From Rhodopirellula sp. (lineage in GTDB: Bacteria > Planctomycetota > Planctomycetia > Pirellulales > Pirellulaceae): a stretch of 41,707 bases of DNA. Positions 1 to 41,707 of the stretch are shown here, one piece after another (the first letter of the stretch is position 1; each line of letters opens with the position of its first letter). Made by a program: the position numbers and the translations under genes. The notes under the pieces were generated by a model. It was not told the origin of the DNA, ran no database searches, and saw only the letters and a program-made list of their open reading frames with translations. The DNA lies in contig NZVD01000051.1 in NCBI GenBank assembly GCA_002701385.1, positions 177,626 through 219,332 on the forward strand. The letters run 5' to 3'.

Positions 1-1
1 T

Positions 2-856
2 GGTTACAACATGTTTTTGTATCCTTGGTATACCTGGATTCTGGGGCCTTGGGACCTGTTTATTGAACATGGTCACCGGCTTTTAGGATCGGTGGTTGGG
101 ATGGTATCGATCGCATTGGTGATTGTGGTTTTGAAAAAAGACCAACGACCATGGATGCGAAAACTGGTAGTGATTGCACTATTAGCAGTGATTGCTCAGG
201 GAATCCTGGGCGGTTTGCGAGTTCGTGAAAACGAAGTCCTTATTGCGATGTTGCATGGCTGTACCGGTCCTGTTTTTTTTGCATTGTCCGTGGTAATTGC
301 CAATGCCTTTACGGCGTATTGGAATGACCCTCTAAGACAGTGTGAGACCGAACAGGGAGGAATGCAGTTACTACTGGAAAAGCCGTTGCGGCTCGTTACG
401 ACTACGACCGTGCTGGTTTACTTCCAATTGATATTAGGGGCGTCCATTCGTCATATTCCTGTGACGGCATCCACGCAAACCTTTTCCATGTTGGTGATTT
501 TTCACCTGATTATGGCATTGGCAGTAACCGGACACGTAATTGCAGTTGCGATCAGCCTTAGAAAACGGCAGGGACTGAGTCCGGCTGTTCATCGACCAGC
601 AAAATGGCTGATGTTCGGAGTTCTACTTCAGGTGGGATTGGGAATCGGTACTTGGATTTTTAAATATGGATGGCCGATGGGGCTTGGAGAAAACAAGTTG
701 TTTGCAAACCACTTGTTGGTTACTTATAGCTGGTCTCAATCCCATGTCACGACAGCTCATGCTGCGACCGGTTCACTCCTTTTAATATGTTGTGTTGTGT
801 TAACGACTCGGCTTAGGCGACTTATATATGTCCTTGAGCAGGTTGGTGATGACTAA
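2..856 (+). CDS. ctaA: Heme A synthase, CtaA/COX15 family (5' end outside window)
   Basis: Oxidises heme O to heme A for the terminal oxidase; integral membrane enzyme. The reading frame is open to the window edge (Gly-Tyr-Asn precede the first ATG at 11), and family members carry another membrane helix before this point, so the ATG at 11 is probably internal and the real start lies to the left. Visible family marks are EHGHR shortly after codon 11 (first heme-ligand His pair), MLHGCTGP in the next helix, RHIPVTAS, FHLIMAL, and a second His pair in SHVTTAHAATG near the C-terminus. About seven hydrophobic segments remain. The next gene, 82 bases downstream, makes its substrate. Family assignment is firm; the length is unknown because of truncation. 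Confidence 0.93.
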   Translation, partial: GYNMFLYPWYTWILGPWDLFIEHGHRLLGSVVGMVSIALVIVVLKKDQRPWMRKLVVIALLAVIAQGILGGLRVRENEVLIAMLHGCTGPVFFALSVVIANAFTAYWNDPLRQCETEQGGMQLLLEKPLRLVTTTTVLVYFQLILGASIRHIPVTASTQTFSMLVIFHLIMALAVTGHVIAVAISLRKRQGLSPAVHRPAKWLMFGVLLQVGLGIGTWIFKYGWPMGLGENKLFANHLLVTYSWSQSHVTTAHAATGSLLLICCVVLTTRLRRLIYVLEQVGDD

Positions 857-863
857 ACGGAAA

Positions 864-897
864 GCGTTGTCACTGATGAGTGATCAGGCGATAACGC
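864..897 (+). other. Intercistronic RNA hairpin between ctaA and ctaB
   Basis: Bases 864-871 pair with 890-897 (eight pairs, one G-T). Inside, 873-877 pair perfectly with 883-887 around the loop GAGTG, with small bulges (872 and 888-889). The hairpin is strong but no T-run follows it (the next bases are A-rich), so it is not a classical terminator. It could mark an mRNA processing or stability site between the two heme genes, or only partial termination. The structure is seen directly; the role is inferred. Confidence 0.5.
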
Positions 898-938
898 AAA
901 AGTAAAAAAGAATTTTTGGTTAACAGGAAATAAGTCAG

Positions 939-1847
939 ATGAGCGTGAGTGTTCTGAGATACGATGAGCAGGCCGAGAGCCAGCGTACGCGTATTGCTGA
1001 CTACGTGGAGTTAACCAAGCCACGAATTTCAGTCATGGTTATGGTGACGGTTGCGATTACAGCCTATGTGGCTCGTTGGGGGCAACCTGATTTCGTCGTG
1101 ATTGTGCACGCATTGATCGGAACATTGTTGACCGCCGGCAGTGCCAGTGCGATGAATCAGTGGTTAGAACGCAATTTAGATGCGCGAATGCCACGGACTA
1201 AAAATAGGCCGATTCCAGCAGGGCGAATTGGTGGTCCGCAGGTCAAAATCATCGTAGCTTCCACGCTGATTCTTGGCGCTCTTTATCTGGCTGTGATGGT
1301 GAATCCACTGACAGCGGTATTGTCAGTTGCCACCTGGGTGATTTACGTAGCAGCTTATACCCCGATGAAAACCCGTACTCCTTTAAATACCGCGGTTGGA
1401 GCTGTGTCTGGTGCATTGCCAGTCCTGATGGGATGGGCCGCGGTCGAAGGTAGTTGGGTAGACGCACGTTGGATGGCTTTGTTTCTGCTAGTCTTTTTCT
1501 GGCAGTTCCCTCACTTTATGGCGATTGCTCACATTTATCGTAAACAATATGGTGAAGTGGGGATGAAGATGTGGACGGTCGTTGATCCGACACAACGTCG
1601 TTCAGGGATTGAGGCTGTCATTGGCGCGTTAGCGGTTTTACCTGTTAGCCTGGCTACCATTGGCGGTGTTCCGGATAGTCGAATACAGCTTGTGCTGATA
1701 TTTTCCCTAGGGGTCATGCAGTTGATATGTGCGGTCCGTTATTGCATAAATACAAACGAAACAAGTGCTCGTATGCTTTTGCGTGCCAGCCTAATTTATT
1801 TGCCATTGGTATTGTTTACTATGATGAGCTTACCAGCGGCCGGTTAA
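939..1847 (+). CDS. ctaB: Protoheme IX farnesyltransferase (heme O synthase)
   Basis: Transfers the farnesyl group of farnesyl diphosphate onto heme B to give heme O, the substrate of the CtaA encoded just upstream. It is a 302-residue UbiA-superfamily membrane enzyme, normal length for the family. The first Asp-rich motif is NQWLERNLDARMPRTKNRP at about residues 73-91 (N73, D81 and R86 are the usual conserved positions). YTPMKTRTPLN follows at about 140-150, and the second conserved block is FFWQFPHFMAIAHIYRKQY. Around eight or nine hydrophobic segments are present. The ATG at 939 has an AGGAAA-like ribosome site ahead of it. Neighbours on both sides are oxidase genes, which supports heme O synthase over other UbiA members. 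Confidence 0.95.
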   Translation: MSVSVLRYDEQAESQRTRIADYVELTKPRISVMVMVTVAITAYVARWGQPDFVVIVHALIGTLLTAGSASAMNQWLERNLDARMPRTKNRPIPAGRIGGPQVKIIVASTLILGALYLAVMVNPLTAVLSVATWVIYVAAYTPMKTRTPLNTAVGAVSGALPVLMGWAAVEGSWVDARWMALFLLVFFWQFPHFMAIAHIYRKQYGEVGMKMWTVVDPTQRRSGIEAVIGALAVLPVSLATIGGVPDSRIQLVLIFSLGVMQLICAVRYCINTNETSARMLLRASLIYLPLVLFTMMSLPAAG

Positions 1848-1915
1848 TACAAAATTGTTAAGGATCGGCATCGTTCGATTCCCAAGATAAAGACCTCACA
1901 GTCGAAAAAGTAAAA

Positions 1916-3175
1916 ATGAGCGAACACGAAGATCATCACGACGAACATGGCCATGACGATCATCATGGACATTTGCAGTTGGAGTACGAAGAGGCGTTGC
2001 CGATTAATAATGGCAAGGTTTGCCTATGGCTATTTCTGTCGACCGAAATTATGTTCTTTGCAGGACTAATTGGGACCTACATTGTTTTGCGATTTGGTTC
2101 GCCGGGAGATACCTGGCCACGTCCTCATGACGTTCATGTCAGTGAAATACTCGGGACGATTAATACATTCATCCTGATCTTTTCCAGCTTCACGGTTGTC
2201 CTCACATACGAAGCCACTAAGCGAAGCAAAGCAACGGTTGCTAAAGGGTGGCTCGTTGCTACTTTCCTCTGTGGTTGTGCCTTTTTGGGTATCAAGCTCG
2301 TTGAATACTCGGGGAAATTTGCCTACGGTATTCACCCGAATCCAGGTGGCCGTAGTTTGTTATATGAACAGGCTGATGTCTATTACTTAAAGGATTTGCG
2401 AGCCAAGCTTACATCATTTGGCGCAATACCGCTTGCCGCCGCGGCCACCGATGCAACGGCTGAGGAGGCGGCAGCGCAGGTTCCTGATGTCACCGATACA
2501 TCGGCAGCCCAATCGGATGAATCAAAGCTAATCACTGAATTTTTACAGCACTCGGTACAGTGGGCTGAATATGTCGTGGGGCGAGTACCTAATACTCATG
2601 TAGATACGACAGCCCACGGCTTGAATCACCGGGATGTCCTGATCGCTGTTTCTCAGGAAGTCTATCCGATTGAACGGCGGTATGGGAACTTGGTTAAAGC
2701 GACGCATCTTGCTGAAAAATCCTTTATTGAAAGTCGATTGGCTGAGTTGCCTGCCGAGCAGGAAGCAGCCGGTGACGATAAAGATGTTCAGAATCTACTT
2801 GCCTTTGAAAAGAAAATTTTGGAGGCTCGCCAAGAATACCTGACGCACCATGCAAGTCATGCCCATAGCTCCGATGAGCACGATGCAGTGGCTGAGCACG
2901 GACATTCCAGCGGCATCAACGCAGAGTTGCGAGCAAGTGAAAGTAAGATTATCCTTCCAATGCATATTCCGAGTGGGAATATGTTTTCGGCTACTTATTT
3001 TCTGTTGACCGGATTCCATGCGTTGCACGTTATCGTCGGGTTGATTTTGTTCGCCTTCCCAATGTTCTGGACGTTGGACCGAAGTCGCTCGAATTACATC
3101 GAGAATATCGGGCTTTACTGGCACTTTGTCGACCTGGTGTGGATCTTCCTGTTTCCGCTGTTCTACCTCTTCTAA
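1916..3175 (+). CDS. ctaE: Cytochrome c oxidase subunit III with a large internal insertion
   Basis: Non-catalytic core membrane subunit of a heme-copper oxidase. At 419 residues it is about twice the roughly 200 of a typical bacterial subunit III. The N-terminal 20 residues are very His-rich ([16 protein letters not shown]). Three helices follow at about 35-58, 80-98 and 112-130, with the conserved Glu in GIKLVEYS. Residues about 144-345 form a soluble, Ala/Glu-rich and partly helical insertion. The family pattern then resumes with [18 protein letters not shown] and ends with [19 protein letters not shown]. Both conserved halves are in one frame, so this is an insertion rather than a frameshift or gene fusion. 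Its position after ctaB and before subunit IV fits a cytochrome oxidase operon. The function of the insertion is unknown. Confidence 0.9.
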
Positions 3176-3245
3176 CCAAGTTTTTCCTGATTCCCAATCT
3201 GTTAGATAAGCCCACTAATTAATATTGCTGAGTGAAAGTAATACG

Positions 3246-3710
3246 ATGAGCGACCACGACATAAACGCCGAACATCACGATGACCATGATGATCACAATC
3301 ATAGTGCCACGTACTGGAAAGTGTTCTTTGGCTTAATGATATGCACGGCCATTTCAACAGTCGTTGGTATCATGATTTCCAATGGAGTGTTCGATGGGAA
3401 TGAGTTAAGTGGTTGGGGAATCATGATTACGGTTTCCTGCGTGAAGGCTTTTTTGGTCATCACATTTTTTATGCACTTAAAGTGGGAAGTCGGAACCTGG
3501 AAATGGGTGCTAACTGTTCCAGCCTCGATCATGAGCTTGTTTTTAATCTTAATGCTGGTTCCAGATGTTGGATTGCGAACACACCACTATACCGACGAAC
3601 GTAGTGACCGGGCCGCGTATGATGTCGAGAGTCCCGTCGCCGCTTCACCAGCAGCAGGCAACCACGAAGAGTCCACTGATGATCATTCTGACAATGCTGA
3701 AGGTCACTAA
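3246..3710 (+). CDS. Cytochrome c oxidase subunit IV-like protein
   Basis: A 154-residue small membrane protein resembling the prokaryotic cytochrome c oxidase subunit IV family (CtaF/CyoD type). Three hydrophobic helices are visible: TYWKVFFGLMICTAISTVVG, the segment around WGIMITVSCVKAFLVITFFM, and one around WVLTVPASIMSLFLILML. The sequence FFMHLKWE in the middle is typical of the family. Both tails are rich in His, Asp and Glu (N-terminal HHDDHDDHNH; C-terminal NHEESTDDHSDNAEGH), like the subunit III N-terminus. I prefer the ATG at 3246 to an in-frame TTG at 3225 because its Met-Ser-Asp-His start resembles that of the preceding gene. It probably stabilises the oxidase complex. Confidence 0.8.
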   Translation: MSDHDINAEHHDDHDDHNHSATYWKVFFGLMICTAISTVVGIMISNGVFDGNELSGWGIMITVSCVKAFLVITFFMHLKWEVGTWKWVLTVPASIMSLFLILMLVPDVGLRTHHYTDERSDRAAYDVESPVAASPAAGNHEESTDDHSDNAEGH

Positions 3711-3736
3711 AATCTAATTCTGCCAGGAGCCAACGG

Positions 3737-4696
3737 ATGGCCACGGTATCGGAGTATTCCGTTATGTCGGACCAGAGGGCGATCGAATTTCAGGCCTTGT
3801 CATTCAGCTATGGCGACCGTCAGGCATTAAAGGACGTCTCGTTCGATGTTGGAGAGGGAGAACTCTTCAGCCTGTTAGGGCCTAACGGTAGCGGTAAGAC
3901 TACTTTATTTCGTTTGCTGTCTACACTAATTACTCCACAGCAGGGTGCTCTTTCCGTCTTTGGTAAGGATGTAATCGATCAGGCTCAGCAAGTGCGCCAT
4001 GATTTAGGCGTCGTTTTTCAGTCTCCTGGAGTCGACGGTAAACTGTCGGTACGGGAAAACCTTGCGGTGCAAGCAGTACTTTACGGATTGAGCAAGGCAG
4101 ACGCTAGGACTCGGATCGACGAAGTATGCGGGCAATTGGGAATTACCGATCGACTCAACGACCAAGTTGACGAGTTGTCTGGTGGGTTGCGAAGGCGCGT
4201 GGAGTTGGCTAAGAGTTTGCTTCACCGTCCACGTCTTTTAATTATGGATGAACCCACGACCGGCTTAGATCCATCGGCTCGCAGCGATGTTTGGAATTAT
4301 ATTCGTCAGTTACAGCAGACGACTGGTATGACGGTCTTCATGACGACTCATTTGCTGGAGGAAGCAGACCACGCTGACCGGATTGCTATTTTGCATGAAG
4401 GCGAATTGGTAGCTTTGGATAAACCGGAAGCATTGAGAAGCGAATTGGGAGGAGACGTCATTGCGATTACTGCCAGCGATCCTGAAGTCCTGCTGAAGAA
4501 ACTGGAACAGCATGACGGGCTATCTCCCCGACTCATTGATGGAGTCATTCGAATTTCAGGCACGGTCAATAGCCAGTTGGTTTCCGATTTGCACACATGC
4601 TACCACGACGAAGTCCAGCAGATTTCAGTTGGGAAGCCGAGTCTCGAAGATGTCTTTATCGCTCGGACTGGGCATCGTTTCTGGGGAGCTTCTTAA
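3737..4696 (+). CDS. ABC transporter ATP-binding protein
   Basis: ATPase half of an ABC-2 exporter, 319 residues. Walker A is GPNGSGKTT at 48-56, the signature is LSGGLRRRVELAKSLL, Walker B runs into the catalytic Glu in LLIMDEPTTGLDP, and the switch His is in TTHLLEEADH. The C-terminal 90 residues form the extension usual for drug/Nod-factor type ATPases. The ATG at 3737 follows AGGAG at 3725-3729. Its stop codon directly abuts the start of the permease gene (TAAATG), so the two are probably translated as a pair. The gene sits between oxidase subunit IV and SCO, so transport of something needed for oxidase assembly is plausible, but the substrate cannot be read from the sequence. Confidence 0.92.
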   Translation: MATVSEYSVMSDQRAIEFQALSFSYGDRQALKDVSFDVGEGELFSLLGPNGSGKTTLFRLLSTLITPQQGALSVFGKDVIDQAQQVRHDLGVVFQSPGVDGKLSVRENLAVQAVLYGLSKADARTRIDEVCGQLGITDRLNDQVDELSGGLRRRVELAKSLLHRPRLLIMDEPTTGLDPSARSDVWNYIRQLQQTTGMTVFMTTHLLEEADHADRIAILHEGELVALDKPEALRSELGGDVIAITASDPEVLLKKLEQHDGLSPRLIDGVIRISGTVNSQLVSDLHTCYHDEVQQISVGKPSLEDVFIARTGHRFWGAS

Positions 4697-5533
4697 ATGG
4701 CAAGTCAGAGCACAGGAAGTTCATTTATTCAAGTCACGCAGGTTCTCGCGTGGCGAGAATTGGCGAGGTTCTTTCGCCAACGTAATCGGGTTGTTGGTGC
4801 GATCGGTACTCCTCTGTTTATGTGGTTGCTGTTTGGCTTTGGACTCGATCAGAGTTTCTCGGTAGGGAATTCACCGGAGACGGAGACCAGTTTTTTAGAA
4901 TACTATTTCCCGGGATCTTTGGTGCTGATCTTAATGTTCACGGCAATCTATACCACGATTTCGGTGATCGAAGATCGACAGGCAGGTTTTTTGCAAGGGG
5001 TCCTGGTAGCTCCCGTCTCCCGTCAGGACATGGTGGCCGGCAAGGTACTCGGAGGCAGTATTATTGCGATGATTCAGGGTATGCTGTTCTTACTTGCCGC
5101 TTTGTTTCTGGATGTGGACTGGACCATCGTTCAGGTAGTATCACTGGTGGCGATACTATTTATTGCTTCTATGATGATGACATGTGTAGGATTCTCATTT
5201 GCCTGGAAGATGGAATCAACTCAGGGGTTTCATGCCATTATGAATCTCGTGCTGATGCCGATGTGGTTATTGTCGGGCGCGTTCTTTCCTGTTCCGAATT
5301 TAGGAACAGGTCAATGGACGCAGGACGTTTTGCATTGGATTATGAAGATGAATCCGTTGACCCATGTCGTTTCGCTCGTACGTCGATTTTTGTATGGCAG
5401 TGATCTTTTGGCAGAAGGTTTCTGGGAGCCTTCTTTATGGACGAGTATAATAGTAATATTGTTAGCCACAGCCTTGTTTTATGGCTGGGCATTACGAGTA
5501 TGTAAGCGTCGTAATACGGGCGATTTAAAATGA
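4697..5533 (+). CDS. ABC-2 type transporter permease
   Basis: Membrane partner of the preceding ATPase, 278 residues with about six hydrophobic segments. ABC-2 family marks include YYFPGSLVLILMFTAIYTT, the cytoplasmic coupling region VIEDRQAGFLQGVLVAPVSR, MWLLSGAFFPVPN, and MNPLTHVVSLVRRFLYG near the C-terminus. This pattern is like NodJ/DrrB-type permeases. The start ATG follows the ATPase stop without a spacer, and its own stop overlaps the SCO start by four bases (ATGA). The tight coupling to both neighbours supports a joint role with the oxidase biogenesis genes. A NosF/NosY-like role in copper-enzyme maturation is an analogy only. Confidence 0.9.
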   Translation: MASQSTGSSFIQVTQVLAWRELARFFRQRNRVVGAIGTPLFMWLLFGFGLDQSFSVGNSPETETSFLEYYFPGSLVLILMFTAIYTTISVIEDRQAGFLQGVLVAPVSRQDMVAGKVLGGSIIAMIQGMLFLLAALFLDVDWTIVQVVSLVAILFIASMMMTCVGFSFAWKMESTQGFHAIMNLVLMPMWLLSGAFFPVPNLGTGQWTQDVLHWIMKMNPLTHVVSLVRRFLYGSDLLAEGFWEPSLWTSIIVILLATALFYGWALRVCKRRNTGDLK

Positions 5534-6342
5534 GTAAGGCAGCAGGTTTCTTCTTAAGTTTAATGTTGGTGGTGGCCGGTGGGTTATTGCTTTATAAACT
5601 GCTGAACAATGGCAGCGGCCAAAGCCAATCCGGACACGAAACTTCGTCTGTGGATCCGAACTGGACTCCTCAAGTGAAGCCAGCTGAATATAAAACTGGA
5701 GAAGGAGAACCGTGGATTCGGGAATTTGAATTAGTCGATCAGCAGGGAAAAATATTCAAATCGGAAGATTTGAAAGGCAAAGTCTGGATGACAAGCTTCT
5801 TTTTTTCCTCCTGCCCTTCAACGTGCGTCCAACAAAATCGAGAGATCCAGTCCTTATATGAAATCTGGGCTCGAAAGGGTATTAAATTTGTCAGCATTAC
5901 CTGCGACGCGGAGAATGACACACCGAGCCGTCTGCATGAATATGCTCAGAATTTCACCACGGATGTGGAGAACTGGAAATTTCTTAGCGGGGATGTTGGG
6001 TACATTAACCGTATCGGTTCAGATCGATTCCTCGTTCCGGTAGGGCCACGGACTCACAGCGATTCTTTTATCTTGGTGGACAAGTGGGGGAATGTGCGGG
6101 GTAAGTACAACTGGCACGAAACGGAAGAAATGAAGGAACTCAATCAACAGTTTGTGACTCTGTTGCAGGAAGAGCAGGAGCCGGCAGAATGGGCTGAAAA
6201 GCGTGAGCAACTGGAAGCACAGATTCAGCAATTTGTTGAGCAACAAGGAAACAGCGAGGAGGACGAGGGTGATTCGTCCGATACCACAGATGGTGAAAAC
6301 GAACAGGAGCCTAATCCAGCGGCAAACGAGGCGGTAGATTAA
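5530..6342 (+). CDS. SCO1/SenC family copper-delivery protein with acidic C-terminal extension
   Basis: Membrane-anchored thioredoxin-fold protein that helps load copper into the CuA site of oxidase subunit II. An N-terminal anchor covers about residues 5-24. The copper site is visible as SCPSTC (Cys95 and Cys99) with the distant His176 in THSDSFILVDKWG. The segment VSITCDAENDTPSRL is the usual family block with a Cys at 125 where other members vary. After the fold ends near residue 212, a Gln/Glu-rich, likely helical tail and an acidic low-complexity end (EEDEGDSSD) add about 60 residues. The gene overlaps the permease by four bases. The assignment is supported by both motif and operon. Confidence 0.93.
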   Translation: MSKAAGFFLSLMLVVAGGLLLYKLLNNGSGQSQSGHETSSVDPNWTPQVKPAEYKTGEGEPWIREFELVDQQGKIFKSEDLKGKVWMTSFFFSSCPSTCVQQNREIQSLYEIWARKGIKFVSITCDAENDTPSRLHEYAQNFTTDVENWKFLSGDVGYINRIGSDRFLVPVGPRTHSDSFILVDKWGNVRGKYNWHETEEMKELNQQFVTLLQEEQEPAEWAEKREQLEAQIQQFVEQQGNSEEDEGDSSDTTDGENEQEPNPAANEAVD

Positions 6343-6344
6343 GA

Positions 6345-6770
6345 ATGGATTTTCCAGCAGTCAATGCATCGCTTAATGCACTGGCCACTGTCCTTTTGGT
6401 GGTGGGTTTTGTCTTGATTAAGCAAAAGAAAGAAGTGGCTCATAAGTGGACGATGCTCGCTTGCTTTCTAGTTTCGACCATCTTTCTAGTTTGTTATCTG
6501 ATTTACCATTATCAAAAAGGTGGAGGGACAAAGTTTCCTGAAGCTCATCCAGGGTGGCTCAGGATTACCTACTTTGTGATTCTTATCAGCCATATTGTAC
6601 TGGCGGTTTATGTGCCAGTCGGAGCGATTTTCACAATTTGTCATGGCTTGAAAGACAACCGGGCGAAGCATCTAAAATGGGCTAAAATCACCTTCCCCAT
6701 TTGGCTTTACGTGTCAGTTACCGGAGTGGTCGTTTACTTGATGCTGTACCAAATGCCAGTATCGGGCTAG
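6345..6770 (+). CDS. DUF420 membrane protein (CtaM/YozB-like)
   Basis: A 141-residue protein with four hydrophobic helices: NASLNALATVLLVVGFVLIK, a segment around MLACFLVSTIFLVCYLIYHY, a segment around YFVILISHIVLAVYVPVGAI, and a C-terminal one around FPIWLYVSVTGVVVYLMLY. Conserved His residues sit in AHKWTM, IYHYQKGG, LISHIVLA and CHGLKDNRAKHLKWAK. This matches DUF420, whose Gram-positive member CtaM is reported to be needed for aa3-type oxidase activity. It starts two bases after the SCO stop, inside the oxidase operon, which supports a maturation role. The exact biochemical step is not known from sequence. Confidence 0.85.
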   Translation: MDFPAVNASLNALATVLLVVGFVLIKQKKEVAHKWTMLACFLVSTIFLVCYLIYHYQKGGGTKFPEAHPGWLRITYFVILISHIVLAVYVPVGAIFTICHGLKDNRAKHLKWAKITFPIWLYVSVTGVVVYLMLYQMPVSG

Positions 6771-6782
6771 AATAGGAATATC

Positions 6783-7061
6783 ATGAGCAATTCAAAGCGA
6801 TGTAAAAATCTGACCCTCTTCTTAGCGTTTACCTTTGCGCTATTGATCGTCGATTCTCTGGAGGCCTGTCCTACCTGTAAGGAAAGTCTTTCGGAAAACA
6901 ACAAAGAACTGATTCAGGGGTATTTCTGGAGCATCATGTTTATGATGGCGATGCCATTTAGTATTCTCACAGGCATCAGCACGTACTTTTATCTCTTAGT
7001 GCGTAAAAAGAAAAAGGTTAGACAGTTGGACCCGACTACGACGGGTAAACTCGTGAATTAA
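6783..7061 (+). CDS. Small CPTC-motif membrane protein of unknown function
   Basis: A 92-residue protein I do not recognise beyond its context. It has a signal-like N-terminus (about 10-27), a CPTC pair at about 29-32 that would lie just outside the membrane, and a C-terminal helix (about 49-72) ending in the basic stretch RKKKKVR. This topology puts the two cysteines on the periplasmic face. Sitting 12 bases after DUF420 and last in the oxidase operon, it could be a small redox or metal-binding assembly factor; that is inference. Cysteine spacing alone cannot separate metal binding from disulfide chemistry. Confidence 0.75.
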   Translation: MSNSKRCKNLTLFLAFTFALLIVDSLEACPTCKESLSENNKELIQGYFWSIMFMMAMPFSILTGISTYFYLLVRKKKKVRQLDPTTTGKLVN

Positions 7062-7072
7062 TTTCTCAAATG

Positions 7073-7088
7073 CCAATTAGACAGTTGG
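7073..7088. terminator. Weak hairpin between convergent genes, possible terminator
   Basis: CCAATT (7073-7078) pairs with AGTTGG (7083-7088) around a four-base loop, with one G-T pair. It lies in the 32-base gap between the convergent ends of the CPTC gene and DUF983. No clear T-run follows on either strand. It is the only structure here that could separate the two transcripts, but the support is weak. Confidence 0.25.
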
Positions 7089-7093
7089 TGGGA

Positions 7094-7444
7094 TTAGTGA
7101 TCTCGAGGATCCCACATTTGATCAAAGTTGGCCCATAAACTTCGGGCGAATGGATGCAGGAAGGCGGGGACCAGGATGACGTACCCAATGGCATACATCA
7201 GCAAAGTCTTATTTTCTGCCCATTGGAGAAAGTAAGCTGTCATATAAAGAGCTGTCATCGTGACAGCAGTTATGCCATAGTTGAAATAGATACTTCCCAG
7301 AAAAAAACCTGGTTCGCGTTCAAAGTGGCATCCGCATTCAGGGCATTCCTCATGCATGATGAACCAATTCCGAAACATGCGTCCATTGCCACAGAGGCAG
7401 CACTTTAGCTTTAGGCTACGCCAGATAATTTTGAGAAATCGCAT
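7094..7444 (-). CDS. DUF983 zinc-ribbon-like membrane protein
   Basis: A 116-residue minus-strand protein of the DUF983 family. The N-terminal half has two Cys pairs (KCCLCGNG at about 14-21 and CPECGC at about 34-39) that look like a small zinc ribbon. These are followed by the family block PGFFLGSIYFNYGITA, then two hydrophobic helices and the end FARSLWANFDQMWDPRDH. DUF983 genes are often seen near cytochrome oxidase genes, and here the gene converges on the oxidase operon. No function is established. The start is the ATG at 7442-7444; the divergent region upstream is shared with the next operon. Confidence 0.85.
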   Translation of the reverse strand: MRFLKIIWRSLKLKCCLCGNGRMFRNWFIMHEECPECGCHFEREPGFFLGSIYFNYGITAVTMTALYMTAYFLQWAENKTLLMYAIGYVILVPAFLHPFARSLWANFDQMWDPRDH

Positions 7445-7465
7445 CGGGAAGTTTCTCTACATGTG

Positions 7466-7495
7466 TTGGTGTATCGTTAGGCATCTACCTAAAAT
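7466..7495 (+). promoter_or_regulatory. Candidate sigma70-type promoter for the 7571-22498 operon
   Basis: TTGGTG at 7466-7471 and TAAAAT at 7490-7495 are separated by 18 bases. The -10 box matches five of six consensus positions and the -35 box three of six. It lies in the 126-base divergent gap before the first gene of the long operon. The match is modest, and planctomycete promoters are poorly characterised. Confidence 0.3.
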
Positions 7496-7529
7496 AGAGT
7501 ACACGCGATAAACCTTTTTTCACTATAGC

Positions 7530-7552
7530 AACCGCGGAATATTCCCCCGGTT
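7530..7552. promoter_or_regulatory. Nested dyad upstream of the long operon (operator or 5' UTR hairpin)
   Basis: AACCG (7530-7534) is complementary to CGGTT (7548-7552). Between them is the perfect ten-base palindrome GGAATATTCC (7536-7545). It sits downstream of the candidate promoter and just before GGAG at 7558-7561, which precedes the TTG start at 7571. It could be a protein-binding operator or a leader hairpin that affects ribosome access. The symmetry is observed; the role is inferred. Confidence 0.4.
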
Positions 7553-7570
7553 CTTTCGGAGAATTACAAG

Positions 7571-7801
7571 TTGATTAAACTCCTTGGCAGACTTATGCAG
7601 ATGGCTGGTTTGGTAATTCTCCCTGCTGCCATTTTACTGCAGTTGATTTTTGATGACCCTGATACGAATCAGAGCGAATTAGAAAGGACTGGACAGGATG
7701 TTTTTGGATTTGGGGTGGATGGATTATTGGTCGCCATGATCTTCGGTGTTTGTGTCTTTTATTTGGGACGCATGATTGAAGGGTATACTTCTCAAAGTTA
7801 G
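7571..7801 (+). CDS. Small two-helix membrane protein, first gene of the long operon
   Basis: A 76-residue protein with two hydrophobic helices (about 4-27 and 48-67). A short acidic loop (FDDPDTNQSELERTGQDVFG) lies between them, and a Gly-rich turn FGFGVDG precedes the second helix. The proposed start is TTG at 7571, preceded by GGAG at 7558-7561; no in-frame ATG gives a full first helix. Its stop falls 13 bases before the GTG start of the beta-propeller gene. I cannot name a family. Its short length and unusual start codon lower confidence, but the ribosome site and two clean helices support a real gene. Confidence 0.6.
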   Translation: MIKLLGRLMQMAGLVILPAAILLQLIFDDPDTNQSELERTGQDVFGFGVDGLLVAMIFGVCVFYLGRMIEGYTSQS

Positions 7802-7814
7802 GGAGAGTGCTACG

Positions 7815-9929
7815 GTGCCGACGAGTAATGCTGGACGCTGGGTGACATGCTGGATGGTAGGGGTGACGTTGTGGTACTCCGCCAGTGTGATGGCTCAAAT
7901 GCCGTTGGTGCCGATTCCCAATGCGGTCGGCTTGGCTGATCAACGATTGAACTTATTACCGGCAGATGGATATCAACTGATCGAACAAGCCAATCAGGCT
8001 TTTCAGGCAGATCAGATTCTTAGAGCGGGGGATCGTTTAAATCAGTTACTGTATCAGTTTGGAGATCATTTAGTACCGCTCCCAGATCACACAGAAGGTG
8101 AGTTTAAAAGCTTCGTATCGGTGATCGATTTCGTCAATGCCTGGGTTGCTCATTCGCAACGACCGGATGTCTTTACACCGGTTTCTAAAGCCAGGCAGTT
8201 CGCATCATTGAAGCAAGGCATTGAGCCAGCATTGCATCTGTCTCGCCAATTTCCGGGCGTTTGGTCAGATCCAAACTGGAATTTGGCTCTGAGCGACCAC
8301 TTACTGGAATCGAATGACGTCATCGGAGCTCGATGGCTTCTCGAACGGTATCAAGCAGAACCAGTTGTCGGAGTGGGCAACACGTTTACGGGACGGTGGC
8401 AATTGAGTGCCGAGCGTTCAGTACTGGATTCACACAAACGCCTCGCTCGTCAGGCATTACTGGAAATTCTGGAACAGCGTCAGCCTCAGGCTTTACGCAA
8501 ACTAAAGGAGATTGAAGCGAGTGCAGGGCAGAACTCGTTTTCCCTAGGGGGAGTGGATGGGGATCTGCATGAATTACTTTTGGGATTCTATCAGCAGCAT
8601 CTGGGAGGAAAGGAGCCAGCGATCGCGTTTACTCCTCCTGCTATACAAGAGCTTTCCCAACATAGGGTTGTCAGCGAGTCAGTACGCTGGACGCTTTCAC
8701 TTGAGGATTTATTGCACGGACGCGGGGTTGATCAACGACTCGAACTCCACCCTGTTGTTGATGAGGGACGTCTATTTATCAATACATTAAACGGAGTGCT
8801 TGCCGTGCAGGTGGATACAGGGGCTCCTCTATTTGGCGACGGTGATGAGGCGTTTTGGTTATTTCAGAGTGGCGGAGATCAGGTAGCCGATTGGTATGAC
8901 TCTGAGATTCCTTATTGGGGTGTTGCGAAGCCAGATTTGGATGTGGAAGGAGATTTATTAGCCGTTCGTCAGGGGGATCCCGCTCTCACGCATCACCTCA
9001 GTGTAGAAGCCGGTCAAATTGAAGGTAACTCGATTGCTGTTCTTGATTTGTCTGAGCAGGGACGGATACTGGATGGGTTTCCGCTTGTCCTGCCACCTGC
9101 CGAGGAAGACTCGTATCAGGTGTTTGCCACTGCGCCCCGTATCGTCGGGGAAAACTTATTGGTGGGAATCCGAGAAAATCAGGCATTCCAATGTCGTCAT
9201 TATTTGGCTTGTTATGACTTGGCCGGAGGCGTCCAGAAGTGGCGATGTTATTTGGGGTCAGCTCGCCCGATTGCGAACCGTACCATCACCGATTTAATGG
9301 CGGCGGAACTGACGATTCTAGGGACACAGGCAATTGTCAGTACCAACACCGGGTTGTTAGCCTCGGTAGATTTTTCAGGACACTTAGATTGGGTTTGCTC
9401 TTATCCACGTAGTTATCATCAAATAGAGTCTGCGAGCCTTGAAGAGAAAACAGTCAGATCATCCCAAGTTCAATTTAACCGAGATAATATGACGCTGGTG
9501 GTAACACCTGCAGATTCCAAGTTCGTATTTTCGGTAGACATTCGAAGTGGCTTATTAAATTCTTCCATCGAGCGGCCGCTGCATGCCAACACCGCATCTG
9601 CACAATTGCCAGACGGAACTCTTATCTTACTGGGCCATGAGCTATTGCAATACCAGCAAGGAGAATTTCAAGAGAATGAGCTGGCCGGTTGGACGCCATT
9701 AGCAGCGTTTAGTATCTGTGGCGACCGTTTATTCTTTCTAGATGCCAATAACGGTCTGATAGAAGCAGGGTTAGATGTTACTCAACAATTAAAATCGTTA
9801 AAAAGGTCGGATTTGCCAGTCGCTGCTGGCTATCAGCTGCAGGTATTGGATCAAACAATCATCTTGTTTGATGGTAAAATGGTGAGAGCGGTGGACGCTC
9901 GGCCTATGTCGAGCACTAGTGAACAATAG
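7815..9929 (+). CDS. Secreted PQQ-type beta-propeller protein
   Basis: About 704 residues from a GTG start at 7815. I prefer it to an upstream in-frame TTG at 7776 because GGGAGAG at 7801-7807 is well placed, and because it puts the signal peptide at the N-terminus (cleavage likely after SVMA near residue 27). The first ~300 residues look helical. The rest carries repeated beta-propeller blades such as GVLAVQVDTG, SIAVLDLSEQGRILDGFPL, STNTGLLASVDFSGHLDW, FVFSVDIRSGLLNSSI and RLFFLDANNGLIEAGLD, resembling BamB/PQQ-like repeats. It is probably a periplasmic scaffold; no enzyme active site is evident. It ends five bases before the moxR gene, which places it in the MoxR/vWA operon. Confidence 0.75.
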   Translation: MPTSNAGRWVTCWMVGVTLWYSASVMAQMPLVPIPNAVGLADQRLNLLPADGYQLIEQANQAFQADQILRAGDRLNQLLYQFGDHLVPLPDHTEGEFKSFVSVIDFVNAWVAHSQRPDVFTPVSKARQFASLKQGIEPALHLSRQFPGVWSDPNWNLALSDHLLESNDVIGARWLLERYQAEPVVGVGNTFTGRWQLSAERSVLDSHKRLARQALLEILEQRQPQALRKLKEIEASAGQNSFSLGGVDGDLHELLLGFYQQHLGGKEPAIAFTPPAIQELSQHRVVSESVRWTLSLEDLLHGRGVDQRLELHPVVDEGRLFINTLNGVLAVQVDTGAPLFGDGDEAFWLFQSGGDQVADWYDSEIPYWGVAKPDLDVEGDLLAVRQGDPALTHHLSVEAGQIEGNSIAVLDLSEQGRILDGFPLVLPPAEEDSYQVFATAPRIVGENLLVGIRENQAFQCRHYLACYDLAGGVQKWRCYLGSARPIANRTITDLMAAELTILGTQAIVSTNTGLLASVDFSGHLDWVCSYPRSYHQIESASLEEKTVRSSQVQFNRDNMTLVVTPADSKFVFSVDIRSGLLNSSIERPLHANTASAQLPDGTLILLGHELLQYQQGEFQENELAGWTPLAAFSICGDRLFFLDANNGLIEAGLDVTQQLKSLKRSDLPVAAGYQLQVLDQTIILFDGKMVRAVDARPMSSTSEQ

Positions 9930-9934
9930 AGGCC

Positions 9935-11017
9935 ATGGATACAGACATCGAACAAGCCGTCTCAAAAGTACAAAAGCTATGCCAGCAGGTGCGTGAGCAG
10001 GTGGCCGTCGAGGTCGTCGGGCAAACTCAGGTGGTCGACCAAATGATCATCGGTCTGTTATGTCAGGGACATTGTTTACTGGTTGGAGTGCCGGGATTGG
10101 CTAAAACACTAATGGTTCAGGCGCTGGCTAACACCATGAAATTGTCATTTGGTCGGATTCAGTTTACGCCGGACTTAATGCCCACAGATATAACAGGGAC
10201 GGAGATTATTCAGGAGAGTGCAGAGACGGGCCAGCGTGAAATGCAATTTCAGCCCGGTCCCTTATTCACCAATGTGTTGTTGGCAGACGAAATCAATCGT
10301 ACGCCCCCTAAGACACAGGCGGCCCTCTTAGAAGCGATGCAGGAACGGCAGGTAACCGTTGGCGCGAGAACCAGAGAGCTCGATAGCCCTTTCTTTGTTT
10401 TAGCCACGCAAAATCCGATTGAGCAGGACGGAACCTATCCCCTCCCCGAAGCCCAGTTGGATCGCTTCATGTTTCAATTACTGATTGATTATCCGAGTGA
10501 AGAAGAAGAACTGGAGATCGTGCAACGAACGACGGGCGTCACACGGCCTGTTGCAGAGTCTGTAATTGAACCTCAGGATTTGCAGTTGGCGATGCGGCTA
10601 GTTCGTGAGATGCCGGTCGCCAGCCATGTGGCACATTTTGCAATTCGGCTGGCACGACTTACTCGCCCAGACCAGGATGCTCCGACATTTATTCAGGAAC
10701 ATGTGGCATGGGGTGGTGGTCCACGTAGTAGCCAGCATTTAGTTTTGGGCGCCAAGGCACACGCTTTACTGAAAGGTCGTTTGTCCGTGGACTATCAGGA
10801 TGTTGTTGCCGTGGCAGCACCCGTATTGCGTCACCGTATCCGCTTAAATTATGCGGCGATCGCAAGCCAATTGACAGCAGATGAAATAATTGAGCGTATT
10901 GTTCAGAACTTGTCGACTAACAATGACGCTGACATTGATAATCACTCGGCAGCCAGTCAGGATCATCGTGACCAGTCTTCCAAAGTCTTTAGATCCGAAG
11001 ACGTTAGCAACCCTTGA
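9935..11017 (+). CDS. MoxR-family AAA ATPase
   Basis: A 360-residue cytoplasmic AAA+ ATPase of the MoxR family, whose members act as chaperone-like remodelers together with vWA proteins. Walker A is GVPGLAKT at 51-58 and Walker B is VLLADEINR with D118/E119. The family block PPKTQAALLEAMQE follows, then sensor 1 in ATQNPIEQDGTYPLPEAQLD and the lid domain. The C-terminal end (about 330-360) is polar and poorly conserved in appearance. The last 50 bases overlap the next gene in another frame. MoxR followed by DUF58 and BatA-like genes is the standard arrangement for this family and predicts that the vWA proteins are its partners. Confidence 0.95.
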   Translation: MDTDIEQAVSKVQKLCQQVREQVAVEVVGQTQVVDQMIIGLLCQGHCLLVGVPGLAKTLMVQALANTMKLSFGRIQFTPDLMPTDITGTEIIQESAETGQREMQFQPGPLFTNVLLADEINRTPPKTQAALLEAMQERQVTVGARTRELDSPFFVLATQNPIEQDGTYPLPEAQLDRFMFQLLIDYPSEEEELEIVQRTTGVTRPVAESVIEPQDLQLAMRLVREMPVASHVAHFAIRLARLTRPDQDAPTFIQEHVAWGGGPRSSQHLVLGAKAHALLKGRLSVDYQDVVAVAAPVLRHRIRLNYAAIASQLTADEIIERIVQNLSTNNDADIDNHSAASQDHRDQSSKVFRSEDVSNP

Positions 11018-11879
11018 GGGTCTGCAGGTTAGGTCTCGCCAGATCGTGGAAGGCCTGCTTGCAGGAACGCATCGGAGTCCCTTCCGGGGCGTTAGCGTCG
11101 AATTTGCGGAACATCGAGAGTATGTTCAGGGAGATGACTTGCGCCATGTCGACTGGAATGTCTATGCTCGAACCGACAAACTCTACCTCAAGCAATTTGT
11201 TGATGAAACGAATCTGCACTGCGTGCTACTAGTCGATTCATCGGCCAGTATGCAATTTGCTACAGAGCAGAGTCTCAGTAAATATGAATATGCTCAGTGT
11301 CTGGCGGCTGCTCTTGGTTGGTTAGTCTTGCGTAACGGAGACGCTGTAGGTGCGGCTGTTAGTGAACTTCCATTGAAACAGTGGTTGCCGTCGGCTTCTC
11401 ATTCTGAGCAATTTCAGCGATTGATTGACTTACTAACCAAGGTGGAACTACAGACTCAGTCGCCTTCGAAGTCGTTTTCAGACTTTCTGACTCAAGTGGC
11501 CGTACAGTTATCTCAGAAGAGCATCGTTTTTATCCTGAGTGACTTCTTTATGGATTCGGAGGCGTTAACCCGTGGAGTCGAACGTCTAAAGGTTAAAGGC
11601 CATGATGTCACCCTGTTTCATGTTCTGGATCGTGGTGAGCTGAAGTTTCCTTTTCAAGGTGATGTGGAACTGAATTCTCTGGAAGGCCAACAGACTGTTC
11701 AGGTGGATGCTGACCTAATTGGTGGACGCTATCAGGAACTCATCGAACAATTCTGTCAGAACCTGGAAGCAACTGTTCGTAATCTTGGGGCCGATTATGA
11801 ACTTCTTGCATCGGACGTGAATCTACAAATGGCCTTGTTGACCTATTTTCAACGAAGTGCCAGTCGGAGATCAGTTTAA
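10968..11879 (+). CDS. DUF58 domain protein, MoxR partner
   Basis: About 303 residues from a GTG at 10968, preceded by AGGA at 10959-10962. An in-frame ATG at 10890 would add an implausible Thr/Ile-rich extension encoded within the moxR reading frame. The family block RSPFRGVSVEFAEHREY, GDDLRHVDWNVYART and KLYLKQFVDET is the hallmark of DUF58. It is followed by a vWA-like core with the MIDAS-type DSSASM and ILSDFF. No membrane helix is visible, unlike many DUF58 proteins, so it is probably cytoplasmic. Its stop overlaps the ATG of the BatA-like gene by one base. It likely bridges the MoxR ATPase and the membrane vWA proteins; that is inferred from family context. Confidence 0.9.
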   Translation: MTSLPKSLDPKTLATLEGLQVRSRQIVEGLLAGTHRSPFRGVSVEFAEHREYVQGDDLRHVDWNVYARTDKLYLKQFVDETNLHCVLLVDSSASMQFATEQSLSKYEYAQCLAAALGWLVLRNGDAVGAAVSELPLKQWLPSASHSEQFQRLIDLLTKVELQTQSPSKSFSDFLTQVAVQLSQKSIVFILSDFFMDSEALTRGVERLKVKGHDVTLFHVLDRGELKFPFQGDVELNSLEGQQTVQVDADLIGGRYQELIEQFCQNLEATVRNLGADYELLASDVNLQMALLTYFQRSASRRSV

Positions 11880-14077
11880 TGCTGGCATTGATATTGGAAT
11901 CACCGGAAAGACTGTGGTGGAGCTTCGTGCTCTTAGTACCGCTGTTGATTCATCTCTTACGCCGGCGGCGTTACCATCAACATGGTTGGGCCGCCATGGA
12001 ATTCGTAGTCCGGGCAATGCAGGAGAAATCCCAAAAGGCACGGCTCCAAAGACTCGTCCTGATGATCGTGCGTGTGTTCATCCTTGCTTTGTTTTTGCTG
12101 GCCGTTAGTTCTCCACAAAGTGGAGTGTCGAAATTCGATGTTGATAATATCTCCAGCGGAACGCATTACGTCTTCATTCTGGATGCTTCTTATTCAATGG
12201 GAACCATTGATCAAGTCAGCGGGGACTCTGCATTTGAAATTGCGAAACAAGAAGCGTTTGAATTATTGCACCGCCTACCTCCCGGTGATGTGGTGTCAGT
12301 ATTGACGATCGGTGACTTCGAGCGTTGGGTGATTGAATCGCCGGCCAATGACTTTCAGGAAGTTGTTGTAGCGATTGACGAGATAGAGTTGCAGGTGGGA
12401 GGAGGTAATGTAAAGACCGTACTGGAATCCACTGCCGATCTCATTTTGGAATCACGTCAGACGCATCCAGACCTGCTACATTCACACGTGATGGTTTTTA
12501 CAGACTTAGAACAAAACGTTTGGACCGGTCTGGTCGGGGAAGAATCGGAAGATGAAAGTCCACTCAAACGTCTCAAGGAATTGGGGCAAGTGTCGGTCGT
12601 AGGGTGTCAGGTCGACCCTCGATCGAATCTCGCACTCAAGAGCCTTACCTGCAGTTATCCTCAAGGGGCCTTCGCCAAAGATGTAGTGGTGATGGCCGAA
12701 GTGGAGTGTTATTACCAGGGGAAATCTGCTTCTCCTGGGATTTCTTGGTATGTGGATAATCAATTCATTCGTCGTGATGAACTAGAGATTCAGGAGGGGC
12801 AGTTGGCAACTGTCAGCTTGCCTTTGAATAATCTTGATTCCGGAAGCCATCAGGTTGAAGCGCGATTGGATGACGACTCTTTGGCCATTGATAACTCGCG
12901 TTGGATTGTGTTTGATAGTCCCGCTAAGTTTCGCGTACTTTGTGTTGAAGGAAGTCCGGGCGAATCGGAAGCATTGGAAACGGCGCTGCACCCGACAGAG
13001 GATCCTGAATGGCCTGTTTCGGTCGTCACAATTAACGAGTCTCAGGTGGAACAGCAAGAGCTAACCGAATATGAGATGGTCGCGTTCTGTGGGGCCAATG
13101 CTTTTACCAGACAAACGCGCAGTCTATTGCGAGAATTTGTCAGTCAGGGAGGCATACTACTGGTGACTCCCGGGAAGAATTTGGATACCAAATCGCTTAA
13201 CGAACTTTATGCTCTCGTTGTCGAAGAATTTGATTTTGGGATTCGCTGGGGGAATCTGATACGACAGGACGAGTCAGTTCCTCTAAAAGTCCGAGTTGCG
13301 AATCATAGAATTGGCGAGATCTTTCGTAGTAATCCGGGCAGCGGTGTAAATGAGATTCCTGTATTTGAATATGTGGAATTGGAATTGAAGCCAGACGAGA
13401 ATTCAGGGGCTGTGCTGGAACTTGAAAATGGCAGCCCCTTGTTTGCTTTTAGCTCTGTCGGTGACGGGGTTCTGTTGACATTTAGTACCTCACTGTTACT
13501 CAGCCAGTCCGAAGAGCGGTGGAGTGACCTGGGAGCGTGGCCAAGCTTTCTGCCCTTGATTCATGAGTCTCTCAAATATGTATTGGAATCCCAAAACAAA
13601 AACGGTCATGCAACACTAGGGACTACACCCGAAAGGCGAGTGTCGATGAAATACGGCCCATTGGAGGTCGAGGTCAAAAATCCCGCTGGTGTCGTCAGAC
13701 CCTACCTGTTGGATTCGCAAAATGATTTGTACTCGGGGCAACGATATATCTATTGGTTGCAACAGGACTTTAAAATTCCAGGAGTTTACTATGTGAGCTA
13801 CTCGGCTCAAGGCAAGGTGGTGGAAAATACGATGCTCGTCGGTAATCTTCGTGTTACCGAAAGCGATCATCGTTTGATCGATCAATCCACACTGGAGTTG
13901 CTAACCAATGAGCAGTATACGGATGCCAGCACCGGATCACTTCACTCGAAACCTAGACATCGCAACTGGTTTACAGCGATCTTATTGTTGACACTGATTC
14001 TAATGCTTTTCGAATTGAAGCTGAATTCGAGACAATCGGTGCGTAGTTTGGGACGTACGGGAGTGAGTAATGACTAA
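11879..14077 (+). CDS. BatA-like membrane protein with vWA domain
   Basis: A 732-residue protein with an N-terminal BatA-type segment: helix WWSFVLLVPLLIHLLRRRRY, then a second helix around residues 61-80. A periplasmic vWA domain follows with the MIDAS motif DASYSM, where the usual DxSxS is kept. Near residues 355-450 a glutamine-amidotransferase-like fold seems present (FRVLCVEGSPGE, MVAFCGANAF, FVSQGGILLVTPG). A C-terminal helix (ILLLTLILMLFELKL) returns to the membrane. The start overlaps the DUF58 stop and the end overlaps the next gene by eight bases. Bat proteins in other phyla are linked to stress tolerance, but no specific role can be read here. Confidence 0.85.
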   Translation: MLALILESPERLWWSFVLLVPLLIHLLRRRRYHQHGWAAMEFVVRAMQEKSQKARLQRLVLMIVRVFILALFLLAVSSPQSGVSKFDVDNISSGTHYVFILDASYSMGTIDQVSGDSAFEIAKQEAFELLHRLPPGDVVSVLTIGDFERWVIESPANDFQEVVVAIDEIELQVGGGNVKTVLESTADLILESRQTHPDLLHSHVMVFTDLEQNVWTGLVGEESEDESPLKRLKELGQVSVVGCQVDPRSNLALKSLTCSYPQGAFAKDVVVMAEVECYYQGKSASPGISWYVDNQFIRRDELEIQEGQLATVSLPLNNLDSGSHQVEARLDDDSLAIDNSRWIVFDSPAKFRVLCVEGSPGESEALETALHPTEDPEWPVSVVTINESQVEQQELTEYEMVAFCGANAFTRQTRSLLREFVSQGGILLVTPGKNLDTKSLNELYALVVEEFDFGIRWGNLIRQDESVPLKVRVANHRIGEIFRSNPGSGVNEIPVFEYVELELKPDENSGAVLELENGSPLFAFSSVGDGVLLTFSTSLLLSQSEERWSDLGAWPSFLPLIHESLKYVLESQNKNGHATLGTTPERRVSMKYGPLEVEVKNPAGVVRPYLLDSQNDLYSGQRYIYWLQQDFKIPGVYYVSYSAQGKVVENTMLVGNLRVTESDHRLIDQSTLELLTNEQYTDASTGSLHSKPRHRNWFTAILLLTLILMLFELKLNSRQSVRSLGRTGVSND

Positions 14078-16520
14078 CTTCGCTTCTCCTATCTGGGTTC
14101 TAGGACAGGTTCAGTCCCGTTTGCAGTTTCAATGGCCACTGCCAACCTGGTGGTTCGGTTTGATTGCCGTAGTACTAGCAATAACCATAGTGACCATTGT
14201 GAAATCGTCACACGCCACCATCTTGCAAAAGTCGACGTTGCTGACATGCCGCTTACTTGCCATGGTGGTGTTGGTTGTCATGTTGCCTGGTTGGAGTCTG
14301 CTTCAAGAAAAAACAGGTAAGCCGAAGTTGATTGTTTTGGTAGATACATCCTTGAGTATGGAGTATCCGGATAAGCATTCCCTAAAACCACTGATGCCTC
14401 TGGCAAAGTGGGTATTTGATCCTCATGAGATCGATCCAATTCTTATGCTGGATGAGGCACAGGGGGATGTGATTGTGGATTTGGTTCGTATGGAATTGTC
14501 TCATGCGTTCCTCAATGGTGCCCTTTCAATGAGCGGGCCTGCGATCAAAGATCCACAGCAACGTTTTCCGTTAATGGGGGCGTTGAAGGGAGTGGAAGAT
14601 GAATATGATATCCACCTCTATGGAGTAAACGATGTCGTAAAGCCTTTGACATACCGTGAGAATGGTAGTGTTGACGTTAATGCAGATTTGACGGTTGTCC
14701 CAAGGTCGGCGATCGGGACAGGTATCTTGGAGGTATTGAGGCGACATCGCGGTCAGTCCATGGCTGGTATCGTTCTTTTGACAGACGGAAGAGTGAATAG
14801 GGGCGCAAGTTTGAAGCAGGCGGGAGAGGTTGCCAGACAAGCCTCAGTTCCTTTAATCATCCCGCAGGTCTTTGGGAGGAGCGATGCAAAGGACTTCGAG
14901 TTAGTTCAACCGAATGCTCCCATCTCTGTATTTGTCGACGAGCCAGCGGTTTTTGAAATAGACGTGTTGCGGCATGGGAATCTTGAATCGGAATTACAGA
15001 TTCCCTTTCAGGTGTCTGATGGTGAATTGGATTACGTCATACACGCGGAGTTTCAACCGGGGAAAAGAGAGACTCAGTTAAGTATGAAATATGTCTCGAG
15101 TGAACCTGGACCAAAGACCTTGCAAGTAGAGCACCTCAGCGAAAACGGCGACTCATGGGGTCATCCAGCGTATAGTTACTTTGCAAAACGGTCTCATGAA
15201 TTTCAGTTTGAAGTGAAGGATGATGCGGTTAACGTTTTATTGATTGAAGAGTCTCCCCGATTTGAATATCGAGCCTTGGAGGATTTATTCCAACGAGCGA
15301 CGAACAAAGCGGGCCGAAAGAAGTTTGCCGTTTCGAGTGTACTAGGCTCCGTTGCCCCGCAGCTTGCACAGGAAAATCCGAATGTGTACTCGGTGATTCC
15401 GAAAGATAAAGACTGGTTATTTGGCTTTGATGTCATTGTTATTGGTGATGTGTCACCCCAATTACTCAACTTGGAATTGCAAGAGATGCTAGTTGAGTAT
15501 GTAGTCCAGCGAGGTGGAGGTTTGGCCATGCTGGCCGGTGAACAATACCTTCCGTTGAGTTATGAAGGAGAGCCATTGGAGCAGTTGTTGCCCGCAGGCG
15601 TAGAGAGATTCCAAGTGGTGGAACAGTCGGCACGACCCGCATCATTCGTTTTATCTAAGTTAGGTCGTCGCTCAAAGGTCATGTCGCTAGAGGAATCTGT
15701 TGATGAGAATATTGATATTTGGAGTCAGTTGAACGGACCTTATTGGTACTTAAAGACTCCTGCTTTGAAAACAGGTGTGCGAGTTTTGACTTTTGCGGAG
15801 TCGGAGGAAGCTGATCAAGTTCCAATGATAACGCAGCAATTTGCCGGAGCTGGACGAGTGGTATTTCATGGTTTTGATTCTTCCTGGCGTTGGCAGCGTC
15901 AAGGCTCTTCAGGAGATGCCTTTTCCCACTATTGGACACAAATGATGAGATTTCTTGCTGGCGCGTCAGTTGGCGATGGGAAAGCTGGTATCGAAATCAG
16001 TGTTCAGTCCCGACAGGTGGAGTTTGGAGAGGATAATCGCATCTATGTTCGTTACCTTGACCCTCAGCAGGCTCCGCCCGAAGACAACGTTGTTGTTCAG
16101 CTCACGAAGAACAGGCTTCAGAGTCAAATCGTAAGACTGAGCAGAGATGGAATACAGCAGGGGGTCTTTACTGGGACGATCGGAGGTTTGCAACTCGGGA
16201 AATATGTCATTGAATTTGTAAACCCACTACAAGGATCAACCAAGCCTAAGTCCGTTAATTTCTATGTTTCGACCGGCGATCCAGAAGCGGAATATCTGGA
16301 AGCGGATGAAGATGGTTTAAGGCAGTTGGCAACGTCGACGGGTGGAAAATTCTACGACTTGGAAGACTGGGGGAGAGTCCTTGAAGAGCTACCGGATGGG
16401 CGACAGGTGGTAGTGCAAAAGATAAGTGAAAGGCGTTTGTGGAATAACCATTGGTTGATTGGATTGTTCCTTTCTCTGATGAGTTTGGAATGGTGGTTAA
16501 GGCGGCGATGGTATAATTAA
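14070..16520 (+). CDS. Second vWA/GATase-like membrane protein
   Basis: An 816-residue membrane protein with the same plan as the preceding gene but little similarity by eye. Two helices are near the N-terminus (about 27-45 and 57-75), then a vWA domain with DTSLSM and LLTDGRVNRGAS. Ig-like beta segments follow, then a glutamine-amidotransferase-like block (VNVLLIEESPRFEYRALEDL, IVIGDVSPQLL, YVVQRGGGLAMLAGEQYLPL) and FHGFDSSWRWQR. A C-terminal helix ends in the basic stretch RRRWYN. The ATG at 14070 overlaps the previous stop by eight bases with GGGAGTGAG upstream. Two such large vWA proteins in tandem suggest a heteromeric envelope complex driven by MoxR; that is inference. Confidence 0.8.
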   Translation: MTNFASPIWVLGQVQSRLQFQWPLPTWWFGLIAVVLAITIVTIVKSSHATILQKSTLLTCRLLAMVVLVVMLPGWSLLQEKTGKPKLIVLVDTSLSMEYPDKHSLKPLMPLAKWVFDPHEIDPILMLDEAQGDVIVDLVRMELSHAFLNGALSMSGPAIKDPQQRFPLMGALKGVEDEYDIHLYGVNDVVKPLTYRENGSVDVNADLTVVPRSAIGTGILEVLRRHRGQSMAGIVLLTDGRVNRGASLKQAGEVARQASVPLIIPQVFGRSDAKDFELVQPNAPISVFVDEPAVFEIDVLRHGNLESELQIPFQVSDGELDYVIHAEFQPGKRETQLSMKYVSSEPGPKTLQVEHLSENGDSWGHPAYSYFAKRSHEFQFEVKDDAVNVLLIEESPRFEYRALEDLFQRATNKAGRKKFAVSSVLGSVAPQLAQENPNVYSVIPKDKDWLFGFDVIVIGDVSPQLLNLELQEMLVEYVVQRGGGLAMLAGEQYLPLSYEGEPLEQLLPAGVERFQVVEQSARPASFVLSKLGRRSKVMSLEESVDENIDIWSQLNGPYWYLKTPALKTGVRVLTFAESEEADQVPMITQQFAGAGRVVFHGFDSSWRWQRQGSSGDAFSHYWTQMMRFLAGASVGDGKAGIEISVQSRQVEFGEDNRIYVRYLDPQQAPPEDNVVVQLTKNRLQSQIVRLSRDGIQQGVFTGTIGGLQLGKYVIEFVNPLQGSTKPKSVNFYVSTGDPEAEYLEADEDGLRQLATSTGGKFYDLEDWGRVLEELPDGRQVVVQKISERRLWNNHWLIGLFLSLMSLEWWLRRRWYN

Positions 16521-16523
16521 GTT

Positions 16524-19500
16524 ATGACATCGTCAAAGCAACTTACGTCTGATCTGGAACATGTATGTAACGTGGTGGAGCAGTTTGGAAAACGCTCGCG
16601 CCGCTTCGTATTGTTACGCGCCAGTTGTTTGTTTTCTCTGACTGTGGCATTGGGAGCGGCAACTCTAGCTGGGCTTGATTATCTATTACAACTGCGTTCC
16701 ATGGCTTTTGTGTGGACTCTGTTTTTGTCCTTTGGGGCAGTGCTTATCGTCTCTGTTATGAGAATTATCCGTCCCGCGGAACAATTTAAACCTGACGCCG
16801 TATGGGTCGCTCAAAAGCTCGAGTCCAACTTTCCCTTGCTAGGCCAGCGACTATCAACAGTTTGTGATTTGTACTCTCATAGGCACAGCCTCTCTGAAAT
16901 TCAAGGTCAGTTTCTGGAGTGCCTCGCTAGGGAAGTCCGGCATGAAATTAGGACTCTGGAACTTGATCGATGTTTTAGACCCAGAGTCATCCTGAAACCG
17001 GTGTTGATGGTTTTGTTTGTCGCTGTTTCTTTAGGAGGTTTAATCGGTGCTAACCCTCAGCAAGCTGGGATTGCCGCTCAGCGTATCGTGCTACCGTGGA
17101 CACAGAAACACTGGCCTCGCGATATCGAACTGCGTGTATTGGATTACCGCCCAAGAGTTGCCAGCGGGGGGAATTATGAGATTGAAATTCGAAATCTAAA
17201 TGGGCAATTGCCCAGTGATCTAATGCTTGAACTGCAGTGGGATGGATTGCAAACGAGCGAATTTATATCACTAGAACATGACTCGTTGCTTGCCAGTTAT
17301 CGTTTGACCAACGTATTACAGTCGTTTCGCTTTCGTTTGAACGGTGGAGATTTTCAGGATATCGGCTGGAATCAGGTTGAGTTAGTTCCAGCTCCAGTGC
17401 TTCTTGACTCTGAATTGACAATTCAGCCTCCGGCTTATACTGAGTTGGAATCAATCAGCGGGGACCAGCAATCAACGGCACTGTCCGGTAGTACTTTGTC
17501 ATTAAGTGTGGTCTTAGATGAGTTGGTAAGTCAGGCAGACTTAATCTGGGATGTGGATGGCAAACATCAACGCTATCCTTTGGAAATTGTTCGTCAGGAT
17601 GAGTCATTTAGGTTAGAACTTCAGGAAATGCTACTCGAATCCTCCGGTGCGTTCTGGGTTGAATTACAGGGTTCGGATGGCGTCGTATCTCAGACGAAGG
17701 AAGTGTGGCAAATTGATGTTGTCGAAGACCTCGCTCCTGTCGTACAGATCGTCGCTCCTGATTCTCAAGTCGTGCTAACTGCAACCGGAACTATCCCACT
17801 ACGAGTCAAGGTAACGGATGATATACGAGTGTCGACAGTCGTTTGGTCGATCGACTCATCGGAATCGCCCGCTCGCCATGAAATATTCAATAGTGAATCG
17901 CAAGAGTTCAAGTATCTGTCCTCTCCGTTGCGTCCGTATGATGCCAATCGTGTTTTGATACAGCATCAACCGGACGAGTTGGTTTTAGTTTGCCACCTCG
18001 ATGTTAGTACTTTGCCTGAAGTGGCGGTTGGCACCGATTTTGTAATTCAAGTTAGTGCCGAGGATCAATTTGGTAACGTATCGGAGCCTCAGTCTATTGC
18101 GTACCAGATTGTTTCGGATCGTGAATTGCGGGCTGAGTTGCAACAGCAATTGAGTCAGGTGCAAAGCCAATTCGTCCACGTTCAAAAGCTGCTGCAGAAT
18201 TTAGAAGCTACGGTACAACAGGTTAGTCGGCGGGATTTATCAGCAAATTCTGAGATTCGTGAATTATTAAGCCGGATGGAAGTCCAGCGAGTCAATATTC
18301 ATGAAGAGTTTGAAGGAGCAGGGGAATCGATTAGGACCAGTTTGAAGCGTATTGAACAGACACTCGATCTTGCTAGGGTCGAAGCTCCCTTAATTCACGA
18401 ATCACGAGTTCGTTTGGCGCAGTTAGCGGACCAAATACGTGGTGAGCATCTGCCGGTGATTCAGACAGAAATGTTTCTGGCACGACAATCGTATGCCTCC
18501 AGCGAAGAAACCTGGAAGGCTACCCTGCCAACGCTAGAATTGGAAATCTCAGCCGTGATAACAGCAATAGCTAAAGTGCTCGGGCAACAAACTCAATTGC
18601 AGTCTGAGGCTGAATTCGAAGTATTACTGAAAGCAGTGCTGCGACAACAATTGGAATTGCAGTCTCTTACGGTAGAGCTGTTTGCGGAAGGTGTCTCCCA
18701 AACGGATTCTCAACCGTTTCTGGCAGTCAATGTTCTGGCAACAGAGCAGTTTGCCTTGTCTAACGACGTCTTTCATCTACTTGATAGATTCAGTGTCGAT
18801 TTAGAATACTCCTTGCCAGCGGAAGTTGGAGTTGAATTGAGAGGAATCGTCACAGAGATGAGAGCCGTGGCATTACAACTTCGACAAAATCAGCTAGCTA
18901 GTGCATCGGATGGCCAGGCTCAAATCATCGAGCGAGTACGACATGTATTCAGCGTACTGGGACTTGAAGCTCAAGAAGACAAAGAAACCCAAGACCGGCA
19001 AAGGAGAGAAGTAACCGAACGATTGAAATGGTTGCATCGCCAGCAGCTTGCCTTACTGCAAGCTAAACTTGAGGACAGCCGTCTGGTAGCCGAGCAACAA
19101 CGCGGATTAGCCAGTCAGGCCATACAGTTTGCGACTCAAACGGTATTGCCGCCGCTGGTGCAGATTGGATTGAAGGATTTAGCATCCATTCAGATGGCAT
19201 TGGCTGATGAATTGGAGAAACCGGAACAATCCACTGTCGCCTTGGAGAAGGAATGCGTTGAATTATTGGAAGCCTTAATTGGTGTGACTGCCCAGTCTAC
19301 CGATATAGGAGCCGATTCAGAGGAGGCATCTGGTGCCGGAACATCGAATGCTCAGAATCTAGCCTTAATTGCATTCCTTCAACAGCGGTTACATAAGAGT
19401 CTTAATCCACTACTTTCCAAAACCACACTGGATAGTGAGGAACAGCAGTTCTTCTCAGAGCTACTTGGGAGACAACAAGAGATCATCCGTGCCGTCGAGT

Positions 19501-19538
19501 TCTTGCAACAATCAGCGGAAGGGTCATCGAATGAATAA
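16524..19538 (+). CDS. Large membrane-anchored coiled-coil protein (DUF4175-like)
   Basis: A 1004-residue protein. Two N-terminal helices lie at about 29-50 and 60-79 and a third at about 156-175, followed by a long periplasmic part. Residues about 185-520 are beta-rich and Ig-like, with paired aromatic/Pro motifs such as TIQPPAYTELES and DDIRVSTVVWSID. From about residue 530 onward the sequence is almost wholly helical, with Gln/Leu-rich coiled-coil stretches (QQQLSQVQSQFVHVQKLLQN) reaching the C-terminus. The layout resembles DUF4175-type proteins found beside BatA genes, but I am not certain of the family name. It starts three bases after the previous stop and overlaps the next gene by eight. 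Probable structural arm of the complex. Confidence 0.7.
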   Translation: MTSSKQLTSDLEHVCNVVEQFGKRSRRFVLLRASCLFSLTVALGAATLAGLDYLLQLRSMAFVWTLFLSFGAVLIVSVMRIIRPAEQFKPDAVWVAQKLESNFPLLGQRLSTVCDLYSHRHSLSEIQGQFLECLAREVRHEIRTLELDRCFRPRVILKPVLMVLFVAVSLGGLIGANPQQAGIAAQRIVLPWTQKHWPRDIELRVLDYRPRVASGGNYEIEIRNLNGQLPSDLMLELQWDGLQTSEFISLEHDSLLASYRLTNVLQSFRFRLNGGDFQDIGWNQVELVPAPVLLDSELTIQPPAYTELESISGDQQSTALSGSTLSLSVVLDELVSQADLIWDVDGKHQRYPLEIVRQDESFRLELQEMLLESSGAFWVELQGSDGVVSQTKEVWQIDVVEDLAPVVQIVAPDSQVVLTATGTIPLRVKVTDDIRVSTVVWSIDSSESPARHEIFNSESQEFKYLSSPLRPYDANRVLIQHQPDELVLVCHLDVSTLPEVAVGTDFVIQVSAEDQFGNVSEPQSIAYQIVSDRELRAELQQQLSQVQSQFVHVQKLLQNLEATVQQVSRRDLSANSEIRELLSRMEVQRVNIHEEFEGAGESIRTSLKRIEQTLDLARVEAPLIHESRVRLAQLADQIRGEHLPVIQTEMFLARQSYASSEETWKATLPTLELEISAVITAIAKVLGQQTQLQSEAEFEVLLKAVLRQQLELQSLTVELFAEGVSQTDSQPFLAVNVLATEQFALSNDVFHLLDRFSVDLEYSLPAEVGVELRGIVTEMRAVALQLRQNQLASASDGQAQIIERVRHVFSVLGLEAQEDKETQDRQRREVTERLKWLHRQQLALLQAKLEDSRLVAEQQRGLASQAIQFATQTVLPPLVQIGLKDLASIQMALADELEKPEQSTVALEKECVELLEALIGVTAQSTDIGADSEEASGAGTSNAQNLALIAFLQQRLHKSLNPLLSKTTLDSEEQQFFSELLGRQQEIIRAVEFLQQSAEGSSNE

Positions 19539-20163
19539 GATGCGACAAAGTATATTCTTGGGGACTCTTCTCATAGGCGGAATGCTGTCTGTAAGTCGAA
19601 GTGAAGAGATGGTTGTTGGCTTACCGTCAATGACGATCGAAAAGCTGTTTAATAAACAGGAGCAGGTGCTAGCCAATCCGGAAGCTATCGCGACACCACA
19701 AGTGGTGCAACAAATTCAATCGGAGTTAGCAGGAGAGGATATTGGACAAGCAGGTGAAGACAGCCAACTACTTACCATAAAACTACAGATGGCTCGTCAC
19801 CTTGAACTTATGGAACACCGTCTCAGCGGTGAAACAGTAGATTCTTTAGAACCATTGCAATTCGATATTATGCAACGGATGAAATCTCTGATGAAACAGA
19901 CTCCGACTAACCAGATTAGTTTAGTTGGAGCGACTCCTTCGGAGGGCTTGGCAGGGCAACAGGCTGGGATCGGGACGTCGGGCGAATCTACGGACCCGGA
20001 AACGGAACCTCTTATCGAGCCAACAGGTGATCCGATTGAAGATCAATGGAATCGTTTGCCTAGATCGATCAAAACCCCTTTGCGACAGGCTTCCGCGAAT
20101 CCATTTCTGCCAGGATACGAGAATTTGTTAGAACAGTTCTATCTCAAGCTCAATAGAAGGTAA
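19531..20163 (+). CDS. Secreted protein of unknown function in the MoxR operon
   Basis: A 210-residue protein with an N-terminal signal peptide (IFLGTLLIGGMLSVSRSEE; cleavage likely near residue 26). The mature part is short and mostly helical, with a Gly/Thr/Glu-rich low-complexity linker (about 130-165). The end PLRQASANPFLPGYENLLEQF looks like a short conserved motif. The ATG at 19531 overlaps the previous stop by eight bases with GGAAGGG upstream; longer in-frame starts lie inside the previous gene and would remove the signal peptide. I do not recognise a family. Its place between the coiled-coil protein and the cyclase-fold protein suggests a periplasmic accessory subunit. Confidence 0.7.
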   Translation: MNKMRQSIFLGTLLIGGMLSVSRSEEMVVGLPSMTIEKLFNKQEQVLANPEAIATPQVVQQIQSELAGEDIGQAGEDSQLLTIKLQMARHLELMEHRLSGETVDSLEPLQFDIMQRMKSLMKQTPTNQISLVGATPSEGLAGQQAGIGTSGESTDPETEPLIEPTGDPIEDQWNRLPRSIKTPLRQASANPFLPGYENLLEQFYLKLNRR

Positions 20164-20166
20164 CGC

Positions 20167-21204
20167 ATGGATTTTAGGTGCCCGACCCGACGTCAGTTCT
20201 GTGTTGCAACCGGCACAAGTCTTATTAGTTGGCCGGCTGTGTTACAAGCGACGCAGCCCGGAGTGGACTTGTATGGGCCGAAGCAACGGGAAGCAGTTCG
20301 TCGAGGGCTGGTTGCGTTGGCCTCCAGAGTTCAGCCGGATGGATCATTTGGCCAAACGGCTTATCAACAGAATTTAGCAGTTGTTAGCCTGGGCGGGCTG
20401 GCCTTTCTGGCAAGTGGGCATTTACCAAAGCGTGGGCCACACGGTAAGGCCATGGCTAATCTTGTTGATTTTGTTTTGCAGCACGCTCAACAAAACGGGC
20501 TGATTGGAATTGCCAAGGAAGGTGTCCGAGGTGTGATGTATGGGCATGGCTTTTCCACATTGTTTCTGGCGCAGATTTACGGGCTGAATCGTCAACGTGA
20601 GGTGCGTCCGGCGCTGGAAAATGCTGTCGATCTGATCGTATCGACTCAAAATGAAGAAGGTGGATGGCGATACGGACCAACCAAGAAGGACGCTGATATT
20701 TCTGTCACGGTGTGCCAAACGATGGCCTTACGTGCTGCTCGCAATGCGGGTCTTTTTGTCCCCACCGCAACCATTCAAAAGGCCCGAGATTATGTACTTG
20801 GCTTACGGAATGAAGATGGTGGATTTCGGTATGTGTTGGCTGAAGGTGAAAGCGCCTATCCACGAACCGCCGCTGCCGTTGTCGCACTCAAAAGCCTAGG
20901 GTTAGATCGACCGGACGTTTTGAATCCAGCAGGCAAGTATTTAATGACTCATATCCCCATGGAATCTGAGTATGCTGGGAATCCACACTACTTTTATGGC
21001 CAGTATTATGCAGCCCATGCCTTGTGGGCGTTAGAAGGAACAGATTGGCCGAAATGGTATAAGCAAAATTCCGAGTTGTTACTGCGAAAACAAACGTCCG
21101 CAGGCGAATGGGAGGATGAAACTGTATGCAACGAGTATGCGACTGCCATGGCATGCCTAATTTTATGTATGCCCGGAAACTTACTACCCATATTGCGAAG
21201 GTAA
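20167..21204 (+). CDS. Tat-exported squalene-cyclase/prenyltransferase-fold protein
   Basis: A 345-residue protein with a probable twin-arginine signal (TRRQFCVATG, Arg8-Arg9). The mature part is an alpha-helical repeat protein of the squalene-hopene cyclase/prenyltransferase alpha-alpha toroid type. Repeated motifs are QPDGSFGQTAYQQN, QNEEGGWRYGPTKKDAD, RNEDGGFRYV and KQTSAGEWEDE, each a Gly-aromatic turn typical of these repeats. The acidic DxDD motif of real squalene-hopene cyclases is not evident (the nearest is KKDADIS), so I would not call it a cyclase. Such proteins are common and uncharacterised in planctomycetes. Location in the MoxR operon suggests a binding or scaffold role in the envelope. 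Confidence 0.78.
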   Translation: MDFRCPTRRQFCVATGTSLISWPAVLQATQPGVDLYGPKQREAVRRGLVALASRVQPDGSFGQTAYQQNLAVVSLGGLAFLASGHLPKRGPHGKAMANLVDFVLQHAQQNGLIGIAKEGVRGVMYGHGFSTLFLAQIYGLNRQREVRPALENAVDLIVSTQNEEGGWRYGPTKKDADISVTVCQTMALRAARNAGLFVPTATIQKARDYVLGLRNEDGGFRYVLAEGESAYPRTAAAVVALKSLGLDRPDVLNPAGKYLMTHIPMESEYAGNPHYFYGQYYAAHALWALEGTDWPKWYKQNSELLLRKQTSAGEWEDETVCNEYATAMACLILCMPGNLLPILRR

Positions 21205-21217
21205 GAGGGCGTCCTGT

Positions 21218-22498
21218 ATGCGTTGTAAGTCTCAGTTAATACTGGTAATTGCCGTTTTGCTCTTAATAAGTCAGAGGGCCTTTGCTCAGCAGCCAAGGGA
21301 GGTCAAGCTTCTGGATCAGACTGTCAACGGGACGATTGTTACGTTAAACAAAAACCTTGTGACTTTGGAACGTCCTGCTCGGTCCATTCCTATCTCCCGA
21401 GTAATCTCCATTGGGGAACTCATCGAACGAGCTAATCGGAGCTGGGTCATTTTAAAACATGGGGAAGTGATTGTGGCAGACCAGCTCCAATTGACTTCTC
21501 AGGCGATACGAATCCGGTCTTTGTTTTGGGAAGAAGTGGAAGTGGACTGGAATGTTGTCAGAGCGGTTATTCGCAATGTGCCCAAAGTTCACTCCGCACG
21601 CGATCGATTGATTGGTGAAGTGCTTTCAGATCCATCCAACTCATTTGTAGTCTTTGATCAGCAAACCAGAATTGATGCTAATATTCGTTTTTCGAATAAT
21701 GGCGATGTATTGTTCGAATCACCTGGTCTAAGTCGCGAGATCGTGGTGCCCTTTGGGAAAACGAGAGCCGTCGTAGTGAGAGGTCTTGGGAAACCAGCGA
21801 ATTTTATGGGGATTGTAGGCTTTAGCGATGGTAGTTTTGGAGCCGCGGTGGATGTAATCCGAGATGGCGATTCCCTAAAGTGGAAAACATCGTCTGGTGT
21901 GACGCTGACCAGTGCCGAACCGTTGTTTAATCTGGAGGACTTTCATGTCTGGAGTCAGCTTCACTATTTTCGCCCAGTGCAGGACTCCGTGATCTATCTT
22001 GATAGCCTTGAACCCACGTCAGCGATGACGCTTTCGTTGTTCGACGGCGAATTGGGACATCGATCGGCCTCTTCTGAACGGAATGACGACTCACCATCTT
22101 CGTCGGCGGAAATTGGATTAGGTCATAATGTACAGCAGGGTAGGTTAAGACAGGCAGCCACGACTTATCTCCATGGAATTGGAATGAAGTCACTTTCTCG
22201 TGTGAGTTTTAACGTTCCACCGGAGACGACAGAATTTCAGGCTGAGTTGGCATTAGATAGTCGTGCAGGAAAGCGAGGTAGCGTGACCTACCATGTCTTT
22301 GTGAAGAAGGCGGATGGAGATTGGACTTCTGTCTTTGCCAGTCCGGTGATTCGTGGGAGCGAGCGTCCCGTTCCACTGCGTCTTAATGTCGAGGGTGTTG
22401 AGCAACTAGCCTTAGTCGTCGGGATGGCTGACCGGGCAACCATTGCGGACTATGCAAATTGGCTCGATGCAAGATTTCTCTTACACCGGGCCAAATAG
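21218..22498 (+). CDS. Secreted protein with C-terminal NPCBM-like domain
   Basis: A 426-residue protein with a clear signal peptide (cleavage likely after QRAFA near residue 23). The middle is beta-rich, with a small repeated pattern (VNGTIVTLNKNLVTLERPAR; RVISIGELIERANRSWVILK). The C-terminal ~130 residues look like an NPCBM/NEW2 carbohydrate-binding-type module: YLHGIGMKSLSRVSFNVP, then DSRAGKRGSVTYHVFV and PLRLNVEGVEQLALVVG. It is the last gene of the long operon; the ATG at 21218 lies 13 bases after the previous stop. It could anchor the complex to cell-wall or extracellular glycan; that is inferred from domain type alone. The next gene converges 31 bases away. Confidence 0.75.
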   Translation: MRCKSQLILVIAVLLLISQRAFAQQPREVKLLDQTVNGTIVTLNKNLVTLERPARSIPISRVISIGELIERANRSWVILKHGEVIVADQLQLTSQAIRIRSLFWEEVEVDWNVVRAVIRNVPKVHSARDRLIGEVLSDPSNSFVVFDQQTRIDANIRFSNNGDVLFESPGLSREIVVPFGKTRAVVVRGLGKPANFMGIVGFSDGSFGAAVDVIRDGDSLKWKTSSGVTLTSAEPLFNLEDFHVWSQLHYFRPVQDSVIYLDSLEPTSAMTLSLFDGELGHRSASSERNDDSPSSSAEIGLGHNVQQGRLRQAATTYLHGIGMKSLSRVSFNVPPETTEFQAELALDSRAGKRGSVTYHVFVKKADGDWTSVFASPVIRGSERPVPLRLNVEGVEQLALVVGMADRATIADYANWLDARFLLHRAK

Positions 22499-22529
22499 TG
22501 GTTTGCTTAGTATTTAGAGCACTTTCCGT

Positions 22530-23735
22530 TTAAGCGCCGTACTTACCTAGTCGGTTGGCATTAGCTAATGCTAAAGTCATCAGGTGCTTGGCTTCAAATT
22601 GGCCCAATCCACCTACTCGAGCAGATGATTCGTTGAATTCGGTCGCGTTGTCGTAACGACAGCAATCAGCTGCGATCAACGTCGGGACTGGGTGCCAGCT
22701 GTGATTGGAAAGATAGCTAGGAGTGCTATGGTCGCCGGTCACAATGACAACCGTTGGGTCGAGTTCCAGAATCTTTGGAATGAAGGCATCAAAGTCTTCT
22801 GTGCGAGCAGTCTTCTCTTCGAAGTTGCCATCTTCACCGGTGCTGTCGGTGTACTTGAAGTGTACAAAGAAAAAATCGTAGTCGTCCCAGTGTTCTTTGA
22901 CGATGGCAGCCTGTTCATCCAGATTGGTTGCATTGCCAACCACATCCATACCTACCAGTCGCGCCAATCCTTTGTACATAGGATAGACGGCTACGGCAGC
23001 GGCTCGTAGTCCGTAGACTTCTTCGTAAGTGGGAAGATTCGGCTTGGCCGCAAATCCTCGCATGGTATGGAAGTTAGCCTGAGGCTGATCCTTTAGAATC
23101 TCTCGGGCTTGTCGCAGGAATTCCTTCGCTACTTCAGCTGTCTTTTCACTGGCTGGATCGGTTGCTACCGGATCCAGCGGAGGAACGCCAGTGGCTTGTG
23201 GGTCCGTGTCGAGTACGTTTCCGCCCAATCCTTCACCGCGAAGCACGACGACAAATCGATGTTCTTTGACGGGTTCCACAAAGATTTCGATTCCATCAAT
23301 TTGAATTTGACGTAGGCTCTCGGCAATAGGAGCACTTAGTTCGCTGGCAATTCGCCCAGCTCGTCGATCAACGATGTCGCCATTTTCATCTAGTGTGCAG
23401 AAGTTACAACGGATTGCAACATCGCCGTCCTGAAGCTCGAAGCCAATCCCTGTTGCTTCCAAGGCTCCTCGACCTATTTCATATTTCAGTGGGTCGTAAC
23501 CAAATAGGCCTAAGTGTCCCGGACCGGAACCAGGGGAAATACCAGGTAGGACGGGAGTGCTGAGCCCCTGAATACCACGACGAGCCAAGGCATCTAAATT
23601 GGGCGTGTTGGCTGTTTCCAATTCAGTCTTCCCGCCCACTTCATGAGGCAGGCCTCCGAGTCCGTCAGCGACTAGCATGATGATCTTGGAGTCGTTCTTT
23701 TGGTGCAGTTTACGGGTCAGATCATGTGTGTCCAT
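22530..23735 (-). CDS. apgM: 2,3-bisphosphoglycerate-independent phosphoglycerate mutase, archaeal (ApgM) type
   Basis: Interconverts 3- and 2-phosphoglycerate in glycolysis and gluconeogenesis. The 401-residue alkaline-phosphatase-fold protein has the metal-binding Asp in MLVADGLGGLP (D24) and the active-site Ser block GISPGSGPGHLGLFGYDP (S70 is the likely phosphoserine). GRGALEATG and DGDVAIRCNF follow, and the C-terminal metal residues lie in FFFVHFKYTDSTGEDGN and VIVTGDHSTPS. The ApgM family normally reads PGSD at the active site, whereas this protein has PGSG, so some caution is due: related members have been assigned homoserine-kinase activity. The divergent neighbour is pgi, which supports a glycolytic role. 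Confidence 0.88.
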   Translation of the reverse strand: MDTHDLTRKLHQKNDSKIIMLVADGLGGLPHEVGGKTELETANTPNLDALARRGIQGLSTPVLPGISPGSGPGHLGLFGYDPLKYEIGRGALEATGIGFELQDGDVAIRCNFCTLDENGDIVDRRAGRIASELSAPIAESLRQIQIDGIEIFVEPVKEHRFVVVLRGEGLGGNVLDTDPQATGVPPLDPVATDPASEKTAEVAKEFLRQAREILKDQPQANFHTMRGFAAKPNLPTYEEVYGLRAAAVAVYPMYKGLARLVGMDVVGNATNLDEQAAIVKEHWDDYDFFFVHFKYTDSTGEDGNFEEKTARTEDFDAFIPKILELDPTVVIVTGDHSTPSYLSNHSWHPVPTLIAADCCRYDNATEFNESSARVGGLGQFEAKHLMTLALANANRLGKYGA

Positions 23736-23814
23736 AAGGTTTTGTTCTCAATGGTTGAGGAATCATCTTTTGTTTATCTCACTCCATTTTCACCTTCGTA
23801 GCTGATTGAGCAAC

Positions 23815-23853
23815 CCCCGATTAACGTATCCTTCATGCAAAGTCGAATCGGGG
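23815..23853. promoter_or_regulatory. Inverted repeat in the divergent apgM/pgi region
   Basis: CCCCGATT (23815-23822) is perfectly complementary to AATCGGGG (23846-23853), with a 23-base centre. The outer bases are also roughly symmetric (AACCC on the left, GGGGTT on the right). It lies in the 230-base gap between two divergent glycolytic genes and has no following T-run on either strand. A regulator-binding site controlling both is a reasonable guess. The symmetry is direct; the function is inferred. Confidence 0.35.
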
Positions 23854-23888
23854 CGGGGTTCTGTTAACTTGGTTTTCGTTACAGACAA

Positions 23889-23917
23889 CTGCCAATACTA
23901 GGTGTTGAGGGTAGAAT
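23889..23917 (+). promoter_or_regulatory. Candidate promoter for pgi
   Basis: CTGCCA (23889-23894) and TAGAAT (23912-23917) are spaced by 17 bases and match four and five of six sigma70 consensus positions. The pgi GTG start is 49 bases after the -10 box. Moderate match only. Confidence 0.35.
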
Positions 23918-23965
23918 CAATGGAGAGTCTTTCATGCACAAAGGGTTAAATGGGTTGGTGAAATT

Positions 23966-25348
23966 GTGAGTCGCTTGTTACGAGTCGAGTTATCCGGTTG
24001 CTGGCTGGATAAATATGGCATTACCCGAGAGCAGTTTGCAGATTTATCGGAGCGATTAGAAGCCGCTCGGGACGAAACCGCTTTGACAGATGTCGCATTG
24101 CTGGCCGCCGGAGACGTGCCCCCGGAAAAGCAGCCGTTGGATGGTCACTTTTATCTCTTGCCAGAGCAATTGCTAAATGACTATCAGGTATCTCGAGCAG
24201 AGAGCGAGTTAGGGAAAATTCTTACCACAGCCAAAGCAATACAATCGCAGTCAGATGCGGTCGTGGTTTTAGGTATTGGTGGTTCCTATATGGGCTCCCG
24301 CGCCATTATGGAGGCTTGTTGTGAGCCCTTCTTCAATGAATGGCCAGTGGAACAACGTGGAGGGCGTCCTCGAGTTTACTTTGAAGGAAATAGTCTCGAT
24401 AACGATGCCACTCAGGCACTACTGTCTCTATTAAATGACCAACGTTGGTCGATTGTGGTGATCAGTAAAAGTGGTGGGACGTTAGAGACCGCCGTTGCCT
24501 TACGGGTATTTTTAGAAGCTTTACAAGAGCGTCATCCCGATGAGCAGGCGAGCCGTCTGGTTCCCATCACTGGCCAGGGAGGTAAACTGGATGAGCTTTC
24601 TCGTCAATTAGGATGCGAAAGTATCTTTCGAGTGCCTGAGGGAGTAGGCGGTCGTTTCAGTGTCTTATCCTCAGTTGGCTTACTGCCAGCGGCTTGTATG
24701 GGAGTTGATATTGTCGAGTTGTTGCGGGGAGCCGCTGCAATGAATGAGACGTTTCGAACGTCTCCGGCAGTGGATAATCCGGTGTTGCAATATGTCGGAG
24801 CGGTGCATTTACTGGAGCAACATCAAAAGATCGACATTCGCGTTTTGAGTGTATGGTCCAAAGCGTTTGAATCTGCCGGACTGTGGTATGACCAGTTGCT
24901 GGCGGAAAGCCTAGGCAAGGTAGAGCTGGGGGCTACGCCAGTCACCGCGGTTAATACACGGGATCTACATTCCAGAGCTCAGCAACATCAGGAGGGACGT
25001 CGGAATAAAGTGATTGTAAATGTCACGACCGACTCGATTCGGACTGACCGTATTACGATTCCAACTCAGGAGACTGACCCGGATGAATTAAATCAACTAG
25101 CTGGAAAGTCGATGCCTGAGTTATTACAAGCGGCCTTCCAAGGCACTAATAAGGCTCTACGAGAGGCCGGGCGTCCGGTCATCGACATACAATTGGAAAG
25201 CACGGATGCATTTAGCCTTGGGCAGTACTTTCAAATGTTGATGTTGGCGACGGTCGTGGAAGGTAGATTGTTAGGATTGAATCCTTATGGCCAGCCAGGT
25301 GTGGAAGCCTACAAAACAAATATGAAGACAATCCTTGGTATTGAGTAA
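23966..25348 (+). CDS. pgi: Glucose-6-phosphate isomerase
   Basis: Interconverts glucose-6-phosphate and fructose-6-phosphate. The 460-residue length matches the shorter Bacillus-type enzymes rather than the ~550-residue proteobacterial form. Sugar-phosphate-binding blocks are VVLGIGGSYMGSRAIMEA (about 100-117), YFEGNSLDNDATQ and VVISKSGGTLETAVALR. GVGGRFSVLSSVGLLPA follows. Catalytic residues are visible as Glu313 (AESLGK), His334 (RDLHSRAQQHQEG) and Lys450 in PGVEAYKTNMK. The start is GTG at 23966; no upstream in-frame alternative gives a better N-terminus. It is divergent from apgM. Confidence 0.95.
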   Translation: MSRLLRVELSGCWLDKYGITREQFADLSERLEAARDETALTDVALLAAGDVPPEKQPLDGHFYLLPEQLLNDYQVSRAESELGKILTTAKAIQSQSDAVVVLGIGGSYMGSRAIMEACCEPFFNEWPVEQRGGRPRVYFEGNSLDNDATQALLSLLNDQRWSIVVISKSGGTLETAVALRVFLEALQERHPDEQASRLVPITGQGGKLDELSRQLGCESIFRVPEGVGGRFSVLSSVGLLPAACMGVDIVELLRGAAAMNETFRTSPAVDNPVLQYVGAVHLLEQHQKIDIRVLSVWSKAFESAGLWYDQLLAESLGKVELGATPVTAVNTRDLHSRAQQHQEGRRNKVIVNVTTDSIRTDRITIPTQETDPDELNQLAGKSMPELLQAAFQGTNKALREAGRPVIDIQLESTDAFSLGQYFQMLMLATVVEGRLLGLNPYGQPGVEAYKTNMKTILGIE

Positions 25349-25394
25349 CTGACTGGGTATCTTCCACGAGGTTATCAAGCAGAAAGCAAATAAT

Positions 25395-26081
25395 ATGACA
25401 ACAACGATTAAGTGGTTAGGGCATTATTCGTTTGAAATAAAGAGTCAGGGACAGACAATCCTTGTCGACCCTTTTCTCAATGACAATCCGGTGGCGACTG
25501 TCGCCGCTGAAGATCTTGAAGCGGACTACATTCTTGTGACCCATGGGCACGCTGATCACGTTGCCGATGTGGCGTCGATCGCTAATCGGACGGGAGCCAC
25601 GGTTGTTGCGCCGGTCGAAGCGGCGGGATGGTTTCAAAGCCAACAGGGGGTTGAAAATACCTTGCAACTGAATTTGGGAGGTGGAGTAACGTTGCCTTTT
25701 GGGCATGTGCGAATGACCATTGCACACCATAGCTCGTCCATGCCAGATGGAAGTTATGGTGGGAATCCTGCAGGATACATTATCAGTTTTCCCGAAGGTC
25801 GAGTTTACTTCTCCGGAGACACAGCATTGTTCTTGGAGATGGAATTGTATGGGCGAGAAGCCATTGATCTGGCCATCCTATGTATCGGTGACCATTTCAC
25901 CATGGGACCGAAAGATAGTATCGAAGCTATCAAGTTGTTACAGCCCGCGAAAGTGGTACCGGCCCATTACAATACCTGGCCTCCGATCGAGCAGGATGCG
26001 GAGCAATGGGCAAGTCAGGTGGAGTCCCTAACTTCAGCCACACCAGTTGTTCTGGAGGTTAATGGAGTGATTGAATTGTAA
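25395..26081 (+). CDS. UPF0173 metal-dependent hydrolase (metallo-beta-lactamase fold)
   Basis: A 228-residue cytoplasmic metallo-beta-lactamase-fold protein of the UPF0173/UlaG-like group. The metal motif is THGHADHVAD (H50, H52, D54, H55). Further ligands are in IAHHSSSMPDGSYGGNPAGY, YFSGDTALF, ILCIGDHFTMGP and VVPAHYNTWPPIEQ near the C-terminus. The length is typical. The physiological substrate of this family is not established. It starts 46 bases after pgi on the same strand, and its stop overlaps the next ATG by one base (TAATG), which suggests co-translation with the secreted protein that follows. Confidence 0.92.
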   Translation: MTTTIKWLGHYSFEIKSQGQTILVDPFLNDNPVATVAAEDLEADYILVTHGHADHVADVASIANRTGATVVAPVEAAGWFQSQQGVENTLQLNLGGGVTLPFGHVRMTIAHHSSSMPDGSYGGNPAGYIISFPEGRVYFSGDTALFLEMELYGREAIDLAILCIGDHFTMGPKDSIEAIKLLQPAKVVPAHYNTWPPIEQDAEQWASQVESLTSATPVVLEVNGVIEL

Positions 26082-26974
26082 TGCGTTTAAAGTTGCTGAT
26101 TTATTTGCTTGGGTTCTTGGCGATACTGCCTCAGGTTCATGGGGAAAAACTAAGATGGGATTGGCGGGCAGGTGACGTCTATGACGTAACCTTGAAGTCA
26201 AATGTCGACATTCATGTGACCACCTCCGGTCAGCAACTGCATTATGTAAATCAATTCGATGTCAATGGAGAGTGGGCAGTCGAAGAAGTGAATTCGAGTC
26301 ACATTGCTCGGATTCACTGGAGTGTTCAACGAATTCAATTAGCGTCTGGTCAAGGGGATAACCGTCTTCAAGTGGACACAGACGTAGCGGCAGGCAACGA
26401 AGATGAGGAAACGGTGCTTGCCGCGTTGCAACCGTTATTACGAAAGCGATTTGAATTACTCGTCAACGACCAGGCTCGGCTGTCTGTGGTGAAGGAGATG
26501 CGACCGTCTTCCGGAGCGGATCGTCGTACATCTTCAAAACCAGATGCTCAAGCAAAGGCCATACCTGCTGTGTTTAATTCCGAAGGTGTGGCAGGTGCCT
26601 TTAAGCATGTGTTTATTGAGTTTCCATTCAATGACGTGCGGTCCGGAGCTCAGTGGAAAAAACAACACCCTCTTAACACACCGGAGCCAGCAGATAAGAT
26701 CGAGTACGAATATCAAGGTAAGACGACGGAGCATCATCGGATTGCGATTCAAGGAGAAGTCGAATTTTCACAGGATCCTGATCAGACGGTGAAGGTTAAG
26801 CAGCAAAGTCTGAAAGGGATGGCGCTACTTAGTCTGGAAGATCCGCAGATTACCAAAGTGCAATTGGATTTGCAGTTGGAGACTGAATCCGATGGTCAGC
26901 AAGGGGATGAAGGCAAAACAAAAGTTATTCATCGTGAAACCGACGTGATCGAAATCAAGAAGCGGTTACGCTGA
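26081..26974 (+). CDS. Secreted DUF6263-like protein
   Basis: A 297-residue protein with a signal peptide (LLIYLLGFLAILPQVHGEK, cleavage near residue 21). The mature part is beta-rich, beginning RWDWRAGDVYDVTLKSNVDI. It contains a Val/Gln-rich strand pattern and the segment FPFNDVRSGAQWKKQHPLNT, a layout I associate with DUF6263-type planctomycete proteins. It resembles the next gene in plan: signal peptide, alternating polar/apolar strands, a Gly-Asp/Gly-Ala plus Trp-Lys block in the second half. The start overlaps the UPF0173 stop by one base. No function is known; the family assignment is tentative. Confidence 0.65.
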   Translation: MRLKLLIYLLGFLAILPQVHGEKLRWDWRAGDVYDVTLKSNVDIHVTTSGQQLHYVNQFDVNGEWAVEEVNSSHIARIHWSVQRIQLASGQGDNRLQVDTDVAAGNEDEETVLAALQPLLRKRFELLVNDQARLSVVKEMRPSSGADRRTSSKPDAQAKAIPAVFNSEGVAGAFKHVFIEFPFNDVRSGAQWKKQHPLNTPEPADKIEYEYQGKTTEHHRIAIQGEVEFSQDPDQTVKVKQQSLKGMALLSLEDPQITKVQLDLQLETESDGQQGDEGKTKVIHRETDVIEIKKRLR

Positions 26975-26986
26975 CTCCCTATCTTT

Positions 26987-27014
26987 TTGTATGATGTGAG
27001 CAGCAGTTTAGAAT
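26987..27014 (+). promoter_or_regulatory. Weak candidate promoter before the second DUF6263-like gene
   Basis: TTGTAT (26987-26992) and TAGAAT (27009-27014) are spaced by 16 bases. The -10 box is good; the -35 box matches only TTG. It lies in a 60-base gap, so the downstream gene may have its own start of transcription. Confidence 0.2.
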
Positions 27015-27034
27015 CGATAGATTAATTTGAGAGC

Positions 27035-27940
27035 ATGAAGATGAAGTTTGGAAAGTATCTTGCTGTAATAGTCATGGGCCTGATGTTACTGTCGGGTGAG
27101 GCATTCGCCCAAAAGACTTTACGAATGAAGTTTGTTAAAGGCTCATCCTCTGTGATTACCCTGTTAAACACTACGACGATTGAAACGAATTTTGCAGGCA
27201 ATAAAAGTAAGACAGATCTGACCATGGAAATGGATCTGTCTCAAACCGTGACTGACACCATGCCGGATGGCTCTGCCATTGTTCGGCAAAAATTGTCTCG
27301 AATTAAAATGTCGACAGCCGGCGGTGGTTTAGGAGCAACACTGAGCTATGACAGTTTAACGCCGGAGGATTCTGCAGAGCCAAGCCCATTATCTTTGGGA
27401 CTCAAGCCATTGGTTGGTGCTGAATTCGAAATTGCATTCAACAATCGAGGAGAGGTTTTGGATGTGACTCCTCCTGAGGACTTATTGAAGAAACTTAGTG
27501 AGAATCAGGCGACAGCAGGGTTTGCTCAGTTATTCAATGGTGAGGCATTTAAATCCATGTTGTCTCAAAGTTCGGTGGTGCTGCCAGCACAAGCGATTAG
27601 CCAAGGCGATAAGTGGGAAACAAAGATTGCATCCAATGCTCAGTTAGGTGGAGCCGCGGTTACTATTTCCTATGTGTATGGAGGGACTGTTGAGATTGGT
27701 GGCAAATCGTTGGAGAAACTAGACGTATCAATGGTGGTAACATTGATTCCGTCTCAAGGCCCGGATGCTCCCAAACTCAAGGTCAAAAAGCAAGCCAGTT
27801 CAGGTGCGATGTATTTCGACAATGATGGCGGTGCGATGAGCCATTCTGAATTGAAACAGTTGATGCAGATTGAAACTGTCATCGGTCAGAATACGTTACT
27901 TCAACAAACAACAACGAATTTGAAGATGCAAGTGAAGTAA
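27035..27940 (+). CDS. Secreted DUF6263-family protein
   Basis: A 301-residue secreted protein. The signal peptide ends near GEAFAQ (residue 26). The mature chain starts KTLRMKFVKGSSSVITLLNT and continues with TMEMDLSQTVTDTMPDGSAI, YDSLTPEDSAEP, LKPLVGAEFEIAFNNRGEVL and ISQGDKWET, in the order typical of DUF6263. It appears to be a distant relative of the preceding gene. The start is ATG at 27035 (a second Met two codons later is possible). No known function; it is probably an outer or periplasmic beta-sheet protein. Confidence 0.72.
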   Translation: MKMKFGKYLAVIVMGLMLLSGEAFAQKTLRMKFVKGSSSVITLLNTTTIETNFAGNKSKTDLTMEMDLSQTVTDTMPDGSAIVRQKLSRIKMSTAGGGLGATLSYDSLTPEDSAEPSPLSLGLKPLVGAEFEIAFNNRGEVLDVTPPEDLLKKLSENQATAGFAQLFNGEAFKSMLSQSSVVLPAQAISQGDKWETKIASNAQLGGAAVTISYVYGGTVEIGGKSLEKLDVSMVVTLIPSQGPDAPKLKVKKQASSGAMYFDNDGGAMSHSELKQLMQIETVIGQNTLLQQTTTNLKMQVK

Positions 27941-27977
27941 GCGTTGGGTAGTGCCTGTAAACGTTAAGAGGTAAGTT

Positions 27978-28298
27978 GTGGCTGGCTTTGAAACAGTTGC
28001 TCATGTGACTGACATTCCAGAAGGAGAAGGACGCGGTTACACCGTCAATGGTCGTATGATTGCGATCTTCAATGATCAAGGTGAATTTCGAGCGACGGAT
28101 GATCTATGTCCTCACATGGGAGCTCCTTTGTCCGGTGGATACATTCTGGATGGCGCCGTAGTGTGCCCGTGGCATGCCTGGAGATTTTGCATTAACGATG
28201 GTGGCTGGACAGATAATCCAGAATTGAAAATCGACGTCTTTGACTTGAAGATTGAGGGCGATCAAATTCAGGTATTGGTACCGGAAAAGGAAAGTTAG
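27978..28298 (+). CDS. Rieske-type [2Fe-2S] ferredoxin
   Basis: A 106-residue soluble protein with the complete Rieske cluster site: CPHMGAPLSGG (Cys44, His46) and VCPWHAWRF (Cys63, His66). Length and motif spacing fit the small NirD/ferredoxin subunit group rather than a membrane-bound Rieske protein; there is no signal or membrane helix. Such proteins pass electrons to oxygenases or reductases, but no partner enzyme is encoded next to it. The GTG at 27978 is the start. The gene ends six bases before the MazG-like gene, so the two are probably co-transcribed. Confidence 0.93.
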   Translation: MAGFETVAHVTDIPEGEGRGYTVNGRMIAIFNDQGEFRATDDLCPHMGAPLSGGYILDGAVVCPWHAWRFCINDGGWTDNPELKIDVFDLKIEGDQIQVLVPEKES

Positions 28299-28304
28299 AT
28301 CCCC

Positions 28305-28622
28305 ATGGCAGAGAATGATCAGATTAGATTCTCAGAATTTCAGTCATTAATCCGAACCATGTATATGGAGAAGGACGTAGAACGGGGTATTGATGGTACC
28401 TTTATGTGGCTAATGGAAGAAGTTGGCGAGTTGGCTGCTGCTTTGCGAAGTGGTTCTAAGCAGGAGCAGTCGGAAGAATTTGCTGATGTTTTGGCTTGGC
28501 TTACAACCATTGCGAATGTGGCGGAAATTGACTTGAATAAAGCGATTCGCGATAAGTACGGCGACGGTTGCCCAGGATGCGATCAGTATGTTTGCCAATG
28601 TAGCAATGCTGAAAAACCCTAA
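28305..28622 (+). CDS. MazG-like nucleotide pyrophosphohydrolase with Cys-rich tail
   Basis: A 105-residue all-helical MazG-type protein expected to hydrolyse nucleoside triphosphates to monophosphate and pyrophosphate. The metal motif is visible as MEEVGELAAAL (Glu38, Glu39, Glu42) and EEFADVLAW (Glu58, Asp61). The C-terminal end adds the unusual cluster GDGCPGCDQYVCQC (Cys89, 92, 97, 99), which could bind zinc or an Fe-S cluster. Such a tail is not part of the minimal MazG fold. It is adjacent to the Rieske gene. The NTP target cannot be read from the sequence. Confidence 0.85.
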   Translation: MAENDQIRFSEFQSLIRTMYMEKDVERGIDGTFMWLMEEVGELAAALRSGSKQEQSEEFADVLAWLTTIANVAEIDLNKAIRDKYGDGCPGCDQYVCQCSNAEKP

Positions 28623-28800
28623 GCTCAATCCGTGGTGTTTCCATAGGTGAAAACCTTTGAGTGATTCCTGAATAAGGCGGTACTTTCTTTCGGTTAATAG
28701 CCGATGAAATAGAAACAGGGCGTTCTTTTTCAAGTCACTGTTCATTACGCAGGGCTATTGGCTGCCTTGTTGCCAATTATTCATCAACCGTTTCCAACGT
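28623..28800. other. 178-base intergenic region, no gene found
   Basis: I see no coding potential beyond short shadow frames. The only structure is a short hairpin AGGT-GAAA-ACCT near the start, too weak to call a terminator. A promoter for the following gene is presumably here but no convincing -35/-10 pair stands out. Confidence 0.4.
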
Positions 28801-31011
28801 ATGAAAATCACCACTAATCTATTTCGAATGGCAACCATCTGTTGGGTGGTGGTGTTTTTGATGTCGGAGCCTGCTGAGGCATGGCCGGAAGATCGTGCTG
28901 CCGTGCCGATCCAGGTTGCATATGATCTGGGCTTTGATGGTGAATTCAAGCGAGGGGTCTGGACTCCGGTTCGTGCCACGATAACCAATCACAGAGATGG
29001 TGATTTTCTTGGTGAGTTTGTCGTGGAATCTGAGGATGTGGATGGTGTGCCTGTCACGTTTGCAGCACCCTCACAATCGTTCACATTGGCAGCAGGTGAA
29101 ACCAAGACTTATGTCCAGTATGCCAAAGTGGGGCGTCTGCCATGGCGAGTTCTGGCTGGGATTAAAGAACAGGGTGCTGAGCAGTACCTTGATCAGAAAT
29201 ACTTCGACCAGGTTTCAGGTGGTAATCGCAAAGCAACTTCTTACTTTGTATTGCAATTGGGGCCCTCATTGCCGATTAGTCGGTCGCGGCTACAAAGTTC
29301 GTTAGCGGTGGATGCTGAGTTGGTGGAAGTGTCCGTATTGCAGGAAGCTCAGCTAGCTAGCTTGCCCGATAAGTGGATCGGTTACGAATCGGTTGATCTA
29401 ATGATTCTCCCAACCAGATCATCAGGTCTATTGCAGCAGCTTTCAAAAGCCCAGGCGCAGGCGATACGGGATTGGGTATTTCAGGGAGGTCGTCTGATTC
29501 TGTTTGCCGGAAAACAGGCTCAGGCACTTTCGTCAGCGGGCCATCCTTTTGCTGATTTGATTCCAGGCAAGCCGACGGCTTTGATTACTGACTGGAACAC
29601 GTCGGGCTTAGAGAATTATGGCAACGCACAACAGCGAATTTTTCTCGATGGTGAAGTCGATAGTCTTGCAGCCTTGGCTGTAAGCGATGGTCGGGTGCTG
29701 CTGAGAGATCAGGAGAATGCTCAAGCGCTTTATCCACTCATCGTCCGAAGTGTGCGTGGTTTTGGAATGGTCGTTTATGTGGCCTTTGACATTGATACGC
29801 CTGCCTTTGAGGATTGGGATTCAGCCTCGCGAGTGCTCGAAAAGCTGATTGCGGTTGGACGTAATGCTGGCAGTGAGGATGCTGCACTCTCGGTCCAAAG
29901 AGTGAACCATGCAGGCTATCAGGATATTTCAGGTCAGCTTCGTGCCGCTTTGGAAAAATTTGATGCCGTTACGCCAGTTCGATTTGTTTGGATCGCAGCA
30001 TTGTTGGTTTTTTTGGTGTTGCTGATTGGGCCTTTGGATTATTACGTATTGAAAAAACTGAAACGCCCGGATCTTACTTGGGCGACCTTTCCTTTGGCTG
30101 TCGCTTTGGTGGGCGTGATCGTATTTGCCATGACTCGTGCATTACCTTCAGAAACGGCGTGGGCTAATCAAATTCGGATCATTGATGTTGATGTTGAAAG
30201 TGGCGTCGTTCGTGGTACGGATTATCTTGCTGTTTACAGTCCGCAAGTTCAGGCGGTGGATATCCAGACAGCACAGCCTCCGCGAGCGGATGGGCAGCTT
30301 CAGATTGAAAGGCAATTTACTATTGCGGGTTGGCATGGCTTGCCTGGCACAGGTTTAGGGGCGTTAGGGAGAAACAGTTTTCAGACTTACGTCAATCATG
30401 AATATCAGATCGATACTCAAACCGCTCAACTTAGTTCGGTTCCAGTGCAGCATGGGGGTACAAAAAGCCTTCGTAGTCGTTGGTCGGGGCAGGCAACGTT
30501 GGACCGGTCCTCGGAGCTACATGCTGATCCTATCAGTGGTTTGTTACGCGGGACGTTAACCAACCCGTTCGATATTGAACTCTTCGATGTTGAAATTCTA
30601 TACGACGGAAGAGTGTACCCGATCGGGCAGAGCTTTAAGCCGGGCCAGTCGATTGACCTGTTCGATATTAGTGGAGCATCTCAGGGGATCGATAACTACT
30701 ATGCCCGTTATCAGACCGGTAGTAGCAAAGGAGAACGCCGAAGCTGGAAAGTGATGGAAGAGCCGGTTCCCAGGATTGTTAAACAGATGATGTTCAATCA
30801 GGGCATCGGCGGAGCCAAATACACCGGTTTACTAAACCGATACGAATCGTTTTTAGATATCAGTCATGCACTGGCCTATAATCGGGCAGTGTTAGTCGGG
30901 CGAGCAAGCCAGGGAAGCAGTGAATTTAGTGTCACCAGCGACCAGACTGTCCAGCCCGGCCTGGCATTTAATTTTTATCGAGTTGTGTTCACGGTGAGTA
31001 CTGAAAAGTAG
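28801..31011 (+). CDS. Exported membrane protein of unknown function next to an ABC ATPase
   Basis: A 736-residue protein. A signal peptide ends near SEPAEAW (about residue 27). The N-terminal half is beta-rich: YDLGFDGEFKRGVWTPVRAT, an Ig-like segment, then a GATase-like part with SVDLMILPTRSSGLL and RDWVFQGGRLILFAGKQAQA. Two helices follow at about 397-417 (WIAALLVFLVLLIGPLDYYV) and 430-450 (FPLAVALVGVIVFAMTRALP). The C-terminal ~280 residues form another soluble beta domain. The layout echoes the vWA/GATase proteins of the MoxR operon but has no MIDAS motif. It precedes an ABC ATPase by 39 bases and may be functionally tied to it. Family not recognised. Confidence 0.7.
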   Translation: MKITTNLFRMATICWVVVFLMSEPAEAWPEDRAAVPIQVAYDLGFDGEFKRGVWTPVRATITNHRDGDFLGEFVVESEDVDGVPVTFAAPSQSFTLAAGETKTYVQYAKVGRLPWRVLAGIKEQGAEQYLDQKYFDQVSGGNRKATSYFVLQLGPSLPISRSRLQSSLAVDAELVEVSVLQEAQLASLPDKWIGYESVDLMILPTRSSGLLQQLSKAQAQAIRDWVFQGGRLILFAGKQAQALSSAGHPFADLIPGKPTALITDWNTSGLENYGNAQQRIFLDGEVDSLAALAVSDGRVLLRDQENAQALYPLIVRSVRGFGMVVYVAFDIDTPAFEDWDSASRVLEKLIAVGRNAGSEDAALSVQRVNHAGYQDISGQLRAALEKFDAVTPVRFVWIAALLVFLVLLIGPLDYYVLKKLKRPDLTWATFPLAVALVGVIVFAMTRALPSETAWANQIRIIDVDVESGVVRGTDYLAVYSPQVQAVDIQTAQPPRADGQLQIERQFTIAGWHGLPGTGLGALGRNSFQTYVNHEYQIDTQTAQLSSVPVQHGGTKSLRSRWSGQATLDRSSELHADPISGLLRGTLTNPFDIELFDVEILYDGRVYPIGQSFKPGQSIDLFDISGASQGIDNYYARYQTGSSKGERRSWKVMEEPVPRIVKQMMFNQGIGGAKYTGLLNRYESFLDISHALAYNRAVLVGRASQGSSEFSVTSDQTVQPGLAFNFYRVVFTVSTEK

Positions 31012-31050
31012 TCTTGCCGAACGCGTATTTTCCCGAAGGGATGTTAGGTC

Positions 31051-31983
31051 GTGATTGAAACACGAGGATTAACCAAGAAGTATGGCGACATGTACGCCAT
31101 TCGGGATATCGACCTGAACTTGGAAGAAGGTGATCTGTTTGGCTTCATTGGCCCTAATGGTGCTGGTAAGACAACCACCATGCGAATCATCGCGACGCTT
31201 CTGAATCCTACTTCCGGTGAAGCTTATGTATGTGGGAATTCGATCTATACCAAGCCGAAAGAAATACGCCGATTGGTTGGATATATGCCGGACTTCTTTG
31301 GTGTCTACGATGATATGAAGGTCATCGAGTACCTGGAGTTTTTTGCAGCGGCATATCGGATCAAAGGAGAAGCTCGCCGTAAACGTTGTAATGAGATGCT
31401 CGAAATTGTTGACTTGGATTTCAAAAGGGATGCTTATGCCAACACGCTGTCCCGAGGACAGACTCAACGGCTGGGGCTGGCCCGAGTGCTACTGCATGAC
31501 CCTCAGGTTTTGTTGTTAGATGAGCCTCTTAGCGGCCTTGACCCACGAGCTCGGATTGAAATGCGGGAGTTATTGCGGCGATTAGGAAAGACCGGAAAGA
31601 CGATTATCGTATCTAGTCACATTCTGCCCGAGCTGGCCGATGTGTGTAATAAGATCGGTATTATTGATCGTGGTGTGATGACGGTTAACTCGGCTGTGAA
31701 TGACATCATGCGAGAGATGCGCAAGCAGGTCGTATTGAATGTGATGGTAGCAGGAGATGCTTCTCAGGCGGCGCGTGATCTGGAACAGCATGACGACGTT
31801 GATAGTCTCGAGTTGGTGGATCAGCAGTTAATCGTGACGTTAGTGGAAGGGTGTGAAGACTATAGTCACATTCCAACCGTTCTGGTTGAATCAGGCCACG
31901 GACTAACGTTGTTCCAAGAAGAACCGATCGACCTCGAAAAAGCGTTTATGACTCTTACCAAAGGTACGGGCGCTAATTTCTAA
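31051..31983 (+). CDS. ABC transporter ATP-binding protein without adjacent permease
   Basis: A 310-residue ABC-2 type ATPase. Walker A is GPNGAGKTT at 34-42. The signature reads LSRGQ (133-137) instead of the usual LSGGQ, a variant known in this class, and Walker B is VLLLDEPLSGLDP with D157/E158. The switch His is in VSSHILPELADVC. The start is GTG at 31051. No ABC-2 permease follows; the next gene is on the opposite strand, and the two stop codons overlap within CTAA (31980-31983). The upstream two-helix protein is the only membrane candidate nearby, so the permease may be encoded elsewhere. Confidence 0.9.
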   Translation: MIETRGLTKKYGDMYAIRDIDLNLEEGDLFGFIGPNGAGKTTTMRIIATLLNPTSGEAYVCGNSIYTKPKEIRRLVGYMPDFFGVYDDMKVIEYLEFFAAAYRIKGEARRKRCNEMLEIVDLDFKRDAYANTLSRGQTQRLGLARVLLHDPQVLLLDEPLSGLDPRARIEMRELLRRLGKTGKTIIVSSHILPELADVCNKIGIIDRGVMTVNSAVNDIMREMRKQVVLNVMVAGDASQAARDLEQHDDVDSLELVDQQLIVTLVEGCEDYSHIPTVLVESGHGLTLFQEEPIDLEKAFMTLTKGTGANF

Positions 31984-33716
31984 ATGATGTCTCGTTTTCT
32001 GGAGACATAGTCCCAGACGACGTAACGGTCCAGATCGCTCCCGGCTGTAAAGAAGACACGTCCACTCGTCGATTCTGCAACCCGATAGGCAAACTGAATG
32101 TCTTCTTCCGTTTGGGACCAACTCGGAATTAAAAAGAAATTGATCGTGATCCCGGCCTGTTTGCACAACAATGCCTCTCGCAGCGTGGCATCTTCGGTGA
32201 GCGGATCGGGTGGGTAAAGCAGGTATAACCATTCGTCGGAATAATGAGCGGTGGGTAGTCCATCGGTGATCAGAATGATTTGACGATTAGGTGTATCTAC
32301 ATTGGCCAAATTGAGTCGGGCCAATTGAAGCGCATGTTGAATGTTGGTGAAGTGCGGTGGAAGCTGATATTCACTTAATTCGGTATTCGACATGTCAATT
32401 TTGTATCGTACGATCGGGTCGTTGATTGTCACCGGCTTGGGCAGCAGGTTAATAATCTCGTTGGGAGGGCAGGGCTTGGCATGCGTATACATCTCGATGA
32501 AATTCAAATGGTCGCCTGGGAACTCACTCGTAATAAGGCCCTGCAAAGCCAATGCCATCTTCTTCACATTGATATACTGACCTTCGTATCGCATGCTCCC
32601 GCTCATATCCATAATTACGGAGGTAGCGCATTTCGGCGAATTCTTTGTTTTATGAACGACGATATCCTCCGCATTGACCCGTAAGGCAGAAGAATTTTCG
32701 GGTTCACTGTGGTGTCGAATGACGGCATTGATCAGTGATTGAGGGAAATCCATATGCGCCATGCTGTCGCCGAATTCATATTGTTTGACGTCCTGCAGTT
32801 CCACACTTCCCTCACCAGCAAGAGGGCTGTCGTGACGGCCGGTTTTCGAAGCCTCCAGGTGCTCAAATATTTTTTCCAGCAGACGTCCTTGGAAGATTTT
32901 ATAAGCCTGCGGACTTAAACGCATGGCGCCCGACGGATCGCTGGTAATCCCCTGTTGCTCAGCTAACTCGCTGAGGTAATCTTTGACTTGTTGCTGGAGA
33001 TTGGAAAGGTCCTCCAGATCCGGTTCTTCAACAAACTCCGCGAGCGTGTCCATGTCGATCAGATAGATTTCAGCGTTTTCGAGAGCCTGCTTAAGTTGTT
33101 CGAGTAACTCATCGATCTTTTCAAGCTGTTCCTTGATTTCCAACGCCCCTTCGATGGACATCGGTTTTCGCCCGATGAAATCATATCGCCCGTACATGTC
33201 CTCTATCTGGTATTGCTGGCTCAGGGCTTCCATCATTTGGATAAGGGTTCGGGCAAACTCACTTCGTTCGTCCGGGAGATCGTACCACAGTCGCTCGAGA
33301 TCATAAATCTGTCGTCCGTGGGCGATTAGGAAAAACCGTTCTTTGTAATCATCGGGCGGGTTCGTGTTTTCCAGAAATAAATCATATTGTTGCCAGGCCT
33401 GTTCCAGGACGGAATCAGCTTCGTAGGTCGCAAGGATCTTTTGTTTCTGAGCTTCGAGCATCGCGATCAACGATTCCAGACTAGGACCAAAACCCTGGAG
33501 CCCTTTGATTTGTTCCGGATCCAGACGGATTGCTCGTGCCAGTTGCTCCGCGGTTAAGTTGCGTGCATTACCCCACTGCAGCATATGATCGAATGCGGAA
33601 GAAACCACGTCTGGTGGTGGGGCGGTGGGGCTGGGGAAACGTACCGGGTCATACCGCTGATAGGTATGGATGACCCCCCCTGGTGTCCCGTCCTGTTTTT
33701 TTCTACCCGGTTTCAT
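31980..33716 (-). CDS. vWA domain protein partnered with the adjacent AAA ATPase
   Basis: A 578-residue cytoplasmic protein with no signal or membrane helix. The N-terminal 340 residues are mostly helical, including a charged coiled-coil stretch (about 190-255, EIKEQLEKIDELLEQLKQAL). The C-terminal ~220 residues form a vWA domain with the intact MIDAS motif DMSGSM (Asp370, Ser372, Ser374) and LITDGLPTAHYSDE. It lies seven bases downstream of the AAA gene, the standard pairing of a MoxR/Mg-chelatase-like ATPase with its vWA partner. Target unknown. Its stop overlaps that of the convergent ABC ATPase by four bases. Confidence 0.88.
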   Translation of the reverse strand: MKPGRKKQDGTPGGVIHTYQRYDPVRFPSPTAPPPDVVSSAFDHMLQWGNARNLTAEQLARAIRLDPEQIKGLQGFGPSLESLIAMLEAQKQKILATYEADSVLEQAWQQYDLFLENTNPPDDYKERFFLIAHGRQIYDLERLWYDLPDERSEFARTLIQMMEALSQQYQIEDMYGRYDFIGRKPMSIEGALEIKEQLEKIDELLEQLKQALENAEIYLIDMDTLAEFVEEPDLEDLSNLQQQVKDYLSELAEQQGITSDPSGAMRLSPQAYKIFQGRLLEKIFEHLEASKTGRHDSPLAGEGSVELQDVKQYEFGDSMAHMDFPQSLINAVIRHHSEPENSSALRVNAEDIVVHKTKNSPKCATSVIMDMSGSMRYEGQYINVKKMALALQGLITSEFPGDHLNFIEMYTHAKPCPPNEIINLLPKPVTINDPIVRYKIDMSNTELSEYQLPPHFTNIQHALQLARLNLANVDTPNRQIILITDGLPTAHYSDEWLYLLYPPDPLTEDATLREALLCKQAGITINFFLIPSWSQTEEDIQFAYRVAESTSGRVFFTAGSDLDRYVVWDYVSRKRDII

Positions 33717-33723
33717 TGTTTAG

Positions 33724-35136
33724 TTACTCGGGAATTTGGTAGTCGATAGTGCCATATTGTTGATGTCTGGAAATTTTGTCCATCGCGTGTAGGCCGGCAA
33801 GAATGAATTCGACGCAGGATGCTCTCACCGCTTCGTCGTCTGCGGCATTGACTTCGAACGCTTTGTTCCATACTTCGGGAACGTTCGAGAGTCGTTTTGC
33901 ATATTCGCTTGATGGAAGCAGATCTCCAACTTCAATCCTCACGCCTTTCCCGAAGATTTCAGCAATTTCCGCCAGTCCGTGTTCTTCAACATATTCTTCA
34001 AAGACCGTTTTGATTGCGGTACTGATGATATGGTCCAGAACCTGAGTCTCCGTCATTTGGTGACTACCCATCAGATCGAGTTCCAGTTTTCCCAGTGCAC
34101 TACTTACTAAATGAGCGAGATCACTGATGCGTGGGACGGCTGGTGATTCCTCTAGAAGAATCGCGCGACGTCGTGCGCTGGAGATCATTGTTTTATAATT
34201 CGCCAGCGAGAATCGTACGCTAACACCGGACTGCTGATCAACATACTTGCTACGACGTGCTTCGATCGTGATTTGCTCCAGGACTTCGAGCATGAATCGC
34301 GGAATCACGACAGGGTATTCATCGTTTGGTTCGTCTAAGTTTGATTCCTGTTGGGTGATCTCAATACCCAACTCCCGCTCTAAAGGGTAATGCGTTTGGA
34401 TCAGGGAGCCGATTCGGTCCTTTAGTTGAGGGATGACTTTGCCGCTGCGATTATACGTGGAGGGATTGGCGGAAAACAAAATCAGTACATCGAGGTCGAA
34501 TCGGATAGGGTATCCTCTGACCTGGACGTCACGTTCTTCCAGAATATTGAACAGACCGACCTGTACAAGCTCGTCCAGTTCGGGGAGTTCATTCATGGCG
34601 AAGATTCCCCGATGCATGCGCGGTATGAGTCCAAAATGTAAAGCCTCTTCGGCAGACATACTCGTACCAGCCAGAAGTTTTGCAGGATCGATCTCTCCAA
34701 TCACATCGGCAAATTTTGTTCCGGGTGCCAGTCGCTCCGTATAACGATCGTCCCGATGCCACCATGCGATGGGGACATCCGAATCGTCATGGGCGGCGAG
34801 AAAAGTTTTGGCCTGACTTGTAATTGGATGATAGGGATCTTCATGGATAGGGATCTCCGGAAGGTCCAGATAGGGAATGGCTTCATCCAGAAAATTGGCA
34901 AGCCTTCGCATGAGCCGACTTTTTGCCTGGCCTTTTTCACCCAGAAACAGCATGTCATGTCCCGCCAGCACGGCTAATGAAATCTCAGGGATCACCGTAT
35001 TTTCATAGCCAACAACCCCAGGGAATAGCGGGGCTCCGGACTTCAATAAAGCCGTAAAATTGGATTGTAGTTCTTCTTTGACGCTGCGACTTTGCCAGTC
35101 GGAGTCTTTAAGCTCTTTTAAGTTGGTTGGACGCAT
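33724..35136 (-). CDS. MoxR/Mg-chelatase-like AAA ATPase
   Basis: A 470-residue AAA+ ATPase. Walker A is GEKGQAKS at 66-73, with Ala where most P-loops have Gly, as in MoxR proteins. Walker B reads [16 protein letters not shown], with Asn182-Glu183 instead of Asp-Glu; the catalytic Glu is kept, and NELP at this place seems characteristic of this subfamily. Sensor 1 is [20 protein letters not shown], followed by [12 protein letters not shown]. It is distinct from the shorter MoxR in the central operon. With the vWA gene seven bases downstream it forms a two-component remodeling machine of unknown substrate. No sign of bacteriochlorophyll synthesis in the window, so a true Mg-chelatase role is unlikely. 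Confidence 0.88.
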
Positions 35137-35155
35137 TAGCAGGTTTGTTTTCGAT

Positions 35156-35665
35156 TTATTGGTTGTTATACAAGTTAAGCGTGATATGGGCCTGACCCTG
35201 ATGGTGCCCTTCGTGCCAGTTAATAATGTTTAGCGTTGTTCTCAGGTCGAGCTCTTTACCTAGTCGCGGATGGATCCAGGTAAAAGAATCGAGTTGCTGT
35301 TCATTGAATTGACTGAGTGTGTCCAGCATGATCGCGCGGCCATCATTTAAGACTTGCCTGATTTCGTCGACAGTAGGAATGTCATCGTCAGGTGTTGAAC
35401 CACCTTGAAATCGTTCCCAGATGTTTTTGTGCTTTGCGTCTTCATGTCGTTTGGCGAGACGGTCGACACCAAATAATTCTTCCGTGATTCCAATGTGCAC
35501 TAATTGCCAGGCAATGTGCGCACGGCCTTCTCCGGGACGCCAGCCCAGCACCTGCGCCGGATTATCCATGGCGGCAATTTGCTCCAGAGTTAAAAGTGTT
35601 CTTGTTCGATTGAAAGCAAAGGTTTCTTTGAAGGTCTCGATCATTTCATTTATTTCGTTAAACAA
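35156..35665 (-). CDS. DinB-family metal-binding protein
   Basis: A 169-residue four-helix-bundle protein of the DinB/YfiT-like superfamily. The metal site is suggested by His57 ([12 protein letters not shown]) and the C-terminal [11 protein letters not shown] (His151, His155). Family members include thiol-dependent transferases as well as proteins of unknown role, and no residue visible here separates these. Its ATG lies only about 13 bases downstream of a strong terminator that ends the ilvD transcript. The AAA gene begins 19 bases after its stop. A link to the AAA/vWA pair is possible but unproven. Confidence 0.8.
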
Positions 35666-35678
35666 TAGTGTTGTAGCT

Positions 35679-35713
35679 AAAAAAACAGATCTGACAATTG
35701 CCGCCAGATCTGT
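35679..35713 (-). terminator. Intrinsic terminator after ilvD
   Basis: On the minus strand ACAGATCTG (35713-35705) and CAGATCTGT (35693-35685) form a perfect nine-pair stem with an 11-base loop, followed at once by a run of seven T. This is a textbook rho-independent terminator, 30 bases after the ilvD stop and just before the DinB start. It should largely separate ilvD from the DinB/AAA/vWA genes. Confidence 0.85.
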
Positions 35714-35742
35714 AAATAGGTTATTAATTTGTCTTATTACGA

Positions 35743-37422
35743 TTATTCATCAGTAACACATCCTTCGGAAGCGCTCTTTACACATTTTATATATTTGTAA
35801 AGTGTGCCTCGGTTTACTTTGTAAGCAGGTGCTTCCCATTGAGCCGCTCGCGTTGCCAATTCATCGTCGCTCAGATCCACATTAATAACATTGTTTTCAG
35901 CATCGATTGTAATCGTATCTCCGTTTTGAATCAGTGCGATGGGGCCGCCCACTTGAGCTTCAGGAGTTACGTGCCCGACGATGAAGCCGTGAGAGCCTCC
36001 GGAGAATCGGCCATCGGTCATCATCGCGACTTTGTCACCAAGTCCAGCTCCCATGATGGCGGAGGTGGGAGTTAGCATTTCTGGCATTCCGGGTCCACCG
36101 GTGGGGCCTTCATAGCGAATGATAACAACATTGCCAGCAACGATCTTTCCATCTTCAAGTGCCTGAAGCATGTCTTCTTCGCTATCAAAACAATTCGCCG
36201 TACCTGTGAATACGAGTCCTTCTTTACCAGTGATTTTTGCCACGGCCCCTTCCGGGGCAACGTTTCCACGCAGGATACGCAGGTGCCCGGAGGACTTGAT
36301 CGGTTCTTCCACGGTTTGGACAATCGTTTGTCCTTCAGCCAATCCGGGGAGTGCGGCAAGATTCTCGCCCAGCGATTTTCCGGTAACCGTCAGGCAGTCA
36401 CCATTCAGGTAGCCTTTATCCAGCATGTACTTCATGACCGCTGGTGTGCCTCCCACGCTGTGTAGGTCTTCCTGAACGAATTTTCCTGATGGTTTCAAGT
36501 CGCCAATATAGGGGACTCGGTCACTGACTGCCTGGAAATCATCAATACTAAGTTCAATGTCAACACTCCGAGCGATGGCCAGTAAGTGCAACACAGCGTT
36601 CGTCGATCCGCCTAGGGCCATCACCATCACCATGGCATTCTCAAAAGCTTCGCGTGTCATGATGTCACGGGGCTTGAGGTCCATGGTCATAAGATTATGG
36701 ATGGCAGCTCCTGCTTCATGGCATTCCGTGATTTTGTCAGGATCTACAGCCGGAATGGATGCGGAGTAGGGGAGTGACATTCCCATCGCTTCAATGGCCG
36801 TTGCCATGGTATTAGCTGTGTACATACCTCCACAGGCACCTGCACCTGGACAGGAATTTCGGACAATAGCCTGACGGGTTTCGTCGTCGATCTTGTCGGT
36901 AAGATACTCCCCATAACTTTGGAAGGCTGACACGATATCAAGCTTCTGGTTGTTGTAGCAACCAGGCTTAATTGTTCCACCGTAAACCATCAATGCAGGA
37001 CGGTTTAGTCGTCCCATTGCCATAATACAGCCGGGCATGTTTTTGTCGCATCCGGGGATCGTAATTAAGGCATCGTACCACTGAGCTCCCATAATGGTTT
37101 CAATCGAATCTGCAATGAGGTCGCGCGATTGAAGCGAGAAGCTCATCCCATCCGTTCCCATACTGATTCCATCAGATACGCCAACGGTATTAAAACGCAT
37201 TCCATACAGTCCGGATTCGGTGACACCCTTTTTAACTTCTTCAGATAGGTCCAGCAGGTGCATATTGCAGGGGTTGCCTTCATACCAGACACTTGCGATC
37301 CCTACCTGAGCTTTATTCATGTCATCTTCGGACATGCCGGTTGCGTAGAGCATGGCCTGTGAGGCGCCTTGGCTTCGTGGCTGGGTAATACGCGAGCTGT
37401 ATTTGTTCAAGGAGTCGGTCAT
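35743..37422 (-). CDS. ilvD: Dihydroxy-acid dehydratase
   Basis: Third enzyme of branched-chain amino acid synthesis; dehydrates dihydroxy-isovalerate and dihydroxy-methylvalerate in the cytoplasm. The 559 residues fit the family. The three [2Fe-2S] cysteines are visible: Cys52 in [10 protein letters not shown], Cys125 in [11 protein letters not shown] (next to Lys126, the carbamylated residue in known structures) and Cys197 in [16 protein letters not shown]. The end of the enzyme contains [12 protein letters not shown] and [13 protein letters not shown]. The position of these residues indicates the [2Fe-2S] class rather than the [4Fe-4S] one. No other ilv genes are adjacent. The transcript ends at the terminator downstream. 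Confidence 0.96.
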
Positions 37423-37482
37423 TTGGTTTTAGTCTCTGTGAGGCAATGGGTAAAAAGTGATTGGACGACGATATTTGCATAT

Positions 37483-37494
37483 GGCGTAATCGCC
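37483..37494. promoter_or_regulatory. Short inverted repeat in the ilvD / DUF1080 divergent region
   Basis: GGCG-TAAT-CGCC is a perfect four-base-arm dyad located 61 bases upstream of the ilvD start. It could be an operator half-site pair, but arms this short also arise by chance. Confidence 0.2.
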
Positions 37495-37543
37495 TAGCAG
37501 TACATCGGCGTAGGCATTTATTTTAGAATTGAATGACTGACCT

Positions 37544-37552
37544 TGCTAGAAT
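37544..37552 (+). promoter_or_regulatory. Extended -10 promoter candidate for the DUF1080 gene
   Basis: TGCTAGAAT matches an extended -10 element (TG, one base, then five of six of TATAAT). No good -35 box is present at the expected spacing. It lies about 70 bases before the ATG at 37621. Confidence 0.3.
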
Positions 37553-37620
37553 GCTATTGCTCTTCCTGTACAGGTATTCATTTGAATTATCTTTCTCAAA
37601 TCAGATTGGATAGAAGATCT

Positions 37621-38274
37621 ATGACCAGACTACTCTGTTTTCTCGCCTTAGTCTTTGTAGTGGGGGTATCTGCACTTGACGCTAAAGAACCGAATCAGCT
37701 TGAAAAGGGATTCGAGTCGATCTTTGATGGTAAATCATTCAAGGGATGGGAAGGGAATATGAAATGGTTCCGGATCGAGGACGGCGCGATTATTGCCGGC
37801 AGTCATCGTCAGACCATTCCCAATAACGAATTTTTGTGTACCACCAAAACTTATGGCGATTTTGAGTTGAGATTGCAGGCCAGATTGATTGGTAAAGCTT
37901 ATCGTAATGCGGGGATTCAGTTTCGCAGTAAGAGGATCCCTAACCATCATGAAGTGATCGGCTATCAATGTGATATGGGAGTGATGGGGGAGAATAACAT
38001 CTGGGGCTGGTTGTATGACGAGTCTCGTCGCCGCAAGTTTTTAGTGGAAGCACCTCAAAAACCGGTTATTGACCATTTCCGCAAGGATGACTGGAACGAC
38101 GTTGTGATTCGTTGTGAAGGAAAACAGATCCAAATTTGGATCAACGGGATCTCTACGGTTAAGTACTCTGAAGAGGACTCAGCGATTGCTCGTTCTGGGG
38201 TGATTGGCCTCCAGGTTCATGGTGGCCCAGCGCAAGAAGCTTCTTATCGCCATATCAGGATCAGAACGCTTTAA
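37621..38274 (+). CDS. Secreted DUF1080 (3-keto-disaccharide hydrolase-like) protein
   Basis: A 217-residue secreted protein. The signal peptide covers LLCFLALVFVVGVSALDAKE (cleavage near residue 22). The mature part is a DUF1080 concanavalin-like sheet: FESIFDGKSFKGWEGNMKWF at the start, EDGAIIAGS, the family block DFELRLQARL with NAGIQFRSKRIPNHHEVIG, then DDWNDVVIRCEGKQIQIWIN and GVIGLQVHGG near the end. Planctomycetes carry many paralogues, thought to act on or bind glycosides. I chose the ATG at 37621 because the longer in-frame start at 37543 would bury the signal peptide behind 26 residues. Confidence 0.88.
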   Translation: MTRLLCFLALVFVVGVSALDAKEPNQLEKGFESIFDGKSFKGWEGNMKWFRIEDGAIIAGSHRQTIPNNEFLCTTKTYGDFELRLQARLIGKAYRNAGIQFRSKRIPNHHEVIGYQCDMGVMGENNIWGWLYDESRRRKFLVEAPQKPVIDHFRKDDWNDVVIRCEGKQIQIWINGISTVKYSEEDSAIARSGVIGLQVHGGPAQEASYRHIRIRTL

Positions 38275-38566
38275 GAATTGCCACTTTTGTTGCTTGTTCT
38301 ACAGAGCGGATATTGATTGTTTCTTAAAGGTAAACGGCCGATCTTTACACAAAAACCACGTGTCCTTATTGGGAATTTAATGGCCTAATCACTCGCAAGA
38401 AATGACCAAGTCTTAGCGGGATCACAATGCTCCTAGTACAATGGTAGAGTAATATTGTGGAGCGAATTTCGTTTGCTGTGGACAGTATGAGCGAAACCGT
38501 GTTAATTTCACTTGACCCTGCACTAATAATTAGAGTTAAACGAGGAATTGGGGCTGAAGAGAGAAT
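38275..38566. other. 292-base intergenic region before the giant gene
   Basis: No gene is visible here. TTGACC at 38512-38517 is a good -35-like box, but the bases 17-18 positions downstream (TTAAAC) are a poor -10. GAGAG just before the ATG at 38567 could serve as a ribosome site. No terminator for the DUF1080 gene stands out. Confidence 0.35.
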
Positions 38567-41500
38567 ATGCCAATGAGTTTACGACGTAAAACTAAACCAG
38601 TTTTATCCTCCAAAGACCGTCGATCTATCGAAAAGAAAGTCGCTGCGCGGCTTTCTTTGGAAACGCTGGAAAAACGTGAATTACTTGCAGCCGACTTGGT
38701 TGGTGGTCTGGCTGATTTGGCCGAGGGCGAAGGCGACCCGAAAGTTCAAATGCGATTGATCGCTACCGATTTACAGGGGCAGCCTCTTGATACTCTCTAT
38801 ATAAATCAGGCCTTTCATTTAAACGGTTATGTCAAAGACCTTCGTGCTGATGCCAAAGGCGCATTTACATCCTACATGGATATTGATTTCCACAAGGGAC
38901 TGGTTGAGGCGATCGGTGCGATTTCCCATGCGGAGCCATATAACAACTTTAAGTCGGGAAGTGTCGATGTTTCGGGATCATTAGGTGTGATTGACGAAGT
39001 TGGTGGCATGGCCGGACTCACCGAACTGGGGGGAGACGAACGACTTGTGTTCACGGTGCCGATGCGGGCGATCGGTGCTGGTACCGTGGTGTTTGATGGA
39101 AATGCAGCTGATACATTGCCGGCTCACCAAGTGCTTGTTTATGGTGAAAATGATGAGGTACCGCCATCACTCATTACGTTTGCAGATTTATCTTTGGAAA
39201 TCAGTGACTTAGGGTCATTGCCTTACAGCGAAGATTTTAATGATGGCTCGGCGGATGCCATGACTGTTACTCAGGGTTCTTTTGAAATACAGCAAAATCG
39301 CTATCAATCGACGCCGGCCAATGCACAGGACACGGCGATAACTGTGATTGACTTGACTGCCGACATCCCGTCAAAGACTCGATTTCAATCGACAATCAAT
39401 CTGGAGTATGCGAATAATCGACGACGCAATGCGCATTTGGTGTTTGCATATCAGGATGCCGACAATTACAAATTTGCAGGATTGAATGCTGAGTCAAGTC
39501 GGTGGGTAATCTCGGAAGTGGTTAACGGGCAAACTAGAGAGCTTCGTCGAAGTAACGTGAATCCGACTCAGAATAAGAATTATCAGTTGGAGTTAGTGAT
39601 TGATGGCTCACGAGCTACTTTAAGTGTGGATGGAGTGACTAAAGTTGCGAACACATTTAGTGGTAACTTAAACGTTGGCAAGTTTGGTTTGCTGGCTGAC
39701 GGTGCGAATAGTCGCTTCGACAATGTACATATTTCAGAGATATTCCCGGTACCGCTGTCTGAGCAGGATGTGGCGGAGACGGTGAAGGGCCAATCCATCA
39801 CGATTAATGTGTTGGCCAATGACAGCCACGAGCAGGATGGGGCGGCGCTCCATATTGTCTCGGTGGAAGGTGTGGATAATGCTACCGTTGAGTTGCAGGA
39901 CAACAATAGTGATAACAAAGCCGACGTTTTAGTCTTTACTCCGGATAGTGATTTTACTGGTTCTGAGATATTTACCTATGTGGTTGGAGATTCCAACGGC
40001 CAGACGGATTCGGCGGATGTACTGGTTGATGTGCTTCCAGGGATTCCATTAGAAGAAGATTTCAGCTCGGAATCACCAGCTGGTTTCGAGGTGGTGACCG
40101 GTAATTGGCGAGTAGAGAATGGCGCGTATGTTGCTCAGAATCGGGGAGGTCGTTCACTGGCTAAAATCCGTACAGGAGCCGTCAATCCGACTGAAACGGA
40201 ATTTTCTGCAACCATCTCGATGCCACGAGTGTCCGGATATAACTCCAATGTCGAGTTGGTTTTCGACTATGTCGACGGGGATAACTATAAATTTGTCGGT
40301 GGAAGTGTCGACAGTCGTATGTGGTATCTGGGGAAGGTCAGTAATGGTCAGCGAAGTGTCACGCAGACTGTAAGGGCCGAAATTGGGCGTCAGGAATATG
40401 AATTGGTCGTGGTGATTCGCGGTAAATCGCTCACCTTTGAAGTTGGAGAAGAGACAGTATTAAGTCACGACTACGAAGTGGCTCCTAATGCCGGGTTGTT
40501 TGGTTTAGCTGCCGATCGTGCCAAGCCTGTTGTAGATGATATTAGGATTCGTGAATTTGTACCGGCTCCGGTTGCCGAGGACGATGCAGTACAGACGGTA
40601 GTCAATACGCCTGTAGATATTGCTGTGTTAGGCAATGATGGTCATGAAACCGATGGGACGTTTATTTACATAGAGTCTGTTTCTAGTGTTGAGAACGGAA
40701 CGGCAGAGCTGAAAGACACTAATGATGATGGCAAGAACGATACGATTACGTTTACGCCAGCCACGGATTATCGTGGTACGACGTCTTTGGAGTATGTGGT
40801 CAGGGATAATGATGGCCAGACGGACCGCGGCGATGTCTTGATCACGGTGGCAGCCGCGTTGCCGTTGGAGGTGGACTTCGATGACGGTACTGCCGTTGAC
40901 TTTAATTACACGTCGAACAAGTGGCGTTTTAACGGTGGTGGGTTCCAGTCGACGGATACTCGCAGTGTGAACATTGCGACGACGAACCTTGGTGTTGAAC
41001 TTCCGGGTAAATACAAGGTTGGTGCAGTTCAAACGACTCAGGGATACCTTGCTAGCGGGTTCGTATTTAATTACACGGACGTTAGTAATTACAAGTACGT
41101 CCGCCAGACGAGCCAGGGTTACCAGATAGGTCAGGTAGTCTCAGGTCGTAATACGGTATTGAAGAACATTCGAGAGACGGTTCGCACGGATCGTAGTTAT
41201 GAATTAGAGCTTCACGTGGAGAATCAGCAGGTAAGTCTTCTTGCCGACGGTGTTGTGAAGGCGAGTGTGACGGTTGATGGTACGTTGAATGACGGCCAGG
41301 TAGGGTTGTACACGTACCGTAGTCAGACGAAATTCGATGACTTCTTCGTGAAGGAAATTGTTCCCACGCCGGTGGCCGTGGATGATACGCGTCAGACGAT
41401 CGTGAATACGCCAGTGACGTTGAATGTGGTAGCCAATGACAGTCACGATGTGGACGGTACGGCGTTCTCGATCGTGAGTGTGACTCAGCCAGAGCATGGG

Positions 41501-41707
41501 AGTGTGACGTTTGACGCTGGGGCAGGTACGGTGACGTATACTCCCTCGGCGGACTGGCGAGGTCAGGCGGAGTTTAGTTATACGGTAGCGGATGATGCGA
41601 ATGTGACACGCAGTGACCGCGGCGATGTCTTGATCACGGTGGCAGCCGCGTTGCCGTTGGAGGTGGACTTCGATGACGGTACTGCCGTTGACTTTAATTA
41701 CACGTCG
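38567..41707 (+). CDS. Giant modular LEPR-XLL-type surface/secreted protein (3' end outside window)
   Basis: The frame from ATG 38567 stays open to the last base (1047 codons). The N-terminus is basic and ends in LETLEKRELLAAD, the LEPR-XLL-type motif of planctomycete giant exported proteins. After a first domain of about 215 residues come repeated modules starting at 39218, 40043, 40859 and 41651 (275, 272 and 264 codons apart). Each has a concanavalin/LamG-like sandwich opening with a PLEEDF-like motif and containing DADNYKF, DGDNYKF or DVSNYKY, then a cadherin/Ig-like domain with VLANDSHEQDG, VLGNDGHETDG or VVANDSHDVDG. Asp-rich loops suggest calcium binding. Codon use changes sharply near 40580. 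Likely role in adhesion or glycan binding; inferred. Confidence 0.85.
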   Translation, partial: MPMSLRRKTKPVLSSKDRRSIEKKVAARLSLETLEKRELLAADLVGGLADLAEGEGDPKVQMRLIATDLQGQPLDTLYINQAFHLNGYVKDLRADAKGAFTSYMDIDFHKGLVEAIGAISHAEPYNNFKSGSVDVSGSLGVIDEVGGMAGLTELGGDERLVFTVPMRAIGAGTVVFDGNAADTLPAHQVLVYGENDEVPPSLITFADLSLEISDLGSLPYSEDFNDGSADAMTVTQGSFEIQQNRYQSTPANAQDTAITVIDLTADIPSKTRFQSTINLEYANNRRRNAHLVFAYQDADNYKFAGLNAESSRWVISEVVNGQTRELRRSNVNPTQNKNYQLELVIDGSRATLSVDGVTKVANTFSGNLNVGKFGLLADGANSRFDNVHISEIFPVPLSEQDVAETVKGQSITINVLANDSHEQDGAALHIVSVEGVDNATVELQDNNSDNKADVLVFTPDSDFTGSEIFTYVVGDSNGQTDSADVLVDVLPGIPLEEDFSSESPAGFEVVTGNWRVENGAYVAQNRGGRSLAKIRTGAVNPTETEFSATISMPRVSGYNSNVELVFDYVDGDNYKFVGGSVDSRMWYLGKVSNGQRSVTQTVRAEIGRQEYELVVVIRGKSLTFEVGEETVLSHDYEVAPNAGLFGLAADRAKPVVDDIRIREFVPAPVAEDDAVQTVVNTPVDIAVLGNDGHETDGTFIYIESVSSVENGTAELKDTNDDGKNDTITFTPATDYRGTTSLEYVVRDNDGQTDRGDVLITVAAALPLEVDFDDGTAVDFNYTSNKWRFNGGGFQSTDTRSVNIATTNLGVELPGKYKVGAVQTTQGYLASGFVFNYTDVSNYKYVRQTSQGYQIGQVVSGRNTVLKNIRETVRTDRSYELELHVENQQVSLLADGVVKASVTVDGTLNDGQVGLYTYRSQTKFDDFFVKEIVPTPVAVDDTRQTIVNTPVTLNVVANDSHDVDGTAFSIVSVTQPEHGSVTFDAGAGTVTYTPSADWRGQAEFSYTVADDANVTRSDRGDVLITVAAALPLEVDFDDGTAVDFNYTS
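40823..40915 (+). repeat. Perfect 93-base direct repeat, copy 1
   Basis: Identical base for base to 41615-41707, at a spacing of 792 bases, which is exactly one module. It spans the end of one cadherin-like domain and the start of the next concanavalin-like domain. Confidence 0.97.
41615..41707 (+). repeat. Perfect 93-base direct repeat, copy 2 (runs to window end)
   Basis: Second copy of 40823-40915. Identity is still complete at the last base of the window, so the true repeat is longer than 93 bases. Confidence 0.97.

What the first reader, a model, noticed from the sequence alone, without database searches (positions are those of the whole stretch)
40580..41707. Abrupt codon-use change inside the giant gene
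By hand count ACG is used for about 25 of 30 Thr codons in module 3 and about 12 of 14 in the cadherin part of module 2, but only about 5 of 20 in module 1. GTG and CGT also become dominant. The break lies mid-module near 40580, which suggests that the distal modules came from a different source or have been homogenised as a block.
Basis: seen in the sequence. Interest (0 to 1): 0.52.

Follow-up and report, generated by a model that had tools for sequence, protein, structure and literature searches.

The report
Threonine codon patch in surface-protein gene
Inside a bacterial surface-protein gene, about 1.1 kilobases spell threonine almost only as ACG; the change is real and, compared with related species, touches only this amino acid, most of the protein there looks native rather than imported, and the stretch lies in a cassette that has been duplicated in tandem where the assembly breaks.

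Summary
The step exists. Thr is ACG in 10 of 39 codons before 40595 and 36 of 44 after it (duplicated end excluded); 0 of 100,000 shuffles give so sharp a break. Of 61 ORFs with 30 or more Thr (232 sampled from this genome), this one has the most extreme window: 27 of 30, next 14.

The window ends at a contig end. The gene resumes on contig C6, where ACG is ordinary (6 of 30), so this is an internal patch, not a distal block. It spans a Big_9 domain and a lectin-like module, both orthologous to congeners at the same ~70% identity as the flanks, plus a Big_9 core absent from the one complete orthologue. A 792-bp unit starts a second copy (93 of 93 nt identical).

So 'different source' is not supported for most of the patch. 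Duplication is supported but does not explain the codons. Codon-level, Thr-specific evolution in place fits best (0.4); its cause is open.

The parts
38567..41707 (+). Tandem-95/Big_9 surface-protein gene, 1047 codons, open at the contig end; resumes on contig C6 (outside the window) for 558 codons
   Evidence: ORF list; own-genome search; NCBIfam tand_rpt_95 101.3 bits over cutoff 90; Pfam Big_9 1.2e-42; C6 frame
39221..40564 (+). Module 1 (lectin-like + Big_9) and lectin part of module 2, ordinary Thr codon use
   Evidence: codon counts; orthologous to G002/G008/G005
40565..40846 (+). Big_9 domain of module 2 (m2B): start of the ACG patch (first ACG of the run at 40595), Thr ACG 12 of 14
40859..41359 (+). 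Lectin-like jelly-roll domain of module 3 (m3L), Thr ACG 14 of 17; CBM66-like predicted fold; raised synonymous conservation in the genus
41441..41614 (+). Extra Big_9 core (B'), 58 aa, absent from the complete orthologue; Thr ACG 5 of 8
   Evidence: no counterpart in the G002 protein; Big_9 3.6e-17 for 41399-41614
40823..40915 (+). First copy of the start of the duplicated unit
   Evidence: 93 nt, 100% identical to 41615-41707
41615..41707 (+). Second copy of the start of the unit, cut by the contig end; spacing 792
   Evidence: contig C2 has 219332 bases and the window ends there
41335..41440 (+). 106 nt shared with the first bases of contig C6 (1 difference), the other end of the array

Best explanation
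The gene encodes a planctomycete surface protein built of CBM66-like lectin modules alternating with Big_9 Ig-like domains. SHOWN: in this lineage the stretch m2 Big_9 - m3 lectin - extra Big_9 carries a patch in which Thr is written ACG, and compared with congeners only Thr has shifted; the cassette starts a second, identical copy at the contig end. INFERRED: the patch arose in place, mostly after the split from the sampled congeners, by codon-level (translation-level) evolution favouring ACG. New Thr codons there were gained as ACG and inherited ones were switched to ACG. ACG has its own tRNA-Thr(CGU), and it is the least used Thr codon in ribosomal-protein-sized ORFs, so the plausible effect is a change of local decoding tempo or tRNA use over this cassette, not faster translation. 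The tandem duplication is a separate event at the same place that copies the patch.
For: Thr only: over sites shared with congeners, own is higher in ACG at 15 Thr sites and lower at 1 (28 sites); non-Thr GC3 53 higher, 57 lower (208 sites). In frame only: NAC before G, which makes ACG out of frame, is 13/38 in the patch and 182/542 in background. It holds before A (8/9), G (14/16) and T (9/9), less before C (5/10). Orthologous protein at unchanged identity. Thr present in own and absent in G002: 13 of 15 are ACG in m2B+m3L, 1 of 11 upstream. At shared Thr, own-only against other-only ACG is 9:0 (G002), 9:1 (G008), 8:0 (G005). The same direction, weaker, runs through the gene in four congeners: outside the patch 98 of 279 Thr are ACG against 69.5 expected (z 4.0, taking the sampled backgrounds as exact). 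tRNA-Thr UGU, GGU and CGU genes are all present.
Against: No reason for selection is known. ACG is only 41 of 209 Thr in ribosomal-protein-sized ORFs. The downstream part of the same gene is poorer in ACG than its orthologues (2 sites higher, 14 lower), so no gene-wide preference exists here. Ser, Pro and Ala codons of the patch end in G somewhat often too (15 of 39 against 447 of 1779 in background), although not more than in congeners (Ala 1 higher, 3 lower). Seventeen large ORFs (60 or more Thr for 15-plus of them) in relatives' loci with big Big_9 genes, the G002 orthologue among them, show no clear ACG clustering (lowest: 23 of 400 shuffles reach the value), so this is no general habit. 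m3L is mildly ACG-rich in G002 (7/13) and G005 (5/8 of the half that is held), and G002 has other local highs (7/10 in m2L), so part of the bias may be older. No nearer relative than about 70% protein identity was found to date the shift.
Confidence: 0.4

Rival explanations
1. Allelic replacement: the stretch from about 40500 to the end of the array was swapped in by homologous recombination from an unsampled relative whose Thr codons are ACG-rich.
For: Sharp 5' edge and return to ordinary codons on C6; B' has no counterpart in the complete orthologue; m2B is closer to G008 (0.83) than the other modules held in full; Thr usage varies within the genus (ACG 0.19-0.36).
Against: None of 9 sampled genus genomes exceeds ACG 0.36; a donor with other codon habits should shift other amino acids too, and none shifts against congeners; identity to G002 does not change at the break.
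Confidence: 0.27
2. Founder and homogenisation: an array of near-identical cassettes spread one codon-odd founder copy, and the visible patch is the sampled edge of that array.
For: 93/93 nt repeat at spacing 792; C6 starts with 105/106 nt of the unit; a contig end lies inside this gene or its homologue in 7 of the 8 genus genomes with a match, and the G007 contig ends in a 125-nt repeat at 94%.
Against: m2B (12 of 14 ACG) lies before the visible unit and is orthologous to m2B of congeners; copying a founder does not explain why the founder was ACG-rich at so many separate sites (36 of 44 without the repeated end); other large ORFs examined show no such patch.
Confidence: 0.2
3. Assembly chimera: the last ~1.1 kb of contig C2 belong to another organism of the metagenome.
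For: The genome is in 100 contigs and the patch lies at a contig end; single Ns in the C6 part.
Against: C6, which carries the same downstream neighbour (xylose isomerase) as four of five congener C-terminal pieces, starts with 106 nt of the same patch; the step falls inside a single open frame; G002, G008 and G005 are only 60-76% identical in DNA to this gene module by module, so a false join between such species would need an unusual long exact match.
Confidence: 0.06
4. Nucleotide-level cause: a DNA motif, local mutation bias, mRNA structure or an antisense gene.
For: CpG observed/expected 1.44, equalled or exceeded by 1 of 638 windows; synonymous sites in m3L and the m3 junction are unusually conserved in the genus (117/189 at orthologue codons 950-990, above the maximum of 200 shuffles); stop-free antisense stretches of 163-170 codons in own.
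Against: No out-of-frame ACG excess; mRNA folding near that of same-composition shuffles (mean z -0.61 vs -0.26 upstream); two antisense stretches tried match no Pfam family, long antisense stretches also occur in G002 and G005 but not in the G008 piece, and no Rfam family reached its cutoff in 37400-41707.
Confidence: 0.07

Closest known systems
Tandem-95 repeat proteins (NCBIfam NF012211) / Pfam Big_9 PF17963
   Same: P0001 scores 101.3 bits against a cutoff of 90 with 3 stretches and has 3 Big_9 stretches
   Different: Big_9 domains alternate with ~170-aa lectin-like domains; codon patch not part of the family definition
CBM66 carbohydrate-binding modules (B. subtilis, 4b1m/4azz)
   Same: Predicted module 3 model matches at target-normalised TM 0.78-0.83
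   Different: 12-13% sequence identity; binding residues not examined; no sequence family above cutoff for 40862-41362
Intragenic homogenisation of repeats (for example spider silk genes, PMC3933166; title and start of abstract seen in the search listing only)
   Same: Repeat units alike within one gene
   Different: Here the codon shift is limited to one amino acid and extends outside the visible unit

Membership tests
tandem-95 repeat protein (NF012211) | score above curated cutoff, repeated ~95-aa domain | tested here: met
   101.3 vs 90 bits, 3 stretches
Big_9 (PF17963) | score above gathering cutoff 23.6 | tested here: met
   145.2 bits over P0001; 63.5 bits for 41399-41614
CBM66 | jelly-roll fold | tested here: met
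   Foldseek top hits 4b1m/4azz; model mean pLDDT 79.5, pTM 0.65, from 8 sequences
CBM66 | sequence family match and sugar-binding residues | tested here: inconclusive
   no Pfam match over cutoff for 40862-41362; residues not tested
Horizontally acquired segment | lower relatedness to congeners than flanks | tested here: not met
   own-G002 identity 0.74 (m2B) and 0.72 (m3L) vs 0.68-0.74 in other modules; not testable for the B' core, which G002 lacks
Horizontally acquired segment | codon use shifted across amino acids | tested here: not met
   only Thr shifts relative to congeners
Tandem-duplicated cassette | near-identical adjacent copies | tested here: met
   93/93 nt at spacing 792; full second copy not seen because the contig ends
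Tandem-duplicated cassette | copy number in the genome | not testable with these tools
   needs long reads or read depth

The most novel reading that the evidence does not exclude
A single-amino-acid codon programme: one cassette of a surface protein has been rewritten so that Thr is read almost only through ACG, making its decoding depend on tRNA-Thr(CGU) and giving it its own translation tempo or a sensitivity to that tRNA's charging, apart from the rest of the protein.
Probability: 0.15. Interest if true: 0.7.

Novelty: new variant of a known kind. Interest (0 to 1): 0.42.

Why it matters
Codon-use steps inside genes are usually read as imported DNA. Here orthologues show a mostly native protein with a step limited to one amino acid, in frame only and confined to a duplicating cassette, which is a different signature and can be scanned for in other genomes. 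It also suggests why assemblies of this gene fail at one module, so gene lengths taken from such assemblies may be too short.

Tried and rejected
Donor in the own genome: the DNA search gave only the gene itself and C6; in the protein search the 7 matches outside the gene had at most 43% identity. Donor in the family: 241 genomes searched, 60 with a match at 1e-10; the best hits to the m2B/m3L stretch are congeners, and hits covering mainly B' reach 51% in the rows listed. Named genome contigs: 2 loci, both congeners. Viral contigs: 3 loci at 36% to part of the lectin domain, taken as generic. General habit of large genes: not seen; one gene of G044 reaches 24 of 30 ACG, but its genome background is 0.60. 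DNA motif: rejected by frame. mRNA structure: apparent excess stability (mean z -1.53 against genome codon use) shrank with a same-composition control (-0.61). Antisense gene: no Pfam match for two stretches. Translational optimum: ACG is not favoured in ribosomal-protein-sized ORFs (picked by place around the L22 gene and by length, not named one by one). GAT-rich C-terminal part (41 of 44 Asp): its best 30-Asp window (28 of 30) is equalled by another ORF of the genome, so not pursued. N-terminal region 38699-39220: no Pfam and no PDB sequence match. Literature: three full-text searches. The query Planctomycetes + giant genes + codon usage gave 0 papers; of 23 and 59 papers held by the other two, the 15 listed each time show no title on such a patch. 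No paper was opened.

An early MAFFT alignment of the gene pieces misplaced modules and was replaced by pairwise alignments to G002. In the m3B row the own counts double-count an overlap of the two own pieces; they are not used. The first changepoint run had 1 of 5,000 shuffles, the larger runs 1 and 0 of 100,000. Contig C1 (L092) was left out of the own background as compositionally foreign; it was included. In some searches the orthologues used are G002, G008 and G005, and also G001; the G003 and G007 pieces were not used there. G003 has another downstream neighbour and may be a more distant copy.

Full report
What was checked. The window is G000:C2:177626-219332 and its last base is the last base of contig C2. 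The gene in question runs from 38567 to the contig end without a stop (1047 codons). It belongs to the tandem-95/Big_9 kind and carries a weak match to the planctomycete extracellular motif near its start (PF07595, below cutoff). Upstream lie a gene that NCBIfam does not name (37543-38274) and ilvD. Contig C6 begins with 106 nt that match window 41335-41440 with one difference, continues in frame for 558 codons to a stop, and is followed by a xylose isomerase gene. Of five congener pieces that hold the gene's C-terminus, four (G001, G002, G005, G008) have the same neighbour by sequence likeness and G003 has not (read by eye). C6 is therefore most likely the other end of this gene, with an unassembled gap between.

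The codon step. Thr is ACG in 3/10, 5/20 and 2/9 codons of the three upstream segments, 12/14 in 40580-40846, 26/33 in 40847-41707, and 6/30 in the C6 part after the shared bases. Background is 247 of 888 in 38 ORFs of the window and C6 and 0.25 in a sample of 87,163 codons. A changepoint scan puts the Thr break between 40454 and 40595; 1 of 100,000 shuffles reach it with the duplicated last 93 nt and 0 of 100,000 without. Of 232 sampled ORFs, 61 have 30 or more Thr; none of the others reaches more than 14 ACG in 30, this one 27. In the same scan over every codon, only ORFs on contig C1, which looks foreign, give more extreme windows.

Only Thr, only in frame. In the patch (345 codons) ACG is 36/44 (p 7e-13), ACC 1/44 and ACA 1/44; the next codons are AGT 12/22, CAG 15/16 and GGT 16/29 with p near 1e-3; GTG is 20/46 with p 0.035. 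Compared site by site with G002, G008 and G005, own Thr is higher in ACG at 15 sites and lower at 1, while non-Thr GC3 goes 53 up and 57 down. So the milder non-Thr leanings are shared with orthologues. ACG in the next frame is not enriched: NAC before G is 13/38 in the patch, 182/542 in background. Ser, Pro and Ala codons end in G in 15 of 39 cases against 447 of 1779, a mild excess. This argues against a DNA motif or a general mutation bias.

Relatives. In the genus, 9 genomes were searched and 8 have a match to the 40847-41634 protein. G002 (contig of the same length as PBCP01000085.1, a Planctomycetaceae MAG) holds the only copy seen whole, 1506 codons stop to stop. In the other 7 of 8, the own genome included, a contig end falls inside the gene or its homologue: by my reading of the pieces, in or at module 3 in own, G008, G005, G001, G003 and G007; in G006 after about 52 residues. 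G003 and G007 are more distant (32-44% in their best matches). G005 is listed with 10 contigs, yet two of them end here. In G007 the contig ends in a 125-nt stretch that is 94% identical to an earlier module. This is what repeats too alike to assemble would give.

Orthology across the break. Own against G002 is 0.72, 0.69, 0.74, 0.69 upstream, 0.74 (m2B) and 0.72 (m3L) in the patch, and 0.68, 0.72, 0.69, 0.72 downstream. So most of the patch is native. Thr residues found in own but not G002 are ACG in 1 of 11 cases upstream and 13 of 15 in m2B+m3L. Downstream, own is poorer in ACG than congeners (2 up, 14 down). The gene leans to ACG in four congeners too: outside the patch 98 of 279 against 69.5 expected, in its homologous stretch 26 of 70 against 17.2 (sampled backgrounds taken as exact).

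The duplicated unit. 40823-40915 recurs exactly at 41615-41707, spacing 792. Between them lie the module 3 lectin domain and a Big_9 core (41441-41614) that G002 lacks; in G002 the lectin domain is followed directly by the Big_9 domain that in own lies on C6. The simplest reading is at least two lectin copies with at least one extra Big_9 between; the copy number is unknown. The module is predicted as a jelly-roll close to CBM66, so the likely role is sugar binding at the surface, with Ig-like spacers (inference).

A second signal. In module 3 and its junction, synonymous codons are more alike in the genus than elsewhere: own-G002 110/187 against 348/845 (Fisher 1.5e-5), and over four genomes 117/189 at orthologue codons 950-990 where the largest of 200 shuffles gave 0.57. 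Between about codons 830 and 905 almost only own and G002 contribute. Part of this is shared codon preference. It may reflect exchange between lineages at a repeat, or constraint; this is not settled.

Controls in other genes. Seventeen ORFs with 60 or more Thr from relatives' loci (one of them the G002 orthologue) were tested for clustering of ACG by shuffling; the lowest figure was 23 of 400 shuffles reaching the observed value. So patchiness of this kind is not a habit of such genes in these relatives.

Mechanism. Import fails two tests (identity and multi-residue codon shift), except for the B' core, where the first could not be made. Duplication is real but does not reach m2B. Fast-translation selection is unlikely, since ACG is 41/209 in ribosomal-protein-sized ORFs, although a tRNA-Thr(CGU) gene exists. 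What remains best is codon-level evolution in place restricted to Thr, cause unknown, at 0.4; replacement by an unsampled ACG-rich allele at 0.27; array founder effects at 0.2. These figures are judgements.

Noticed in passing
G000:C1 (L092, 10901 bases): AT-rich codon use (AGA 28 of 30 Arg, TTA 24 of 30 Leu in one ORF's best windows) unlike the rest of the genome; probable binning contaminant or mobile island.
   Followed up: no
G003:C168 (L054 coordinates 649-2166): An ORF reads from what looks like an amino-acid permease (by eye) straight into a Big_9-type domain that is 82% identical in DNA over 132 nt to the start of the G003 gene piece; a fused gene or a misassembly at the repeat.
   Followed up: no
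window 40859-41480 and orthologues (G002 codons about 800-1000): Raised synonymous conservation across the genus at the lectin module and junction where the array forms.
   Followed up: partly
G000:C6:311-1678 (L003): C-terminal part of the same gene uses GAT for 41 of 44 Asp and GAA for 22 of 25 Glu, and is poorer in ACG than its orthologues.
   Followed up: partly
G000:C6 positions 305, 326, 605: Single N bases in the gene, perhaps polymorphic or low-support sites.
   Followed up: no
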